Origin: Streptomyces sp. ISL-66
GTDB lineage: Bacteria > Actinomycetota > Actinomycetes > Streptomycetales > Streptomycetaceae
Assembly (NCBI RefSeq): GCF_018614135.1
Contig: NZ_JAGGOW010000029.1
Coordinates: 1-64,000, forward strand
Direction of reading: 5' to 3'
Length of the DNA: 64,000 nucleotides
Below, piece after piece: positions 1 to 64,000 of this stretch. Position 1 is the first letter of the stretch. Every line of letters begins with the position of its first letter. A program made the translations under genes and the position numbers. The notes beneath the pieces are model-generated. The model saw only the letters and a program-made list of their open reading frames with translations. It was not told the DNA's origin and made no database searches.

Positions 1-1
1 C

Positions 2-979
2 GGCCGCGCCCTGCTGGCGGGCGGGGACCCGGCGCCGCTGCTCGCGCCGCTGCTGCCCGAGCCGGTGGACCACGTACTGCTCCAGGCCGACCTGACGGCG
101 GTGGCCCCGGGGCCGCTGCGCCGGGCGCTCGCCGACGTCCTGGCCGTGCTCGCGGACGTGGAGTCCAAGGGCGGGGCCACCGTGTACCGCTTCACGCCCG
201 GCTCGGTGCGCCGCGCCCTGGACGCCGGCCACACGGCCGTCGACCTGCAGGCGTTCCTGACCGAGCACAGCCGCACCCCGGTGCCGCAGCCGTTGTCGTA
301 CCTCATCGACGACGTGGCGCGCCGCCACGGCCACCTCCGGGTCGGCGCGGCCTCCTCCTACGTGCGCTGCGACGACGACGGCATGCTCAACGAGATCCTG
401 GCCGACAAGCGCTCGGCGGGCCTGGGACTGCGCCGCCTCGCGCCCACCGTGCTGGCGGCGCAGGCCGAACCGGGCGCGCTGCTGGACGGGTTGCGGGGCA
501 TGGGGTACGCACCGGCCGCGGAATCCCGTACGGGTGACGTCCTGGTCTCCCGCGCCGACGCCCACCGCACGCCGGCCCGCTCGGCGCCCGTACCCGTCCC
601 GGACGGGCCGCCGGTGCCGGACGCGACCCTGCTGGGCGCGGCGCTACGGGCCATCCGAGCGGGCGACGCGGCGGCGACGGCGGTGCGCAAGGAGCCTGCG
701 GCCTCCGGGACTTCGGGGTCCGCCGGCGGCGCGGCGGGCGCACTCCCGCGCACCAGCGCGGCGGAGACCCTGGCGACGGTGCAGGCGGCCGCGCTGACCG
801 GCTCGGCGGTGTGGATCGGCTACGTCAACGCGGACGGGGCGGCCAGCCAGCGGGTCATCGCCCCGGTCCGGGTGGAGGGCGGCTTCGTCACCGGCTACGA
901 CCACACCGCGGACGAGGTCCGGACGTACGCCCTGCACCGGATCACGGGCGTCGCGGAACTGGCGGAGGATCAGGTCTAG
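2..979 (+). CDS. Helicase-associated domain protein, 3' part
   Basis: The reading frame is open from the first bases of the window, so this is the C-terminal part (about 325 residues) of a gene beginning upstream. The stretch VLLQADLTAVAPGPL followed by an alpha/beta region is typical of the helicase C-terminal-associated domain seen in large actinobacterial proteins related to the XPB/Ssl2 N-terminal region. The extreme C-terminus has a WYL-like fold signature (VWIGYVNADGAASQRVIAPVRVEGG). An Ala/Gly-rich linker lies near residues 215-240 of the visible part. The family often lies near xpb, as it does here (xpb starts at 6362). The role in DNA repair or transcription is inferred, not shown. 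Confidence 0.8.
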   Translation, partial: GRALLAGGDPAPLLAPLLPEPVDHVLLQADLTAVAPGPLRRALADVLAVLADVESKGGATVYRFTPGSVRRALDAGHTAVDLQAFLTEHSRTPVPQPLSYLIDDVARRHGHLRVGAASSYVRCDDDGMLNEILADKRSAGLGLRRLAPTVLAAQAEPGALLDGLRGMGYAPAAESRTGDVLVSRADAHRTPARSAPVPVPDGPPVPDATLLGAALRAIRAGDAAATAVRKEPAASGTSGSAGGAAGALPRTSAAETLATVQAAALTGSAVWIGYVNADGAASQRVIAPVRVEGGFVTGYDHTADEVRTYALHRITGVAELAEDQV

Positions 980-1204
980 CGGGAGTCCGGGGCTCCCCGG
1001 CATCGACGCCCCTGGGGCCAAACAGGTCGAGTGGTTCCGTTTCCGCAGGTCAGATGGCGCGTAACTGCCGCTGTTGCACAGCGGTGACGTTCCGACGACG
1101 GGTCGGAGACGCGCTCCGTGTGAAGATCAGTTCATCGCAGCAGCGACCGGGGGGAAAGCAACCGGACCGCCAGCGAGAACCGCACCACACGCCAGGCGTT
1201 CGAC

Positions 1205-1237
1205 CTCCCCCAGCTACCGCCGGGAGGTGCCCCCTGG
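1205..1237 (+). repeat. 33-bp dispersed repeat, copy 1
   Basis: This 33-bp sequence, which begins ctcccccagctaccg, recurs at 31573-31605 in reverse orientation with two mismatches. It can fold on itself (ctcccc / gggagg). The gap from 980 to 1331 otherwise shows no gene; it is the leader of the secreted-protein gene that follows. Confidence 0.7.
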
Positions 1238-1331
1238 CCACACCTCGCTCGGCCGCTCATCCTCCGCTCCGCCTCTCGGCCTCTCGGCCGCCACTGCCAT
1301 CTGATCTTGAAGATTCCTGGGGGAGTCCACC

Positions 1332-2609
1332 ATGTCCGCTCGCACCGCCGCCCTCCGCAACACCTCCGCCGCCGTCGTCGCCGCCGCCATCGCCGGTACC
1401 GTCCTGATGCCGCTGTCGGCCCACGCGGCCGGAAGCGAAGACGGTTCCACGGGTCTGAAGACCACGATGACCGCCCCGGTACCGAGCGGCCCGCTGACCC
1501 GCGGCGGTGCGGCGCAGACCTTCGAACTGACGGTGGCCAACCCGACGGACAAGGTCTCCGCCTACCACCCGTGGGCGATCCTCGACCACACCGGCAACAG
1601 CCCCGTCCAGGACGGCGACGTGTCCTTCAAGGTCGAAGCGGTGAACGCCCCCGCGACCACCGCCCGCATCGGACACCAGGACGGCGGCTGGCAGGGCATG
1701 TTCTACCCGACCGGCCCGAAGGAGTTCGAGCCCTTCGAGATCCCCGCGGGCGGGAAGCTGACCTGGAAGATCACCATCGGCCTCGGCGCGAGCTACCCGA
1801 CCGTCAACGGCGACTTCACGCTGGCCGTACCGAACTACAGCCACCCGAGCGGCGACGTCCCCTCCCTGACCTTCAAGACCAGCCCGGCGACGAAGCCCGG
1901 CACCCTCAAGGCCGCGTTCGAGCAGCTCGGCCCCTGCGAGGTCAACGGCGGTGACGACTGCCGGATGATGGCCCTGCGCTACTCGGTCACCGGCGACGGC
2001 GAGTTCAACTCCGCCCTCGGCACCTGGTTCTCGGTCGACCTGCCCGACGAGGACCGGAACAAGGCCGACCTCCAGGCGCGCGTCAGGGTCGACGGCCAGT
2101 GGAAGGACGTGAAGGTCGCGCACGGCGAGGTCAACATGCCGGTCATCCCCAAGGGCTTCGGCGCCGCCTCCGGCGACCGCGTCACGTACGTGCAGCTCAA
2201 GCTCGGCCCGAAGTCCCAGATCAAGAAGCTCACCAAGGCCAAGGCGACCGCCCAGGTCCACCTGACCGAGGGTCTCGTCTTCAGCTTCGTGGAGAACTCG
2301 CAGCAGTTCTCGCTCGGCCCCGCCGCCCCCGCGCCCACCACCCCGGCCCCGACCAGCCCGGCCCCGACCAAGCCGGTTCCGGCCACCCCCGCGCCCACCA
2401 CCCCGGCCCCGACCGGCTCCACGACCACCACCCCGGTGGCCTCCACGACCCCGATCGCGGCGAACGCCCCCGTCGCGACCGGCTCCCTCGCGCACACCGG
2501 ATCCGACTCCAACACCGGCCTTTACACCGCCCTCGCCGCCGCACTCATCGCCCTGGGCGGAGCGGCCGCCTGGCTCGGCGCCCGCCGCCGCAAGGCCGTC
2601 CGCGGCTAG
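1332..2609 (+). CDS. Secreted protein with LAXTG sortase anchor
   Basis: A 425-residue surface protein. It starts with a Sec signal peptide (about residues 1-33, ending SAHA), then two beta-rich regions of roughly 130 residues each. A Pro-Thr-rich wall-spanning linker follows (about 335-365, repeats of APTTPAP). The end is a sorting signal: LAHTG near 386-390, a hydrophobic stretch, and the basic tail ARRRKAVRG. LAXTG is the motif used by class E sortases of Streptomyces. A run GGGGAG lies about 8-13 bases before the ATG. The gene ends at a strong terminator. The function of the beta domains is not recognised. Confidence 0.85.
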   Translation: MSARTAALRNTSAAVVAAAIAGTVLMPLSAHAAGSEDGSTGLKTTMTAPVPSGPLTRGGAAQTFELTVANPTDKVSAYHPWAILDHTGNSPVQDGDVSFKVEAVNAPATTARIGHQDGGWQGMFYPTGPKEFEPFEIPAGGKLTWKITIGLGASYPTVNGDFTLAVPNYSHPSGDVPSLTFKTSPATKPGTLKAAFEQLGPCEVNGGDDCRMMALRYSVTGDGEFNSALGTWFSVDLPDEDRNKADLQARVRVDGQWKDVKVAHGEVNMPVIPKGFGAASGDRVTYVQLKLGPKSQIKKLTKAKATAQVHLTEGLVFSFVENSQQFSLGPAAPAPTTPAPTSPAPTKPVPATPAPTTPAPTGSTTTTPVASTTPIAANAPVATGSLAHTGSDSNTGLYTALAAALIALGGAAAWLGARRRKAVRG

Positions 2610-2623
2610 TCCCACCCTCCGAC

Positions 2624-2670
2624 GACGGCGCGGGGGTCCGGCACACCATGTGCCGGACCCCCGCGCCGTC
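2624..2670 (+). terminator. Strong hairpin terminator
   Basis: A perfect 20-bp inverted repeat (2624-2643 with 2651-2670) with a 7-base loop, 15 bp after the stop of the LAXTG protein. It has no T tract, as usual for Streptomyces hairpin terminators. Confidence 0.9.
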
Positions 2671-2746
2671 CCGCTTCCCGCGCGTCGTGCTCCGGCACGA
2701 GTACCTACCGATCAGCCGCCGCTGCGGGGCCTGGCATGATCCCGTC

Positions 2747-3514
2747 GTGACCAGCACATTCGAATCAGCGGACGGATCCACCGAGATATCCACGGCCGGA
2801 TCCACGGCCGGATCCACGGCCGGATCCACGGCCGGATCTACGGCCGGATCTACGGCCGGGTCCCCGCCCGTGCCCGCTCTCGCCCCCGCTCCCCGGTACG
2901 TCCTGTTCGACGTCGACGGCACGCTCATCGACGCCGTCGCCAATCAGCGCCGGGTCTGGGCTACCTGGGCGGTCCGGTACGGCCTGGATCCGGACGAGGT
3001 CCACGCGGTGGCGCTGCGGACCCGGCCGCTGGAGACCTTCGCGGCCGTCGCCCCGGACCAGGACCCGCAGGCGTGCCTGGCCGCGCTCCACGCGCTGGAG
3101 GACGAGGACGTGCGCAGCGGCGTCTACGAGGCCTTCGACGGCGCGGCCGAGCTGCTGGGCGCTCTGCCCCCGGCCCGCTGGGGACTGGTCACCTCGAACT
3201 ACGAACACCGCGTGCGCGGCCGCTTCGCCCGCACCGGCCTGCCAGTTGCCCCGGTCCTCGTCGACGCCGCCTGCGTCGCGGAGGGCAAGCCGTCCCCGGT
3301 CCCGTACCTGCTGGGCGCCCGGCGCCTGGGCGCTGATCCGCGGGACTGCCTGGTCGTCGAGGACGCCCCCTCGGGCATCCGCTCGGGGCTGAGCGCGGGC
3401 ATGACGGTCTGGTCCGTCAACACCCCCACCCCGCCCCCCGGCAGCCACCGTCACTTCCCCACCCTGCGCGAGGCCGCCCCCGCCATCCTCGCCTTCGCCG
3501 CCGGCCGGGCCTGA
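2747..3514 (+). CDS. HAD-family phosphatase
   Basis: A 255-residue haloacid-dehalogenase hydrolase. Motif I is FDVDGTLID near residues 49-57, motif II is LVTSNY, and the Lys motif is EGKPSPVPYLLGA followed by the acidic motif VVEDAPSGI. This matches the phosphoglycolate/sugar-phosphate phosphatase branch with an alpha-helical cap; the substrate is unknown. The GTG start at 2747 follows the terminator closely and has no clear ribosome site. Residues about 10-40 are a GSTA repeat encoded by a 12-bp minisatellite. A shorter product starting after the repeat is possible, since the fold begins only at RYVLFDVDG. Confidence 0.85.
   Translation: MTSTFESADGSTEISTAGSTAGSTAGSTAGSTAGSTAGSPPVPALAPAPRYVLFDVDGTLIDAVANQRRVWATWAVRYGLDPDEVHAVALRTRPLETFAAVAPDQDPQACLAALHALEDEDVRSGVYEAFDGAAELLGALPPARWGLVTSNYEHRVRGRFARTGLPVAPVLVDAACVAEGKPSPVPYLLGARRLGADPRDCLVVEDAPSGIRSGLSAGMTVWSVNTPTPPPGSHRHFPTLREAAPAILAFAAGRA
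2788..2859 (+). repeat. 12-bp minisatellite inside the HAD gene
   Basis: Six head-to-tail copies of atccacggccgg. The last two copies read atctacggccgg. The unit length keeps frame and encodes repeated Gly-Ser-Thr-Ala ahead of the catalytic domain, so copy-number change would only lengthen a flexible N-terminal arm. Confidence 0.95.
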
Positions 3515-3568
3515 GGCCACCGGCCCCCGAAGCCGTCCGAGCGGCATGTTCCCGATCAAGTGGCGATG

Positions 3569-3634
3569 CGGCACACTGGAGGTTTGACCTGAGTGACACG
3601 GGGCGCCGCGCGTGAATGGTCCACTGATTGTCCA
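3569..3634 (+). repeat. Left direct repeat (copy of xpb 5' end)
   Basis: Matches 6319-6384 at a fixed offset of 2750 bases, with a single difference at 3597 (c versus a). It contains gcacactggaggtttgacct and the GTG start at 3612. After the repeat ends the frame runs into a stop within a few codons, so this copy makes no XPB. Confidence 0.95.
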
Positions 3635-3685
3635 TTCGATCAAGCCCGATACACATACTTAGCCCGCCGGGGAGCTGAGCGGGAA

Positions 3686-3724
3686 GCCCCGCCCGGCTGT
3701 CCGCTAACCGGCGCCGGACGGGGC
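3686..3724 (-). terminator. Hairpin after the two small reverse genes
   Basis: Imperfect 12-bp inverted repeat (3686-3697 with 3713-3724, one mismatch, 15-base loop), just beyond the stop codon at 3736 of the reverse-strand pair. Confidence 0.5.
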
Positions 3725-3735
3725 CGTTCAAGGGG

Positions 3736-3960
3736 CTACTCGACGCGCGTCACAAGGGCCACGTCCTCGTACCTCCTCGCGAACGTGGGGTGACCCGTAC
3801 GGCCCGTGTGAGACAGGCACGCCACGTCCACGGCGGCCACGTCCGGGATCACCGCTGACGCCCATCGGCAATCAGGGTCGAGACACTGCGCCGACACGCT
3901 GATCTCCCCGGTGGGATGAGAGGTGATGCGGTGTTGTACGTACCGCATGACGGTGGTCAC
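3736..3960 (-). CDS. Small Streptomyces protein, DUF7848-like
   Basis: A 74-residue protein. It starts MTTVMRYVQHRI and has a Cys pair (SAQCLDPDCRW) and a later Cys-His pair (ACLSHTGRTGH). The pattern resembles the small Cys-containing proteins (DUF7848 type) that accompany XRE regulators in Streptomyces. Its GTG start overlaps the stop of the upstream reverse gene by four bases (GTGA), so the two are translationally coupled. The spaced Cys/His residues could bind zinc; that is inference. It sits in the cassette that interrupts the region upstream of xpb. Confidence 0.65.
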   Translation of the reverse strand: MTTVMRYVQHRITSHPTGEISVSAQCLDPDCRWASAVIPDVAAVDVACLSHTGRTGHPTFARRYEDVALVTRVE

Positions 3961-4163
3961 CGCTTCCGTCCCGGGTGCGGGTGCTGCCGGATCTCCACAT
4001 TGCAGTCAGTGACCCCGGATGCGTTGCGCTCGCTCCGATACGCGGCCCGCTGGTTCACCAGGGCGGCGCACACATCGCACCCGGGGTGGGGCTCCGCGTC
4101 AGGCCGCTCAAAGGGGTCCCGCTGGGGCACCTGAACCCAAAGCCGCTGTGCCGTCGCCACCAT
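3957..4163 (-). CDS. Small conserved hypothetical protein
   Basis: A 68-residue protein. The ATG at 4163 was chosen because a GAGGGG ribosome site precedes it by about 6 bases; longer in-frame starts exist up to 4223. The core, CDVCAALVNQRAAYRSERNASGVTDCNVEIRQH, holds a CxxC and a later Cys. It looks like a short family found beside XRE regulators in Streptomyces. It overlaps the next reverse gene by four bases and is divergent from the XRE gene at 4309. No function is known to me. Confidence 0.6.
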   Translation of the reverse strand: MVATAQRLWVQVPQRDPFERPDAEPHPGCDVCAALVNQRAAYRSERNASGVTDCNVEIRQHPHPGRKR

Positions 4164-4238
4164 GCCGCACCCCTCTGCGTTGCCCATCGAGCGTGCTCTA
4201 ACCATCGGCCCCTCCAATTGCACGGCCTAGTGAGATCC

Positions 4239-4286
4239 CTAGTGGCAACCCCAGCCGGCGGAAGGAAAGAGGGCTGTCTAGTGGCA
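4239..4286. promoter_or_regulatory. Repeated CTAGTGGCA motif in divergent promoter region
   Basis: The 9-mer CTAGTGGCA occurs at 4239-4247 and 4278-4286, and a partial copy (CTAGTGAGA) starts at 4227. All lie between the divergent small genes and the XRE gene. The second copy is 22 bases before the ATG at 4309. Repeated direct motifs here are a reasonable candidate for the XRE binding site. Confidence 0.4.
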
Positions 4287-4308
4287 CTCCGGGTGGCAGG
4301 CTGAGCCC

Positions 4309-5445
4309 ATGGAACTCGGGGCACTGATCAGTGATCTCCGCAAGGCTCGCGGGTGGAGCCAGGGGCGGTTAGCGTCAGCGATCAACACGGCGTACGGCAC
4401 CACGCTCACGCGGGAGTACGTGAGCAACTGGGAGCGTTCCAAGGTGACGCCCGGCGCGTTCTACCTTGCCGCGCTGTCCGCCACGCTCGACGTGCCCCTA
4501 GCTGTCCTGGAAGGCCAAGTGGACCGACGCGAGTTCCTCACCGACGTGGCAGGGGTCGCCATAGCCCCTGTCGTGGCCTCAGACCTGCTGTCCGCAGGAT
4601 TCGCTGCCCGACTCTCCGGCGGGCCCTCAGTGGACGCCTGGGAGGCCAAGCTGACCACCTACGGCACGGAATACATGAGCCTTGGGGCTGCCGACATTCA
4701 GCGTCGCATCAGTGGTGAACTCGTCGTCGTCCAGCAGCAGCTAGACACCCCCCGGCTGTGGTCGGTCGCCTCCCGTCTGATGACCCTGTACGCCAAGACG
4801 TTTCCGGGTTCGGATGGCTCCAAAGCTGTCCACTGGTACCGGATGGCAGCGAGAGCCGCAGACGAGTCCGGAGACGATGACGCACGAGTGTGGGTGCGTG
4901 GACGTGCTGCTATCGCCCTGGGCTACGAGGGGGCATCGTTGGGAGTCGCCGATGTGCTCGCGGACCAGGCCTTGGCCATATCGGAACGGCCCTCTCTGGG
5001 CCTCCTGAACGCCGTAATGGGCAAGGCTCACGCCGCAGCGCTTCGAGGTGACCGAGCCACGGCACTCAAGCTCGCCGAGGACGGCCGGCGAATCTTCGAC
5101 AAGGCCGGTTCCTACGAGCAGACCAGCGACTACGCCGTGCCCTGGTGGCGCATGAATGTCTTCCTGTCGCTCCTCCTGGCCCGCCTGGGTGACGAACAAG
5201 GGGCAGTTCAGGCACAGGAAGCGGCGCGGCGTGAACTACCCGCAGAGCTGCCTCGGTTCGCGACTCATCTCGAGATGCACCGTGGCCTCATGCTTGCCCG
5301 CTCCGGCGACGTATCCGGTGGGACCGCTTACGCGCGGGGCGCGCTGGATGCCCTGCCACCGGAAAAGCACTCGCTCACTCTGCGGCTCCTCATGGAGGAG
5401 ATCGAAGAGCGCGCAATCCCTGCCTCACGATCGGAGCACTCTTGA
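4309..5445 (+). CDS. XRE-family regulator with TPR-like C-terminus
   Basis: A 378-residue protein. Residues 1-62 form a Cro/CI helix-turn-helix (LISDLRKARGWSQGRLASAI, then YVSNWERSKVTPGAF). Residues about 130-370 are alpha-helical repeats of TPR character (RAADESGDDDARVWVRGRAAIALGYEG). Streptomyces has many regulators of this build, often beside small genes of unknown role. The stop overlaps the TTG start of the nuclease gene, so the two are probably one operon. It likely controls its own divergent promoter; the signal sensed is unknown. Base composition is less GC-rich than in the flanking genes, consistent with acquisition. Confidence 0.85.
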   Translation: MELGALISDLRKARGWSQGRLASAINTAYGTTLTREYVSNWERSKVTPGAFYLAALSATLDVPLAVLEGQVDRREFLTDVAGVAIAPVVASDLLSAGFAARLSGGPSVDAWEAKLTTYGTEYMSLGAADIQRRISGELVVVQQQLDTPRLWSVASRLMTLYAKTFPGSDGSKAVHWYRMAARAADESGDDDARVWVRGRAAIALGYEGASLGVADVLADQALAISERPSLGLLNAVMGKAHAAALRGDRATALKLAEDGRRIFDKAGSYEQTSDYAVPWWRMNVFLSLLLARLGDEQGAVQAQEAARRELPAELPRFATHLEMHRGLMLARSGDVSGGTAYARGALDALPPEKHSLTLRLLMEEIEERAIPASRSEHS

Positions 5446-6272
5446 AGAATACGGGCGAATCCTTCGAAAGTTATGTCCAGTTCGTCTATCAGACCCTGCT
5501 GGGAGCCCAGGGGCGAAACATCTCGGTGTCTAGGCGAGCGACGGTCTTCGACAACCACGGAAACTCCTACAACATCGACATCTTCTACGAGTTCGATGTG
5601 GCAGGTCTCCACCACAGGGTGGCCATCGAGTGCAAGGACACCCGTCGTCCCGTGGAACGCGACGACGCCATCGCTTTCGCCGGGAAGATCAGGGATCTGC
5701 CCAGCACCATCGGGATCTTCATTTCGAAGAGCGGCTTCCAGCCCGCCGCGCGCAAGTACCTTCAGGACCACGGAATCGTCCACTACGCCGGAGGGGATCT
5801 TCCCCACCTCGGCAATGTGATCGCCGCCATGATCTCCCCGATCGCCTGCCCGGCGGAGTCCGCGGTGGGACAGCCCTTCTGGACCCTGATGAGGCAGGAG
5901 AACGGGGAAGCCACCGGAGAGTGGTGCCTGATTCCGGATCCGAACGACCCCCGGAACGCCTCAGGGACCGAGCGCGACAACGACACGGGCGCCTTCCCCT
6001 TGTTCTATTCACGTCCGCACGCCGAAAGTTTTCGTACCCTCCGCTATCAGGACTCGGCCGACGTCTGTGTACGCGGGGTGGAACAGTCCATGCTCCGCTT
6101 CCTCACGCTGATGGCTCACGACGAGAGGCGGAACTTCGCGATCTGCCTGCCCTTCGCCGACGAGCACGGCGCACCGAGAATCGCGTGCCACGGCTGGACC
6201 GCCAAGGACCTCGCCCACGAATACTGGGCGGACGAGGTCCCGGCATCGTTTGACAACCCTCCTCGCGGCTGA
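5442..6272 (+). CDS. Mrr-like restriction endonuclease (PD-(D/E)XK)
   Basis: A 276-residue protein. The catalytic pattern of a type IV Mrr-like nuclease is visible: D46 in NIDIFYEF, then E63-x-K65 in VAIECKD, then GIFISKSGFQPAARKYLQDHGI, which resembles the helix-strand element after the active site in Mrr catalytic domains. The last 150 residues match nothing I recognise and may read the target or partner. The TTG start at 5442 overlaps the XRE stop (TTGA), which indicates translational coupling. Cleavage of modified or foreign DNA is inferred from the family. A role in moving the cassette is a less likely alternative. Confidence 0.75.
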   Translation: MKNTGESFESYVQFVYQTLLGAQGRNISVSRRATVFDNHGNSYNIDIFYEFDVAGLHHRVAIECKDTRRPVERDDAIAFAGKIRDLPSTIGIFISKSGFQPAARKYLQDHGIVHYAGGDLPHLGNVIAAMISPIACPAESAVGQPFWTLMRQENGEATGEWCLIPDPNDPRNASGTERDNDTGAFPLFYSRPHAESFRTLRYQDSADVCVRGVEQSMLRFLTLMAHDERRNFAICLPFADEHGAPRIACHGWTAKDLAHEYWADEVPASFDNPPRG

Positions 6273-6318
6273 ACGACGGACACACGCCGTCCCGCGGCTC
6301 GTTTGTTCCGCCGGCGTA

Positions 6319-6384
6319 CGGCACACTGGAGGTTTGACCTGAGTGAAACGGGGCGCCGCGCGTGAATGGTCCACTGATTGTCCA
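6319..6384 (+). repeat. Right direct repeat at the xpb start
   Basis: Second copy of the 66-bp repeat. It supplies the leader, the GTG at 6362 and the first seven codons of the intact xpb gene. Confidence 0.95.
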
Positions 6385-8005
6385 AAGCGACAAAACGCTC
6401 CTCCTGGAGATCGACCACGAGCTGTCGGGCGCCGCGCGCCGTGCCATCGCGCCGTTCGCGGAGCTGGAGCGCGCTCCCGAGCACATCCACACGTACCGGA
6501 TCACCCCGCTCGGCCTCTGGAACGCGCGGGCCGCCGGCCACGACGCGGAGCAGGTCGTGGACGCGCTCGTGGAGTTCTCCCGCTACCCCGTCCCGCACGC
6601 GCTGCTCGTCGACATCGCCGAGACCATGGCCCGCTACGGCCGCCTGACGCTCTCCAAGCACCCCGTCCACGGGCTGGTCCTGACCAGCACCGACCGGCCG
6701 GTGCTGGAGGAGATCCTGCGGTCCAAGCGGATCGCCCCGCTCGTCGGCGCCCGGCTCGACGCCGACACCGTCGCCGTGCACCCCTCCGAGCGCGGGCAGA
6801 TCAAGCAGACCCTGCTCAAGCTGGGCTGGCCGGCTGAGGACCTCGCCGGGTACGTGGACGGCGAAGCGCACCCGATCGACCTGAACGAGGACGGCTGGGC
6901 GCTGCGCCCCTACCAGCAGCAGGCCGTCGAAGGCTTCTGGCACGGCGGCTCCGGGGTGGTCGTGCTGCCCTGCGGCGCCGGCAAGACCCTGGTCGGCGCC
7001 GGTGCGATGGCGAAGGCCAAGGCGACCACGCTGATCCTGGTCACGAACACCGTCTCCGCCCGCCAGTGGAAGCACGAGCTGATCAAGCGGACCTCGCTGA
7101 CGGAGGAGGAGATCGGCGAGTACTCCGGCACCCGCAAGGAGATCCGGCCGGTCACGATCGCCACGTACCAGGTCCTGACGACGAAGCGGAAGGGCATCTA
7201 CCCGCACCTGGAGCTCTTCGACTCCCGGGACTGGGGCCTGATCCTCTACGACGAGGTGCACCTGCTGCCGGCGCCGGTGTTCAAGTTCACCGCCGACCTC
7301 CAGGCGCGCCGCCGCCTCGGCCTGACCGCGACGCTGGTGCGCGAGGACGGCCGCGAGTCGGACGTGTTCTCGCTGATCGGTCCGAAGCGGTTCGACGCCC
7401 CGTGGAAGGAGATCGAGGCGCAGGGCTACATCGCCCCGGCGGACTGCGTCGAGGTCCGGGTGAACCTCACCGATTCGGAGCGCCTCGCCTACGCGACCGC
7501 CGAGACGGAGGAGAAGTACCGCTTCTGCGCGACCACCGCCACCAAGCGGAAGGTCACCGAGGCGCTGGTGCGCAAGCACGCGGGCGAGCAGACCCTGGTC
7601 ATCGGTCAGTACATCGACCAGCTCGACGAGCTCGGTGAGCACCTGGACGCGCCCGTCATCAAGGGCGAGACCTCCAACACGCAGCGCGAGAAGCTCTTCA
7701 ACGCCTTCCGCGAGGGCGAGATCAGCGTGCTGGTCGTCTCGAAGGTCGCGAACTTCTCCATCGACCTGCCGGAGGCCACGGTCGCCATCCAGGTGTCCGG
7801 CACCTTCGGCTCCCGCCAGGAGGAGGCGCAGCGCCTGGGCCGCGTCCTGCGCCCGAAGGCGGACGGCCACGAGGCGCGCTTCTACTCGGTCGTCGCGCGC
7901 GACACCATCGACCAGGACTTCGCGGCGCACCGCCAGCGCTTCCTGGCCGAGCAGGGCTACGCCTACCGGATCATGGACGCGGACGAGCTGCTGGCCGCGG
8001 ACTGA
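6362..8005 (+). CDS. xpb: DNA repair helicase XPB
   Basis: A 547-residue SF2 helicase of the bacterial XPB/RAD25 type, which unwinds DNA 3' to 5' in nucleotide excision repair. Walker A (PCGAGKT) is near residues 202-208, DEVH near 297-300, SGTFGSRQEEAQRLGRVLRPK is the motif V/VI region, and an N-terminal damage-recognition-like domain covers about 1-170. The start at 6362 gives MNGPLIVQSDKTLLLEID, which agrees with the family's usual N-terminus as I know it. Its promoter and first codons lie inside the right-hand repeat of the upstream cassette, so its expression now depends on that copy. Confidence 0.95.
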   Translation: MNGPLIVQSDKTLLLEIDHELSGAARRAIAPFAELERAPEHIHTYRITPLGLWNARAAGHDAEQVVDALVEFSRYPVPHALLVDIAETMARYGRLTLSKHPVHGLVLTSTDRPVLEEILRSKRIAPLVGARLDADTVAVHPSERGQIKQTLLKLGWPAEDLAGYVDGEAHPIDLNEDGWALRPYQQQAVEGFWHGGSGVVVLPCGAGKTLVGAGAMAKAKATTLILVTNTVSARQWKHELIKRTSLTEEEIGEYSGTRKEIRPVTIATYQVLTTKRKGIYPHLELFDSRDWGLILYDEVHLLPAPVFKFTADLQARRRLGLTATLVREDGRESDVFSLIGPKRFDAPWKEIEAQGYIAPADCVEVRVNLTDSERLAYATAETEEKYRFCATTATKRKVTEALVRKHAGEQTLVIGQYIDQLDELGEHLDAPVIKGETSNTQREKLFNAFREGEISVLVVSKVANFSIDLPEATVAIQVSGTFGSRQEEAQRLGRVLRPKADGHEARFYSVVARDTIDQDFAAHRQRFLAEQGYAYRIMDADELLAAD

Positions 8006-8128
8006 CGGACGAGGCGGGCGGACTCCACTCGGCGGCGGAGAGGCCGTGGACGAGCCCGTCGGCCATGGAGACGCCGGGACGACGCAGAGCACGCCGAGCG
8101 CGAGCGGCGCAGCCGGGGGGGTAGGGCG

Positions 8129-8338
8129 TCAGCGGCGTATGACGCCCGCGTCCTCGGCGTATTCACCGAGGACGACGACGCTCACGGCGGTCGCCGCGAA
8201 GACCTTGGCTGCCCGCAGGAAGCCGCCGACGCCGTGGCGGGACCGGGAGTCGGAGATGGCGGTGGCTCCTGTGGCCTTCGGCCGGGAGGTGCCCCCGGGG
8301 CGCGCGCCCTGGATCGGGATGAAGGTTGCGGTGCTCAT
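8129..8338 (-). CDS. Small conserved protein upstream of the HelD-like gene
   Basis: A 69-residue protein from the ATG at 8338; an in-frame extension to 8371 is possible. The C-terminal half (FLRAAKVFAATAVSVVVLGEYAEDAGVIRR) has a short hydrophobic segment and a VLGEY-AEDAGV ending that resembles a small protein family recurrent in Streptomyces. It is convergent with xpb and divergent from the HelD-like gene. The role is unknown. Confidence 0.55.
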   Translation of the reverse strand: MSTATFIPIQGARPGGTSRPKATGATAISDSRSRHGVGGFLRAAKVFAATAVSVVVLGEYAEDAGVIRR

Positions 8339-8710
8339 GGATCCATGGTGGCTTTTCGCCCCGCCCGGCACATCGCCCGCGGGTCGGAGCCTGCGGGCCT
8401 CCCGCCTACGACTACCGGCTCATGCGTCCCCCCACGAGCTCTACCCGAGGGAGGAGGCGGCCGAGCGGCACCCCTACGGCACCCGTTCGGGGGCATCGGG
8501 GGAAGGCACCTCCGACCTGGTGCGCGGCTCCGGGCCGGAGCCGCCCCGTCCGTCGTCATATTCGTTCGCGCGCCACGCGCCCGGTGACTACAATCTCCGC
8601 TCTTGCCGCCTCCCGCTGCCGTACCGGGGAGAGCCGCCCGCCGGACGGAAACCGGCGGGTCTGTCCGTCCGCATCACGCAGTCACCCTTGAAGCAGCAGG
8701 AGGCAGTTCC

Positions 8711-10867
8711 GTGCCCGCGCACGCCCACGCAGACGTCCCCACAGACACGTACGGCACCTCAGACGCAGACGCACACACAGACGTCGGCGCACAGGCTGAG
8801 ACAGACGCCGACACCGACGGCGCCGCCGATCCCCTGGGCCGCGAGCGGGCCCACCTCGCCGACTCCCGGTCCGCGCTCCGCGCGATGCGCGAGGACGTCG
8901 AGGCCCTCGACATCCGCGACGTCACCGCGAACTGGGTCAACGCGATCGTCCTGCAGGCCCAGATCGACGACCGCATCAAGGCCCTCGCGGACCTCGCCCA
9001 CACCCCCCTCTTCTTCGGACGCCTCGACTACCTGCACGCGCCCGGCGCCGAGCTCGCCGAAGGCGCGGAGGGCGAGCAGTTCTACATCGGCCGCCGCCAC
9101 GTCCACGACGCGGGCGGCGATCCGATGGTCATCGACTGGCGCGCACCCGTCTCCCAGCCCTTCTACCGGGCCTCGAAGGCCGACCCGCAGGACGTCTCGC
9201 TGCGCCGCCGCTTCGGTTACACGGGCGGCGAGCTGACCGCGTACGAGGACGAGCACCTCTGCGACCCCGCCGAGACGACGGCCGTCAGCAAGCTGCTCCA
9301 GCAGGAGATCGAGCGGCCGCGCGTCGGCCCCATGCGCGACATCGTCGCGACGATCCAGCCCGAGCAGGACGAGATCGTCCGTTCCGGCCTGTCCGGTTCG
9401 ATCTGCGTGCAGGGCGGCCCGGGCACCGGCAAGACGGCCGTCGGCCTGCACCGCGTCGCGTACCTCCTCTACGCGCACCGCGACCGCCTCGCCCGCACCG
9501 GCACCCTGGTCATCGGGCCGAACCGTTCCTTCCTGCACTACATCGAGCAGGTCCTGCCCGCCCTGGGCGAGCTGGAGGTCAAGCAGGCCACGGTCGACGA
9601 CCTGGTCACCCGCGCGGGCACGGAGGTGGGCGGCACGGACGCCGCCGCGACCGCCGTCGTCAAGGGCGATGCCCGGATGGCGCAGGTGCTGCGCCGCGCG
9701 GTCCACTCCCACGTGACGGAGCCCGTCGAACCGCTGATGGTCGTCCGCGGGTCGCGCCGCTGGCGCGTGCCGGCGTACGAGATCGCCGAGATCGTCGCGG
9801 AGCTCCAGAACCGCGACATCCGCTACGGCGCCGCGCGCGACGCCCTCCCGCAGCGGATCGCGCACGCGGTCCTCGTACGGATGGAGCAGGCGGGCGAGGC
9901 CCCGGACGACCGGGTCCAGGACGCGGTGGCCCGCAACCCGGCCGTCAAGGCCGTGGTCAAGGCGGTGTGGCCGCTGGTGGAACCGGCCAAGCTGGTGCTG
10001 CGCCTCCTCTCCGACGCGGAGTTCCTGGCGGCGCACGCGGAGGGGATCCTGTCGCGGGACGAACAGCGGCTGCTGCTGTGGGCCAAGCCGCCGCGCAGCG
10101 TGAAGTCGGCGAAGTGGTCGGCGGCGGACCTGGTCCTCATCGACGAGGCCACGGACCTGGTGGAGCGCACGCACTCGCTCGGCCACGTGGTCCTCGACGA
10201 GGCGCAGGACCTCTCGCCGATGCAGTACCGGGCGGTCGGCCGACGCTGCACGACCGGCTCGGCGACGGTCCTCGGCGACCTCGCGCAGGGCACGACCCCG
10301 TGGGCGACGCGCAGTTGGGACGAGGCGCTGGGGCACCTGGGCAAGCCGGGCGCGGTGCTGGAGGAGCTGACGGCGGGCTTCCGCGTGCCGCGCGAGGTGA
10401 TCGCCTACGCGTCCCGCCTGCTCCCGTCGATCTCCCCGGGCCTGGCCCCGGTCTCCTCGGTCCGCGAGACCCCGGGCTCGCTGGTCGTCACGCCGGTCGC
10501 GTCGTCGTGCGACCTCACCGGTTCGGTGATCGAGGCCTGCCGGTCCTCGCTGGCGCACGAGGGGTCGATCGGCCTGATCGCGGCGGACGCGCGGATCCCG
10601 GAGCTGGCGCAGGCCCTGGCCGCGGCGGGGCTCCCGTACCTCTCGCCCGGCGAGGAGACCACGGCGCGGGCGCGGCTGACGCTGGTGCCGGCGTCGCTGG
10701 CCAAGGGTCTGGAGTACGACTACGTCGTCCTGGACGAGCCGTCGGCGGTGGTCAGCGGCGAGCCCGACGAACGCACCGGCCTGCGCCGCCTGTACGTCTG
10801 CCTCACCCGAGCCGTATCGGGCCTGACCCTCGTCCATGCGGCGCCGCTGCCGGCGGCCCTGGCCTGA
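8711..10867 (+). CDS. HelD/HelR-like RNA polymerase-associated ATPase
   Basis: A 718-residue UvrD/Rep-like motor protein. Walker A (GGPGTGKT) lies near residues 235-242, LDEAQDLSPMQYR (Walker B) near 494-506, and GLEYDYVVLDEP plus RRLYVCLTRA near the end. The N-terminal coiled coil (ERAHLADSRSALRAMREDVEAL) and the layout fit HelD-type proteins, which release stalled RNA polymerase; Streptomyces HelR members protect against rifamycins. The GTG at 8711 was chosen for its AGGAGG site 6 bases upstream. Residues 8-40 form an acidic Asp/Thr/Ala-rich tail. A helicase role on DNA is the alternative. Confidence 0.85.
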   Translation: MPAHAHADVPTDTYGTSDADAHTDVGAQAETDADTDGAADPLGRERAHLADSRSALRAMREDVEALDIRDVTANWVNAIVLQAQIDDRIKALADLAHTPLFFGRLDYLHAPGAELAEGAEGEQFYIGRRHVHDAGGDPMVIDWRAPVSQPFYRASKADPQDVSLRRRFGYTGGELTAYEDEHLCDPAETTAVSKLLQQEIERPRVGPMRDIVATIQPEQDEIVRSGLSGSICVQGGPGTGKTAVGLHRVAYLLYAHRDRLARTGTLVIGPNRSFLHYIEQVLPALGELEVKQATVDDLVTRAGTEVGGTDAAATAVVKGDARMAQVLRRAVHSHVTEPVEPLMVVRGSRRWRVPAYEIAEIVAELQNRDIRYGAARDALPQRIAHAVLVRMEQAGEAPDDRVQDAVARNPAVKAVVKAVWPLVEPAKLVLRLLSDAEFLAAHAEGILSRDEQRLLLWAKPPRSVKSAKWSAADLVLIDEATDLVERTHSLGHVVLDEAQDLSPMQYRAVGRRCTTGSATVLGDLAQGTTPWATRSWDEALGHLGKPGAVLEELTAGFRVPREVIAYASRLLPSISPGLAPVSSVRETPGSLVVTPVASSCDLTGSVIEACRSSLAHEGSIGLIAADARIPELAQALAAAGLPYLSPGEETTARARLTLVPASLAKGLEYDYVVLDEPSAVVSGEPDERTGLRRLYVCLTRAVSGLTLVHAAPLPAALA

Positions 10868-10984
10868 CCCAACCCTCCCCGGGCCGGCCCGGACCCGTAA
10901 GGCCCGGGCCCGGCGCGGCGCCAAATCCAGCCCCGCCGGCGTCTGAGGCGCGGCCCGGCCCGGCTCGGCAGGCGAAGGGCCGGC

Positions 10985-11686
10985 TCAGCCCAGGACGGCC
11001 CGCCAGTCCGCGACAGCGGCCGCGGAGACCGGCCGCCCCCACCCGGAGGGACGGGCCGCGCCGCCGATGTGGAAGGCGTCGATGCCCGCCTCGCACAGCA
11101 CCGGCAGGTGCGACAGCGCCAGGCCGCCGCCGACCAGGATCCGCGGTTCGTAGCCGGGCGCCCCCGCCTTCGCCGCCTCCGCCTCGGCCAGCAAGACCGG
11201 CAGACCCTCGCCGACCCCGGCCGCCGAGCCCGCGGTCAGGTACGTGTCCAGGCCGGGCAGCTCGGCCAGCGCCTTGCGGAGCTGGTCCCGGTCGCCGGCC
11301 CGGTCGATCGCCCGGTGGAACGTCCACCGGCATCCGTCGAGCTCCGCCAGGAGCGCCTCGACGGCGGCCAGGTCGAGGCCGCCGTCCGGGTTCAGGAAAC
11401 CGAGCACGAACTCCTCCGCGCCCTCCGCGCGCAGCGCCCGCGCCTCCGCGACCAGCCGCTCCAGGTCCTCGGCGGAGCCCGCCGAGAAGCCGTCGGCCCT
11501 GCGGAGCATCACGCGCAGCGGGATGTCGACCGCCTCCCTGATCGCCGCGAAGGTCTCGCGCGACGGGGTCAGCCCGTCGGCGGCCATGTCGGTGACCAGT
11601 TCGAGTCGGTCCGCCCCACCGGCCCGGGCCGCGACCGCGTCCTCCACGTCGAGGGCGATCACCTCCAGGAGCGCACGGTTGCTCAT
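10985..11686 (-). CDS. cutC: CutC-family copper homeostasis protein
   Basis: A 233-residue TIM-barrel protein. Typical CutC signatures are LEVIALDVEDAVAARAGGADRLEL at the N-terminus (first strand and helix), FHRAIDR near residues 124-130 and ILVGGGL near 190. Proteins of this family were linked to copper tolerance in bacteria, but their biochemical role is not settled. Upstream, at 11716-11731, lies a near-palindrome resembling a DasR site, which would be unexpected for a copper gene. It is convergent with the HelD-like gene; the 117-bp gap holds only GC-rich imperfect inverted repeats. Confidence 0.9.
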   Translation of the reverse strand: MSNRALLEVIALDVEDAVAARAGGADRLELVTDMAADGLTPSRETFAAIREAVDIPLRVMLRRADGFSAGSAEDLERLVAEARALRAEGAEEFVLGFLNPDGGLDLAAVEALLAELDGCRWTFHRAIDRAGDRDQLRKALAELPGLDTYLTAGSAAGVGEGLPVLLAEAEAAKAGAPGYEPRILVGGGLALSHLPVLCEAGIDAFHIGGAARPSGWGRPVSAAAVADWRAVLG

Positions 11687-11715
11687 GTAATCCCATCCTT
11701 AGTCCCGTAATGGAA

Positions 11716-11731
11716 ATAGGTCTAGTCCAAT
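11716..11731. promoter_or_regulatory. DasR-like (dre) palindrome before cutC
   Basis: The 16-mer ATAGGTCTAGTCCAAT matches the dre consensus AGTGGTCTAGACCACT at 11-12 of 16 positions, depending on the allowed second and fifteenth bases. It is centred about 38 bp before the cutC start. Confidence 0.45.
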
Positions 11732-11789
11732 ATCCAGGGTACGGGCCTTCACCCACGCTTCACCAGCACCATCACGCCACCACCACAAT

Positions 11790-12521
11790 GTGCGCATGAC
11801 ATCCGACGCGACGCATCGCGAGAAGAAGCTCCGCGCCCGCTGGCAGAGCGCCACCACTGCCGCCGGGGCCCCGGCCGACCGCGACCCGGCCCCCTACGCC
11901 GACCGCCTCCTGACGGCCTGGGCGGAGCCGCAGCGCAAGTTCCACACCACCGCCCACCTGGCCGACGTACTCGCACGGATCGACGTACTCGCCGCGCACA
12001 CGGCGGACGACGCGGACGCCCCGAACCCGGCCGCCCCGAACCCGGCCGCCCCGGACACGGCCGCCCCGGACACGGCCGCCATCGAGCTCGCCGCCTGGTT
12101 CCACGACGCCGTCTACCGTCCCGACCGGTCCGAGAACGAGGAGCGCAGCGCCGCCCTCGCCGAGCGCGCCCTCCCCGAGCTCGGCATCGACGCGGCCACC
12201 ACCGCCGAGGTGGCCCGGCTCGTCCGCCTCACCGTCACCCACGACCCCGCTCCCGGCGACACCAACGGCGAGGTCCTGTGCGACGCGGACCTCGCCGTCC
12301 TCGCGGGCACCCCGGCCGAGTACGCGGCGTACGCGGCGGCCGTGCGCGCCGAGTACGGGTTCGTCCCCGACGGGGCCTTCCGCGACGGCCGCGCCGCCGT
12401 CCTGCGCCAGCTCCTGGCCCTGCCCCGGCTCTTCCGGACCCCGTACGGGGCCGCGCACTGGGAGGCCCCGGCCCGCGCCAACCTGGCGGCGGAGCTCGAG
12501 CGGCTCATTTCACACACCTGA
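11790..12521 (+). CDS. HD-domain phosphohydrolase-like protein
   Basis: A 243-residue protein of the predicted metal-dependent HD superfamily. The pattern FHTTAHL, then AAWFHDAVY near residues 101-109, then a later CDADLAVL gives the expected His and Asp ligands. The substrate is unknown. Residues about 77-96 are a PNPAA/PDTAA repeat encoded by four 15-bp units, apparently a loop expansion between the first His and the HD motif. The GTG at 11790 and an ATG at 11796 are equally plausible starts. Downstream, 48 bp away, is the efflux gene. Confidence 0.8.
   Translation: MRMTSDATHREKKLRARWQSATTAAGAPADRDPAPYADRLLTAWAEPQRKFHTTAHLADVLARIDVLAAHTADDADAPNPAAPNPAAPDTAAPDTAAIELAAWFHDAVYRPDRSENEERSAALAERALPELGIDAATTAEVARLVRLTVTHDPAPGDTNGEVLCDADLAVLAGTPAEYAAYAAAVRAEYGFVPDGAFRDGRAAVLRQLLALPRLFRTPYGAAHWEAPARANLAAELERLISHT
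12018..12077 (+). repeat. 15-bp minisatellite in the HD gene
   Basis: Four tandem 15-bp units (two reading gccccgaacccggcc, two reading gccccggacacggcc), in frame. They encode a Pro/Ala loop. Confidence 0.95.
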
Positions 12522-12569
12522 TACGAAACGGGGGGAATCCGATCACGCCGGCGACGGTTGATGTAGTTC

Positions 12570-13814
12570 ATGCCCGTTGCAGCCGAACGCACCCGCGCCC
12601 GCATGCCCGTCGCCGTCTATGTCCTCGGCCTCTCCGTCTTCGCACTCGGGACCAGCGAGTTCATGCTCTCCGGGCTCCTGCCGCCCATCGCCGATGACAT
12701 GGGCGTCACCATTCCCCAGGCGGGCCTGCTCATATCCGCCTTCGCGATCGGCATGGTCATCGGTGCGCCACTGTTGGCCGTCGCCACGCTGCGGCTGCCC
12801 CGCCGCACCACCCTCGTCTCGCTCATCAGCCTCTTCGGCCTGGGGCAGGTCGCGGGCGCGCTGGCCCCCTCGTACGAGCTGCTCTTCGCCTCCCGCATCG
12901 TCTCCGCACTCGCCTGCGCCGGCTTCTGGGCCGTCGGCGCGGCCGTCGCCATCGCCATGGTCGAGCAGCACCAGCGGGCGCGCGCCATGGCCGTCATGAT
13001 CGGCGGGCTCTCCATCGCCAACGTCCTCGGCGTCCCGGCCGGGGCGTTCCTCGGCGAGACCCTGGGCTGGCGTTCCGCGTTCTGGTCGGTCGGCGCGGCC
13101 TCCGCCATCGCGCTCGCCGGCATCCTCGCCCTGATCCCGCGGATCCCGCTGCCCGCCGAGAAGCCGACGCTCTCGCGCGAGCTGCGCATCTACCGCGACC
13201 GCCAGGTCTGGCTGTCGATCGGCGTCACCGCGCTCGCCGCGGGCGGCGTGTTCTGCGCGTTCAGCTACCTGTCCCCGCTGCTCACGGACGTGGCCGGGCT
13301 GGATTCCGGCTGGGTGCCGTGGATCCTCGGCCTCTTCGGGGTGGGCGCGCTGCTGGGCACCACCCTGGGCGGGCGGATCGCCGACGCGCACCTCTTCGGC
13401 GTGATGCTCTGGGGGATCACCGCCTCCACCGTCTTCCTGGCGGCGCTGGCCCTGCTGGCCTCCACGGCAGCGGCCGCGATCGGGCTCTCGTTCCTGATCG
13501 GCTTCTCGGCGTTCTTCACCGCCCCGGCGCTCAACGCCCGCATGTTCAACGTCGCGGGCGCCGCCCCGACCCTGGCCGGGGCGACGACGACGGCCGCCTT
13601 CAACCTCGGCAACACCGGCGGCCCCTGGCTCGGCGGCACCGTCATCGACGCCGGCTACGGCTTCTCCGCCACCGCCTGGGCCGGCGCCGCGATGACGGTC
13701 ACCGCCATCGCCCTGGGCCTCGTGTCCCTCCGCCTGGACCGCCGCACCCCCGCCCGGACCCGCCTGGTGGCCACGTCGACGCCGCCGCTGACGGCCGCGA
13801 CCGAGAAGGTTTAA
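12570..13814 (+). CDS. MFS drug efflux transporter, Cmx/CmrA-like
   Basis: A 414-residue, 12-segment major facilitator of the DHA1 type. The start VYVLGLSVFALGTSEFMLSGLLPPIADDMGV and the helix 2-3 loop LRLPRRTT resemble the chloramphenicol exporters Cmx/CmrA. It should export a hydrophobic drug by proton antiport across the inner membrane; chloramphenicol is the family's usual substrate but is not proven here. The final codons and stop lie in a 23-bp tandem duplication (13791-13836). The second unit sits after the stop. Confidence 0.85.
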   Translation: MPVAAERTRARMPVAVYVLGLSVFALGTSEFMLSGLLPPIADDMGVTIPQAGLLISAFAIGMVIGAPLLAVATLRLPRRTTLVSLISLFGLGQVAGALAPSYELLFASRIVSALACAGFWAVGAAVAIAMVEQHQRARAMAVMIGGLSIANVLGVPAGAFLGETLGWRSAFWSVGAASAIALAGILALIPRIPLPAEKPTLSRELRIYRDRQVWLSIGVTALAAGGVFCAFSYLSPLLTDVAGLDSGWVPWILGLFGVGALLGTTLGGRIADAHLFGVMLWGITASTVFLAALALLASTAAAAIGLSFLIGFSAFFTAPALNARMFNVAGAAPTLAGATTTAAFNLGNTGGPWLGGTVIDAGYGFSATAWAGAAMTVTAIALGLVSLRLDRRTPARTRLVATSTPPLTAATEKV

Positions 13815-13836
13815 CGGCCGCGACCGGGAAGGTCTA
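13791..13836 (+). repeat. 23-bp tandem duplication across the MFS stop codon
   Basis: Two units, 13791-13813 and 13814-13836, with two differences. The TAA stop spans the junction. Confidence 0.9.
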
Positions 13837-13855
13837 GCCGAGCACCCCGCAGGGC

Positions 13856-14122
13856 CTACGCCGGGCGTCCCTTCGGCCGGCGCAGGCCCGCCCGGGTCAG
13901 GCGGCGGACCAGTTCCTTGCTGCCGATCTCGACCGCGCCCGCGGCCACCGCGTCCGCGTACCGCTGCTCGGGCACGTCGTAGTGGTCGCGCTCGAAGGCC
14001 TTGGGCGGGCAGCCGATCGATGCCGCGAAGGCGTGCAGCTCCTCGTACGAGACGTCGCTGACCAGGTGCGACCACATCCGGCCGTGGCCCGGCCAGGTCG
14101 GCGGGTCGATGTACACGGTCAC
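13856..14122 (-). CDS. DUF4031 domain protein
   Basis: An 88-residue protein beginning MTVYIDPPTWPGHGRMWSHL and containing SYEELHAFAASIGCPPKAFERDHYDVPEQRY. This matches my recollection of the DUF4031 family, a small, widely conserved group of unknown role with several invariant His, Asp and Tyr residues. It sits just downstream of the next reverse gene (8-bp gap), and the two are probably co-transcribed. Confidence 0.8.
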   Translation of the reverse strand: MTVYIDPPTWPGHGRMWSHLVSDVSYEELHAFAASIGCPPKAFERDHYDVPEQRYADAVAAGAVEIGSKELVRRLTRAGLRRPKGRPA

Positions 14123-14129
14123 CGGCGGC

Positions 14130-14510
14130 TCATTCGACGCGCCCGCCGAAGACCGGTCCGAGCCCGCCCACCGGCGCCACCCGCACGCCGGCCTCCGAGC
14201 ACACCCACTGCGGGTCCGTTCCGAGCTCGGGCTCCACGTCCAGCGCGTGCGGCTCGCCGTGGTTGCAGACCGGGCACAGCGGCCAGCGCCCGTGCTTCTG
14301 CAGCAGCGCGTCCTTCACGTCCTGGGCGACGAGTCCGGCGAGGTAGTCGACACCCTCCGGCCACTGCTCCACCCACCAACGGCGGTGCGTGACCGAGTCC
14401 TCGACGAGGGAGACGACATCGGCTTCGGCGGCCTCGCCCGCGACGAGATCGGCGAGTACGAGGGCGCGGGCGGCGTGCAGCGCCTGTTCCAAAGGGGTCG
14501 CGTGGTCCAT
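14130..14510 (-). CDS. Conserved hypothetical protein with CxxC
   Basis: A 126-residue protein. The N-terminal half is acidic and helical (QALHAARALVLADLVAGEAAEADVV); RRWWVEQWPEGVDYL follows. The C-terminal half has CPVCNHGEPHALDVEPELGTDPQWVC, a CxxC plus a later Cys and His that could bind zinc. It appears conserved in Streptomyces. The start is taken at ATG 14510, in MDHATPLEQ; an in-frame start at 14573 would add 21 residues. It is divergent from murR. The role is unknown. Confidence 0.7.
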   Translation of the reverse strand: MDHATPLEQALHAARALVLADLVAGEAAEADVVSLVEDSVTHRRWWVEQWPEGVDYLAGLVAQDVKDALLQKHGRWPLCPVCNHGEPHALDVEPELGTDPQWVCSEAGVRVAPVGGLGPVFGGRVE

Positions 14511-14597
14511 GGACACATTGTGGACCCGCGCGGGCCAAGTGGCGAAGGTCCTCTTGACCGCCGGCGTACGCACCCTTGTGAGGTGCCTTGTGGCGTC

Positions 14598-14630
14598 TTG
14601 ACGCCCGCCCGGACTGAAAATAGATTTCAG
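14598..14630 (+). promoter_or_regulatory. murR promoter overlapping a CTGAAA-N5-TTTCAG operator
   Basis: TTGACG (14598-14603), a 17-base spacer and TAGATT (14621-14626) form a good housekeeping promoter. The -10 lies inside a perfect dyad, CTGAAA at 14614-14619 and TTTCAG at 14625-14630. Transcription would begin at about 14633, the first base of the murR GTG, which implies a leaderless message and autorepression. Confidence 0.7.
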
Positions 14631-14632
14631 AC

Positions 14633-15682
14633 GTGAGCAAGCATGTGAAAGAAGCCTTCAGTAGTAGGAGTACTGGTACTGGTCCTAGTACGAGTGGTAC
14701 GGGTGGCAGTGGCGGCACCGACCCCGAGTCGGCACCCGCACCCCCCGTCCCCGCGCCCCCCGTCCCCGCACCTCCCGTCCCCGCCCCCGCCGCCCTGCGG
14801 GCCCGCGTGCGCAGCCTCGGCCCCTCGATGACCCGCTCCATGCAGGCCGTCGCCGAAGCCGTCGCCGCCGACCCCGCCGCCTGCGCCGCGCTCACCGTCA
14901 CCGACCTCGCCGCCCGCACCGGCACCAGCGAGGCCACCGTCGTGCGCACCGCCCGCCTCCTCGGCTACCCCGGCTACCGCGACCTGCGCCTCGCGCTCGC
15001 CGCCCTCGCCGCGCAGCAGGAGTCCGGCGCGGCGCCCGCCGTCACCGTGGACATAGCGCTCGACGACTCCCTCGCGGACGTCGTCGCCAAGCTGGCCCAC
15101 GAGGAGGCGCAGACCCTCGCCGACACCGCCGCCGGCCTCGACGTCGCCGCCCTCGGCTCGGCCGTCTCCGCCCTCGCGGCAGCCCGCCGCATCGAGATCT
15201 ACGGAGTCGGCGCCTCCGGCCTCGTCGCCCAGGACCTCGCCCAGAAGCTCCAGCGCATCGGTCTCGTCGCCCACGCGCACAACGACCCGCACCTGGCCGT
15301 CACCACCGCCGTCCTGCTCCGCCCCGGCGACGTGGCCGTCGCCATCACCTACTCCGGCGGCACCGGCGACGTCATCGAGCCCCTGCGGATCGCCTTCGAG
15401 CGCGGCGCCACCACCCTCGCGCTCACCGGCCGCCCGAACGCCCCCGTCGTCCACTACGCCGACCTCGTACTGGCCACCTCCGCCGCCCGCGAGACCCAGC
15501 TGCGCCCGGCCGCAATGTCCAGCCGGACCAGCCAACTCCTCGTCGTCGACTGCCTCTTCGTCGGCGTGGCGCAGCAGACGTACGAGACCGCCGCGCCCGC
15601 GCTCGCAGCCTCGTACGAGGCGCTCGCGCCCCGGCACCACACCCCCGTACCCACCATCAAGCGCGACAGCACCACCCGCTAG
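14633..15682 (+). CDS. murR: MurR/RpiR-family transcriptional regulator
   Basis: A 349-residue regulator. The N-terminal helix-turn-helix (about residues 60-130, TVTDLAARTGTSEATVVRTARLLGYPGYRDLRL) is followed by a SIS sugar-phosphate-binding domain (about 170-310, IYGVGASGLVAQDLAQKLQRIG and ITYSGGTGDVIEP). The first 55 residues are a Ser/Gly/Pro-rich tail with PAPPV repeats. It heads an operon with murQ and a PTS gene, so it probably represses N-acetylmuramic acid use and responds to MurNAc-6-phosphate. The GTG at 14633 coincides with the predicted transcription start and has no ribosome site, consistent with leaderless translation. Confidence 0.85.
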   Translation: MSKHVKEAFSSRSTGTGPSTSGTGGSGGTDPESAPAPPVPAPPVPAPPVPAPAALRARVRSLGPSMTRSMQAVAEAVAADPAACAALTVTDLAARTGTSEATVVRTARLLGYPGYRDLRLALAALAAQQESGAAPAVTVDIALDDSLADVVAKLAHEEAQTLADTAAGLDVAALGSAVSALAAARRIEIYGVGASGLVAQDLAQKLQRIGLVAHAHNDPHLAVTTAVLLRPGDVAVAITYSGGTGDVIEPLRIAFERGATTLALTGRPNAPVVHYADLVLATSAARETQLRPAAMSSRTSQLLVVDCLFVGVAQQTYETAAPALAASYEALAPRHHTPVPTIKRDSTTR

Positions 15683-15710
15683 CAGCCCGCCGGCCCAGGA
15701 GCCCCCACCC

Positions 15711-16688
15711 ATGACCGCGTACGCCGAACTCCGCGCCCAGCTCGCCACCTTGACCACCGAGGCCTTCCGCCCCGAACTGGCCGGGATCGACCGGCTGCCC
15801 ACCCTGGAGATCGCCCGCCTCATGAACGCCGAGGACGCCACCGTCCCGGCCGCCGTGGCCGGGCAGCTGGAGCAGATCGCCGCCGCCATCGACGGGATCG
15901 CCGAGCGGATGGCCCGCGGCGGCCGCCTGGTCTACGCGGGAGCCGGCACCGCCGGCCGGATGGGCGTCCTGGACGCCAGCGAGTGCCCGCCCACCTTCAA
16001 CACCGACCCCTCCGAAGTCGTCGGCCTCATCGCGGGCGGTCCCTCCGCCATGGTCAAGGCCGTCGAAGGCGCCGAGGACTCCAAGGAACTGGCCGCCGAG
16101 GACCTGACCGCGCTGGCCCTGACCGCCGAGGACACCGTCATCGGGATCTCCGCCTCCGGCCGCACCCCGTACGCGATCGGCGCCGTCGAGTTCGCCCGCG
16201 CCCGCGGCGCGCTCACCGTCGGCCTGTCCTGCAACGCCGGCTCCGCGCTCGCCGCGGCCGCCGACCACGGCATCGAGGTCGTCGTCGGCCCCGAACTCCT
16301 CACGGGTTCCACCCGGCTGAAGGCCGGCACCGCGCAGAAGCTCGTACTCAACCTCATCTCGACCCTCACGATGATCCGGCTCGGCAAGACGTACGGAAAC
16401 CTGATGGTCGACATGCGCTCCTCCAACGAGAAGCTGCGCGCCCGCGCCCGCCGCATCGTCTCGCTGGCGACCGGCGCCCCGGACGAGGAGATCGAGGCCG
16501 CGCTCACCGCGTCCGACGGCGAGGTCAAGCAGGCCATCCTCGTCATCCTCGGCGGCGTCGACGGCCCCACGGCCGCCGGACTGCTCACCGCTTCCCGGGG
16601 CCACCTCCGGGCCGCCCTCGCCCAGACCTCGCCCAGAGCTCGCCCAGACCTCCCGCTGACTCCCGCTGACCCTCACCGATCCCGCTGA
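15711..16688 (+). CDS. murQ: N-acetylmuramic acid 6-phosphate etherase
   Basis: A 325-residue SIS-domain enzyme. It cleaves the lactyl ether of MurNAc-6-phosphate to give GlcNAc-6-phosphate and lactate. Visible signatures are LVYAGAGTAGRMGVLDASECPPTF (about residues 73-96), GVDGPTAAGLL near 283 and STLTMIRLGKTYGNLMVDM near 225-243, as in MurQ. The last 20 residues (QTSPRARPDLPL...) come from 11-bp and 10-bp tandem repeats and look like an extension beyond the normal end. The product feeds nagA, present at 35432. It lies 28 bp after murR. Confidence 0.95.
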   Translation: MTAYAELRAQLATLTTEAFRPELAGIDRLPTLEIARLMNAEDATVPAAVAGQLEQIAAAIDGIAERMARGGRLVYAGAGTAGRMGVLDASECPPTFNTDPSEVVGLIAGGPSAMVKAVEGAEDSKELAAEDLTALALTAEDTVIGISASGRTPYAIGAVEFARARGALTVGLSCNAGSALAAAADHGIEVVVGPELLTGSTRLKAGTAQKLVLNLISTLTMIRLGKTYGNLMVDMRSSNEKLRARARRIVSLATGAPDEEIEAALTASDGEVKQAILVILGGVDGPTAAGLLTASRGHLRAALAQTSPRARPDLPLTPADPHRSR

Positions 16689-16689
16689 C
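16619..16689 (+). repeat. Tandem repeats across the murQ 3' end
   Basis: Three 11-bp units (cgcccagacct and variants, 16619-16651), then three copies of tcccgctgac. The murQ TGA stop lies in the last of these. Confidence 0.85.
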
Positions 16690-16723
16690 CCCGGCCGAAC
16701 CCGAGCAGCAAGGCGAACACCAC

Positions 16724-18202
16724 ATGTCCACTGACAAGAACCGCGTCACAGCCGCCGCGATCCTTCCTCTGGTCGGCGGCCCGGACAACGTCCTCTCCAT
16801 CGCGCACTGCATGACCCGCCTGCGCATCACCCTGCGCGACCGCTCGCTGGTCCAGGACGAGGCGCTCAAGGCGGTGCCCGCCGTGATGGGCGTGGTCGAG
16901 GACGACACGTACCAGATCGTGCTGGGCCCGGGCACCGTCGCCCGCGTCACGCCCGAGTTCGAGGCCCTGGTCGAGGAGGGCCGCTCGGCGGCCCCGGCCG
17001 GTGGGGCCGTCACCGCCGATCAACTCGCCGCCCAGGGCGCGGCCATCAAGAACGCCCGGAAGGCGAAGAACTCCACCCCCGTCAAACTGTTCCTGCGCCG
17101 CATCGCGAACATCTTCGTCCCGCTGATCCCGGCCCTGATCGGCTGCGGCATCATCGCCGGCCTGAACGGCTTCATGACGAACATGGGCTGGCTGCCCGCC
17201 GTCGTACCGGCCCTCGCCGCGATGGCCACCGGCTTCATGTCCCTGATCGCCGTCTTCGTCGGCTACAACACGGCCAAGGAGTTCGGCGGCACGCCGATCC
17301 TCGGCGGCGCCGTCGCCGCGATCATCGTCTTCCCGGGCGTCACGAAGATCGACGCCTTCGGCCAGCACCTCTCCCCGGGCCAGGGCGGCGTCCTGGGCGC
17401 CCTCGCGGCGGCCCTGCTCGCCGTCCAGGTGGAGAAGTGGTGCCGCAAGTGGGTCCCGGAAGCCCTGGACGTCCTGGTCACCCCCACCCTCACGGTCCTG
17501 ATCTCCGGCCTCGTCACGATCTTCGGTCTGATGTTCGTCGCCGGTGAGGTCTCCAGCGCCATCGGTACGTTCGCCACCTGGCTCCTCGCCACCGGCGGCG
17601 CCTTCGCGGGCCTGGTCCTCGGCGGCCTCTTCCTCCCGCTGGTGATGCTGGGCCTGCACCAGGCCCTGATCCCCATCCACACCACCCTGATCGAGCAGAC
17701 CGGCTACACCGTCCTGCTCCCCATCCTCGCCATGGCGGGCGCGGGCCAGGTCGGCGCGGCCATCGCCGTCTACTACCGCCTCCCGCGCAACCGCTCGATC
17801 CGCTCCACCATCAAGTCCGCCCTCCCGGCCGGCTTCCTCGGTGTCGGCGAGCCCCTGATCTACGGCGTCTCCCTCCCCCTCGGCCGCCCCTTCATCACCG
17901 CCTGCGTCGGCGGCGCGGCGGGCGGAGCCTTCGTCGGCCTCTCCAACCAACTGGGCACCTCCTTCGGCTCCACCGCCATCGGCCCCTCGGGCTGGGCCCT
18001 GTTCCCGCTACTGGACGGCAAGTCCGGGATGGGCATGACCATCGCGATCTACGCGGGCGGCCTGGCCGTCGGCTACCTCGTCGGCTTCGCCGCCACCTAC
18101 TTCTTCGGCTTCACGCGGCAGATGCTGACCGACCTGAACCACGACCCCGAGCCGGCGGCCGCCACCGCCCCGGAACCCGCAACGGAACCGGCGCTGGCCT
18201 GA
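16724..18202 (+). CDS. PTS EIIBC component, probable MurNAc transporter
   Basis: A 492-residue phosphotransferase permease. Residues 1-85 are an EIIB domain with the phosphorylated Cys at C29 (SIAHCMTRLR). An EIIC domain with about ten membrane helices follows (GCGIIAGLNGFMTNMGW through GVGEPLIYGVSLPLGRPF, the conserved glucose-family motif). There is no EIIA domain, so a separate EIIA is needed. Its place after murR-murQ suggests import and phosphorylation of N-acetylmuramic acid (MurP-like). The specificity is inferred from context. Confidence 0.9.
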   Translation: MSTDKNRVTAAAILPLVGGPDNVLSIAHCMTRLRITLRDRSLVQDEALKAVPAVMGVVEDDTYQIVLGPGTVARVTPEFEALVEEGRSAAPAGGAVTADQLAAQGAAIKNARKAKNSTPVKLFLRRIANIFVPLIPALIGCGIIAGLNGFMTNMGWLPAVVPALAAMATGFMSLIAVFVGYNTAKEFGGTPILGGAVAAIIVFPGVTKIDAFGQHLSPGQGGVLGALAAALLAVQVEKWCRKWVPEALDVLVTPTLTVLISGLVTIFGLMFVAGEVSSAIGTFATWLLATGGAFAGLVLGGLFLPLVMLGLHQALIPIHTTLIEQTGYTVLLPILAMAGAGQVGAAIAVYYRLPRNRSIRSTIKSALPAGFLGVGEPLIYGVSLPLGRPFITACVGGAAGGAFVGLSNQLGTSFGSTAIGPSGWALFPLLDGKSGMGMTIAIYAGGLAVGYLVGFAATYFFGFTRQMLTDLNHDPEPAAATAPEPATEPALA

Positions 18203-18278
18203 CCCGGCCCACCGGCACACTCCCCACTCCGCGCTCCCCACTCCCTCTCCGACCCTCCCGCTGCCCCACGCTCCCGTC

Positions 18279-18308
18279 CCCAACGCCCTGCTCAGGCAGG
18301 GCGTTGGG
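18279..18308 (+). terminator. mur operon terminator
   Basis: Perfect 12-bp stem CCCAACGCCCTG (18279-18290) with its complement at 18297-18308 and a 6-base loop, 77 bp after the PTS stop. Confidence 0.85.
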
Positions 18309-18339
18309 CTCAGGCAAGACCTTCGGCATACTCGCGGGC

Positions 18340-18849
18340 ATGGAGATCCCCCCTGAAGCCGAAGCCGTCGTCCCCTGCTTCTCCTGCAACCGGGGCCTCC
18401 TCACCGGCCCGGCGGTGCCCGAACGGCCGGACCGCAGCCACGGTTTCGACGGCGAGAGCCCCACGGCCAAGGCGCTCCTGTCCCTGTTCCGCGCCTGCGA
18501 GGAGATACCGGCGGTCGTTCCGTCCGGGCGGACGAGCGCGCTCCCCCAGCCGGTACTCGGCCTCCCCGGCGCCAAGGGCCTCCACCTGCGCCCCTGGGAG
18601 CCCGACGACGCCCCCTCGCTGATCTCGGCCGACCTCGACCCGGACATCCGACACTGGAACCGTACGGACCGGTTCACCTCGGCCGAGGCCCAGAAGCGGA
18701 TCGCGCGCTACCACTCCGCCGCCAACCCGGCCTCCTGCCGCGTGGCGACGAAGGCCGGCTACCCCCTGGAAGGCACCATGCGCGGCGCCCTCCTCCACGT
18801 GGACGGCTGGCACGACGAACACCTCCACGCCCGCCTGCGTACGGACTGA
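18340..18849 (+). pseudogene. GNAT acetyltransferase with internal deletion
   Basis: The 169-codon frame has a GNAT start (GLHLRPWEPDDAPSLISADLDPDIRHWN) and a GNAT end (ANPASCRVATKAGYPLEGTMRGALLHVDGWHD). The middle is missing: residue 127 or so (ARYHS) jumps straight to ANPASCRVA. About 70-80 residues that carry the acetyl-CoA motif (Arg/Gln-xx-Gly-x-Gly/Ala) and the central strands are absent, without a frameshift. The product could not bind acetyl-CoA in the normal way. An unrelated-looking 85-residue N-terminal part (EIPPEAEAVVPCFSCNRGLLTG) may be another domain or junk. Best read as a decayed gene. Confidence 0.75.
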
Positions 18850-18967
18850 CCCGGCGGCGCGCTCTGCCACGCACCCGGCACGGACCCCCGCCAGCCCCCC
18901 GAAGCGCGGCTCATCGCCCCATCCCCGTACGGCGGCCGTCGCCGCCGACCGACCAGCACCGTCCAGG

Positions 18968-19696
18968 TCAGTTCGAACGCTGGGCGATGAGTAGACCCAA
19001 ACCGTCCAGGATCCGCTGTAGGCCGAACTCGAATCCCTGGTCCTGCCCGCCGTGCTGGGTCACCGAGGCCAACGCGGCAGTCAGAGCGGGGTAGTGCTCG
19101 CCGTGCGTCTGCATCAGTTCCCCGAGGGTGACGATGAGTTGCGCTTCGGGGTTGCCCGCCGGACCTGCCGCGCGGGCCTGCTGTACGGCTCCCCTCACGT
19201 GGCCGGACAGCAGGACGACCGCGTCCAGCCGTTCGGCGCCCGAGAAGCCCGTGCCGTCCAGTGCGGCGAGGGCCTGCTCCATCCAGGCAAGCTCCCCGGG
19301 GCCCAGGATCCTCTGGCCGACGGTTGCGTCCAGCAGCCATGGGTGCTGCTGGAAGACACCGACCAGTCGGCAGGCCCAGTCGCTGAGTTGCTCGCGCCAC
19401 CCACAGCGCGGTCCGTCCGGCGGTGGTGCCTCGCCGATCGCGGCCTCCACCATCAACGCGACCAGCTCGGCCTTGCCGGGCACGTACCGGTAGAGCGCCA
19501 TCTTGGTGACGCCCAGCAGCCCGGCAACCCGCTGCATCGACACAGCGGCCAGCCCCTCCGCTTCTGCGATCTCGATGCCGGCCCGCGCGATCCGGTCCAG
19601 GCTGAGTGCGGGCTTGGGCCCCCGTGAGGGCTTCGGGTGCGGGCCCCAGAGCAGCCGTACGGCCTCGCTCCGCTCGCTGCTCACTTCTCCGCTCAC
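18968..19696 (-). CDS. TetR-family repressor
   Basis: About 242 residues. The helix-turn-helix is IEIAEAEGLAAVSMQRVAGLLGVTKMALYRYVPGKAELV, followed by the C-terminal ligand domain usual for tetracycline-repressor-like proteins (TetR_C). The start is placed at a GTG (19696; a second lies at 19684), because the sequence further upstream runs through the operator dyad. It is divergent from a flavin monooxygenase, the usual arrangement for TetR repressors of such genes. The shared inverted repeat at 19743-19793 is the likely operator. The inducer is probably a substrate of the monooxygenase. Confidence 0.85.
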   Translation of the reverse strand: MSGEVSSERSEAVRLLWGPHPKPSRGPKPALSLDRIARAGIEIAEAEGLAAVSMQRVAGLLGVTKMALYRYVPGKAELVALMVEAAIGEAPPPDGPRCGWREQLSDWACRLVGVFQQHPWLLDATVGQRILGPGELAWMEQALAALDGTGFSGAERLDAVVLLSGHVRGAVQQARAAGPAGNPEAQLIVTLGELMQTHGEHYPALTAALASVTQHGGQDQGFEFGLQRILDGLGLLIAQRSN

Positions 19697-19742
19697 TTCT
19701 CGCTCACTTCTCCGCTCCCATCTGCGGGGTTGCCAACCACCA

Positions 19743-19793
19743 AAACTGTGTCTACCGTACACATTAATAATCAGTATCCGGTGGACACAGTTT
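19743..19793. promoter_or_regulatory. Paired operator between tetR and monooxygenase
   Basis: Two 14-bp arms, AAACTGTGTCTACC (19743-19756) and GGTGGACACAGTTT (19780-19793), are inverted with one mismatch and separated by 23 bp. Each arm also forms a small local palindrome (TGTGT-N7-ACACA at 19748-19764; CACAG-TTT-CTGTG at 19786-19798). This fits two TetR dimer sites. Confidence 0.7.
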
Positions 19794-19811
19794 CTGTGAG
19801 GAGTGGTCTCC

Positions 19812-21014
19812 CTGAGCAAGAACGTCCTCATCTCCGGTGCCAGCATCGCCGGTCCGGCCCTGGCCTACTGGCTGGGCCGCTACGGGTTCCAGCCCACCGT
19901 GGTCGAGCTGGCGCCGACCTTGCGCGACGGCGGCCAAGCCGTCGACTTCCGCGGAGAAACGCACCTCACCGTGCTGGAGCGCATGGGTGTGCTCACGGAG
20001 CTTCGCCGCATGCAAACCGGCGGCAGCCCCATCCGCTTCGTCGATGAACACGGCCGGCCCCTTCTCCACCTGCCTGCCGAGTTCGCCGGCGGCGACGTCG
20101 AGGTACTCCGCGGCGATTTGGCCCGGGTGCTCTACGAGCGCAGTCGCCCGCACACCGAATACCTCTTCGGCGACTCGATCACCAGCCTCACCGAGACTGC
20201 CGGAGGTGTACAGGTCACCTTCCGGCACAGCGCACCACGCGAGTTCGACCTCGTGATCGGTGCGGACGGACTGCACTCCAACGTGCGCCGACTCGCCTTC
20301 GGCCCCGAGGAGAGCTTCGTCCGCCATCTCGGCTACTACGCAGCCACCTGGCAGCTCCCCAACGACCTGGGCTTCGGGCGGGGCTCGGTGGGCTACAACA
20401 CGCCGGGCCGACTCGCCAGCGTCGGCGGCGATCACCGGGACGCCGCGAAGGCCCGCGCCTTCTTCGTCTTCGCCGCGCCCCAGGCCACGTACGACCGCCA
20501 TGACCTGGAGCAACAGAAGGCGTTGATCGTCACGGCATTCGGCGGGCTCGGCTGGGAGGTGCCACGACTCCTCGACTCCCTGCACCGGGCCCCGGAGCTG
20601 TACTTCGACTCGATCAGCCGGGCCGACGTGCCCACATGGTCCGTGGGGCGCATCGGCCTCGTCGGGGACGCCGCCTGCGGCGCGACGATCGGCGGCATGG
20701 GCACCGGAACCGGCGTGGTGGCCGCCTATGTACTGGCCGGCGAACTCGCGCTGGCCAACGACGGCCACCGTGCGGCCTTCAGCCGGTACGAGAACGCGAT
20801 GCGCGGCTACGCCCAGGGCTGCCAGAAGGGCGGCAGCCGCACCGGCAAGTTCCTCGCCCCGGCCACCACGATCGGCCTCCACATCCGAAACGGCCTCCTG
20901 AGCAGGCGCCCCCTCCTGAACTGGATGCTCAAGGAAGGGCAGAAGACCAGCAGCATCGACCTGCCCGACTACGAGTCTCAGCTCAGCCGGCTCAGCAAGC
21001 GTCCCGGCCGATAA
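19812..21014 (+). CDS. FAD-dependent monooxygenase
   Basis: A 400-residue flavoprotein of the aromatic hydroxylase class (TetX/p-hydroxybenzoate-hydroxylase-like). The nucleotide-binding start is NVLISGASIAGPALAYWL, the DG motif is LVIGADGLHSNVRR, and GLVGDAACGATIGGMGTGTG binds the FAD ribitol. The sequence before the first helix favours a CTG start at 19812, placed 8 bases after a perfect GAGGAG (19798-19803). The GTG at 19803 overlaps that ribosome site and is unlikely to be used. Divergent TetR control suggests a detoxifying or tailoring hydroxylation; the substrate is unknown. Confidence 0.85.
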   Translation: MSKNVLISGASIAGPALAYWLGRYGFQPTVVELAPTLRDGGQAVDFRGETHLTVLERMGVLTELRRMQTGGSPIRFVDEHGRPLLHLPAEFAGGDVEVLRGDLARVLYERSRPHTEYLFGDSITSLTETAGGVQVTFRHSAPREFDLVIGADGLHSNVRRLAFGPEESFVRHLGYYAATWQLPNDLGFGRGSVGYNTPGRLASVGGDHRDAAKARAFFVFAAPQATYDRHDLEQQKALIVTAFGGLGWEVPRLLDSLHRAPELYFDSISRADVPTWSVGRIGLVGDAACGATIGGMGTGTGVVAAYVLAGELALANDGHRAAFSRYENAMRGYAQGCQKGGSRTGKFLAPATTIGLHIRNGLLSRRPLLNWMLKEGQKTSSIDLPDYESQLSRLSKRPGR

Positions 21015-21021
21015 TCCAACT

Positions 21022-21471
21022 GTGGACATATCCGATGAAGGACAGCCGCTCGATCCCGCCTGGCTTGAGATCAACAACAACGTGTGTGGCGGCCTGGCAG
21101 GGGCCCCGAGTGCCTCGTTGGTGGCCGAGCGGTTCATCGGGGTCGGCTGGAGTTCCAGGTCGGCTTCGTGGGAGTCGTATGAAGTCGAGACCGGCTGGTG
21201 TCGCCTCGAGGTCGATCCGACCGAGGGTGACACGCTTCTGAACGGAGTCGTCGATCCTCAGCGGTTCGAGGATCTGGCAGCGCTACTGACCCGGTTCGGC
21301 ATGCCGTTCAGCCTTGAACTCTATGACGAGGACGGGGAACTGCTACGGGAGATCGAAGCTGGAACCCCGTCAGCGCCTCAGGACGCAGCTCCTAAGCCCC
21401 TCAGCCGGCTGCTCGCTCTGCCTGGGCTTTGGTCGCGGCGAGGCGGTAGGACTCGGTTCCCGTCCGGATGA
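21022..21471 (+). CDS. Hypothetical protein with an aberrant 3' end
   Basis: 149 codons from GTG 21022, 7 bp after the monooxygenase stop. Residues 1-117 look like a genuine acidic alpha/beta protein (PAWLEINNNVCGGLAGAPSASLVAERFIGVGW, RFEDLAALLTRFGMPFSLELYDEDGELLREIE). The last 25-30 residues are read antisense through an IS-like remnant (21401-21499), so the original C-terminus was probably lost. The first part has the look of small immunity-type proteins, but I do not recognise the family. Confidence 0.5.
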   Translation: MDISDEGQPLDPAWLEINNNVCGGLAGAPSASLVAERFIGVGWSSRSASWESYEVETGWCRLEVDPTEGDTLLNGVVDPQRFEDLAALLTRFGMPFSLELYDEDGELLREIEAGTPSAPQDAAPKPLSRLLALPGLWSRRGGRTRFPSG

Positions 21472-21499
21472 CGTTGCCGCCGAAGGTGAACCGGTCGAC
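21401..21499 (-). pseudogene. C-terminal fragment of an IS-type protein
   Basis: On the reverse strand a 32-codon frame ends at 21401 (TGA) and reads VDRFTFGGNVIRTGTESYRL then AATKAQAERAAG. It looks like the end of a transposon-associated ATPase or transposase, though I cannot name the family with certainty. No start or upstream part remains. Confidence 0.4.
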
Positions 21500-21677
21500 G
21501 GGTCACCGGCCTCTGATCAGATCACCCCAGCGCGTTAACTTCACGCTATGGAGTCGATACGCTCGGTCATATGCCACTAGCGTGTGCCGCAGCCGTAGCC
21601 GAACGGAGTCACACATGGCGCTTCAGACGGTCCGCCACAAGGCGCAGAGGGCAGTATGGAGTCGAGGAGGCGACCCC

Positions 21678-22256
21678 ATGACCGCTAGCTCCGCCAAGCG
21701 CCCGCAGATGGCCCTCGATGACTTCGAAGAACTTGAGCGCGGCGCTCCCGAGACCGTGACGCTCGAATTCATCGCGGGAAAGCTAGAGGTCAAGCCTGTG
21801 CCTGACGGCGACCACGCAGAGATCGCCATGTGGCTGCTTCTGCAGTGCATGCAACAGCGCCCCGATCTGGCGCTGTACCCGGAACAAGGGTTGGTGGTCG
21901 AGCGATACCGCGCCGGCCGCGCCCGCCCGGACGGATCGCTGGCCCCTCGTGGCACATTCGCGGGCAAGGGCGAATGGGCGGACCCCGCCCATGTCCTGAT
22001 GGTCGCCGAGGTGACCTCCCACGACTCCGACACGGACAGCCGGGACCGTAACGAGAAGCGGGAGGCTTACGCCGCCGCCGGGATCCCGATCTATCTCCTC
22101 ATCGACCGGGACCGCCACACCCTGACCGTCTACAGCGAGCCCGAGGAGGGGCGGTACGTCCAGGACCCGGCCTTCGCTTACGGCGAGACCGTGGAGATCC
22201 CCGCCCCCGTCGGCATCAGTCTCGACACTGAAGCCCTGAAGGACTTCGCCGAGTAG
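21678..22256 (+). CDS. Uma2-family putative nuclease (DUF820)
   Basis: A 192-residue protein. The pattern is that of Uma2 proteins with a PD-(D/E)XK fold: LEFIAGKLEVKPVPDGDHAEIAMWL, then ARPDGSLAP, then HVLMVAEVTSHDSDTDSRDRNEKREAYAAAGIPIYLLIDRD. The Asp (RPD), the Glu (AEV) and the later Lys are in the expected order. ATG 21678 follows a GAGGAGG site by about 8 bases. Such genes are very numerous in Streptomyces and cyanobacteria and their role is unsettled. The neighbouring fragments suggest an acquired or eroding region. Confidence 0.85.
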   Translation: MTASSAKRPQMALDDFEELERGAPETVTLEFIAGKLEVKPVPDGDHAEIAMWLLLQCMQQRPDLALYPEQGLVVERYRAGRARPDGSLAPRGTFAGKGEWADPAHVLMVAEVTSHDSDTDSRDRNEKREAYAAAGIPIYLLIDRDRHTLTVYSEPEEGRYVQDPAFAYGETVEIPAPVGISLDTEALKDFAE

Positions 22257-22258
22257 GC

Positions 22259-22438
22259 AAGATCAACGCGGCGATCACCATCGAAGCGGGCCACACGCCC
22301 CACAACAACACCGACCAGTGGGTGACCGTCTACGAGGGCGCCGACTGCGAGGGCCCGACCTGGAAGCTGCGCCCCCACGGCAAGCCGGCCACGGAACACC
22401 TCAAGGTCCGCTCGGTGTACTTCCACGGCCCGAACTGA
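22259..22438 (+). pseudogene. 3' fragment of an unrecognised gene
   Basis: A 59-codon tail in a different frame from the Uma2 gene, ending at TGA 22436. It reads AITIEAGHTPHNNTDQWVTV then YEGADCEGPTWKLRP and so on, as in a small secreted beta-rich protein. There is no start codon or ribosome site; the frame emerges from within the Uma2 3' end. It is probably the remnant left by an insertion or deletion event. Confidence 0.5.
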
Positions 22439-22471
22439 CCCGCTGCCCGCTCCGGCCCACCACGGCGGGGC

Positions 22472-22560
22472 CGGAGCGGGCGGAACGCACGGAGCGGGCG
22501 GAGCGGGCGGAGCGGGCGGAGCGGGCGGAGCACGTGGAGCGGCCGGAGCGCACGGAGCGG
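22472..22560 (+). repeat. 9-bp minisatellite (gagcgggcg)
   Basis: Degenerate tandem copies of gagcgggcg, with four exact units near 22492-22530. The whole interval 22439-22646 holds this repeat and no gene. Confidence 0.9.
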
Positions 22561-22646
22561 GCCGCCACCCACTCGTCGCGACGGTCGGCCAAGCCCCCCA
22601 CCCCCCACCCCGCACCCCCCACCAACCGGTCCCCGCCGCCGGCCCC

Positions 22647-23384
22647 CTACCGCCGGTACACCCGCAGTTGGGAGACCTCGTAGGACATCGCGGTGACCCC
22701 GGCGTCCGGCGCCGGGTGGTACCGGCCCGCCGAGACCGAGAGGTTGACGATGAGGTACGCGCGCCACGCGCGGCCGACCCCCTTCCCGTCGCCGAACACG
22801 CGGGCGCCGTTGACCCACCAGACGACCGAGTTCCGCCCGAACTCCACCTTCAGGTCCACCCAGGCGCCGGGCCGCACCGACGGGTCCCGGTGGTAGCGGT
22901 GAGCCTCCCGGACGTGGTTGGACAGTTCGAGGAGGTCCGGGTTGTCGGGGTGGTACTCGAAGACGTCGATCTCCTGGCCGCCGTCCCGCCAGGTCCAGAT
23001 CGCCGGCCAGGCCCCCAGCTCCCCCGGCAGCCGCACCCTCGCCTCCAGCACGTCCCCGGTGCGCACCATGAAGTCCTCGTCACTGCCCTCCGTGGTGAGC
23101 AGCCCGCTGTCCCAGTTCCCGTCCGTCCGCAGGGTCGCGCGGAAGACTCCTTCGCGGCTGTAGGAGGGGTCGGGGACGAGGTGGTCGAGCTTGTTGTCGC
23201 CCGGGTTGACCGGGCCGCCGTCGGGATACGCCCAGGAGCGTCCGGCGACCCACTGGGCGGGGGAGGTGAAGTCCGCGGTGAAGACGGGTGCGCGGCGCGG
23301 CGTGAAGCCCACCGCGCCGGCACCGCCCCTCGGGGCGAGCCTGCTTGCCAGTCGCCGCAGCCATCCGGCCATGTCCCTGTCCAT
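22647..23384 (-). CDS. Glycoside hydrolase family 16 protein
   Basis: A 245-residue protein. The GH16 active-site motif E-I-D-V-F-E (in GGQEIDVFEYH) is intact, so the nucleophile and acid/base Glu are both present. WPAIWTWRDG before it and WVDLKVEFGRNSVVWWVNGARV after it fit the beta-jelly-roll of beta-glucan hydrolases. No clear signal peptide is seen (MDRDMAGWLRRLASRLAPRGGAG), which is odd for an enzyme acting on extracellular glucan. The protein may be exported another way, or the start may be further upstream. Reverse strand, convergent with the eroded region. Confidence 0.85.
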   Translation of the reverse strand: MDRDMAGWLRRLASRLAPRGGAGAVGFTPRRAPVFTADFTSPAQWVAGRSWAYPDGGPVNPGDNKLDHLVPDPSYSREGVFRATLRTDGNWDSGLLTTEGSDEDFMVRTGDVLEARVRLPGELGAWPAIWTWRDGGQEIDVFEYHPDNPDLLELSNHVREAHRYHRDPSVRPGAWVDLKVEFGRNSVVWWVNGARVFGDGKGVGRAWRAYLIVNLSVSAGRYHPAPDAGVTAMSYEVSQLRVYRR

Positions 23385-23573
23385 GGGTGCGGTCTGCCCA
23401 TCCGGGCGGGGACGCACACCCGAATCCTCGCCAAGAGTAATCAGATGAATTCGCTGCGCGACTGACGGTGAGCCCCCTGCGGGACCGCCCTGCAGTACGG
23501 CCGTGCGGGCCGCCCCTGCGGATCGGTCCTGCGGATCGGCCCCGCCGACCGTCCCCGCGGCCGCCGTCCTACG

Positions 23574-24182
23574 TCACGCCCGTGCGGTCCGCGCCGCCTC
23601 GGCGAACGCGCGGATCAGCTCCGGGGACTTCACCCCGCGCTCCCGCTCCACCCCGCTGGACACGTCCACGCCCCAGGCCCCGGTGGCCTCGAGGGCCTCC
23701 CGCACGTTGGCCGGCGTCAGCCCGCCCGCCAGCAGCCACCGGCCGGCCGGCGCCACGAACTCCTCCGAGGCCCAGTTCCACGGCTTGCCGGAGCCCGGGT
23801 CGGGGGCGTCGATCAGCAGCAGGTCCTCCCCGTGGTCGCCGCAGCGCCGTACGTGCCGGGCGGTGGCGCGCAGCAGCGTCCGGCCCTCGGCGCGCAGCGC
23901 CGCGAAGTCCTCGGGGCCCTCCTCGCCGTGCAGCTGGACGCCGCGCACCCCGCTCTCCTCGACGAAGCGCCGCACCTCCTCCACGGGCTGGCCGCGGAAC
24001 ACCCCGACGGTGAGCACCCCGTCCGGCACCGCTGCGATCAGCTGCCGGGCGGTGGCCGCGTCGACGGTGCGCGGGCTCCCGGGAGCGAAGACGAACCCGA
24101 CGGCATCGGCCCCGGCCGCCACGGCCGCCTCGACGTCGCGCGCGTCCCGCAGCCCGCAGATCTTGATGAACGGCTCAGTCAT
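23574..24182 (-). CDS. trpF: Phosphoribosylanthranilate isomerase
   Basis: A 202-residue TIM-barrel enzyme for the third step of tryptophan synthesis (PRA to CdRP). Signatures are KICGLRDARDVEAAVAAGAD with the catalytic Cys at about residue 9, GVQLHGEEGPEDF near 86 with the conserved Asp region, LLAGGLTPANV near 152 and WGVDVSSGVERERGVKSPE near 169. It stands alone here, not in a trp operon. The start is ATG 24182 (MTEPFIKICG); a GTG two codons upstream is possible. Confidence 0.93.
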   Translation of the reverse strand: MTEPFIKICGLRDARDVEAAVAAGADAVGFVFAPGSPRTVDAATARQLIAAVPDGVLTVGVFRGQPVEEVRRFVEESGVRGVQLHGEEGPEDFAALRAEGRTLLRATARHVRRCGDHGEDLLLIDAPDPGSGKPWNWASEEFVAPAGRWLLAGGLTPANVREALEATGAWGVDVSSGVERERGVKSPELIRAFAEAARTARA

Positions 24183-24357
24183 ACCCACAGTGAACCAAAT
24201 CCGGCCGACGCGGGGCGATGCGTCCCATGGTCCGGGCAGGGCGGGTCCGGGGGCGGGTCCGGGCAAGGCGGGTCCGGGCAAGGCGGCCCGTCCGCGGTGG
24301 ATACCCCGCCCGTACGACGGATCCGTACGGCGAGACCCCCGGGCCGGTGAAACGCCC

Positions 24358-24396
24358 GAGGGCGGCACCCCTTCGTGGTGAAGGGGTGCCGCCCTC
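24358..24396 (-). terminator. groEL terminator
   Basis: Perfect 16-bp stem, GAGGGCGGCACCCCTT at 24358-24373 and its complement at 24381-24396, with a 7-base loop. It lies between the groEL stop and trpF. Confidence 0.9.
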
Positions 24397-24444
24397 GGTG
24401 CGTGAAGAACAGCCGATCAGCTTCGGGCCGGAGCCCGGGGCGGA

Positions 24445-26196
<1,752 letters not shown>

Positions 26197-26223
26197 TCAG
26201 CACTCTCACCCGGAGAGTGCTAA
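26197..26223. promoter_or_regulatory. CIRCE element 1 (HrcA operator)
   Basis: TCAGCACTC, 9 bases, then GAGTGCTAA: the HrcA operator with one change in the left arm. It covers the predicted groEL transcription start. Confidence 0.9.
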
Positions 26224-26229
26224 CGCCAA

Positions 26230-26259
26230 TGATTAGCACTCGGCACCCCCGAGTGCAAG
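26230..26259 (-). promoter_or_regulatory. groEL promoter with CIRCE element 2
   Basis: TTAGCACTC, 9 bases, then GAGTGCAAG (26233-26259) is a second CIRCE. On the reverse strand TTGCAC (26258-26253), a 17-base spacer and TAATCA (26235-26230) form the promoter, so bound HrcA would block RNA polymerase directly. Confidence 0.85.
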
Positions 26260-26321
26260 CGGCTTCGAGCAACCCGCCACGAAGACCCGGGCGCCGCAAG
26301 GGTCCGGAGCAGCCACGACGC

Positions 26322-26363
26322 ACGAGGGGCCCGCATCCCGTGTCCAGGATGTGGGCCCCTCGT
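26322..26363 (-). terminator. Cold-shock gene terminator
   Basis: 17-bp stem (26322-26338 with 26347-26363, one G-T pair) and an 8-base loop, 34 bp after the stop of the cold-shock gene. Confidence 0.85.
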
Positions 26364-26396
26364 ATACGTGCGTGTCGGTGGTCGATCGCGCCCGGA

Positions 26397-26603
26397 CTAG
26401 CCGACGGCGAGCTTGACCATGTCCGCCTGCGGACCCTTCTGGCCCTGCGAGATCTCGAACTCGACCCGCTGACCCTCTTCAAGGGTGCGGTACCCGTCCA
26501 TCTGGATGGCGCTGTAGTGGACGAACACATCCGCACCACCGTCGACCGCGATGAAGCCGTAGCCCTTCTCCGCGTTGAACCACTTGACGGTGCCCTGAGC
26601 CAT
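26397..26603 (-). CDS. Cold-shock protein (CspA family)
   Basis: A 68-residue single OB-fold RNA/DNA chaperone. RNP1 is KGYGFIAV near residues 14-21 and RNP2 is VFVHYSAI near 27-34; the start is [17 protein letters not shown]. An AGGGGAG ribosome site lies 7 bases before the ATG. The leader is long (over 200 bases to the best promoter), as is usual for cold-shock genes controlled by message structure. The location beside groEL matches the Streptomyces scoF-type gene. Confidence 0.95.
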
Positions 26604-26825
26604 GCCTAACTCCCCTATTACTGGCCCTTGCGCAGGACCGCACTTCGCGGTCCCGGGTCAGAACTTGCGCCGGAACGCCTCGACCGGGGCTGAATGTATC
26701 CGCACCGCTGCTGTCTGCAACAGGTCATTCCGACGAGAATTCTGGACACGCCAAAACATTGAAATAGGGTGAAAACCAGGAATATTCCAGGGCAACTCGG
26801 GCCGGACAAACCGCACCAACGACCC

Positions 26826-26856
26826 ATAGCAGGCTTGCATGTTGACTCAATGTCAA
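26826..26856 (-). promoter_or_regulatory. Candidate cold-shock promoter with dyad
   Basis: On the reverse strand TTGACA (26856-26851), 19 bases, TGCTAT (26831-26826). The -35 overlaps an inverted repeat GTTGAC-N5-GTCAAC (26841-26857). This would give a leader of about 210 bases. The rest of 26604-26936 is relatively AT-rich leader and upstream DNA with no convincing gene. Confidence 0.45.
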
Positions 26857-26936
26857 CCCTTCCGCGGCCCGCTCATATGCGGCGGGCAAGAGCAGCGGTG
26901 GGGACTTCCCCAACTCTACCGCGCCCAATCAAGCAG

Positions 26937-26972
26937 AATTGCCCCCTCCGTTTATTAACGGAGGGGGCAATT
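26937..26972 (-). terminator. thrC-moaD operon terminator
   Basis: Perfect 16-bp stem, AATTGCCCCCTCCGTT at 26937-26952 and its complement at 26957-26972, with a 4-base loop. Confidence 0.95.
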
Positions 26973-27019
26973 CAGGGTGGTGCGCGCGCGAGGCGTTACC
27001 GCCCGGTCCGGCCGGAGGG

Positions 27020-27298
27020 TCAGCAGCCGCCCGCGACGGCCGGGATGATCGAGACGCCCGCACCGTCCGGCGTGGACGTCTGCAGCCCGCCCTCGAAGCG
27101 CACGTCGTCGTCGTTCACGTAGACGTTCACGAAGCGGCGCAACTTGCCCTGGTCGTCCAGGACGCGGGCGGCGATGCCCGGGTGGCTCTTCTCCAGGGAC
27201 TCGATGACCTCGGCGAGGGTCGCGCCCTCGGCGGCGACCTCGGCCTTGCCGCCGGTGTAGGTGCGCAGGATGGTGGGGATGCGGACGTTGACGCTCAT
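27020..27298 (-). CDS. MoaD/ThiS-family sulfur carrier
   Basis: A 92-residue beta-grasp protein similar to the mycobacterial cysteine-synthesis carrier CysO: MSVNVRIPTILRTYTGGKAEV, RRFVNVYVNDDDVRFEGGL, VSIIPAVAGGC. Such carriers end in Gly-Gly, whose carboxylate becomes a thiocarboxylate. Here one extra Cys follows Gly-Gly, so activation would need removal of that residue, as for carriers processed by JAMM-type peptidases. It follows thrC by 35 bp and shares its terminator. The sulfur acceptor pathway is not evident from the window. Confidence 0.88.
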   Translation of the reverse strand: MSVNVRIPTILRTYTGGKAEVAAEGATLAEVIESLEKSHPGIAARVLDDQGKLRRFVNVYVNDDDVRFEGGLQTSTPDGAGVSIIPAVAGGC

Positions 27299-27333
27299 GG
27301 GCGCTACTGCCTTTCCGGGTACGGGGAGGAAGA

Positions 27334-28647
27334 TCAGACCAGGCCGGCGGCGCGGAACGCGTCCAGGCTCGGACGGATGGTGGCGCTCAGGCCGCTGTCG
27401 GCGGCCACCGCTTCCAGGGTCTTGAGGCCGTCGCCGGTGTTGAGGACCACCGTGGTCAGCGCCGGGTCGAGCCGGCCGTCCTCGATGAGCTTCTTCGTCA
27501 CGCCGACGGTCACACCGCCCGCCGTCTCGGCGAAGATGCCCTCGGTCTGCGCGAGGAGCTTGATGGCCTCGACGACCTGCTCGTCGTTGACGTCCTCGAC
27601 GAAGCCGCCGGTGCGGCGCGCGATGTCCAGCACGTACGGGCCGTCCGCCGGGTTGCCGATGGCCAGCGACTTGGCGATGGTGTTCGGCTTCTGCGGGCGG
27701 ACCACCTCGTGGCCGGCCTTGAAGGCGGTCGAGACGGGCGAGCAGCCCTCGGCCTGGGCACCGAAGATCTTGTACGGCTTGTCCTCGACGAGGCCGAGCT
27801 TGATCAGCTCCTGCAGGCCCTTGTCGATCTTCGTGAGCTGCGAGCCGGACGCGATCGGGATGACGATCTGGTCGGGCAGCTGCCAGCCGAGCTGCTCGCA
27901 GATCTCGTACGCCAGGGTCTTGGAGCCCTCGCCGTAGTACGGGCGCAGGTTGACGTTGACGAAGCCCCAGCCCTCGCCCAGCGGGTCGCCGATGAGCTCC
28001 GAGCAGAAGCGGTTCACGTCGTCGTAGTTGCCCTCGATGCCGACCAGGTCGCCACCGTAGACACCGGCCATGACGACCTTGCCCTGCTCCAGGTCGTGCG
28101 GGATGAAGACGCAGGAACGGAAGCCGGCCCGGGCGGCCGCGGCGCCGACGGCGCCGGCCAGGTTGCCGGTGGAGGAGCAGGAGAGGGTGGTGAAGCCGAA
28201 GGCACGGGCGGCCTCGACGGCGATGGCCACGACGCGGTCCTTGAAGGAGTGCGTCGGGTTGCCGGAGTCGTCCTTGACGTAGAGCTTGCCGGTGACGCCC
28301 AGCTCCTTGGCCAGGTTCCGCGCGTCCACCAGCTTGGTGAAGCCCGGGTTCAGGCTCGGCTTGGAGGCCACGTCCGCCGGGACGGGCAGCAGCGGCGCGT
28401 AGCGCCAGATGTTCTGGGGGCCGGCCTCGATCGCGGCGCGCAGCGCCTCGGGGTCGCCCAGCGGCAGGTCGTACGAGACTTCGAGCGGGCCGAAGCACTC
28501 CGCGCAGGCGAAGATCGGGCCGAGTTCGAAGCGGGTGCCGCACTCGCGACAGGAGAGGCCGGTCGCGGGACCGAGATCGACGGTGGCGCCGGGAGCGGAG
28601 GTTCCGGCAGGGGTTCCAGCAGAGGTTTCGGCAGTCTGTGCAGCCAT
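27334..28647 (-). CDS. thrC: Threonine synthase
   Basis: A 437-residue PLP enzyme converting O-phosphohomoserine to threonine. An N-terminal zinc-ribbon-like part (LSCRECGTRFELGPIFACAECFGPLEV) precedes the fold-type II domain with the PLP Lys in NPTHSFKDR. SCSSTGNLAGAVGAAAARAG binds the phosphate, and VIPIASGSQLTKI follows. The ATG at 28647 gives MAAQTAETS; upstream ATGs at 28671 and 28695 are in frame but fall in the riboswitch expression region. A SAM-I riboswitch precedes the gene. The following gene is the sulfur carrier. Confidence 0.95.
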   Translation of the reverse strand: MAAQTAETSAGTPAGTSAPGATVDLGPATGLSCRECGTRFELGPIFACAECFGPLEVSYDLPLGDPEALRAAIEAGPQNIWRYAPLLPVPADVASKPSLNPGFTKLVDARNLAKELGVTGKLYVKDDSGNPTHSFKDRVVAIAVEAARAFGFTTLSCSSTGNLAGAVGAAAARAGFRSCVFIPHDLEQGKVVMAGVYGGDLVGIEGNYDDVNRFCSELIGDPLGEGWGFVNVNLRPYYGEGSKTLAYEICEQLGWQLPDQIVIPIASGSQLTKIDKGLQELIKLGLVEDKPYKIFGAQAEGCSPVSTAFKAGHEVVRPQKPNTIAKSLAIGNPADGPYVLDIARRTGGFVEDVNDEQVVEAIKLLAQTEGIFAETAGGVTVGVTKKLIEDGRLDPALTTVVLNTGDGLKTLEAVAADSGLSATIRPSLDAFRAAGLV

Positions 28648-28697
28648 GATGGCGAGGCCCTTTCTCCTCATCTTCCCCATGACGAACGTCGCCATGA

Positions 28698-28822
28698 GAC
28701 GGAATTGGCACCTTCCCTAGCCGGGGACCCCACTGATCTGCCGCATGGGCGATCGCGAGAACCGACTGGAGGGTTGCCGGGGCTTCAACGGGCCGTGTCC
28801 CTCTGCCCCTCTGGATGAGCGG
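28698..28822 (-). ncRNA. SAM-I riboswitch (S-box leader)
   Basis: On the reverse strand the S-box core is readable in order: CTCATCCAGAGGGGCAGAGG, then GGCCCGTTGAAGCCC, then CGGCAACCCTCC, a variable hairpin, and GGTGCCAATTCCG. These match the conserved kink-turn, pseudoknot and SAM-binding segments of SAM-I. It ends about 50 bases before the thrC start. Control is probably over translation or an early hairpin; no classic T-tract terminator follows. Confidence 0.85.
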
Positions 28823-28890
28823 TATGGCACCGGGCGACACGCTCTGCGGCGCGCCCGGGCTTTTGTGCGCGAGGCCCCCCGGCATGCGGT

Positions 28891-28927
28891 GGGCCTTCGC
28901 GTTGTTCAAGACTGTAACCGAAGGCCC
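28891..28927. promoter_or_regulatory. Inverted repeat between thrC leader and gpgS
   Basis: GGGCCTTCG (28891-28899) and CGAAGGCCC (28919-28927) face each other across 19 bases in the divergent promoter region. A TACAGT-like -10 for thrC lies in the loop on the reverse strand. It may be an operator or a hairpin. Confidence 0.35.
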
Positions 28928-29018
28928 GGGCGGTTGAGACAGCCGTCCGAACCGCGAGATGGATCATATTTCGGCTGAAAACGCCGGTGCTCCACCGACC
29001 GACAGAGGAGTCCCGAAG

Positions 29019-30023
29019 GTGCTGGAAGAGGTGGAGCGCTGGCTTGCCGCCCGCTCTTGGTCCGCCGCCGACCGACCGCTCGACCAGCTGCTATCCGCCA
29101 AAGGGGCAGCCGGTACGACGGTCAGCGTGGTGCTGCCCGCGCTCGACGAGGAGGCCACGGTCGGGGCCATCGTCGAGGTGATCCGCCGCGATCTGATGGA
29201 CGGACCGGGCACGCCCCTGGTCGACGAGCTGATCGTGATCGACTCGGGCTCCACCGACCGTACGGCGGAGGTCGCGGCCAAGGCCGGGGCCCGGGTGGTG
29301 CACCGCGACGAGATCCTGCCGAGGCTGCCGGCCCTGCCCGGCAAGGGCGAGGTGCTGTGGCGTTCGCTGCTGGTCACCGACGGGGACATCGTCTGCTTCG
29401 TGGACGCCGACCTGCGGGACTTCTCGTCCACCTTCGTCTCCGGGATCGTGGGCCCGCTGCTGACGGACCCGGACGTCCACTTCGTCAAGGCCATGTACGA
29501 CCGCCCGCTGGGCCCGGAATTCGGCGCTCTCGCCTCCGGCGCTGTGCCCACTGGGCTCGCCTCCGGCAAGACCCACGGCCAGGGCGGCCGGGTCACGGAG
29601 CTCGTGGCCCGCCCCCTGCTCAATCTGCACTGGCCGCAGCTGGCGGGCTTCGTCCAGCCGCTGGGCGGCGAGTACGCCGTGCGCCGCGAGCTGCTGGAGC
29701 GGCTGCCGTTCCCCGTCGGGTACGGCGTGGAGCTGGGGCTGCTGGTGGACGCCCTGCACACGGTCGGCCTGGACGCGCTGGGCCAGGTGGACGTGGGGGT
29801 ACGCCTCCACCGTCATCAGGACGGCCAGGCGCTGGGGCGGATGGCCGCGGCGATCTACCGGACGGCGCTGCTGCGGCTCTCGCGCGGGCACCTCGTACGG
29901 CCGGAGCTCACGCAGTTCGAACGCGGCCCGGACGGGTTCGTTCCGCACACCTACGCGGTGGACACGGAGGAGCGGCCGCCGATGCGGGACATCGAGGAGT
30001 ACGCGCGGCGTCGCGTGGCGTGA
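29019..30023 (+). CDS. gpgS: Glucosyl-3-phosphoglycerate synthase
   Basis: A 334-residue GT-A glycosyltransferase that moves glucose from an NDP-glucose to 3-phosphoglycerate, the first step to glucosylglycerate. Features are VSVVLPALDEEATVGAIV, the metal-binding DxD in FVDADLRDF, ASGKTHGQGGRVTELVARPLLN, GGEYAVRRELLERLPFPVGYGVELG, and HRHQDGQALGRMA. The GTG at 29019 was preferred over ATG 28959 because GAGGAG lies exactly 8 bases before it. It is adjacent to otsA; both make compatible-solute or storage sugars. Confidence 0.9.
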   Translation: MLEEVERWLAARSWSAADRPLDQLLSAKGAAGTTVSVVLPALDEEATVGAIVEVIRRDLMDGPGTPLVDELIVIDSGSTDRTAEVAAKAGARVVHRDEILPRLPALPGKGEVLWRSLLVTDGDIVCFVDADLRDFSSTFVSGIVGPLLTDPDVHFVKAMYDRPLGPEFGALASGAVPTGLASGKTHGQGGRVTELVARPLLNLHWPQLAGFVQPLGGEYAVRRELLERLPFPVGYGVELGLLVDALHTVGLDALGQVDVGVRLHRHQDGQALGRMAAAIYRTALLRLSRGHLVRPELTQFERGPDGFVPHTYAVDTEERPPMRDIEEYARRRVA

Positions 30024-30141
30024 ACGGCCCGCGCCGCGGCCACCCCGACGGCGCGCGGCGGGGTGGCCTTCGTCCCGGTATGCCGGACGGACGCGCGGGC
30101 GCCGACGTTTGACGGCGCGCGAGGCGGGCTAGGTTCGCCGC

Positions 30142-31491
30142 ATGGCTTCTCAGGTACTCGTCGCCGCGAATCGCGGCCCGCTCTCGTACGTCCTCGCCGC
30201 GGACGGCACGCTCAGTGCCCGCCGCGGCGGGGGCGGCCTCGTCTCCGGACTCTCCGCCGCCCTAGCGGACCAACCGGATGCGCTGTGGATCTGCACGGCG
30301 CTCTCGGACGCGGACCGGGAGGCCGTACGGCGGGGCGTGGCCGAGCCGGGCGTGCGGATGCTCGACATCGATCCGGCGGTGTACGACGACGCGTACAACG
30401 GCATCGCCAACACGGTGCTGTGGTTCCTGCACCACCACCTCTACGACATCCCGCGCGAGCCCGTCTTCGACGCGCGGTTCCGGCAGCGCTGGCAGTCGTA
30501 CGTCACGTACAACGAGGCCTTCGCCCGGGCCCTGGCCGAGGAGGCCGCCGAGGGCGCGAAGGTCCTCATCCAGGACTACCACCTGGCCCTCGCCCCCGGA
30601 CTGCTGCGCGAGCTGCGGCCGGACCTGAGGATCGGCCACTTCACGCACACCCCCTGGGCCTCGCCGGCCTACCTGGGGCTGCTCCCGGCCGACATCCGCG
30701 AGCAGCTGCTGCGGGGGATGCTCGGCGCCGACCTGGTGGGCTTCCACACCGAGGCCTGGGCCCGGGAGTTCACGGCCTCCGCGGGGGCCGAGGCACCGGT
30801 GGCGGTGTTCCCGCTGGGGGTGGACGGGGACGAGCTGCGTTCGCTGGCGAACCGGCCCGAGGTGAACGACAAGCTGGCGGCGCTGCGGGCGGAGGTCGGC
30901 AGCCTGAAGACGATCGTCCGCGTGGACCGGACGGAGCTGTCGAAGAACATCCTGCGCGGCCTGCTGGCGTACCGGGAGCTGCTGACCACCCACCCCGAGT
31001 GGCGCGGGCGGGTGGTCCACCTGGCCTCCGCCTATCCGTCCCGGCAGGACCTGACGGTGTACCGCACGTACACGCAGGACGTGGCGGAACTCGCGGCCTC
31101 GGTCAACGCGGAGTTCGGCACGCCGGACTGGCAGCCGGTGCTCGTCTCGGTGCAGGACGACTTCGCGCGCTCACTGGCGGCGTACCGACTGGCGGACGTG
31201 GCACTGGTGAACCCGGTGCGGGACGGGATGAACCTGGTGGCGAAGGAGATCCCGGTCGTCTCGGAGGCCGGGTGCGTGCTGGTGCTGTCGACGGGAGCCG
31301 GGGCGTACGAGGAGCTCCGCGGGGACGCGCTGACGCTGAACCCGTACGACGTCACGGAGACGGCCGAGGCCTTGCACGCGGCCCTGTCCATGCCGGAAGC
31401 GGAGCGCGCGGAGCGCACGAAACGCCTGTCCGCGGCCGCCACGGCCCTCCCCCCGGCAGCCTGGTTCACGGCCCAACTGGCCCGCCTCTAG
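30142..31491 (+). CDS. otsA: Trehalose-6-phosphate synthase (GT20)
   Basis: A 449-residue GT-B enzyme joining NDP-glucose to glucose-6-phosphate. Signatures are VLVAANRGPLSYV, VLIQDYHLALAPGLLRE, IGHFTHTPWASPAY, LVGFHTEAWAREF, VRVDRTELSKNILRGLLAY and DVALVNPVRDGMNLVAKE, all typical of GT20. The phosphatase otsB is nearby on the other strand (31727-32581), convergent. Relatives that make pseudo-glycosides (VldE-like) share the fold, but this location fits trehalose metabolism. Confidence 0.9.
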   Translation: MASQVLVAANRGPLSYVLAADGTLSARRGGGGLVSGLSAALADQPDALWICTALSDADREAVRRGVAEPGVRMLDIDPAVYDDAYNGIANTVLWFLHHHLYDIPREPVFDARFRQRWQSYVTYNEAFARALAEEAAEGAKVLIQDYHLALAPGLLRELRPDLRIGHFTHTPWASPAYLGLLPADIREQLLRGMLGADLVGFHTEAWAREFTASAGAEAPVAVFPLGVDGDELRSLANRPEVNDKLAALRAEVGSLKTIVRVDRTELSKNILRGLLAYRELLTTHPEWRGRVVHLASAYPSRQDLTVYRTYTQDVAELAASVNAEFGTPDWQPVLVSVQDDFARSLAAYRLADVALVNPVRDGMNLVAKEIPVVSEAGCVLVLSTGAGAYEELRGDALTLNPYDVTETAEALHAALSMPEAERAERTKRLSAAATALPPAAWFTAQLARL

Positions 31492-31572
31492 CTCCGTACC
31501 CGGCGGGGGACTGAGCGCAGCCCGGGGCGCCCCGCGCTTCGAACGCCGACGGGCCTGGATCTTTCAGCCCCG

Positions 31573-31605
31573 CCAGGGGGCCCCTCCCAGCGGTAGCTGG
31601 GGGAG
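31573..31605 (-). repeat. 33-bp dispersed repeat, copy 2
   Basis: Reverse complement of 1205-1237 with two mismatches. It lies between the convergent otsA and otsB genes, where the gap 31492-31726 has no gene. Confidence 0.75.
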
Positions 31606-31726
31606 TTTGAGGCGCGGGGTCCGGGGCGGAGCCCCAGGAGGGTCCGGGCGGAGCCCGGGGAACGGTGGAAGGGAGGGTAGGGGACGGGCTCCGCGCAGCG
31701 GCACACCCCGCACCCGGATCAACGCA

Positions 31727-32581
31727 TCAAGACGCAGCCGCGATCGCCCCGGCCAGGGCGGCCAGGAACCCCACGACCTCCGCCGGCCCGGACACCGTCA
31801 GATCGGCCCGGGCGGCGAGCTCGGGAACCTCCGCCGAGCCACTGCACACGAGCAGCCCCGGCACACCTCCCGCCCGCAGCTTCTCGACCGCCGAGAACGC
31901 CGCGAGGTCCCCCAGGTCGTCCCCGGCGTACACCACGCACTGCGCCCCGACCTCCGCGAGGTACTCCGTCAGGGCGACGCCCTTGTCCATCCCCGGCGGC
32001 CGCAGTTCCAGCACGGCCCGGCCCGGCTCGACCACCAGTCCGTGCCGCGCCGCCAGCCCCTCCAGGGGCTCGCGCAGCGCCGCGAAGGCGGCCTCCGGGT
32101 CTTCCGCCCGGCGGGTGTGGACAGCGAGGGCCCGGCCCTTCTCCTCGATCCACGTCCCGCGCCAGGCGCCGATCGCGTCCAGGAAGCCGGGCAGCTCGGC
32201 GCGCAGCGCCGCCACTCCCGGATGCTCCGCCGGAGACCGCACGAGGCCGGTCACGGCGTCCCACCGCTCGGCTCCGTAGTGGCCGAGGACCACCAGGTGC
32301 TCCAGGCCGGCGACCCCCGCGAAGCCCCCGTAGCGGACGGCGACCCCGGCCGGCCGGCCGGTGACGACCGCGACGGATCCGACCTGGGGCGCGAGCGCGG
32401 ACAGCGCGGCGACGGCGCCGGGGTGGGCGCGGGCCTGGTCGGGGTCGGGGACGATCTCGGCGAGCGTGCCGTCGAAGTCGAGGGCCACGACGGAGCGGCG
32501 CGGTGCGCGCAGGAGGGCTTCGAGGCCCTCGCGTCCGGCGGCGGTTTCGGGCATCGGCAGGTCGTGCGGACGGCTCCCCAT
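31727..32581 (-). CDS. otsB: Trehalose-phosphatase
   Basis: A 284-residue HAD phosphatase that removes phosphate from trehalose-6-phosphate. Motif I is VALDFDGTLAEIVPDPDQA near residues 32-50; VAVVTGRP is motif II. LGHYGAERWD, ELRPPGMDKGVAL (motif III Lys) and VYAGDDLGDLAAF (motif IV acidic pair) are all intact. It completes the otsA pathway. Confidence 0.93.
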   Translation of the reverse strand: MGSRPHDLPMPETAAGREGLEALLRAPRRSVVALDFDGTLAEIVPDPDQARAHPGAVAALSALAPQVGSVAVVTGRPAGVAVRYGGFAGVAGLEHLVVLGHYGAERWDAVTGLVRSPAEHPGVAALRAELPGFLDAIGAWRGTWIEEKGRALAVHTRRAEDPEAAFAALREPLEGLAARHGLVVEPGRAVLELRPPGMDKGVALTEYLAEVGAQCVVYAGDDLGDLAAFSAVEKLRAGGVPGLLVCSGSAEVPELAARADLTVSGPAEVVGFLAALAGAIAAAS

Positions 32582-32634
32582 ACGGTCGACCCTAACGGGC
32601 CTGCCGGGCCACGGCTACGGCACGTGGCACCCCG

Positions 32635-32883
32635 CTACCGCCTGGCCCGCTGGGCTTCACGGATGCGCCGCAGCCGGTTCACCGTGCCGGGCGCGTGCCG
32701 CAGCGCCCTGGGATCGTCCATCAGAGCGTTGAGCAGCTGGTAGTAGCGGACCGGGGGCATCCCCAGTCCTTCCCGTATGGCCCGCTCCTTGGCGCCGGGG
32801 CCGGGCCAGGTCCGGGCTTCGTACGCGAGCACCGCCGCTTCCTCCGCGGTCAGCCCGGCCGCCGGCCGCCCCTCGTCCGTCAT
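32635..32883 (-). CDS. DUF3263 domain protein
   Basis: An 82-residue protein: GLTAEEAAVLAYEARTWPGPGAKERAIREGLGMPPVRYYQLLNALMDDPRALRHAPGTVNRLRRIREA. This is the complete DUF3263 pattern, a small actinobacterial family with a predicted helix-turn-helix, often next to otsB. It is 53 bp upstream of otsB on the same strand and probably in one unit. DNA binding is inferred only. Confidence 0.88.
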   Translation of the reverse strand: MTDEGRPAAGLTAEEAAVLAYEARTWPGPGAKERAIREGLGMPPVRYYQLLNALMDDPRALRHAPGTVNRLRRIREAQRARR

Positions 32884-32978
32884 ACGGCCAGATTAACGCC
32901 GCGCACCGACACCCACCGGGCGGCGGCGGCCCGCCGGCCGGCCGTGGGCCTCACGGCCGCCGCGGCGGTCGGTCGCGC

Positions 32979-34280
32979 TCAGCGCGAATCCGCCTTGCGC
33001 CCGGCGTCCGCGATGTCCCCGAGGACCTTCCCCGGCTGTCCGCCCGGCTGCACGCTCGTGCCGATGCTCTTCTTGACCTCTTCGCTCACGCCCGCCCAGG
33101 ACTTCTTGCCCACCGGGTACAGCCGCGCGTTCGGCAGTGCGTGCAGGAAGGTCTTGAGCTGCGCCGAGGAGGCGCCGCTGGCGGCCTCCGTCTGCCGGTA
33201 GCCGCTGGTGGTGACCGGGAGCAGGTCGTACTTCTCGGTGAAGGCGGTCTGGTTGTCCGGCTCGTACAGGAAGTCCAGGAAGCTCCCGGCCTCCTTCGGG
33301 TGGCCGTTCTTGAAGGCCATCACCCAGTCGGCGACGCCCATCGTCGAGTGCTCGGTGCCGTCGGCGGTCGGCATGGGGACCATGCCGTACTTCACGCCCT
33401 TGGCCGCGGCCTGCTTGATCAGCGTCGGGTGGCCGTTGAGCATGCCGACCTCGCCGCGCGTGAAGGAGTCGAAGGCGGCCTGGCGGTCGAGCTTGGCCGG
33501 CTCCACGGGGCCGGTCAGGCCCGCTCCGACGAGCTTGTCGCGCAGGAACTCGAAGGTCTTGACGTTGTCCGCGGAGTCGATCGAGTAGTTCTCTTCGTTG
33601 TCGCTGTAGCCGCCGCCGCCCGCGAGCATCCACTGCATCGTCTCGGCCTGCGCCTCCTCGCGGCCCAGGGGCAGCGCGAAGGGGGTGGCGACTCCGGCGG
33701 CCTTGAGCTTCTTGGCGGCCGCTTCCAGCTCGGTCCAGCTCTTGGGCTGCCAGGGGCCCTTGGCGTCCTTGCCGATGACCCCGGCGTCGGTGAGCAGCTT
33801 CTCGTTGTAGAACATCAGCCGCGTGCTGGCCACGAAGGGCAGGCCGTACTGGACGCGCCTGACCTTGCCGGCCTCGGCGAGCGGCGCGAGGAAGTCGGCC
33901 TCGGTCTGTACGGAGAGCAGTTCGTCGGCGGAGTAGAGCTTGCCCTCGGCGGCGTAGTCGGCGTAGGCGCCGATCTGGGCGATGTCGGGGGCGTTGCCGT
34001 CCTTGACCATCGCGGCGACCTTGGCGTCGACCTCGGACCAGGAGTAGACCTCGACCTGGATCTTGATGTCGGGGTGGGTCTTCTGGAAGGACGCGGCGAG
34101 GTCCTTCCAGTAGCCCTTGGAGGAGTTCTCCGGATTGTCTCCGTAGTCGGCCGCCACGACCCGCAGGGTGACCTCGTTGGTACCGGTGAGGCTCGAGACG
34201 GCTCCGCAGCCGCTCAGCGTCACGGTGGCCAGGCACAGCGCGACGCCGGATGCGGCCAGGTTCAGGTATCGGGCCTTCAC
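32979..34280 (-). CDS. Sugar ABC transporter substrate-binding lipoprotein
   Basis: A 433-residue solute-binding protein. The lipobox LSGC places the lipidated Cys at residue 25 after a hydrophobic signal. The mature part is a cluster-B sugar binder: FQKTHPDIKIQVEVYSWSEVDAKVAAMV, GNAPDIAQIGAYADYA, TRLMFYNEKLL, FTRGEVGMLNGHPTLIK. No permeases are beside it, so partner proteins and the ATPase (perhaps MsiK, 55808) are elsewhere. A dre-like palindrome lies at 34320-34335, and a nagK-nagA operon is divergent. Amino-sugar or chitooligosaccharide binding is a reasonable guess. Confidence 0.88.
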   Translation of the reverse strand: MKARYLNLAASGVALCLATVTLSGCGAVSSLTGTNEVTLRVVAADYGDNPENSSKGYWKDLAASFQKTHPDIKIQVEVYSWSEVDAKVAAMVKDGNAPDIAQIGAYADYAAEGKLYSADELLSVQTEADFLAPLAEAGKVRRVQYGLPFVASTRLMFYNEKLLTDAGVIGKDAKGPWQPKSWTELEAAAKKLKAAGVATPFALPLGREEAQAETMQWMLAGGGGYSDNEENYSIDSADNVKTFEFLRDKLVGAGLTGPVEPAKLDRQAAFDSFTRGEVGMLNGHPTLIKQAAAKGVKYGMVPMPTADGTEHSTMGVADWVMAFKNGHPKEAGSFLDFLYEPDNQTAFTEKYDLLPVTTSGYRQTEAASGASSAQLKTFLHALPNARLYPVGKKSWAGVSEEVKKSIGTSVQPGGQPGKVLGDIADAGRKADSR

Positions 34281-34319
34281 AGTTCTCTTCCACCCCAGGT
34301 TGTTCCGTTCGCTTCGCGT

Positions 34320-34335
34320 AAAGGTCTACACCACC
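34320..34335 (-). promoter_or_regulatory. dre-like site before the sugar-binding lipoprotein
   Basis: Read on the reverse strand, GGTGGTGTAGACCTTT matches the DasR consensus AGTGGTCTAGACCACT at 12 of 16 positions. It is 40-55 bp upstream of the lipoprotein start. Confidence 0.45.
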
Positions 34336-34446
34336 ACCCCCTCTCGTCAACATCCGGCCCTGAACGTGCACACGGCCCGCACGCCGTGCGCACGCCGGGC
34401 CCCCGAAACCGGCCCCGAATTTGTATGGCTGCTCAACAATCCCCTC

Positions 34447-34462
34447 AGTGGACTAGACCTTT
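34447..34462 (+). promoter_or_regulatory. dre-like site before nagK-nagA
   Basis: AGTGGACTAGACCTTT matches the DasR consensus at 13 of 16 positions. It is 28 bp before the nagK GTG and shares the 13-mer TGGACTAGACCTT with the site before msiK. Confidence 0.65.
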
Positions 34463-34490
34463 CCCCTCCGAGCACGCGAGACTGTCACCC

Positions 34491-35432
34491 GTGAAACCCG
34501 TGAAACACGTCATCGCCCTCGATGTGGGCGGCACCGGGATGAAGGCCGCCCTCGTCGCCGACGACGGCAGCCTCCTCCACGAAGCGCGCCGCGCCACCGG
34601 CCGCGAACGCGGACCCGAAGCCGTCGTCGAGACGATCCAGGACTTCGCCGCCGAGCTCCTCGACCTCGGCCGGGAGCACTTCGGCCGCCCCGCCTCGGCC
34701 GCCGGTGTCGCCGTCCCCGGCATCGTCGACGCCGACAACGGGATCGCCGTCTACGCGGCGAACCTCGGCTGGCGCGACGTACCGATGCGCGCCCTGCTCA
34801 GCAGACGCCTCGGCGGCATCCCGGTGGCGCTCGGCCACGACGTCCGCACGGGCGGACTCGCCGAGGGCCGCATCGGCGCGGGCCGCGGCGCCGACCGCTT
34901 CCTGTTCGTCCCCCTCGGCACCGGCATCGCCGGCGCCATCGGCATCGCCGGCCGCATCGAGGCCGGCGCACACGGCTACGCCGGCGAGATCGGCCACATC
35001 GTGGTCCGCCCCGGCGGACCCGCCTGCGGCTGCGGCCAGCACGGCTGCCTGGAGACCCTCGCCTCCGCCTCCGCCGTCAGCCGCGCCTGGGCGGCCGCCT
35101 CCGGCGACCCCGAAGCCGACGCCGCCGACTGCGCCAAGGCCGTCGTGTCCGGCGACGCCGCGGCCGAAGAGGTCTGGCTCACCGCCATCGGGGCGCTCGC
35201 CGACGGCCTGGTCACCGCGATCACCCTGCTGGACCCGCGCACGCTGATCATCGGTGGCGGGTTGGCGGAGGCAGGGGAAACCTTGTTCACACCACTGCGG
35301 ACGGCCGTGGAGGAACGCGTCACGTTCCAGCGGCTGCCCCACATCGTTCCGGCGGCCCTAGGGGACACCGCCGGATGCCTGGGCGCAGGGCTGCTCGCCT
35401 GGGATCTACTCGCCACGGAGGTACCTGCCTGA
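34491..35432 (+). CDS. nagK: ROK-family sugar kinase, probable GlcNAc kinase
   Basis: A 313-residue ROK kinase. ATP-binding DVGGTGMKAALV is near residue 10. GHDVRTGGLAEGRIG holds the catalytic-Asp region, and the zinc motif is GGPACGCGQHGCLETLASASA near 177-196. LIIGGGLAEAGE is near 258. The 1-bp overlap with nagA (TGATG) makes one operon, so the natural substrate is probably N-acetylglucosamine. GTG 34491 and GTG 34500 are both possible starts. A dre-like site precedes it. Confidence 0.85.
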   Translation: MKPVKHVIALDVGGTGMKAALVADDGSLLHEARRATGRERGPEAVVETIQDFAAELLDLGREHFGRPASAAGVAVPGIVDADNGIAVYAANLGWRDVPMRALLSRRLGGIPVALGHDVRTGGLAEGRIGAGRGADRFLFVPLGTGIAGAIGIAGRIEAGAHGYAGEIGHIVVRPGGPACGCGQHGCLETLASASAVSRAWAAASGDPEADAADCAKAVVSGDAAAEEVWLTAIGALADGLVTAITLLDPRTLIIGGGLAEAGETLFTPLRTAVEERVTFQRLPHIVPAALGDTAGCLGAGLLAWDLLATEVPA

Positions 35433-36601
35433 TGTCCGCAAGCGCACACGTGGGCCGCAGTACCGTTCTCTCCGGTGCCAGCGTGGTGCTGCCCACCGGC
35501 ACGGTGAAGGGCGGGCGCCTCATCGTCGACGGCGAGCGCATCGCCGGCAGCGCCCACGAGAACGCCCCCGTCCTCGACCTCTCCGGGCACTGGATCGTCC
35601 CCGGCTTCGTCGACATGCACAACCACGGCGGTGGCGGCGCCTCCTTCACCTCCGGCACCGCCGAGGAAGTCCTCAAGGGCGTACGGACCCACCGCGAGCA
35701 CGGCACGACCACGGTGGTCGCCTCCACCGTCACCGGGGACCTCGACGAACTGGCCCGCCGCGCCGCACTGCTCGCCGAACTGACCCAGCAGGGCGAGATC
35801 GCGGGCATCCACTTCGAGGGGCCGTTCATCAACCCCTGCCGCAAGGGCGCGCACAAGGAGGACCTCCTGCGCGACCCCGACCCGGCCGAGGTCCGCAAGC
35901 TGATCGACGCCGCGCACGGCGCCGCCCGCATGTTCACCCTCGCCACCGAGCTCCCGGGCGGCCTGGACTCCGTACGGCTGCTGGCCGAGCACGGGGTCAT
36001 CGCCGCGATCGGCCACACGGACTCCACGTACGAGCAGACCCGCGAGGCCATCGACGCGGGCGCCACCGTGGCCACCCACCTCTACAACGCGATGCCGGGC
36101 ATGGAACACCGTGCCCCCGGTCCCATCGCCGCGCTGCTGGAGGACGAGCGGGTCACCGTCGAGCTGATCAACGACGGCACCCACCTGCACCCGGCCATGC
36201 TGGAGCTGGCCTTCCACCACGCGGGCGCGCACCGCGTGGCGCTGATCACCGACGCGATGGACGCGGCCGGCTTCGGCGACGGGACCTACCACCTCGGCCC
36301 GCTGGAGGTCGAGGTCAAGCAGGGCGTCGCCCGCCTCGTCGAGGGCGGCTCCATCGCCGGCTCCACCCTCACCCTGGACACCGCCTTCAAGAGGTCCGTC
36401 ACCATCGACAAGCTGCCCGTCGAATCCGTGGTCCAGGCGATCTCCGCCAACCCGGCCAAGCTGATCGGCCTCTACGACCGGGTCGGCTCGCTGGAACCGG
36501 GCAAGTACGCGGACCTCGTCGTCCTCGACGCCGGCTTCGACGTCAAGGGCGTCATGCGCCGCGGCGAATGGATCGTCGAACCGGTCGCGGCACAGGGCTG
36601 A
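35432..36601 (+). CDS. nagA: N-acetylglucosamine-6-phosphate deacetylase
   Basis: A 389-residue amidohydrolase converting GlcNAc-6-phosphate to glucosamine-6-phosphate. It has the metal-binding PGFVDMHNHGG near residues 61-71, GIHFEGPFINPCRKGAH near 128, AAIGHTDSTYEQTREAIDAGATVATHLYNAMPGM (substrate His residues), and ITDAMDAAG with the catalytic Asp. Its substrate is also the product of murQ, so the two catabolic routes meet here. Followed by a terminator. Confidence 0.95.
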   Translation: MSASAHVGRSTVLSGASVVLPTGTVKGGRLIVDGERIAGSAHENAPVLDLSGHWIVPGFVDMHNHGGGGASFTSGTAEEVLKGVRTHREHGTTTVVASTVTGDLDELARRAALLAELTQQGEIAGIHFEGPFINPCRKGAHKEDLLRDPDPAEVRKLIDAAHGAARMFTLATELPGGLDSVRLLAEHGVIAAIGHTDSTYEQTREAIDAGATVATHLYNAMPGMEHRAPGPIAALLEDERVTVELINDGTHLHPAMLELAFHHAGAHRVALITDAMDAAGFGDGTYHLGPLEVEVKQGVARLVEGGSIAGSTLTLDTAFKRSVTIDKLPVESVVQAISANPAKLIGLYDRVGSLEPGKYADLVVLDAGFDVKGVMRRGEWIVEPVAAQG

Positions 36602-36609
36602 GAGAAGCA

Positions 36610-36638
36610 GCGGTCGGCCCGGATACCGGGCCGACCGC
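36610..36638 (+). terminator. nagK-nagA operon terminator
   Basis: Perfect 13-bp stem GCGGTCGGCCCGG (36610-36622) and its complement (36626-36638), with a tight 3-base loop, starting 9 bp after the nagA stop. Confidence 0.85.
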
Positions 36639-36699
36639 CCTCCGTTTGGCATGCTGCCGTCCTGGAAACCGGCGGCACACACCGAGACCGGGGTCCGCC

Positions 36700-37623
36700 A
36701 TGATCCTTACCGTGACGCTCAACACCGCACTCGACGTCACCTACCGCGTTCCGCGCCTGCACGCGCACGCCTCCCACCGCGTCACCGACGTCACCGAACG
36801 CCCCGGCGGCAAAGGCCTCAACGTCGCCCGCGTCCTGGCCGCGCTCGGCCACGAGGTGACCGCGACGGGCTTCGCCGGCTGCCGCACGGGAGCCGTCGTA
36901 CGAGAACTGCTCGCCGGCACCCCCGGCGTGCGCGACGAACTGCTCCCCTGCGCCGGCACCACCCGCCGCACCCTCGCCGTCGTCGACGAGGCCTCCGGCG
37001 ACACCACGCAGTTCAACGAACCGGGCCCGCTGATCACCGCCGCCGAGTGGTCGCGGCTGCGCTCCCGCTACGAGGCCCTGCTCGCGGGCGGCGCCCGCGC
37101 GGTGGCCCTGTGCGGCAGCCTGCCCCCGGGCGTCCCGGTCGGGGCCTACGCCGACCTGGTACGGGCGGCCCGCGCGGCCGGCGTACCCGTACTCCTCGAC
37201 ACCAGCGGGGAGGCCCTGCGGCGCGGGGTCGCCGCCCGCCCGGACATGATCAAGCCCAACGCCGCCGAGCTCGCCGAGCTGACCGGATCCCGGGACCCGC
37301 TGCCCGCCACCCGAGACGCCCGCCGCCGCGGGGCCCACGCGGTGATCACCTCGCTCGGCCCGGACGGCCTGCTCGCCGCCACCGACGACGGGGGCACCTG
37401 GCAGGCCGCCCCGCCCCGGACCCTGACCGGCAACCCCACCGGCGCCGGCGACTCCGCCGTCGCGGGCCTGCTCTCCGCCCTCACCGAAGGCCTGGACTGG
37501 CCGGCCCGCCTGACCCGCGCGGTCGCCCTCTCGGCAGCCACGGTCGCGGCCCCGACGGCGGGAGAATTCGACCCCCGCACCTACGAGGAGGTCCGGGGGT
37601 CGGTGAAGGTCACGGCGGGCTAG
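36700..37623 (+). CDS. PfkB-family hexose-phosphate kinase
   Basis: A 307-residue kinase of the 1-phosphofructokinase / tagatose-6-phosphate kinase branch: MILTVTLNTALDVTYRV, ERPGGKGLNVARVLAALGHEV, NPTGAGDSAVAGLLSAL with the catalytic Asp in GAGDS near residue 249. It probably phosphorylates fructose-1-phosphate, tagatose-6-phosphate or a related amino-sugar phosphate; its location after nagA favours the last. It has its own promoter region, because the nag terminator intervenes. Confidence 0.88.
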   Translation: MILTVTLNTALDVTYRVPRLHAHASHRVTDVTERPGGKGLNVARVLAALGHEVTATGFAGCRTGAVVRELLAGTPGVRDELLPCAGTTRRTLAVVDEASGDTTQFNEPGPLITAAEWSRLRSRYEALLAGGARAVALCGSLPPGVPVGAYADLVRAARAAGVPVLLDTSGEALRRGVAARPDMIKPNAAELAELTGSRDPLPATRDARRRGAHAVITSLGPDGLLAATDDGGTWQAAPPRTLTGNPTGAGDSAVAGLLSALTEGLDWPARLTRAVALSAATVAAPTAGEFDPRTYEEVRGSVKVTAG

Positions 37624-37643
37624 GACCGGCGGGCGGCCCCTGG

Positions 37644-38687
37644 CTACGGGTTCGGGGACCCCTCTTGCAGCCAGAGCTGGTCGATGTTGACCTGGCACTT
37701 GTTGCCGGTCTCGCACGACAGCTTGATCGTGTTGGTGCCCTTGTTGAGGGTCACCGGTCCCCAGGTGGTCTGCCAGCCCTTCTCCCAGTCGCCCTTGGGC
37801 GAATTGGCGAAGTTGCGCATGTTCAACGGCGAGCTGTTGGGCTTGCCGTTCACCGCGAGGGTGCCGTTCGCGTCCTCGCCGGGGATCCCGAAGCGCACGT
37901 AGAGCCGGTAGGTGCCCTCCTTGGGCAGATCCAGCGTCCAGGTCACCCCGGCACCCGGCTGGTTGAAGTTGCCGACGTACTGGCCGCTCGCGCTCTTCGC
38001 TCCCGGCACCGCGTTCATCAGCGACGCACCGCCGCTGATCACCATGCCCGGACCGCCCGCGTCGCCCTTCGGCAGCTCGACCTTCGGCGACGCCGAGTCG
38101 CTCGGCTTACCCGACGGGGACTGCGGGGCCGACGGCTGGCCGGCGCCCGGATTCGCCTTGTCCTTGCCCTTCTCGCCCTTGTCCTTGTCGCCGAAGGCCA
38201 CCGCCGCGCCGATGCCGATCGCCACCGCGGCGACCACGGCGACTGCCGCGATGAGCATGCCGTTGCGGCTGGACCCGCCACCGCCGCCGTGACCGCCGCC
38301 GTGACCGCCGCCGCCCGGCAGCGGGGACGACTGGGTGTACTGCGGCTGCGGGGGAACTCCGTAGCCGCCCGCCGCCTGGAGCGCCTCGGGGGCCTGGTAC
38401 TGCGCCTGGTAGGCCGGGGGCTGCTGCTGCGGCGGAACCTGCCCGCGCTGGCCGCCGTAGGGCCGGTCGCCGACCGTGCGGACCTGGTTGTACGAGGTCC
38501 GGGGCACGCCCGGCTGCGCGGCGCCCGACTGACCGCCGAGCGTGGCACCCGGGTAGCCGTACCCGCCGCCCTGGCCGGGCGGGGTGGCTCCGGCGGCCTG
38601 GCCGTCCGCGTAGAGGTAGCCGAACGGATCGTCGTCCTCGGGCTTCTTCGCCCCACCGTTCGGGCTGTTGTTCGCGGGCGTCGTCAT
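37644..38687 (-). CDS. Membrane-anchored CBM35-like carbohydrate-binding protein
   Basis: A 347-residue protein. Residues 1-135 are a Gly/Pro/Gln-rich cytoplasmic region (PPQQQPPAYQAQYQAPEAL). One membrane helix follows at about 144-165 (GMLIAAVAVVAAVAIGIGAAVAF), then a charged and Pro/Ser-rich spacer. The C-terminal 120 residues have a CBM35-like jelly roll: GTYRLYVRFGIPGEDANGTLAVNG, WQTTWGPVTLNKGTNTIKLSC, VNIDQLWLQ. There is no catalytic domain. It probably displays a sugar-binding module on the outer face of the membrane. The ligand is unknown. Confidence 0.85.
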   Translation of the reverse strand: MTTPANNSPNGGAKKPEDDDPFGYLYADGQAAGATPPGQGGGYGYPGATLGGQSGAAQPGVPRTSYNQVRTVGDRPYGGQRGQVPPQQQPPAYQAQYQAPEALQAAGGYGVPPQPQYTQSSPLPGGGGHGGGHGGGGGSSRNGMLIAAVAVVAAVAIGIGAAVAFGDKDKGEKGKDKANPGAGQPSAPQSPSGKPSDSASPKVELPKGDAGGPGMVISGGASLMNAVPGAKSASGQYVGNFNQPGAGVTWTLDLPKEGTYRLYVRFGIPGEDANGTLAVNGKPNSSPLNMRNFANSPKGDWEKGWQTTWGPVTLNKGTNTIKLSCETGNKCQVNIDQLWLQEGSPNP

Positions 38688-38755
38688 CGCAGGTCACTCC
38701 TTTCGACCGCGGCGAGCCTACCCCGAACACGTGCACCCACGGGTGCCGCGCGACC

Positions 38756-40489
38756 TCACCCGGCCCGGCGGTGGGCTTTCGAGCGGGACCGCTTCTCGAT
38801 GTACATCCGCTGGTCGGCGGAGCGCAGGACCTCGTCCGCGGACATGCCGCAGCTCGCCCATCCGATGCCGAAACTGGCTCCCACACGGACCGCGCGGCCG
38901 TCGACGCGGATCGGCGGGATGATCGCGTTGCGCAGCCGGACCGCGAGGTCGGCGGCGTCGGCGGCGCCCAGTCCGTCGGCGAGGACGACGAACTCGTCAC
39001 CACCCAGCCGGGCGACGGTGTCCCCGTCCCTGACGCCGGTCGTCAGGCGCCGGGCGACCTCGATCAGGACCGCGTCCCCGGTGTGGTGCCCGAACCGGTC
39101 GTTGATCGACTTGAAGCCGTCGAGGTCGCAGAAGAGCACCGCGAGCCCCTTCGTACCGTCGTCGACGTCGGTCGCGGGCGCCACCGTGTGCACGTGGTGC
39201 TCGTACGGGCCCACCCCGGCGGAGCCCGGGCCGCCGCCCCCGCCGTGCGGGCCCGCGCCGGCGGCGCCCGCTCCCGCCGGGCCGCCGGGGAACTCGAAGG
39301 GGTCGGCGAAGCCGTCGGGCCGGAAGCCGTGCTCGCCGGAGCCGCCGCCCGCCGCGGGCCGCGTCTCGAAGGCGGCGTCCAGCGCCTCGACGGCGGTGGC
39401 GCGCACGGACTGCGGCAGGCGACAGAGCCTGGCGCCGAGCCGGGAGCGCAGCTCGGCGCTGTTGGGCAGGCCGGTCAGGGAGTCGTGGCTGGCCCGGTGG
39501 GCGAGCTGGAGCTCGTGCCGCTTGCGCTCCTCGATGTCCTCGACGTGGGTGAGGAGGAAGCGGGGCCCGTCGGCGGCGTCCGCGACGACGGAGTTGCGCA
39601 GCGAGACCCATACATACGTGCCGTCGCGCCGCCCGAGCCGCAGCTCGGCCCGGCCGCCCTCGGCGGAGGTGCGCAGCAGGGTGCCGATGTCCTCGGGGTG
39701 GACGAGGTCGGAGAAGGAGTACCGGCGCAGCACGGAGGCGGGCCGCCCCAGCAGCCGGCACAGCGCGTCGTTGGTGCGCAGCAGGCGGCCGTGCTGGTCA
39801 CCGCCCATCTCGGCGATGGCCATCCCGCTGGGCGCGTACTCGAAGGCCTGGCGGAACGACTCCTCGCTCGCGCGCAGCGCCTGCTGCTCGCGCTCGAGCC
39901 GCACCAGGGCCCGCTGCATGTTCGCGCGCAGCCGGGCGTTGCTGATCGCGATCGCGGCTTGGAAGGCGTACATCTGGAGTGCTTCGCGGCCCCAGGCGCC
40001 GGGCCGGCGCCCGTTGCGCGGCCGGTCCACGGAGATCACGCCGAGGAGCTCGCCGCCGGACGCGTACATGGGTGCGTAGAGCCGGTCCTCGGGGTGCCAC
40101 TCGTCTTCGAAGCGCGGATCGGGGCCTTCGGTATGCCACTGGGGGACGTCGTCCTCCATGAGGACCCAGCCCTCGGTGTGCGGGATGAAGCGCAGCCCGT
40201 CCCAGCTCTCACCCATCGTCAGACGACGTTCCCAGGAGGGTCGCGAGCCGACGCGGCCGGTGATCAGGGCCTCGGCCGAGGGGTCGCCCGCGAAGGCGGC
40301 GACGACGAGATCTCCGTCCGGGCGCACGAGGTTGACACAGGCGAGTTCGTAGCCGAGGCCCACGACGATGCCGTCCACGACGGTCTGCAGGGTGTCAGCC
40401 AGGCTCCTGGCCGTATTGAGCTCGGCCACCACCTGGTGCAGCTGACGCAGGGTCGCAAGACGGACGTACGGCTCCGACTCGGTCTCCAT
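38756..40489 (-). CDS. cdgB: Diguanylate cyclase, GAF-PAS-GGDEF (CdgB type)
   Basis: A 577-residue cyclic-di-GMP synthase. A GAF domain covers about residues 15-165 (LADTLQTVVDGIVVGLGYELACVNLV), a coiled coil leads to a PAS/PAC pair at about 205-325 (FRQAFEYAPSGMAIAEMG), and the GGDEF domain carries intact LGGDEFVVL near 494. The order is that of Streptomyces CdgB, a developmental regulator under BldD. Unusually, about 85 Gly/Ala-rich residues sit inside the GGDEF domain, between HDSLTGLPN and LAVLFCDLDGFKSIND. The ATG at 40489 was chosen over 40570. A Crp-like site lies upstream. Confidence 0.9.
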   Translation of the reverse strand: METESEPYVRLATLRQLHQVVAELNTARSLADTLQTVVDGIVVGLGYELACVNLVRPDGDLVVAAFAGDPSAEALITGRVGSRPSWERRLTMGESWDGLRFIPHTEGWVLMEDDVPQWHTEGPDPRFEDEWHPEDRLYAPMYASGGELLGVISVDRPRNGRRPGAWGREALQMYAFQAAIAISNARLRANMQRALVRLEREQQALRASEESFRQAFEYAPSGMAIAEMGGDQHGRLLRTNDALCRLLGRPASVLRRYSFSDLVHPEDIGTLLRTSAEGGRAELRLGRRDGTYVWVSLRNSVVADAADGPRFLLTHVEDIEERKRHELQLAHRASHDSLTGLPNSAELRSRLGARLCRLPQSVRATAVEALDAAFETRPAAGGGSGEHGFRPDGFADPFEFPGGPAGAGAAGAGPHGGGGGPGSAGVGPYEHHVHTVAPATDVDDGTKGLAVLFCDLDGFKSINDRFGHHTGDAVLIEVARRLTTGVRDGDTVARLGGDEFVVLADGLGAADAADLAVRLRNAIIPPIRVDGRAVRVGASFGIGWASCGMSADEVLRSADQRMYIEKRSRSKAHRRAG

Positions 40490-40589
40490 TGCTCGCTCTC
40501 CCCGAGACCTCGACAGCAACTCCAGGTTTGGCATCGGCGTTTCGTTGCGGTGTCCCGTCCACTGAATCACAGTGAGCTGTGCGGCAGGT

Positions 40590-40618
40590 ACACAGGGTCA
40601 ACAAATCTTGCCCTGTGT
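40590..40618. promoter_or_regulatory. Inverted repeat upstream of cdgB
   Basis: ACACAGGG (40590-40597) and CCCTGTGT (40611-40618) face each other across 13 bases, 101-129 bp before the cdgB start and directly next to a Crp-like palindrome. Confidence 0.5.
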
Positions 40619-40630
40619 GACTCAAGTCAC
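40617..40630. promoter_or_regulatory. Crp-like operator GTG-N6-GTCAC
   Basis: GTGACTCAAGTCAC fits the Streptomyces Crp pattern GTG-N6-GNCAC exactly and extends to a near-perfect 16-bp palindrome (40616-40631). It lies between divergent cdgB and the flavin reductase gene. Confidence 0.6.
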
Positions 40631-40815
40631 ATGAGATGAATAAAGCGGTGCCTTGGGACCCGCTCCGGACCCGCGCCGACTGGGAGCGCTCCCCTTGTCA
40701 CTCCGGTTCGTTCCCGGAAGCAAACGATACGCCTGGGCCTAGGCCGAGGGGCGGGGGCGCGGCTCAGACCTGAGCCCGATGTGCCGCGCAAGAGGGCGAC
40801 AGTAGCGTCCCCACT

Positions 40816-41385
40816 GTGCCGAACACGACCCCCGCGACCATGCTTCCCCATCCCGCACCCCATCCTGAGGGAGTGAGCAACGACGAGTTCCGGGCCGCGA
40901 TGTCCCGACTGGCGGCGGGCGTCTGCCTGATCACCGCGACCGAACCCCCACTGCGGGCCGGCGGCCGGGCCGGCGAGGACGTCGGCATGACGGCGACCGC
41001 CTTCATGTCCGTGTCCATGGACCCGCCCCTGGTCCTGGTCAGCCTGCGCGAGGGCTCCCGGATGGACGACCTGCTGGCGGAGCAGCCGCTGTGGTCGGTG
41101 TCCGTCCTCGCCGACCACCAGGTCCAGGTGGCGAGCCGGTTCTCCATGAAGGGCCGCATCAGCGACCGCCTGCTCTTCGCCGACATGCCCGTCACGCGCG
41201 GCGAGATCTCCGGCGCCCCGATCCTGACCGACGCCCTCGCCACACTCGAATGCCGAACCGAGAACCGCGTCGAAGCCGGGGACCACACCCTGGTCATCGG
41301 CCGCGTCCTGGGCGCCTCCCAGCCGTCGCCGGACTCCCCGCCCCTGACGTACTTCCGCGGGCGCTACCGCCACTTGGCGCCGTAG
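40816..41385 (+). CDS. Flavin reductase family protein
   Basis: A 189-residue FMN-binding split-barrel protein: SNDEFRAAMSRLAAGVCLITATEP, VGMTATAFMSVSMDPPLVLVSLREGSRMDDLL, WSVSVLADHQVQVASRFSMKGRISDRL, DHTLVIGRVLGAS. It has the layout of short-chain flavin reductases that supply reduced FMN to monooxygenases. No partner oxygenase is beside it. The first 20 residues may be an extension, with a second start at GTG 40873 (GVSNDEFRAAM). The stop codon lies in a 12-bp tandem repeat. Confidence 0.85.
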   Translation: MPNTTPATMLPHPAPHPEGVSNDEFRAAMSRLAAGVCLITATEPPLRAGGRAGEDVGMTATAFMSVSMDPPLVLVSLREGSRMDDLLAEQPLWSVSVLADHQVQVASRFSMKGRISDRLLFADMPVTRGEISGAPILTDALATLECRTENRVEAGDHTLVIGRVLGASQPSPDSPPLTYFRGRYRHLAP

Positions 41386-41429
41386 CGAGTGCGGTAGTGG
41401 GTGCGGTAGCGGGTGCGGTAGTAGGTACG
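41382..41429 (+). repeat. 12-bp minisatellite holding the flavin reductase stop
   Basis: Four 12-bp units (gtagcgagtgcg, gtagtgggtgcg, gtagcgggtgcg, gtagtaggtacg). The stop TAG is in unit 1. The 12-bp period keeps frame, so every unit repeats an in-frame TAG. Confidence 0.95.
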
Positions 41430-41515
41430 TAGCCGGTGGGCGGTTGGCGCGTATGCGGTGGCGAGTGGGCCGGTGGGCGCGTAGCCGTAGCCCCGGCCCG
41501 GGTCCCCGGCGGGGG

Positions 41516-41941
41516 CTACCAGTCCCGCGCGGTGCGTCCCCGCTTCGTCTCGCCGCGGGCCTTCTTCTCGCGCAGCCGCCGCTCGTTGATCCCCCGGGGG
41601 ATCTTCGTCGCCCGGCGCGCCTTCGGCGGCGGCGCCGTCGCCTCCGCCAGCAGCGAGGTCAGCCGGACCAGCGCCATCTCCCGGTTGCGCAGCTGCGAGC
41701 GGTGCTCGGAGGCCCGTACCGTCACCACCCCGTCGACCAGACGCGACGCGAGGCGCTCCAGCGCGCGCTCCTTCCACACGTCCGGCAGCGACTTCGTCGC
41801 CGCGAGGTCGAAGAGGAGCTCCACGCGGGAGTCGGAGGTGTTCACGTGCTGGCCCCCGGGTCCGGAGGACCGCGAGAAGCGCCAGGCGAGCTCGCCCTCG
41901 GGGAGCACGACGGAACCGCGGATGACATGGGGACCAGGCAT
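41516..41941 (-). CDS. arfB: Ribosome rescue factor ArfB (RF-1 domain)
   Basis: A 141-residue release-factor-like peptidyl-tRNA hydrolase. The catalytic GGQ is at residues 29-31 in RSSGPGGQHVN. The basic tail (PPPKARRATKIPRGINERRLREKKARGETKRGR) matches the positively charged tail that ArfB/YaeJ inserts in the mRNA channel of stalled ribosomes. The start is ATG 41941 (MPGPHVIRGSVVLPE). Confidence 0.9.
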   Translation of the reverse strand: MPGPHVIRGSVVLPEGELAWRFSRSSGPGGQHVNTSDSRVELLFDLAATKSLPDVWKERALERLASRLVDGVVTVRASEHRSQLRNREMALVRLTSLLAEATAPPPKARRATKIPRGINERRLREKKARGETKRGRTARDW

Positions 41942-41990
41942 GCCCCCTATGATCCCGCCCCGCCAGGCCCCCGTCACCCGCATTTCGCAC

Positions 41991-42050
41991 GGCCGATCCA
42001 ACGGCACGATCCACCGGCCGCACGATCCACCGGCACGATCCACCAGACGG
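41991..42050 (+). repeat. Degenerate tandem repeat, unit about 14-16 bp
   Basis: Several copies of cacgatccaccgg-like units upstream of arfB and terD. No gene lies in 41942-42176. Confidence 0.75.
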
Positions 42051-42176
42051 ACGATCCCGGGGACAATTCACGGCCCCCGGAACCTACGGGCCCCCTCCCC
42101 GCGTTATGGAGGTCAGCGGTAACTTGGCTTGGGCATCTCACGGTCCAAGTGAGACTAGGAAGGGACACCAGTCACC

Positions 42177-42752
42177 ATGGCAGTAAGCCTCTCCAAGGGC
42201 GGAAACGTCTCGCTCAGCAAGGAGGCCCCGGGCCTCACGGCCGTCACGGTCGGCCTCGGCTGGGACGTCCGTACGACGACGGGTGTCGACTTCGACCTCG
42301 ACGCGTCCGCCATCGCGGTCAACCCCATGGGCAAGGTCGTCTCCGACGGCCACTTCGTCTTCTTCAACAACAAGTCCACCCCGGACCAGACCATCGTCCA
42401 CACCGGTGACAACCGCACCGGCGAGGGCTCGGGCGACGACGAGTCGATCAACGTCAACCTCGCCGGCCTCTCCCCCGACGTGGACAAGATCGTCTTCCCG
42501 GTCTCGATCTACGACGCCGAGACCCGCAGCCAGAACTTCGGCCAGGTCCGCAACGCGTACATCCGCGTGATCAACCAGGCCGGCGGCGCCGAGATCGCCC
42601 GCTACGACCTCTCCGAGGACGCCGCGACCGAGACCGCCATGGTCTTCGGCGAGCTCTACCGCAACGGCGCCGAGTGGAAGTTCCGCGCCGTCGGCCAGGG
42701 CTACGCCTCGGGCCTGACCGGCATCGCCCAGGACTTCGGCGTCAACGTCTAA
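42177..42752 (+). CDS. terD: TerD-family stress protein
   Basis: A 191-residue calcium-binding beta-sandwich protein of the tellurite-resistance TerD group: [85 protein letters not shown]. The acidic loops that hold Ca2+ are intact. Streptomyces carries several copies, linked to stress and development rather than only tellurite. GGAAGGG lies 11-17 bases before the ATG. Ends at a terminator. Confidence 0.95.
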
Positions 42753-42789
42753 GACGGGCCGCCGCCCCCACCCGGGCGTCACAGCGGCA

Positions 42790-42824
42790 GAAGTCCCCTC
42801 CCGGCCGTCCGGGGAGGGGACTTC
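42790..42824 (+). terminator. terD terminator
   Basis: Perfect 13-bp stem GAAGTCCCCTCCC (42790-42802) with its complement at 42812-42824 and a 9-base loop, 38 bp after the terD stop. Confidence 0.9.
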
Positions 42825-42839
42825 GCTACCGTTCGGCAC

Positions 42840-43358
42840 GTGATCCTCATGCCACTCGCTCCTGTCGAGGACGGCGCCCTGCCGGGCCCGGTCCTCACCG
42901 AAATCGCCGCGCTCTACGCGACCAACCACGCGTTCTTCGAGCTCAGCGGCGATTTCCCCGACCCCGGCCGCATCACGGTCGAGCAGGTCGCAGCCGCCCT
43001 CGCCGACGAGCTCGCCCACGAGGGCGCCGAGGTCCTCCTCGCCCGCTCCGGCGGCCGCCTCGTGGGCCTGGCAGCCACCCTCGCCCACCACCCGGACCCG
43101 GCCGCCGAGGACCCGGACCCGTGGATCGGCCTGCTGCTCATCGACGCCACCGCCCACCGCGAGGGGCACGGGCGCGCCGTGGCCGCCCTGGTCGAGGACC
43201 GCTTCCGCGCCGCCGGCCGCACGGGCGTACGGATCGCCGTACTCGACAACAACCCGGAGGGATTGGCGTTCTGGCGGTCCCAGGGGTACACGGTCCTGCG
43301 CCAGGCCGCGGACCGCGATGCCGGCCGCCCCTGCACGGTCCTGCGCAAGGCGCTCTAG
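42840..43358 (+). CDS. GNAT-family N-acetyltransferase
   Basis: A 172-residue acetyltransferase. ALADELAHEGAEVLLARSGGRLVGLAATLAHHP is followed by IGLLLIDATAHREGHGRAVAALVEDRFRAAGRTGVRIAVLDNNPEGLAFWRSQGYTVLR. The acetyl-CoA loop REGHGRA replaces the usual Arg/Gln-xx-Gly-x-Gly/Ala, and the end has the normal N-x-x-A-x-x-F/W-x-x-x-G-Y pattern. The substrate is unknown. The GTG start is 16 bases after the terD terminator. Confidence 0.85.
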   Translation: MILMPLAPVEDGALPGPVLTEIAALYATNHAFFELSGDFPDPGRITVEQVAAALADELAHEGAEVLLARSGGRLVGLAATLAHHPDPAAEDPDPWIGLLLIDATAHREGHGRAVAALVEDRFRAAGRTGVRIAVLDNNPEGLAFWRSQGYTVLRQAADRDAGRPCTVLRKAL

Positions 43359-43410
43359 CCGGGCTCGCACTGTGGCCCGGAAGGTTCGCCACCCGGTACC
43401 AGGGAGCCTC

Positions 43411-43458
43411 GGGCCTAAGGGGCCTTGGGTCTAAGGGGCCTTGGGTCTAAGGGGCTTC
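43411..43458. repeat. 16-bp minisatellite holding the M1 peptidase stop
   Basis: Three 16-bp units, gggcctaaggggcctt and variants (43411-43426, 43427-43442, 43443-43458). The reverse-strand TAG of the peptidase (43447-43449) is in the last unit, and each unit carries the same CTA triplet. Confidence 0.95.
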
Positions 43459-44904
43459 GGGCCGCTCCTTGCCGTACAGCCACACGTCCCAGACCTTCTT
43501 CAGGTCGTGGCCCGTCTTCTCCTGCGCGTAGGCGGTGAAATCGGCCGTGCTCGCGTTCCCGTGCCGGTGGTCGGCGGCCCAGCCCCGCACCAGGGCGAAG
43601 AACTTCTCGTCGCCGACCTCCTGCCGGATCCGCTGCAAGACCATCGCCCCGCGCCCGTACACCGGGGGCTCGGAGATGTCCTCGGGTCCCGGCGGGGCGG
43701 CCGGCGGGAAGGCGTCCCAGTCGGAGTCCGCCGCCTTGTCGACGTCGGTGTCCCCGGCCACGTAGGCGTCGAAGTGCTGCTGCGCGCCGGGCCCGCCGTG
43801 GTCCTCGGACCAGAGCCACTCGGCGTACGTCGCGAAGCCCTCGTTGAGCCACATGTCCTTCCACGACTTCGGCGACACCGAGTTCCCGAACCACTGGTGG
43901 GCCAGCTCGTGCAGGACCAGCAGCTCGCCCTCCTCACCGGTGGGCGCCCCCGAGAACACGGGCCTGGTCTGCGTCTCCAAGGCGTAGCCGAGCGTTCCCT
44001 TGGGCAGCACGATCAGGCCGGTCGCGGAGAAGGGGTACGGGCCGAACCGGCCACTGCCCCACTCCACCATCTCCGGCAGCCGCCCCAGCACGGGCGCGCT
44101 CGCGGCCGCCTCCCCCGGCGCGACCGCGTCGTAGACGGGGATCCCGGACGCGGTCCGGCCGCTCGTCACCGTGAACTTCCCGACGGCGAGCGTCGCCAGG
44201 TAACTCGCCATCGGCTCCGCGCTGTGCCAGGAGAACACGGTCCGCGCGCCGTCGCCGGAGCCTTCGCTCTCGCCCGGATCGTCGGTCCGCGCACCCAACT
44301 CCCCGTTCGACACGGCCTCGTAGCCCTTGGGGACGGTGACCGTGATGTCGTACGAAGCCTTGTCGCTCGGGTGGTGGTTGCCGGGGAACCAGGCCATCGA
44401 CCCGACCGGCTCCCCGACGCCGACCGCGCCCGGCCCGCCCGCGAGCGGGATCCAGCCCTCGCGCGAGCCGTCCGGATCGGTGACGTGCTGGGGCTTGCCG
44501 CCGTACTCGATCTCCGTGCGGAAGACCTGGCCCCGGCGCACGTCCTCGGCGGGACGCACGGTCAGCTCGTTGCCGGTCCGGTTGAACCGGGCCCCGGCAC
44601 CCTGCACGGTGACGCCCTCGACATCGAGGCCGCTGAGGTCGAGGTTGAAGGAGCTCAGCGCCTGCTCGGCGCGCGCGGTGACGACGGCGGTGGCGTCCAT
44701 CCGGCCGCTGACGGGGTCGTAGTCGAGGTCGAGATCGTAGTGCTCGACCTGGTACCCGCCGTTCCCGGCCTTCGGAAAGAACGGGTCGCGCACCCCCGGC
44801 GCACCCGGCCGCCCCTGCACGACGCCGCCCGTACAACCCGTGGTGAGGGCGAACAGGGCGGCGAGGGCGCAGGCGGCGAGACGCCGCGGAAAACGGTGAT
44901 CCAC
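43447..44904 (-). CDS. M1-family metallopeptidase lipoprotein
   Basis: A 485-residue zinc aminopeptidase of the gluzincin class. The signal ends in a lipobox-like LFALTTGC, with the lipidated Cys near residue 24. HELAHQWFGN near residue 331 gives the HExxH; the third ligand Glu is in WLNEGFATYAEW 18-19 residues later. The substrate-binding GXMEN motif is seen only loosely (TLGYALETQTRPVF), which is common in secreted M1 relatives. It acts at the cell surface on peptide N-termini. Confidence 0.92.
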   Translation of the reverse strand: MDHRFPRRLAACALAALFALTTGCTGGVVQGRPGAPGVRDPFFPKAGNGGYQVEHYDLDLDYDPVSGRMDATAVVTARAEQALSSFNLDLSGLDVEGVTVQGAGARFNRTGNELTVRPAEDVRRGQVFRTEIEYGGKPQHVTDPDGSREGWIPLAGGPGAVGVGEPVGSMAWFPGNHHPSDKASYDITVTVPKGYEAVSNGELGARTDDPGESEGSGDGARTVFSWHSAEPMASYLATLAVGKFTVTSGRTASGIPVYDAVAPGEAAASAPVLGRLPEMVEWGSGRFGPYPFSATGLIVLPKGTLGYALETQTRPVFSGAPTGEEGELLVLHELAHQWFGNSVSPKSWKDMWLNEGFATYAEWLWSEDHGGPGAQQHFDAYVAGDTDVDKAADSDWDAFPPAAPPGPEDISEPPVYGRGAMVLQRIRQEVGDEKFFALVRGWAADHRHGNASTADFTAYAQEKTGHDLKKVWDVWLYGKERPEAP

Positions 44905-44949
44905 GCGCCGAGCCTACGCGCAGCACCTTCGCCGGGGGGCGCCGACGAC

Positions 44950-45109
44950 CGCGCCCCTTCGCCCGGACTGTTCGGCGCCGGGACGCGTGGCTCGCGGACT
45001 GCTTGGCGTCCGGACGCTCCTTTGGCCGGGCTGTTCGGCGCCCGGACCGCTTTGCACCCGGACGCCTCGTCACCCGGACGCCGTGGCGCCCGGACGCCGT
45101 GTTGCCCGA
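44950..45109. repeat. Degenerate cgcccggacgc-type repeat tract
   Basis: The 205-bp gap between the M1 peptidase and hbpS is filled with diverged copies of a 15-16 bp motif close to gcgcccggacgccgt, and reads as decayed minisatellite. No gene. Confidence 0.75.
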
Positions 45110-45661
45110 CTACTTGTCGAGCGCGTCCACGCCCGCCTTGGCGTACTTCTCGTCCAGGTCGCCGCTCGGGGCGCCGGCCACGCCGACGCCCGCCACCGGG
45201 GCGCCCTTCGACTGCACCGGGGTGCCGCCGCCGAGGAAGAGGGTGCCGGGGATGTCCTTCAGGTTCGGGGTCTGCGCGAGGCGGCCCGCGAGCACGGAGG
45301 TCGGGGCGTTCCAGGAGACGGCCGTGTAGGCCTTGCGCTGCGCCGACTCGTAGGACTGCGGGCCCGCGCCGTCGCCGCGCAGGGTGACGATGGTGTTGCC
45401 GTTGCGGTCGACGACCGCGACGGTCACCTTCTGGTTCTCCTTCGCGGCGGCGTCCAGCGCGGCCTGGGCGGCGCGGGTGGCGGCGTCGACGGTGAGGTGG
45501 GTGGAGGTGGTGAAGTTGCTGTCGTCGTCCCGCTTGGCGGAGGCCGCCGCCGGGGCGGACTCCGGGGCCGACGCGGCGTTGGCGCTGACGGCGCCGAACG
45601 TTCCGGCGCCGAGGGCGACGGCGAGGGCGGTACCAGTGAGAACGCGGGTGCGGGTCTTCAT
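45110..45661 (-). CDS. hbpS: Secreted heme-binding regulatory protein HbpS-like
   Basis: A 183-residue secreted protein. The signal peptide (MKTRTRVLTGTALAVALGAGTFG...ANA) ends near residue 29. The GlcG/HbpS domain then reads LTVDAATRAAQAALDAAAKENQKVTVAVVDRNGNTIVTLRGDGAGPQS, KAYTAVSWNAPTS and LFLGGGTPVQSKGAPVAGVGVAGAPSG. In Streptomyces HbpS binds heme and modulates the SenS-SenR system in response to redox stress; the matching kinase and regulator genes are divergent at 46039-47990. Its tail ends in a repeat-rich gap. Confidence 0.9.
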   Translation of the reverse strand: MKTRTRVLTGTALAVALGAGTFGAVSANAASAPESAPAAASAKRDDDSNFTTSTHLTVDAATRAAQAALDAAAKENQKVTVAVVDRNGNTIVTLRGDGAGPQSYESAQRKAYTAVSWNAPTSVLAGRLAQTPNLKDIPGTLFLGGGTPVQSKGAPVAGVGVAGAPSGDLDEKYAKAGVDALDK

Positions 45662-45772
45662 GTCTGCTGCTCCTGTGGACGTCGGCGCGGCGGGCTCTCC
45701 TGCCGTGTTCCCACCCTCTCCCCGCCACCCCCGCCCACCCGTCCCCGTACCGGCTCGCAACGCCCACCCCAC

Positions 45773-45794
45773 CGGTTGACCCCGGGGTCAACCG
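45773..45794. promoter_or_regulatory. Perfect 22-bp palindrome between hbpS and senS
   Basis: The arm CGGTTGACCCC (45773-45783) is followed at once by its exact complement (45784-45794), with no spacer. It lies 112 bp before hbpS and about 245 bp before senS, and is a strong candidate operator for SenR or another dimeric regulator. Confidence 0.7.
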
Positions 45795-46038
45795 ATCGGC
45801 TGATGCGGTGTGGTTCCGGCGACGGCTTACCTGGTCACGGCCCCGGGCGGGGCCCCAGGATCCTCGGGCGCGGGCCGGGCCCTGACGGGGCGGGAACGGG
45901 CGGGAGCCCTGGGAACGATGGAAGGGTGGGTAGGGACCCCGCCCCGCGCTTCGGCGCCCGCCCGACCGGCCCGGCCGCCCCCGCGCCACACCCCCGACCG
46001 ACGACGATGGACGCACCACCAGCAGCCAGGAGCACCAC

Positions 46039-47370
46039 GTGACCAGCGCGAGCCCCACGAGCCCCGTGACCCCCACCCCACCCCCCCAGGGCACCCGCGC
46101 ACTGGCCACGGTCATGCACACCGCGTTCTTCCTCCTCCTCGGCGCTTCCGTGGCCCGCTTCCTCCTGCGCCACCCCGGCGAACCCCGCACGCCGTGGATC
46201 ATCGCCCTCAGCCTCACGCTGGCCGCGCTGTACGTCCTCGGCCCCGCCGTGGGCGCCACCTCCGCCTCCACCACCCCCGGCCCCACCCCCGGCCCCGGCC
46301 CCGGCGCCGCCCGCCCCCGCCGCTTCCTCTGGCTCGGCCTCGTCGTCGCCGTCTGGGTCGTCCTCGTCGTCCTCGCCCCGAGCTTCGCCTGGTGCGCCGT
46401 CCCGCTCTTCTACACCGCCCTGCGCACCCTCCCGCCCCGCGCCGCCGTCGTCCTCGTCGCCCTGCTGACGGTGTTCGTCGTCGCCGCGCAGCTCAAGCTC
46501 TCCGGGACCACCGGCGGCGGCGAACCCTTCGACCCCAACCTCCTCCTCGCCCCGCCCGCCGTCGCCGCGCTCGCGACCGCCGTCTTCATCCACATGGAGC
46601 GCCAGGCCACCGCCCAGCGCACGCTGATCGACGACCTGATCCGCACCCGACGCGAACTGGCCGCCACCGAACGCCGCGAAGGCACCCTCGCCGAACGGCA
46701 GCGGCTGTCCATGGAGATCCACGACACCCTGGCCCAGCACCTGTCCAGCCAGCAGATGCTGCTGCAGGCCGCCGACCGCACCTGGGACACGGACCCGGCC
46801 ACCGCCCGCGCGCACGTCCGTACCGCCACCGACATCACAGCGCGCGGCCTCGCCGAGGCCCGCCGCCTGGTCCACGACCTCGCCCCGCCCGAACTCGCCG
46901 ACGGCGCCGGCCTCCCGGAGGCCCTGCGCGCGCTGGGCGCGGGTCCGGACATCGAGGTCCGCTTCCACCTGGAGGGCACGCCGGTACGGCTGCCCGACCG
47001 CGCGGAGTCGGCGCTGCTGCGCATCGCGCAGGGCGCGCTGGCGAACGTACGGGAGCACTCGGGGGCCCGTACCGCCGCCCTCACGCTCAGCTTCCTGGGC
47101 GACCAGGTGGTCCTGGACATCGCGGACGACGGCCACGGCTTCGCCCAGGACCCGGGTCCGGAAAACAGCACCGGCAGCAGCGGGACCGGCAGCGACACCG
47201 GCAGCAGCGGCACCGGACCCCGACACCGGAGCCGGACCGGAAACCGGGGCCACGGCCTCCCCGCGATGCGCGCCCGCGTCCGTCAGCTCGGCGGCACCCT
47301 GACCGTCGAATCCACCCCGGGCGAGGGCACCGTCCTCTCGGCCTCGATCCCCCTGGAGCCCACACCATGA
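46039..47370 (+). CDS. senS: Sensor histidine kinase SenS-like
   Basis: A 443-residue kinase. The N-terminal 190 residues hold about five membrane helices (FFLLLGASVARFLL, WIIALSLTLAALYVLGPAVGA, FLWLGLVVAVWVVLVVLAPSFAW and two more). The NarL-type HisKA_3 domain has the phospho-His near residue 228 in SMEIHDTLAQHLSSQQMLLQAAD, and the ATPase domain ends GRG-like in NRGHGLPAMRARVRQLGGTL. A Ser/Gly/Thr repeat (NSTGSSGTGSDTGSSG) is inserted near residue 375-390, before the last ATP-binding motif. It overlaps senR by 4 bases and is divergent from hbpS, as in the known HbpS-SenSR system. Confidence 0.92.
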   Translation: MTSASPTSPVTPTPPPQGTRALATVMHTAFFLLLGASVARFLLRHPGEPRTPWIIALSLTLAALYVLGPAVGATSASTTPGPTPGPGPGAARPRRFLWLGLVVAVWVVLVVLAPSFAWCAVPLFYTALRTLPPRAAVVLVALLTVFVVAAQLKLSGTTGGGEPFDPNLLLAPPAVAALATAVFIHMERQATAQRTLIDDLIRTRRELAATERREGTLAERQRLSMEIHDTLAQHLSSQQMLLQAADRTWDTDPATARAHVRTATDITARGLAEARRLVHDLAPPELADGAGLPEALRALGAGPDIEVRFHLEGTPVRLPDRAESALLRIAQGALANVREHSGARTAALTLSFLGDQVVLDIADDGHGFAQDPGPENSTGSSGTGSDTGSSGTGPRHRSRTGNRGHGLPAMRARVRQLGGTLTVESTPGEGTVLSASIPLEPTP

Positions 47371-47990
47371 CGACGATCCTCCTGTGCGACGACCACGTGG
47401 TGGTCCGCGCCGGCCTGCTCGCGCTCCTCGGCAGCGAGCCGGACATCGAGGTGCTCGGCGAGGCGGGCAGCGGCGAGGAGGCGGTCGCGCTCGCGGCCAA
47501 GCTCCGCCCCGACGTCGTCCTGATGGACCTCCAGCTGGGCGAGGGCATCGACGGGGTCGAGGCCACGCGCCGCATCACGGCCGCCCCGCACCCCCCGCAC
47601 GTACTGGTCCTGACCACGTACGACACGGACGCGGACATCACCCGGGCCATCGGCGCGGGCGCCACCGGCTACCTCCTCAAGGCCGAACGCCCGGAAGAGC
47701 TCTTCGCCGCGATCCACTCGGCGGCCCAGGGCCGCACCACGCTCTCCGCGCCGGTGGCCAGCCGCGTGATGGCCCACATGCGCGGCACGCGCCCCACCCC
47801 GCTGACGGACCGCGAGCTCGACATCCTCGGCCAGCTCGCGCGTGGCCTCGGCAACCGCGACATCGCCCGCGCGCTGTTCATCAGCGAGGCCACGGTCAAG
47901 ACCCACCTGGGCCGGATCTACGACAAGCTCGGCGTCGACACGCGCGCGGGAGCGGTCTCGGTGGCCAAGGAACAACGCCTCCTGCCCTGA
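47367..47990 (+). CDS. senR: LuxR/NarL-type response regulator SenR-like
   Basis: A 207-residue regulator. The receiver has ILLCDDHVVVRAGLLALL, the phospho-Asp near residue 54 in VVLMDLQLGEGIDG, and a Lys in GYLLKAERPEEL. The C-terminal LuxR helix-turn-helix is PLTDRELDILGQLARGLGNRDIARALFISEATVKTHLGRIYDKLGV. ATG 47367 overlaps the senS stop (ATGA). In the family SenR activates redox-protection genes and hbpS itself. Confidence 0.93.
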   Translation: MTTILLCDDHVVVRAGLLALLGSEPDIEVLGEAGSGEEAVALAAKLRPDVVLMDLQLGEGIDGVEATRRITAAPHPPHVLVLTTYDTDADITRAIGAGATGYLLKAERPEELFAAIHSAAQGRTTLSAPVASRVMAHMRGTRPTPLTDRELDILGQLARGLGNRDIARALFISEATVKTHLGRIYDKLGVDTRAGAVSVAKEQRLLP

Positions 47991-48151
47991 ACGCGCGCGG
48001 ACACGACCGCCGAGCACATCGTCCATCCGTACGAGATCGGGCTCGTACGCCGCGCCGATCCGCCGCAGGCGGCCAGGCGGGAGGCTCGTGAGTGCCCCGG
48101 ACCGCCCCGCACGGACCAGGGCGCCACCCGCCGTGTCGAGAGGAACCCGCC

Positions 48152-48757
48152 ATGCCGCCCACCGATTTCGCCCCCGAACGCCGCCGCATGCTCACCATGC
48201 TGGGCGCCGGCGCGGCCGTCGCCGGTTTCGGCGCACTCGCCGCCGCGACGCCCGCCAACGCCGAGGACCTCGCCGCCACCACCTCCTCCTGCGGGCCGAC
48301 CGGTTCGGTGGAGGACGAGCTGGCGATCCACCGCCTGCTGGAGACCTACCTCTTCGCCGTCGACACCAAGGACAAGGCGGTCTTCCGGACCCTCTTCACC
48401 GACGACGCCACCCTCACGGTGATGGCCCACCCCGACGGCACCGCCGGCATCGTAAAGTCCGGCATCGAAGCGGTCGTCGCCAACCTCGACGGCGCCGCTG
48501 CCTGGGGCTACTCCACCCACGTCACCGCGAACGCCTTCGTCCGCGTGGCCGGCAGGACCGCGACCGGTGACAGCCACGCCACCGCGCAGCTCGTGTACCC
48601 GGCCACCGCGACCGCGCCGGAGACCGTCGTCGTGCGCGGCATCCGCTACCGCGACGAGTACGTGAAGACCACGGGCGGCTGGAAGATCCGCAAGCGCGTC
48701 TTCTCCCCGCTGTGGCAGTACAACGGCACCGCCGTCCAGATCGCCTACCCGAACTAG
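48152..48757 (+). CDS. Tat-exported NTF2/SnoaL-like protein
   Basis: A 201-residue protein. It has a twin-arginine signal (PERRRMLTMLGAGAAVAGFGALAAATPANA, about residues 8-37) and an NTF2-like alpha+beta cone: DELAIHRLLETYLFAVDTKDKAVFRTLFTDDATLTV, SGIEAVVANLDG, WGYSTHVTANAFVRV, YRDEYVKTTGGWKIRKRVFSPLWQ. This is the SnoaL/bile-acid-dehydratase-like class with a His in the pocket. GAGAGGA is 8 bases before the ATG. Ligand or reaction unknown; export through Tat suggests folding or cofactor binding inside the cell. Confidence 0.85.
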   Translation: MPPTDFAPERRRMLTMLGAGAAVAGFGALAAATPANAEDLAATTSSCGPTGSVEDELAIHRLLETYLFAVDTKDKAVFRTLFTDDATLTVMAHPDGTAGIVKSGIEAVVANLDGAAAWGYSTHVTANAFVRVAGRTATGDSHATAQLVYPATATAPETVVVRGIRYRDEYVKTTGGWKIRKRVFSPLWQYNGTAVQIAYPN

Positions 48758-48833
48758 GCCGGGGGCCACAGCACGCGCGGACCGTCCGTCCGGCCGTCCG
48801 TCCCCGGCCATCCGTCCGGCCATCCGGGCTGTC

Positions 48834-48874
48834 GGCTACCGGCTATCCGGCTATCCGGCTATCCGGCTATCCGG
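48834..48874. repeat. 8-bp tandem repeat holding a LuxR regulator stop
   Basis: Four units of ggctatcc (48841-48872) with a partial one before. The reverse-strand TAG of the regulator (48867-48869) falls inside the repeat. A looser gtccgtccggcc repeat fills 48780-48825. Confidence 0.95.
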
Positions 48875-49493
48875 GGACGATGAGACCCCGGTCGGCCGCC
48901 ACCCGCGCGGCCGCCGTACGGTTCTCCACCCCGAGCTTCTCGTAGACGTGCGCCAGGTGCGTCTTGACCGTCGTCCCGCTGATGAACAGCGCCGAGCCGA
49001 TCTCCCGGTTGGACCGGCCCGTCGCGATCAGCTCCAGGATCTCCGTCTCCCGGGCCGTGAGCACCGTCCGCGGCGCGCGGTACCGGTTCATCAGCCGCGA
49101 GACCACCGAGGGCGACAGCGCCGACTCACCGGCCGCGACCGTCCGCAGCGACTGGAACAGCAGGTCGGGCGGGGACCCCTTCAACAGGTACCCCGCCACA
49201 CCCGCCTCCACCGCCCGCACCACGTACGCGTCGGACTCGTAGCTGGTCAGGACGACCACCCGGGGCGCGTCGGGCAGCCGGGCGATGCGCCGCGTCGTCT
49301 CCAGCCCGCACATCCCCTCGCCCAGCCTGATGTCCATCAGGACCAGGTCCGGGGACAGTTCGCGGACCAGCCGGAGCGCCGCCACACCGTCCGCCGCCTC
49401 CCCGCACACCTCGAACTCGGCGGAGCCCGACAGCAGCGCCCGCAGTCCCGCCCGCACCACCGGATGGTCGTCCACCAGCAGGATCCGCGTCAT
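48867..49493 (-). CDS. LuxR/NarL-type response regulator
   Basis: A 208-residue regulator: [21 protein letters not shown], the phospho-Asp near residue 54 in LVLMDIRLGEGMCG, GYLLKGSPPDLL, then the LuxR domain VLTARETEILELIATGRSNREIGSALFISGTTVKTHLAHVYEKLGV. It overlaps the kinase upstream by four bases (ATGA). The target genes are unknown. It is convergent with the Tat-exported NTF2-like gene. Confidence 0.92.
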   Translation of the reverse strand: MTRILLVDDHPVVRAGLRALLSGSAEFEVCGEAADGVAALRLVRELSPDLVLMDIRLGEGMCGLETTRRIARLPDAPRVVVLTSYESDAYVVRAVEAGVAGYLLKGSPPDLLFQSLRTVAAGESALSPSVVSRLMNRYRAPRTVLTARETEILELIATGRSNREIGSALFISGTTVKTHLAHVYEKLGVENRTAAARVAADRGLIVPG

Positions 49494-50206
49494 GCCGGGC
49501 CCCCGGCCGGAGCCGGCAGACACACCGACACCACCGTGCCACCGCCCGGCGTGCTCTCCACCACGGCCGTACCCCCCAGGTACTCGATCCGGCGCCGCAG
49601 CAGCCGCAGCCCGTCCCCCCGGAGCTCGGCCGGATCGAACCCGACGCCGTCGTCCCACACGTCCAACACGACCGCGTCCGGCTGATAGGTCAGCGTCACC
49701 ACCGCCTCCGAAGCCCGCGCGTGCCGCCGCACGTTGCCCAAGGCCCCCTGCACCGCCCGCACCACAGCCCCCTCCACGATCCCCCCGACCCCGCGGGCCT
49801 CCCCCACCACCCGAAACCGAACCCGCCCCCCGGGCGCCCCGGGCGCGCGGGACGCCCCGGACACCCCGTCTCCGTCTCCCGCCCCCGCCCCGGCCCCCGT
49901 CTGCGCCGCGGCGCACATCCGGCGCAGGGCCTGCGGCAGCGAGGTGCCGTCCAGTTCGGGCGGGGCCAGGTCGTGGATCAGCCGACGGGCCTGCGCGAGG
50001 TTCTCGCGCGCCGCAGCCGCGGCCTGCCGTACCAGGACCCGCGCCTGCCCCGGCTCCCGCGTCCACTGCCGGTCGGCCGCGTCGAGCAGCATGTGCATGC
50101 TGGTCAGGCCCTGCGCCACCGTGTCGTGCAGCTCGGCCGCCAGCCGGTTGCGCTCCTGGAGCACCCCGGCCCCGGGCGCCTCGCGCCGTCCCCCCGATCC
50201 AGCCAC
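49490..50206 (-). CDS. Histidine kinase lacking a sensor domain
   Basis: About 238 residues from GTG 50206. HisKA_3 (VLQERNRLAAELHDTVAQGLTSMHMLLDAADRQW) begins after only about 14 residues, followed by a short ATPase domain ending in RGDGLRLLRRRIEYLGGTAVVESTPGGGT. No membrane helices precede it; the upstream reading frame is low-complexity Gly/Arg sequence. The Asn of the N-box is present (GNVRRHARAS) and the G1 box is WDDGVGFDP. It may be a true soluble kinase or the truncated remnant of a membrane kinase. A Gly/Ala/Asp-rich loop (GAGAGAGDGDGV) interrupts the linker between domains. Confidence 0.75.
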   Translation of the reverse strand: MAGSGGRREAPGAGVLQERNRLAAELHDTVAQGLTSMHMLLDAADRQWTREPGQARVLVRQAAAAARENLAQARRLIHDLAPPELDGTSLPQALRRMCAAAQTGAGAGAGDGDGVSGASRAPGAPGGRVRFRVVGEARGVGGIVEGAVVRAVQGALGNVRRHARASEAVVTLTYQPDAVVLDVWDDGVGFDPAELRGDGLRLLRRRIEYLGGTAVVESTPGGGTVVSVCLPAPAGGPA

Positions 50207-50533
50207 GCCGACCCGTCCCCTCCCCCACCCCCGGATCCCGGACCCCCCGGACGCGCCGAGCTTAAGACGGCTCCCCCGGCTCCCCCCAGCCCTCCCGGCA
50301 CCCGGGCGGCCGCCCGCACACCCCCGCCCCGGGACGAATTCCCCCGGACCGCACCCGCACAACCGGCCCGACGGCCCTGGTGAGACACACCGCCACCAAG
50401 AGCGTTTGCGCAGGTGACACGGGATCCGACGACCCGCCCGCACCACCAGCCCGCCGCCCGCCACACCACAGCCCGAGACCGGCCCGCAGCCGCCGCCGAC
50501 CCCCACGACGAATCAGGAACTCTGATTCGCGCC

Positions 50534-50669
50534 GACGCCGACCGCCCGGTCAGACGTGACGACGCGGCCGCCCGGTCAGGTGACGGCGCCGACCGCCCCG
50601 TCAGAGGTGACGAGGCCGGCCGGAGGCGAGGGGCGAAGGCGAGGGCCGGAGGCGAGGGGCGAAGGCGAG
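50534..50669 (+). repeat. Tandem repeats, 25-26 bp and about 30 bp units
   Basis: gccggaggcgaggggcgaag-type units at 50619-50643 and 50645-50669 are identical. Before them come three diverged gaccgcccggtcag...gtgacg units. The 518-bp gap from 50207 to 50724 shows no convincing gene. Confidence 0.8.
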
Positions 50670-50724
50670 CGACCAGGGCACCGGATGTGCGGGACACCGA
50701 CGGGGGCGTGACACCATCGGATAC

Positions 50725-51228
50725 GTGCTCGACATCGGCTACTCCCTCTCCCGGCGCTTCCCCGACCCTCCGCAGACCGACTACCGCTCGGCGGACGTCC
50801 ACTCGCTGCGCCACGACCTGTTCTGCGGGGACGTCTACCTCGCCGACACCAACGCGGACCGGGAAGTATCCACAGCCTGGGGATGGGTGCCGGTACTGGA
50901 CTTCGCCTGGGCCCTGTGCGACATCGTCGAGCAGCTCGACCAGGACCCCCGCGGCAGCCGCTCCGCGAACCGCCAGTACGCCGAACTCGACTTCACCGAG
51001 TCCAGCGACCGCATGCTCTTCGAACGCCGCTTCGGCTGGGTCGACGTCGAGGCGGACTGGATGCCGTCGGAAGAAGACCCGCTGACCTTCAGCCACCGCC
51101 TGCTGCGCCGCGAAGCCCGCGACTTCCTCCACGACCTGATCGCGGACCTCATCGACATGCACGACGGCCTCGCCGACAACCCCGTCATCTGGACCCTCCA
51201 GTCCCGCTTCCCCCGGGTCCCTGCCTAG
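50725..51228 (+). CDS. Conserved hypothetical protein
   Basis: A 167-residue acidic protein: MLDIGYSLSRRFPDPPQTDY, GDVYLADTNADREVSTAWGWVPVLDFAWALCDIVEQLDQ, ELDFTESSDRMLFERRFGWVDVEADW, RLLRREARDFLHDLIADLIDMHDGL. Good Streptomyces codon usage supports a real gene. The compact, Trp-rich, acidic character resembles single-domain immunity or regulatory proteins, but I do not recognise the family with confidence. The stop lies in an 11-bp tandem repeat. Confidence 0.7.
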   Translation: MLDIGYSLSRRFPDPPQTDYRSADVHSLRHDLFCGDVYLADTNADREVSTAWGWVPVLDFAWALCDIVEQLDQDPRGSRSANRQYAELDFTESSDRMLFERRFGWVDVEADWMPSEEDPLTFSHRLLRREARDFLHDLIADLIDMHDGLADNPVIWTLQSRFPRVPA

Positions 51229-51264
51229 TCCCTACCTAGTCGCCTGGTCCCTGCCTGGTCCTAG
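51218..51264 (+). repeat. 11-bp tandem repeat holding a stop codon
   Basis: Units tccctgcctag, tccctacctag, a shortened unit, tccctgcctgg and a partial one. The TAG stop of the preceding gene (51226-51228) closes unit 1. Confidence 0.9.
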
Positions 51265-51305
51265 TGCTGTGGCCGTCCCTTTCGGATCTTGCCGGCCCGC
51301 GGCCC

Positions 51306-51980
51306 CTACGCCAGCACCCTCAGCCCCAGCTGCGCCGCCAACGCCGGAGCCAGCTCGAACAGCTGCCCCGGGCTGATCACCGCCCCCGACAACGCCTCCA
51401 CCCCCCGCGCGATGCCCAGCTCCGCCGCGCCCCGCAGGTCCACCTCCGACAGCCGCGCCCCCGTGAAGTCCGCCCCCCGCAGCGCGCAGTCCCGGAACTC
51501 CACCCGCTCCAGCACCGCCCCCGCGAAGTCCGGCTCCACCAGGACGCACCCTTCGAAGACCACGTCCTTCAGCTTCGCACTCCGCAGATTCAGGTAATCG
51601 ATCTTGCCCCCGCGTACGAGGACCCGCTCCAGCACCGCCCCGTGCAGCTGAACCCCGCCCAGCCGCGCCTCCAGCAGTTCCACGTCCCGCAGCGAAGCCC
51701 CCGACAGGTCGGTCCCGACGCCCCGGACCCCCTCCAGCACCGAGTCCAGGAACCTCGCCTTCGCGAGCCCCGGCTCGTCCAGCGCGCAGCGCCGTAGCGC
51801 GCAGTCCATGAACCGGGCCCCGATCCCCTCCTGGCCCGTCAGGTCGACGTCCGCGAGCTCCAGCCCGTCGTAGTCCCCGTCGGGTTCCAGCTCACCGCCG
51901 CCCCACGCACTCAGCTCCGGCAGCCGAACCTCCGGCCGCCGCGCCGCCTTCACATCCTGCTCGTGCCCTTTGCGCGCCAT
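51306..51980 (-). CDS. Pentapeptide-repeat protein
   Basis: A 224-residue protein. From about residue 40 to 195 it follows the A(D/N)LxX five-residue rhythm of a right-handed quadrilateral beta-helix (LELADVDLTGQEGIGARFMDCAL, LDSVLEGVRGVGTDLSGASLRDVELLEARLGGVQL, DFAGAVLERVEFRDCALRGADF). Such proteins can mimic DNA and protect gyrase, or serve as scaffolds; the role here is not known. The ATG at 51980 follows GGGGGA. It is divergent from the oxidoreductase behind the MerR-type promoter. Confidence 0.85.
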   Translation of the reverse strand: MARKGHEQDVKAARRPEVRLPELSAWGGGELEPDGDYDGLELADVDLTGQEGIGARFMDCALRRCALDEPGLAKARFLDSVLEGVRGVGTDLSGASLRDVELLEARLGGVQLHGAVLERVLVRGGKIDYLNLRSAKLKDVVFEGCVLVEPDFAGAVLERVEFRDCALRGADFTGARLSEVDLRGAAELGIARGVEALSGAVISPGQLFELAPALAAQLGLRVLA

Positions 51981-52015
51981 TCCCCCATCCTGAACCACAG
52001 CACTGACAGAACCCC

Positions 52016-52046
52016 TTGACCTCGATCCCACTTGAGGTCACAGGCT
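52016..52046 (+). promoter_or_regulatory. MerR/SoxR-type promoter dyad
   Basis: TTGACCTC (52016-52023) and its inverse GAGGTCA (52034-52040) are separated by 10 bases. The -35 and a weak -10 (caggct, 52041-52046) lie about 19 bp apart. This is the overlong-spacer layout activated by MerR-family regulators such as SoxR. The predicted start is at or near the ATG at 52053. Confidence 0.6.
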
Positions 52047-52052
52047 GACCGC

Positions 52053-53210
52053 ATGACCACGACGAGCGCCACCCCGAACACCCCGACCGCCTCGAACGCC
52101 ACGAGCACAACCGCCACCACCACCACCACCGACACCGCCACCGCCACCGGCACCACCACCGGCACCGCCACCGGCACCGCCACCGCCACCGGCACCACCA
52201 CCGGCACCCGAGCCACCATGAACGCCATCCGCCTCCACACCTTCGGCCCCGCCGAAAACCTCACCTACGAACCCACCCCCCTCCCCGTTCCCGCCCCCGG
52301 CCAGGTCCGCATTGCCGTCGCCGCCGCCGGAGTCCACCTCCTCGACACCTCCCTCCGCCGCGGCGTCCAGGGCCCGCCCACGCCCCTCCCCGAGCTCCCC
52401 ACCATCCCCGGCCGCGAGGTCGCCGGCACCGTCGACGCCCTCGGTCCCGGCACCGATCCCGCCTGGCTCGGCCGCCCCGTCGTCGCCCACCTCGGATTCG
52501 CCCCCGGCGGCTACGCCGAGTACGCCGTCACCGACGCCGACCGCCTCCAGGCCATCCCACCCGGCCTGGACCCCGCCACCGCCGTCGCCATGATCGGCAC
52601 CGGCCGCACCACGCTCGGGATCCTCCAGTTCACCGACCTCGGCCCCGGCTCCGTAGCCCTCGTACCCGCCGCCGCGGGCGGCATCGGCACCCTGCTCGTC
52701 CAGTACGCGAAGCACGCCGGAGCCACCGTCGTCGCCCTCGCCGGCGGCCCCGCCAAAACCGCCCTCGCCGCCGCCAACGGCGCCGACCTCGCCCTCGACT
52801 ACACCCGCCCCGACTGGGCCGACACCGTCCGCGCACACCACCCCGCCGGTGCCACCGTCCTCTTCGACTCCGTCGGCGGACCCCTCGCCCGCACCGCCCT
52901 CGACCTCCTCGCCGACGGAGGCCTCCACCTCGTCTTCGGCTGGTCCTGCGGCCCCATCCCGCTCACCGACGCCGACCGCGCCGACCTCGACGCCCGCCGC
53001 GTCACCACCCAGAGCGTCCTGGGCCCCGCCATGCTCCAACTCGCCGGCGGCGACAACCCGCTGCGCCTCCTCGAAACCCGCGCCCTCGACGAAGCCGCCG
53101 CCGGCCGCCTGCGCCCCGCCCTCCAGCGCTACCCCCTCGCCGAAGCCGCCACCGCCCACCACGACCTGGAAACCCGCGCCACCACCGGCAAGGTCGTCCT
53201 GGAACCCTGA
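52053..53210 (+). CDS. Zinc-binding-dehydrogenase-type quinone oxidoreductase
   Basis: The catalytic part (from ATG 52218, 330 residues) is a medium-chain dehydrogenase of the NADPH:quinone reductase group: MNAIRLHTFGPAENLTYEPT, LPTIPGREVAGTVDALGPG, VALVPAAAGGIGTLLVQYAKHAGATVVALAG (NADPH fold), TVLFDSVGGPLARTALDLLADGG. No catalytic zinc ligands are seen, as expected for this group. The upstream in-frame part, residues 1-55, is almost pure Thr/Ala/Gly. Start 52053 is preferred because the promoter dyad would begin transcription there (leaderless); 52218 is the alternative and has no ribosome site. Confidence 0.8.
   Translation: MTTTSATPNTPTASNATSTTATTTTTDTATATGTTTGTATGTATATGTTTGTRATMNAIRLHTFGPAENLTYEPTPLPVPAPGQVRIAVAAAGVHLLDTSLRRGVQGPPTPLPELPTIPGREVAGTVDALGPGTDPAWLGRPVVAHLGFAPGGYAEYAVTDADRLQAIPPGLDPATAVAMIGTGRTTLGILQFTDLGPGSVALVPAAAGGIGTLLVQYAKHAGATVVALAGGPAKTALAAANGADLALDYTRPDWADTVRAHHPAGATVLFDSVGGPLARTALDLLADGGLHLVFGWSCGPIPLTDADRADLDARRVTTQSVLGPAMLQLAGGDNPLRLLETRALDEAAAGRLRPALQRYPLAEAATAHHDLETRATTGKVVLEP
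52105..52212 (+). repeat. accaccggcacc microsatellite tract
   Basis: A run of imperfect trinucleotide and 6-bp units (accacc, ggcacc, gccacc). If translated in frame it gives the Thr-Ala-Gly leader of the oxidoreductase. Confidence 0.9.
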
Positions 53211-53314
53211 CCCCGGACCGCGGCCCAGCCCAACCCAACCCAACGCACCCCTACCCGGCAGCCCGACGCCACGACCCTGGACACCCCTCCGGAACGCGGT
53301 GTAGCAACTCCCCC

Positions 53315-54697
53315 ATGACGATCAACGGCGGCATCTCCTTCTGGTACGCGACCGACGACACCGCCACCACCCACCCACCGCGCACCCCCCTCACCGGCGA
53401 CTCCACGGCCGACGTCGTCATCGTCGGCGGCGGCTACACCGGCCTGTGGACCGCCTACTACCTCAAGACCGCCGCCCCCGACCTCCGCATCACCGTCCTG
53501 GAACAGAAGTTCTGCGGCTACGGAGCCTCCGGCCGCAACGGAGGCTGGCTCTACAACGGCATCGCCGGCCGCGACCGCTACGCCGCCCTCCACGGCCGCC
53601 AGGCCGCCCAGCGCCTCCAGCACGCCATGAACGAGACCGTCACCGAAGTCATCGACACCGCCGCCAAAGAGGGCATCGCCGCCGACATCCACCGCGGCGG
53701 AGTCCTCGAAGTCGCCCGCACCCCCGCCCAACTGAGCCGCCTCAAGGCCTTCCACGCCGCCGAACTCGCCTTCGGCGAAACCGACCGCGCGCTCTACGAC
53801 GCCACCGACACCCGCGCCCGCATCGACATCGCCGACGCCGTCGGCTCCAGCTGGACCCCGCACGGAGCCCGCGTCCACCCCCTGAAACTCGTCAAGGGAC
53901 TGGCCGCCGCCTGCGAACGCCTCGGCGTCACCGTCCATGAATCCACTCCGGTCACCGAGATCAGCCCCGGCCGCGCCCGCACCCCGTACGGCACCGTCCG
54001 TGCCCCCTACGTCCTGCGCTGCACGGAAGGCTTCACCGCCTCCCTCAAGGGCCAGAAGCGCTCGTGGCTCCCGATGAACTCCTCGATGATCGCGACGGCG
54101 CCGCTCCCCCCGGAGGTCTGGTCCAAGATCGGCTGGTCCGATGCCGCCACCCTCGGCGACATGGCCCACGCCTACATGTACGCCCAGCGCACCGCCGACG
54201 ACCGCATCGCCCTCGGCGGCCGCGGCGTCCCCTACCGCTACGGCTCCCGCACCGACAACGACGGCCGCACCCAGCCCGCCACCATCACCGCCCTGACCCG
54301 CCTCCTGGAGTCCTTCTTCCCCGCCCTCACCGGAGTCGAGATCACCCACGCCTGGTCGGGCGTCCTCGGCGTGCCCCGCGACTGGTGCGCCACGGTCACC
54401 CTGGACGCCACGACCGGCCTCGGCTGGGCCGGCGGCTACGTGGGCTCCGGCGTGGCCACCGCCAACCTCGCCGCCCGCACCCTGCGCGACCTGGTCCTCG
54501 GCGACCCGACCGAGCTCACGACCCTCCCCTGGGTCAACCACCGCGTCCGCCGCTGGGAGCCGGAGCCCTTCCGCTGGCTCGGCGTCCAGGCCCTGTACGC
54601 CGCCTACCGCGAGGCCGACCGCCGCGAATCCACCACCCACACCCCGGCCACGACCCCACTGGCCCGCCTGGCGAACCGCATCTCGGGCCGAGCCTGA
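53315..54697 (+). CDS. FAD-dependent oxidoreductase (DAO type)
   Basis: A 460-residue flavoenzyme. The nucleotide-binding motif is ADVVIVGGGYTGLWTAYYLKTAAPDLRITVLEQ near residues 32-64. GYGASGRNGGWLYNGI is typical of gamma-glutamylputrescine oxidase-like and related DAO enzymes, and GWAGGYVGSGVATANLAARTLRDLVLG binds FAD near the C-terminus. It oxidises an amine or amino acid; the substrate is unknown. It has no neighbour of the same pathway. Confidence 0.88.
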   Translation: MTINGGISFWYATDDTATTHPPRTPLTGDSTADVVIVGGGYTGLWTAYYLKTAAPDLRITVLEQKFCGYGASGRNGGWLYNGIAGRDRYAALHGRQAAQRLQHAMNETVTEVIDTAAKEGIAADIHRGGVLEVARTPAQLSRLKAFHAAELAFGETDRALYDATDTRARIDIADAVGSSWTPHGARVHPLKLVKGLAAACERLGVTVHESTPVTEISPGRARTPYGTVRAPYVLRCTEGFTASLKGQKRSWLPMNSSMIATAPLPPEVWSKIGWSDAATLGDMAHAYMYAQRTADDRIALGGRGVPYRYGSRTDNDGRTQPATITALTRLLESFFPALTGVEITHAWSGVLGVPRDWCATVTLDATTGLGWAGGYVGSGVATANLAARTLRDLVLGDPTELTTLPWVNHRVRRWEPEPFRWLGVQALYAAYREADRRESTTHTPATTPLARLANRISGRA

Positions 54698-54711
54698 GAG
54701 CGGGCACGCAA

Positions 54712-54739
54712 AAGGCCCCGGGCGATCACCCGGGGCCTT
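54712..54739 (+). terminator. Terminator after the DAO-type oxidase
   Basis: Perfect 11-bp stem AAGGCCCCGGG (54712-54722) with its complement at 54729-54739 and a 6-base loop, 14 bp after the stop. Confidence 0.9.
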
Positions 54740-54788
54740 CCACTTCTGTACGAATCCACTTGATCATCATGCCGCTGATCAGGGATGG

Positions 54789-54863
54789 GGCCCCCTGTCG
54801 GATTCGAACCGACGACCTACGCATTACAAGTGCGTTGCTCTGGCCGGGCTGAGCTAAGGGGGC
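54789..54863 (-). tRNA. tRNA-Thr (anticodon TGT)
   Basis: On the reverse strand a full cloverleaf can be read. The acceptor stem is GCCCCCT with AGGGGGC, the D arm is AGCTC...GAGCA, and the anticodon stem is ACGCA/TGCGT around loop CTTGTAA (anticodon TGT). The T arm is GTCGG-TTCGAAT-CCGAC. CCA follows the C discriminator position in the genome (54786-54788), though this may be chance. Confidence 0.95.
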
Positions 54864-54972
54864 ACACGTGACACTGCACAACGCACAGAATCGCCTTCAC
54901 TCTACACATCCACCAGACGCCCCAGCGAAGAACTTTCCGGCCCCTGCAACCCCTCGCCCGCCTCCGCCGCCC

Positions 54973-55641
54973 TCACACCCCCGGGTACCCCGCACCACCC
55001 AGTCGCGGGCCCACCGCCTCCAGCGGCAGCCCCGGGTTGAGGGCGTCGACGATCTCCTGGGTGAGCGGGCGCAGCGACCACACGTGCCGGATCGCCTCCA
55101 GGGGGAGGTCGGTCTCGTAGTAGTCCTCGGCGAAGTCGCGGTACGCCTCCGGTGTGCCCGCCGCCAGGATCTTGAAGAGGTAGTCGGTGCCGTCCGGGTC
55201 CGCGTGTCCGTCCGGGAACTCGACCGTGCCGGTGCGCCAGGCCGTGTCGCCGTTCTCGCGCCAGAAGACGGCGGTCGCCTGGAGGACGCCGTCCTCCACG
55301 CAGAAGGAGGGTTCCGTCACCAGCTGCCCGAAGGCCTCGGGTATGCCGTCCACGAGGCCGGGCCACAGTGCCGTGTCCTCGTCGCCCCACGGGCTCATCG
55401 GGGATTCGTGGTCGAATCCGCACCCGAAGACCCCGTCCGCCGTGAAGACGATCGCGTACTCGTCGCCCGAGCCGTTCTCCATGAACGCCGCCTCCTCCCC
55501 GTCGCCCCACGCAGGGTCGTACGAGAAGTAGCCGCCCTCGCCGTTGCCGCTGATCACCAGTTCCAGCGCCGCCATGGCGCGGCAGCGCTCGCGCAGCGTC
55601 GCGATGTCGGGCAGGGCGCGGGTCAGGTCGTAGATGGTCAT
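54973..55641 (-). CDS. Conserved hypothetical protein
   Basis: A 222-residue acidic protein: MTIYDLTRALPDIATLRERCRAMAALELVISGNGEGGYFSYDPAWGDGEEAAFMENGSGDEYAIVFTADGVFGCGFDHESPMSPW. Its alpha/beta mix and Gly-Asp-rich loops recall SMI1/KNR4 (SUKH)-like proteins, but I cannot assign it firmly. The middle includes ATAVFWRENGDTAWRTGTVEFPDG and the end HVWSLRPLTQEIVDALNPGL. It is divergent from msiK and presumably uses a separate promoter. Confidence 0.75.
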   Translation of the reverse strand: MTIYDLTRALPDIATLRERCRAMAALELVISGNGEGGYFSYDPAWGDGEEAAFMENGSGDEYAIVFTADGVFGCGFDHESPMSPWGDEDTALWPGLVDGIPEAFGQLVTEPSFCVEDGVLQATAVFWRENGDTAWRTGTVEFPDGHADPDGTDYLFKILAAGTPEAYRDFAEDYYETDLPLEAIRHVWSLRPLTQEIVDALNPGLPLEAVGPRLGGAGYPGV

Positions 55642-55743
55642 GGACGGGATCAAAGCAGCCGCGTCTGACAGTCGGGGAAGTCGCTCCCCCTCAGGTGCTG
55701 ACAGCAGGCGTTCCGGCCGGTAGCGTCGGCTCGGAGTCCGACC

Positions 55744-55759
55744 ACTGGACTAGACCTTC
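55744..55759 (+). promoter_or_regulatory. dre-like site before msiK
   Basis: ACTGGACTAGACCTTC matches the DasR consensus at about 12 of 16 positions, allowing C or G at position 2. It lies 48 bp before the msiK ATG. It shares the 13-mer TGGACTAGACCTT with the site before nagK. Confidence 0.6.
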
Positions 55760-55807
55760 CACTCGGATCGTCCGGCACGTTCCTGCCGGTAGAAGGGATT
55801 CATCACC

Positions 55808-56896
<1,089 letters not shown>

Positions 56897-56919
56897 TCCA
56901 CCGGTTCCGCCGTGCTGCC

Positions 56920-56959
56920 CGCCGAAGGGGCGTCTCCTCCAAGAGGCGCCCCTTCGGCG
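56920..56959 (+). terminator. msiK terminator
   Basis: 17-bp stem (56920-56936 with 56943-56959, one G-T pair) around a 6-base loop, 24 bp after the msiK stop. Confidence 0.9.
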
Positions 56960-57086
56960 CGAGTTCCGGCAGATCGGGCCATTCGGCCCCAAGCGTCAAC
57001 CCTTAATTCGAAAAGCCACGTCGAACCATCCCCCGACCGGGTGACTAAATGTCGCCATATCTTCACCGAGCGCTACTCTCGGCGTC

Positions 57087-57500
57087 GTGACCCACACTGC
57101 CCGCCGTATCGGCCGATCCCTCGCCCTGGTCCTGCCCGTCGTCCTGGTCCTGTCCGGGACCCTCGCGGTCACCATGGTCCCCTGGGCGGACAACACCCCC
57201 TCCCAGATCCTGACCGCGTCCGCCGAGGACGTCTCCGTTCCCGCGAAGCCGCGTGCCGTTCAGGACGTACTGCGCGAGAAGCTGCTCAACGAGATCCAGC
57301 AGGGCGAGCAGCCGGGTGACGTACTCACCCACCTCCAGCAGGAAGTCGACCGGCGGCCCTCGCTCGCCGAGCACTGCGCGGGCATCGCGCGGGCGCTGGG
57401 GCGTGCCGCCGTGGACGCCTACGGGCCCACGAAGGCCCAGTCGTTCGCGCGGCCGGTGTGCGACACCGCGTACGCGTCCGGCGTCGCCTCCATGGGCTGA
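57087..57500 (+). CDS. Small membrane-anchored or secreted hypothetical protein
   Basis: A 137-residue protein with an N-terminal hydrophobic segment (SLALVLPVVLVLSGTLAVTMVPW, about residues 11-33) acting as signal or anchor. The extracytoplasmic part is helical, with two Cys (EHCAGIARALGRAAVDAYGPTKAQSFARPVCDTAYASGV) spaced to form a disulfide. It begins at GTG 57087 in a gap of lower GC. It seems conserved in Streptomyces upstream of the nucleotidyltransferase, 53 bp away. Function unknown. Confidence 0.75.
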   Translation: MTHTARRIGRSLALVLPVVLVLSGTLAVTMVPWADNTPSQILTASAEDVSVPAKPRAVQDVLREKLLNEIQQGEQPGDVLTHLQQEVDRRPSLAEHCAGIARALGRAAVDAYGPTKAQSFARPVCDTAYASGVASMG

Positions 57501-57553
57501 CGGCAGCCGTCGGCCGCCGCCGCACCGCGCTCCCGGATCCCGGACCACCGGAC

Positions 57554-58315
57554 ATGACCGACTCAGAGGTTCCCTCCCGACCCCACGCAGCCGCGTTCCC
57601 GGCTTCCCCGACCCAGGCCGTCGTCCTGGCGGGGGGCCAGGGTTCGCGGCTGCGGCCGTACACGGACGACCGTCCGAAGCCGATGGTGGAGATTCCGGGT
57701 ACCGGGATGCCGATCATCGGGCACCAACTCGCCTGGCTGGCCTCCGAAGGGGTGACGGACGCCGTCGTCTCGTGCGGGCACCTCGCCGAGGTGCTCCAGA
57801 AGTGGCTGGCCGAGGCTCCGTTGCCGCTCCGCGTGACCACCGTCGTGGAGAACGAGCCGCTGGGCCGGGGCGGCGGCCTCAAGTACGCCGCCCGGCACCT
57901 CCCGCATCCCGACCAGGCCTGGTTCGCGACCAACGGCGACGTGTGGACCCGTTTCTCGCTGCGCGAGATGGCCGCCTTCCACGCCGAACGCGGTGCGACG
58001 GCCACGCTCGCGCTGGCCCGTCCCCGGATTCCGTGGGGGGTGGTGGAGATCAACGAGTACGGGCACGTCCTGGACTTCATCGAGGCGCCGCAGTCCCCCT
58101 ACCCGGTCAATGCGGGGGTGTACGTCTTCGGGCCCGAATTCGCGGCCCTGCTACCGGATTTGGGCGATCACGAGCGTACGACGTTTCCCCGGCTGGCCCG
58201 TGAGCGCCGGCTCGCGGGCTTCCCGCTGCCGCAGGGGGCCTACTGGCGGGCGATCGACACGGCCAAGGACCTGACCGAGGCCGCGCGGGAGCTGGCCGCA
58301 CAGAGCGGCGCCTAG
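57554..58315 (+). CDS. Sugar-phosphate nucleotidyltransferase
   Basis: A 253-residue NTP transferase. The pyrophosphorylase motif AVVLAGGQGSRLRPYTDDRPKPMVEI is near residues 22-47. Metal-binding and substrate elements follow: WFATNGDVWTRF, PWGVVEINEYGHVLDFIEAP, VNAGVYVFGPEF, YWRAIDTAKDL. It joins NTP with a hexose-1-phosphate (glucose or mannose) to make an NDP-sugar. The exact sugar is not evident. Ends at a perfect terminator. Confidence 0.9.
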   Translation: MTDSEVPSRPHAAAFPASPTQAVVLAGGQGSRLRPYTDDRPKPMVEIPGTGMPIIGHQLAWLASEGVTDAVVSCGHLAEVLQKWLAEAPLPLRVTTVVENEPLGRGGGLKYAARHLPHPDQAWFATNGDVWTRFSLREMAAFHAERGATATLALARPRIPWGVVEINEYGHVLDFIEAPQSPYPVNAGVYVFGPEFAALLPDLGDHERTTFPRLARERRLAGFPLPQGAYWRAIDTAKDLTEAARELAAQSGA

Positions 58316-58416
58316 CCCCCCTGCGGGGCCTCACACCCCCGGTCTCCGGTCTCCGCGCCCCGTCGCTCCCCCGTCACCGCCGACCGCCGTGGGGACACGG
58401 AACGCCGTGGGGACAC

Positions 58417-58450
58417 GAGAGGGCCCGGCACGCTCGTGCCGGGCCCTCTC
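58417..58450. terminator. Bidirectional terminator
   Basis: Perfect 15-bp stem GAGAGGGCCCGGCAC (58417-58431) with its complement at 58436-58450 and a 4-base loop, between two convergent genes. Confidence 0.95.
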
Positions 58451-58490
58451 GCGGTCGTTCAGTCAGCCGGTGGACGTCAGCCGGTGGGCG

Positions 58491-60050
58491 TCATCCGAGG
58501 AGGCCGCCGACCAGGCCGGGCTGCTTCGGCGGCGTGCCCCCGGTCCCGCTCGACGAGCCCGCGCTGCCCGTCCCGGAGGAGGAGGCCGGGGGCTTTTGGG
58601 GGGCGGACTGGCGGGGCGTGCTGCGCGGGCTCTGGCTGCCGCTGGTGCCGCGCGTGGCGGTGGGTGATCCGGAGCCGCTGCCGACGGTGCCCGGGGCGGT
58701 CGAACCGGCCGCGCCCCGGCCGGGCTTGGCGGTGGGCGAGGAGGCCGGGGCCGAGGACTGTGCGGCGGGCGTCGTGGGGGCGGGCGAGGTCGGCTGCTGT
58801 TGTTGCGGGGTGCGGGGCAGGGGGCGGCCGGGGAGGTAGTTGCTCGGCGCCTCTCCGGGGCCGGGGACGGTGACGACGGTGGTGGAGCGGACGGCGCCGC
58901 CGAGGAGGGAGCCGATGAGGAGGGTGAGTCCGCAGACCACGGTGGCCATGACGGCTCCACGTCGCAGGACGCGCCGTCGCAGCCGCCACAGTTCGGTGCG
59001 GGGGCCCAGGGTGCGCCACGCTTCGCCGGCGAGGCGTCCGTCCAGGGAGTAGACGGGGGCGCCCGCGATGATCAGCGGGCTCCAGGCGGCGAGGTAGATG
59101 ATGTCGGGCGCGTCGTAGGCGGGGACGGTCTTCCAGCTGACGGTCATCAGCAGCGCCGCGGAGAGGAGCGCCCCGAAGCAGGCGGCGAAGCGCTGCCAGA
59201 GTCCGAAGACGGTGAGCACGCCGACGATGACCTGGAGGAAGGCCACGCTGAGGCCGGCGCCGACGGGGTGGGCGAGTGCGAAGTCGCGCAGGGGTTCGGC
59301 GAGCGCCCAGGGGTGCAGGGTGTGCAGCCAGGTGACCATGGAGCCGCGCTCGCCGCCGTCGAAGTAGACGGGGTCGCACAGTTTGCCCATGCCGGCGTAG
59401 ATGGAGATGAAGCCGAGGAAGACGCGCAGGGGGAGCAGCACGACGCCGAGGTTCATCCGGCGGCCGGGATAGTACGAGGCTTGCGCGCGCGCGTCGCCGG
59501 AGGCGCGGCGGGAGTCCGCTCCGGGTCCGGCGTTTTCCGCGTAGGCGGCGCCGTAGGCCTCGTAGGCCTCGGGGGAGAGCTCCTGCACGGCGGACTGGAC
59601 GCGCGTTTCATCGGGGTCGCCGTAGCTGCGCTGTCCGATGACGGTCGGGCTGGCGAGCGTGTCGTCGGCGAGGTCGTGGGCGAGGTCGATGCGCGGGATG
59701 ACCTGGGTGGTTCCGCCGTCGTACTCGTCGTGGCCGCGCCCGTGCTCGCGTACGGCTTGGAGCAGGCCTCCCATGGCGGCGCTGGCGGCGGCGTCGCCGG
59801 GGGCGGACTTGCCGCTCCAGACGACGGGGCGGCGGCGTGCGGCGCCGGCTCCGGCGGCCGCGAGGGCTCCGCCGAGCGCGGGAACGAGCCCGGGGGCGCC
59901 CGCCGGGCTGGGACGCGCGCTGGGGCTTGGTGCGAGCCGCACGCGGAAGCTGGCGTGGTTGACGATGACCTGCGCGGGGTCGCACGGCACCTTGACCATG
60001 CTCAGCGCGGGCTGGTCGTCGAACCCTGGCGTTCTGGTGTCCACACTCAT
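58491..60050 (-). CDS. DoxX-family membrane protein with long polar ends
   Basis: A 519-residue protein. The DoxX/SURF4-like part at about residues 198-350 has four membrane helices (NLGVVLLPLRVFLGFISIYAGMGKL, HPVGAGLSVAFLQVIVGVLTVFGLW, FAACFGALLSAALLMTVSW, APDIIYLAAWSPLIIAG). A fifth helix lies near 380 (AVMATVVCGLTLLIGSLLGG). The first 195 residues are a soluble Ala-rich region, and the last 120 are Pro/Ser/Thr/Gly-rich, probably extracellular. DoxX proteins are linked to quinone and redox chemistry at the membrane. A nested dyad lies directly upstream. Confidence 0.85.
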   Translation of the reverse strand: MSVDTRTPGFDDQPALSMVKVPCDPAQVIVNHASFRVRLAPSPSARPSPAGAPGLVPALGGALAAAGAGAARRRPVVWSGKSAPGDAAASAAMGGLLQAVREHGRGHDEYDGGTTQVIPRIDLAHDLADDTLASPTVIGQRSYGDPDETRVQSAVQELSPEAYEAYGAAYAENAGPGADSRRASGDARAQASYYPGRRMNLGVVLLPLRVFLGFISIYAGMGKLCDPVYFDGGERGSMVTWLHTLHPWALAEPLRDFALAHPVGAGLSVAFLQVIVGVLTVFGLWQRFAACFGALLSAALLMTVSWKTVPAYDAPDIIYLAAWSPLIIAGAPVYSLDGRLAGEAWRTLGPRTELWRLRRRVLRRGAVMATVVCGLTLLIGSLLGGAVRSTTVVTVPGPGEAPSNYLPGRPLPRTPQQQQPTSPAPTTPAAQSSAPASSPTAKPGRGAAGSTAPGTVGSGSGSPTATRGTSGSQSPRSTPRQSAPQKPPASSSGTGSAGSSSGTGGTPPKQPGLVGGLLG

Positions 60051-60060
60051 CTAACCGAGT

Positions 60061-60112
60061 GACGGGTGTTTAGGACACTGCCTTGACATCAGGGATGTGT
60101 CCGAGACCCGTC
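60061..60112. promoter_or_regulatory. Nested inverted repeats upstream of the DoxX gene
   Basis: Outer arms GACGGGT (60061-60067) and ACCCGTC (60106-60112) enclose inner arms GGACAC (60073-60078) and GTGTCC (60097-60102). It starts 10 bp before the DoxX start, so it could be an operator or a leader hairpin. Confidence 0.5.
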
Positions 60113-60119
60113 AAAGCAA

Positions 60120-60148
60120 GCCACCCCGCCCGGAAGGGGCGGGGTGGC
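60120..60148 (-). terminator. rlmB operon terminator
   Basis: Perfect 12-bp stem GCCACCCCGCCC (60120-60131) with its complement at 60137-60148 and a 5-base loop, past the rlmB stop. Confidence 0.85.
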
Positions 60149-60234
60149 ACGCTCACGGGTCACGACCGGTGAGCCAATTGGATCAAGCGGCGCCGGGGAA
60201 GGCCGCACGGACGGAGCCCGATCCGGGGTGAGGG

Positions 60235-61206
60235 TTACGCGCGGCCGCGGGTGGCGCGGCGGCGGGCGGCCTCGTAGAGGACGACGCCGGCGGCGACGCC
60301 GGCGTTGAGGGACTCGGCGCCGCCGGGCATCGGGATGCGCACGAGGTAGTCGCAGTTCTCGCCGACGAGGCGGCCGAGGCCCTTGCCCTCGGAGCCGACG
60401 ACGATGACGACGGGGCCGCCGAGCGCCTCGAGGTCGTTGACCGTGTGGGTGCCCTCGGCGGCGAGGCCGACGATGGTCATGCCGGCCTTCTTGTAGTCCT
60501 GGATGGCGCGGGTCAGGTTGGTGACGCGCGAGACCGGGGTGCGGGCGGCGGTGCCGGCCGAGGACTTCCAGGCGCCGGCGGTCATGCTGGCCGCGCGGCG
60601 CTCGGGGATGACCACGCCGTGGCCGCCGAAGGCGGAGACGGAGCGGACGATCGCGCCGAGGTTGCGGGGGTCGGTGACCCCGTCGAGGGCGACGATGAGG
60701 GGGTCCTCGCCGTTGTCGTACGCGGCGGCGGAGAGCTCCTCCGGGTGCGCGTACTCGTAGGGCGGCACCTGGAGGACCAGGCCCTGGTGGTTGAGTCCGC
60801 CGGTCAGCCGGTCGAGCTCGGGGCGCGGGGCTTCCATCAGGTTGATGTTGCCGCGCTCGGCCGCGAGCTGAAGGGCCTCGCGGACGCGCTCGTCGTTGTC
60901 GATGAACTGCTGGACGTAGAGGGTGACGGCCGGTACGCCGTCGCGCAGCGCCTCGAAGACCGGGTTGCGGCCGACGACCATTTCGCTGGTGCCCTTGGGC
61001 CCGCCGCGGCGGGGGGCCGGGCGGCGCTTGGCGGCCTGGCGGGCCATGGCGTTGCTGATGCGGTTCGCTTTGTGCTTCTTGCGGTCTTCGGCCTTGGGCG
61101 TCGGGCCCCTGCCCTCGAGGGCCTTGCGCCGCTGGCCACCGCTGCCGACCGTCGCGCCCTTCTTGTTGGATGTGCGGCGGTTCCTGCGCTGGCTGTTCCC
61201 GGCCAT
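60235..61206 (-). CDS. rlmB: 23S rRNA 2'-O-methyltransferase (RlmB/TrmH family)
   Basis: A 323-residue SPOUT methyltransferase. The first 75 residues are a basic tail (SQRRNRRTSNKKGATV, RKKHKANRISNAMARQAAKRR). The substrate-binding domain begins at VVGRNPVFEALRDGVPA. The knotted AdoMet site is intact: ALDGVTDPRNLGAIVRSVSAFGGHGVV, VIVVGSEGKGLGRLVGENCDYLVRIPMPGGAESLNAGVAAGVVLYEA. By family it methylates G2251 of 23S rRNA; a resistance-type 2'-O-methylase is possible but less likely here. It follows cysS in the same direction. Confidence 0.93.
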   Translation of the reverse strand: MAGNSQRRNRRTSNKKGATVGSGGQRRKALEGRGPTPKAEDRKKHKANRISNAMARQAAKRRPAPRRGGPKGTSEMVVGRNPVFEALRDGVPAVTLYVQQFIDNDERVREALQLAAERGNINLMEAPRPELDRLTGGLNHQGLVLQVPPYEYAHPEELSAAAYDNGEDPLIVALDGVTDPRNLGAIVRSVSAFGGHGVVIPERRAASMTAGAWKSSAGTAARTPVSRVTNLTRAIQDYKKAGMTIVGLAAEGTHTVNDLEALGGPVVIVVGSEGKGLGRLVGENCDYLVRIPMPGGAESLNAGVAAGVVLYEAARRRATRGRA

Positions 61207-61340
61207 GACCTCTACCTGTTTCGTTGGTGCTGCGATATGTACGTATGAAGAGTGTGCCGCCCGGAACGCCGGGCGGCCCAATCTGAGTGCGCCAGTGGGA
61301 CTGCGCCAGGGACTGCTCCCGTGGGGCCGCTCCGGTGGGC

Positions 61341-62741
61341 TCAGCGGGGGCCGAGCGTCCAGCGGGGCCCCGTCGGGCTGTCCTCGATGACCAGGCCGGA
61401 CTGCTGGAGCTGATCGCGGATGGCGTCGGCGGTCGCCCAGTCCTTGCGGGCGCGGGCGGACTCGCGCTGCTCCAGGACCAGGCGTACGAGGGTGTCCACG
61501 GCTCCGTGGAGGTCCTCGCCGCGGTCCGCTTCTTCCGCCCAGTGGGGGTCGAGGGGGTCGAGGCCGAGGACGCCCAGCATGGCCCGTACCTCGGACAGGC
61601 GGGCGATGGCCGCGTCCTTGTCGTCGGCGGCGAGCGCGCTGTTGCCCTGGCGGACGGTGGTGTGGATGATCGCGAGCGCCTGCGGGACGCCCAGGTCGTC
61701 GTCCATGGCCTCGGCGAAGGCGGGCGGGACCTCGGCGGCCGGCTCGACCGTCTTGCCGGCCTTCTCGATGACGCGCTGGATGAACCCTTCGATGCGCGCG
61801 AAGCCGGATTCGGCCTCGCGCAGCGACTCCACGCTGTACTCGATCATCGAGCGGTAGTGCGGGGTGCCGAGGTAGTAGCGCAGGACGATCGGGCGCCAGG
61901 CCTTGAGCATCTCGGAGACGAGGACGGAGTTGCCCAGCGACTTCGACATCTTCTCGCCGGACAGGGTGACCCACGCGTTGTGCACCCAGTACTTCGCGAA
62001 CTCGTCGCCGAAGGCCTTGGCCTGGACGATCTCGTTCTCGTGGTGCGGGAAGATCAGGTCGATCCCGCCGCCGTGGATGTCGAAGGCGCTGCCGAGGTAC
62101 TTGTGCGCCATCGCCGAGCATTCGAGGTGCCAGCCGGGGCGGCCGCGGCCCCACGGGGTCTCCCAGTCGGGCTCGCCGGGCTTGGACGCCTTCCACATGG
62201 CGAAGTCGCGCGGGTCGCGCTTGCCGGTGATGCCGGACTCGCTCGGCTGGCGCAGGTCGTCGATGTCCTGGTTGGAGAGCTCGAGGTAGCCGGGGAAGGA
62301 GCGGACGTCGAAGTAGACGCTGCCGTCCGCCTCGTAGGCGTGGCCGCGCTCGATGAGCGCGCGCATCATCTCGATCATCTCCGGCACGTGGCCGGTGGCG
62401 CGCGGCTCGTACGTGGGCGGGAGGCAGCCCAGCGCGTTGTAGCCGTCGTTGAAGGCGCGCTCGTTCTCGTAGCCGATGGACCACCAGGGGCGGCCCTCGG
62501 TCTCGGCCTTCGTGATGATCTTGTCGTCGATGTCGGTGACGTTGCGGATGAAGGTGACGTCGAGCCCGCGGTAGGTGAACCAGCGGCGCATGATGTCGAA
62601 GTTCAGGTACGACCGGACGTGCCCGATGTGCGGGGCCGCCTGCACGGTGGCGCCACAGAGGTAGATCGAGACGCAGCCCGGAACGAGCGGGGTGAAGTCA
62701 CGGATCTGCCGGGCGCTGGTGTCGTACAGGCGAATAGTCAC
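61341..62741 (-). CDS. cysS: Cysteinyl-tRNA synthetase
   Basis: A 466-residue class I synthetase. The class I HIGH motif is in AAPHIGHVRSYLNFD (near residue 38). Zinc-site residues are in VSIYLCGATVQ, WHLECSAMAHKYLG and HHENE, and KMSKS is near 265 in GEKMSKSLGN. The length is normal. GTG start at 62741 (VTIRLYDTSARQ). It lies in the conserved order ispD-ispF-cysS-rlmB, with about 104 bp to ispF and 134 bp to rlmB. Confidence 0.97.
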   Translation of the reverse strand: MTIRLYDTSARQIRDFTPLVPGCVSIYLCGATVQAAPHIGHVRSYLNFDIMRRWFTYRGLDVTFIRNVTDIDDKIITKAETEGRPWWSIGYENERAFNDGYNALGCLPPTYEPRATGHVPEMIEMMRALIERGHAYEADGSVYFDVRSFPGYLELSNQDIDDLRQPSESGITGKRDPRDFAMWKASKPGEPDWETPWGRGRPGWHLECSAMAHKYLGSAFDIHGGGIDLIFPHHENEIVQAKAFGDEFAKYWVHNAWVTLSGEKMSKSLGNSVLVSEMLKAWRPIVLRYYLGTPHYRSMIEYSVESLREAESGFARIEGFIQRVIEKAGKTVEPAAEVPPAFAEAMDDDLGVPQALAIIHTTVRQGNSALAADDKDAAIARLSEVRAMLGVLGLDPLDPHWAEEADRGEDLHGAVDTLVRLVLEQRESARARKDWATADAIRDQLQQSGLVIEDSPTGPRWTLGPR

Positions 62742-62845
62742 GGCATCCAGGGTAGTGCGCCCGTAGCAGTGCCCCGCGACCCTTTCGGTACGCGGGGCCC
62801 GCTTTGTTGTCGAAGAGGTGCGGGAGCGGTGTGACCGTACGGCCA

Positions 62846-63370
62846 TTAGGCCCGGTTCGTCCGGTAGACGAGGGCCGTGGCGATGGCGGCGAGGCCTTCG
62901 GCGCGGCCGGTGAGGCCCAGCCCGTCGGTGGTGGTGCCCGAGACGGACACGGGGGCGCCCGCCGCGGCGGCGAGCGCCTTCTGTGCCTCTTCGCGCCGCT
63001 TGCCGATCTTCGGCCGGACGCCGATCACCTGGATGGCGATGTTGCCGATCTCGAAACCCTCGGCCCGTACGATCCGGGCCGCTTCAGCCAGAAGGGTGAC
63101 GCCGGCGGCGCCGGACCACTCGGGGCGGGAGGTGCCGAAGTGCGCGCCGAGGTCGCCGACGCCGGCGGCGGAGAAGAGCGCGTCGCAGGCGGCGTGCGCG
63201 GCGACGTCCCCGTCCGAGTGGCCGGCGAGGCCGTCCTCTCCTTCCCAGAGGAGGCCGGCGCACCACAGGTCGCGGCCGGTCTCGAAGGCGTGGACGTCGG
63301 TGCCGATGCCGACCTGCGGCAGCAGGGGCGGCCCGGCCGGTGCTTCGGAGGCCGCGGGGCTAGTACGCAT
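62846..63370 (-). CDS. ispF: 2-C-methyl-D-erythritol 2,4-cyclodiphosphate synthase
   Basis: A 174-residue enzyme of the non-mevalonate isoprenoid route. Signatures are [19 protein letters not shown] with the metal-binding Asp and His, [36 protein letters not shown] and [21 protein letters not shown]. The ATG at 63370 lies inside the ispD 3' end, an 11-bp overlap, so the two are translationally coupled. Residues 1-15 form a short extension before the fold. Confidence 0.97.
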
Positions 63371-64000
63371 CGGTGGCCCTCCGGCGGGCGAGTACGGCCT
63401 CGGCGAGGACCAGGTCGAGCGGGCGGGTGACCTTGAAGGCCTCTTCGTGGCCGGGAACGACGACGACGGTGATGCCGAGCCGCTCCACCATTCCGGCGTC
63501 GTCCGTGGCACCCTCCCCGTCCACCGCGACCTCCTCGTGCGCGCGCAGCAGGGTGACGAGGTCGAAGCCCTGGGGGGTCTGTACGGCGCGCAGCCGGGCC
63601 CGTACGGGGGTGGCGACGACCGGCTCGGCTTCGCCCGGCTTGCCGGGTTCGACCTCCTTGACGGTGTCGGCCAGCGGCAGGGCCGGTACGACGGCGGGCG
63701 CGCCGTCACGGACGGCCTCGACGACGCAGTCGACGGTGTCCACGGGGACGAGCGGGCGGGCCGCGTCGTGGATGAGGACGGCGGTGACGTCGGCGGGGAG
63801 CGCCCGCAGGCCCGCGCGCACGGACTCCTGCCGGGTTTCGCCGCCGGGGACGACGAGGATCTCGGTGCGGTCGGGCAGCGCGTGCTCGTCCAGGAGCCTG
63901 CGCACCTCCGCGGTGTCGGCGGGCGGCGCCACGACGACGACGAGGGAGACGGCGCGGGAGCGCGCCATGGCGCGGACCGCGTGGATGAGCATGGGGATGC
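63360..64000 (-). CDS. ispD: 2-C-methyl-D-erythritol 4-phosphate cytidylyltransferase, partial
   Basis: The frame is open to the last base of the window, so the N-terminus with the nucleotide-binding GxG-x-R loop is missing. What is visible (about 213 residues) has [92 protein letters not shown] and [16 protein letters not shown], all IspD signatures. It makes CDP-ME, two steps before IspF, and overlaps ispF by 11 bp. Confidence 0.96.

Follow-up and report, generated by a model that had tools for sequence, protein, structure and literature searches.

We consider it probable that the XRE-type regulator gene and the Mrr-like nuclease gene at 4309-6272 of the window (the whole stretch of 64,000 nucleotides from Streptomyces sp. 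ISL-66 analysed here) belong to a 2.7-kb non-autonomous genomic islet, inserted within the opening codons of a gene for an XPB-type helicase. The islet lies between two helicase starts, of which the right one leads into the intact helicase gene, and a near-identical islet occupies the same site in a second species. The islet is well-bounded and probably mobile, with a restriction-like cargo. The locus is organized as follows.

3569-3634, plus strand: attL-like left copy of a 66-bp direct repeat, spanning the helicase upstream region, the GTG start and the initial codons, behind which the gene breaks off
3736-3960, minus strand: DUF7848 ORF, 74 aa, Cys/His-containing, divergent from the XRE gene (Pfam, E 2.4e-8)
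3957-4223, minus strand: 88-aa Cys-containing ORF from the ORF list, divergent from the XRE gene
4309-5445, plus strand: XRE regulator gene, 378 aa, ATG start; HTH_3 in Pfam
5442-6272, plus strand: nuclease gene, 276 aa, TTG start; Mrr_cat in Pfam
6319-6384, plus strand: attR-like right copy of the 66-bp direct repeat, spanning the region upstream of the intact helicase gene, its start codon and its initial codons
6362-8005, plus strand: XPB/RAD25-type helicase gene, the target gene (Pfam ERCC3_RAD25_C, E 6.1e-46)

A preliminary description had presented the XRE–nuclease pair, with two small Cys-containing genes divergent to it, as a possible defence unit. The sequence agrees with it on both ORFs, their coordinates, the two small divergent ORFs and the 4-bp overlap at bases 5442-5445, in which TTGA holds the TTG start of the nuclease gene and the stop of the XRE gene. 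The natural unit, however, is larger than the pair and its frame had been missed: it extends from 3569 to 6384, between two copies of the 66-bp direct repeat (65/66 identical) which, in a repeat search, bound a ~2.7-kb segment holding all four genes. This repeat pair scores 7e-28 in a repeat test run with control stretches. The islet has a GC content of 65.3% versus 72.3% elsewhere in the window, and of 184 stretches of equal size sampled to its right, none is as low. A scan of 3500-6500 detected no sigma-70-type promoter and a single terminator-like site (6286-6298), no more than shuffled sequences yield. Elsewhere in the window, 12-bp tandem repeats at 2761-2868, near the 5' end of a HAD-family ORF, encode repeated GSTA, and a perfect 22-bp inverted repeat with a 3-base loop, probably a terminator, follows an LPXTG-like gene at 2624-2670.

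Used as a query, the repeat matched 60 of 199 genus genomes, the window's own genome twice and the other 59 once each. A codon-degenerate pattern of the helicase start (23 bases, one mismatch allowed; table read by eye) occurs in 329 of 392 genomes, the 63 genomes lacking it being uninformative; two copies are present only in the window's genome (G000) and in G208, the remaining 327 have a single one, and the reversed-pattern control columns are all zero. Among 20 helicase loci read, a second start is found in that of G208 (L041) and in none of the other 19; L045 shows a 27-base partial match to the start within the helicase gene, and L047, for which only ~600 bases upstream of the helicase start were available, carries little weight. 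In several genomes (L046, L052 and L057) a WYL-domain gene closely precedes the helicase, a simpler arrangement. The spacing between these two genes varies across genomes from tens of bases to kilobases (979-3569 in the window; L042-L060), and L055 and L056 have the WYL gene in the opposite orientation to the helicase. The segment thus combines flanking repeats, one of which equals a site that stands intact and single-copy elsewhere, with variable presence and unoccupied sites in relatives, the features of a site-specifically integrated genomic islet. On the other side, no recombinase was hit among its four gene-like ORFs, so that it lacks the integrase of its own that defines an autonomous integrative element; in addition, the helicase-start pattern was not found in viral contigs, nor islet DNA in phages.

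The only other intact copy lies in G208, which we take to be Streptomyces sp. ISL-43 and which carries the same islet at the same helicase site. The islet interiors are 99.1% identical (23 substitutions in 2683), whereas the helicase behind the repeat is 95.6% and the HAD gene to the left 87.5% identical. All four islet ORFs are open in both strains, the XRE–nuclease overlap is present in both, and the DUF7848 ORF runs 32 residues further in ISL-43 than in the window. These comparisons bear on whether ordinary homologous recombination carried a chromosome piece comprising islet and helicase gene between the two species, as an alternative to fresh site-specific integration. Such a transfer would be in keeping with the missing integrase and with an adjoining helicase that is itself rather alike (the window's helicase is 92-93% identical to those of four other genomes); however, identity falls from 99.1% to 95.6% right after the repeat and is down to 87.5% on the left, and in ISL-43 the left start (GTGAACGGGCCCCTCATCGTCCA) differs in type from the right start (GTGAATGGTCCACTCATCGTCCA). 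The left and right starts of ISL-43 have 11 exact bases in common at the junction, inside 36 bases that are 83% alike. A match of this length is too short for ordinary homologous recombination to use. We therefore prefer a site-specific event and regard transfer with a chromosome piece as unlikely.

Two features of the junctions sit less easily with a site-specific islet. Control stretches give chance pairs as strong as the ISL-43 repeat by itself (36 bases, 83%, E 7e-4), and this repeat is telling solely through its position at the helicase start. Moreover, G000 and ISL-43 differ from each other at 2 bases of the junction core, and in the last nine junction bases each strain carries its own version (GATTGTCCA or CATCGTCCA) at both junctions. 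A plain attP × attB exchange involving one element leaves this pattern unexplained, and we therefore assume conversion or a staggered exchange.

A third trace is found in G347 (L123, reverse strand), where a diverged and truncated piece of the nuclease C-terminal part, 42-47% identical, lies ~190-400 bases before the start of the XPB-type helicase, its stop being 187 bases before the helicase GTG. The 14 kb read in this genome contain no XRE match and no left repeat. We take the piece as the truncated trace of an older, different insertion; its place supports an islet at the helicase start, and the missing left repeat speaks against one. The same piece would fit a decayed remnant of a larger prophage- or plasmid-like integrative element whose integrase and transfer genes were lost, with the XRE and small genes as leftovers and the nuclease as the sole selected gene. 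That XRE homologues turn up next to recombinase and phage genes, as well as on plasmids and two viral contigs, points the same way, but four ORFs open in both species, a 99.1% identical interior and shared ends resemble a transferable small unit, an argument that the differing end of the DUF7848 ORF qualifies. Decay from a larger element, which is compatible with the islet explanation, is possible though doubtful. A phage origin was rejected: neither the nuclease nor islet DNA was found in phages, and neither the nuclease nor the start pattern in viral contigs, although XRE relatives occur in two of the latter.

The nuclease was described as a PD-(D/E)XK enzyme. The Mrr_cat profile (PF04471) matches residues 5-120 with 31.1 bits against a curated cut-off of 21 (E 2.7e-7), the DUF7848 profile proposed together with it matches the ORF at 3736-3960 (E 2.4e-8), and residues D46, E63, C64 and K65 are located as stated. 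Loss of the catalytic residues in homologues, named beforehand as an argument against the proposal, is not what we found: D46 and E63 are invariant across nine aligned sequences (the window sequence and eight relatives, one of them the near-identical ISL-43 copy), and the equivalent of K65 is an arginine in a single distant sequence, L101, which is the least certain of the relatives and itself gives no Mrr_cat hit. This conservation counts in favour of a nuclease cargo in the islet. Residues ~125-276, noted before as unrecognised, match nothing in Pfam, NCBIfam or PHROGs, and Pfam gives no Mrr-N domain on the protein. The structure prediction suggested for this part yielded a poor model of the whole nuclease (pLDDT 42), the C-terminal domain stays without assignment, and a sequence search at E 1 returned no solved structure.

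The nuclease is rare in the genomes searched. In 392 Streptomyces genomes four matched, with full-length copies in G000 and G208; the remaining two matches cover residues 31-113, in the nuclease domain (G170), and residues 217-271 at 42% identity (G347). In a phylum sample of 396 genomes eight have matches, one being the window's own genome and the other seven partial only (E 5.5e-8 to 8.8e-5). No match was obtained in phages or in viral contigs. The window's genome holds three more Mrr_cat matches above cut-off, on contigs C171, C176 and C21. By tblastn, 18 plasmid records matched, of which two reach at least 80% query coverage, both from Pantoea agglomerans (35%), followed in coverage by Pantoea piersonii (77%). 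These three relatives (WP_172607963.1, WP_235765227.1 and WP_126689326.1) are 32-36% identical across Mrr_cat and the C-terminal domain; the full-length relatives found are thus orphan genes on Pantoea plasmids, annotated as restriction endonuclease.

A profile of the C-terminal domain (five rows, the G347 fragment among them) matches 3 of 392 genomes, G000, G208 and G347, always directly upstream of the XPB-type helicase gene. Because of this constant position, the nuclease could be imagined to work with the helicase, its C-terminal domain binding the latter to make an inducible helicase–nuclease pair, so that insertion at the helicase start would have been selected for co-expression and not only dictated by a recombinase. 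Archaeal XPB–Bax1 offers a comparison for such a pair. We hold this partnership to be very unlikely.

The XRE regulator carries HTH_3 (5.6e-8) and HTH_31 domains in Pfam. Its model (mean pLDDT 76.6, built from four sequences) shows the HTH followed by helical TPR-like repeats, and a fold search returned one PDB chain under E 0.001, PlcR (E 1.4e-4), a weak match with TM 0.35-0.45 and rmsd 16.5. The combination of HTH and helical repeats weakly resembles that of PlcR, ComR, Rgg2 and PrgX, regulators of the RRNPP-type HTH-TPR class, and a peptide-sensing role is, on the model, only a possibility. At a threshold of E 1e-40, homologues were found in 12 of 150 genomes with 14 matches, the window's own included (11 other genomes with 13 matches, 61-91% identical), as well as in 10 plasmid records. 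In L082 and L130 a serine recombinase gene lies within ~2 kb or less of the homologue; at such a distance L129 has a tyrosine integrase, L076 a resolvase and L077 a phage portal gene. These were identified by running ten selected proteins against Pfam, a selection and not a count over all loci. On Streptomyces plasmids L105, L107-L110 and L112, five of the six linear, the XRE gene is again accompanied by one or two small genes in divergent orientation, amid changing neighbours. Modules like this XRE one occur on Streptomyces plasmids and in the vicinity of recombinase genes, in line with a mobile islet. Repeats around other XRE loci were considered as evidence and discounted: imperfect direct repeats (~130 and 163 bases, 82-84%) flank the homologues in L081 and L084, the two strong cases among 13 genome loci, the seven plasmid loci, with their shorter flanks, have none, and 3 of 31 control stretches (L050, L055 and L056) also reach E < 1e-9.

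A conserved link between XRE and nuclease had been set beforehand as a test of the defence unit, and the neighbourhood survey did not find it outside the two near-identical islets. At E 0.01 the nuclease is present at none of 23 other loci read (13 genome loci, seven of the 10 plasmids, plasmid L111, which was found by its small genes, and two viral contigs). The small divergent gene is the commoner partner of the XRE gene. The 88-aa ORF has no Pfam match at E 1. Of 20 other loci on genomes and plasmids, 10 have an ORF like it in the 900 bases upstream of XRE and four have a DUF7848-like match there, one of them marginal (both at E 0.05); in L130 the relative of the 88-aa ORF sits between XRE and the serine recombinase. 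No mention of DUF7848 was found in the literature. A 165-base stretch elsewhere in the window's genome (G000:C62:5738-5902), 69% identical to 3975-4139 within the 88-aa ORF, is perhaps a further copy. Of 20 XRE relatives, 16 end at about residues 365-371, whereas the window XRE reaches residue 378 with a tail ~7-13 residues longer. This longer tail reaches the nuclease start, which points to the nuclease gene having been added behind XRE at a later time.

These data weigh on the proposal of a dedicated XRE–nuclease unit for defence or abortive infection, in which XRE would silence a toxic nuclease until infection. The 4-bp gene overlap, kept in the same arrangement in ISL-43, and a helical TPR-like XRE part that could sense something are in its favour, as is a Pantoea piersonii plasmid locus (L097), where the nuclease relative weakly matches PDC-S02 (1.2e-4) and adjoins a gene matching LmuA (1.5e-7); the two P. 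agglomerans relatives have no PADLOC match. In L097 (628-3621) the relative stands head to head with this LmuA-matching gene, which belongs to an ABC-three component system. Yet the nuclease is missing from all 23 other loci and full-length in just 2 of 392 genomes, and none of the three Pantoea relatives adjoins an XRE gene among the genes listed in their incomplete plasmid tables. The dedicated unit has in our judgement a low probability, and a conserved XRE–nuclease system as a general unit was rejected on the rarity of the nuclease and its absence from the 23 loci. In PADLOC no known anti-phage component was convincingly matched, with best E values for the nuclease of 0.015 (PDC-S02) and 0.024 (mREase_IV), and the hits of XRE (best 1.8e-4) span its HTH part only.

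For the islet itself, we envisage that the left repeat copy is the native helicase start and that the right copy came with the islet from another lineage, through a site-specific insertion by a recombinase that acted in trans or has since been lost. XRE would control the islet genes including the nuclease, possibly with translational coupling via the overlapping start, and the Mrr_cat nuclease, with its unusual domain order, would be the cargo of the XRE module. It may cut incoming, perhaps modified, DNA, as orphan type IV-like enzymes do. Judged from sequence, the predicted nuclease is most likely restriction-like defence cargo under XRE control; against this function stand the lack of a convincing PADLOC match, the poor model and a C-terminal domain with no family match.

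Precedents in Streptomyces coelicolor make a defence-type nuclease plausible, a part of the original proposal that stands: an Mrr-like gene lies on a genomic islet and an Mrr-related enzyme acted against modified DNA in vivo (PMC1934918, PMC3874153). In that species, islet Gi-10 has SCO4213 (Mrr-like), SLP1/Gi-11 has ScoMcrA (Sco4631), and near-perfect direct repeats flank 9 of 23 regions (PMC1934918, PMC3009677). The window islet is like these in placing restriction-type genes on a strain-specific Streptomyces island, SCO4213 being likened by kind of gene as described there; unlike them, it measures only 2.7 kb, has a helicase 5' end as its insertion point and carries no integrase. EcoKMrr has an N-terminal Mrr-N and MspJI an N-terminal SRA-like domain, with Mrr-cat C-terminal in both (PMC3874153). 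The window nuclease shares with them an Mrr_cat domain with D, E and K, but has it at the N terminus with the rare C-terminal domain behind, and so does not have the EcoKMrr-type architecture of N-terminal Mrr-N and C-terminal Mrr-cat. The Pantoea orphan genes are similar to it over both domains and differ in having no adjacent XRE among listed genes and, in one case, in lying beside an ABC-three component system gene. Elements in dusA such as IMEVchUSA3 have an integrase. ICE SXT, in prfC, also has one; the window islet differs from both in lacking it. The literature search found no work joining Streptomyces, genomic island, attB, helicase gene, direct repeats and nuclease, and none of the papers on Streptomyces and XPB helicase concerned an insertion site as far as titles and abstract openings tell.

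The islet varies on what is already known; its target gene and the domain order of its nuclease are unusual. If our reading is true, a very small cargo unit can enter the start of a conserved helicase gene and leave the gene intact without a recombinase of its own, and it would have brought into Streptomyces an unusual nuclease, with Mrr_cat at the N terminus and a rare domain at the C terminus. The near-identical islets of the two species would then be well suited to tracing the helper recombinase, and, if the nuclease restricts DNA, it would form an extra barrier to DNA uptake in an antibiotic-producing genus.
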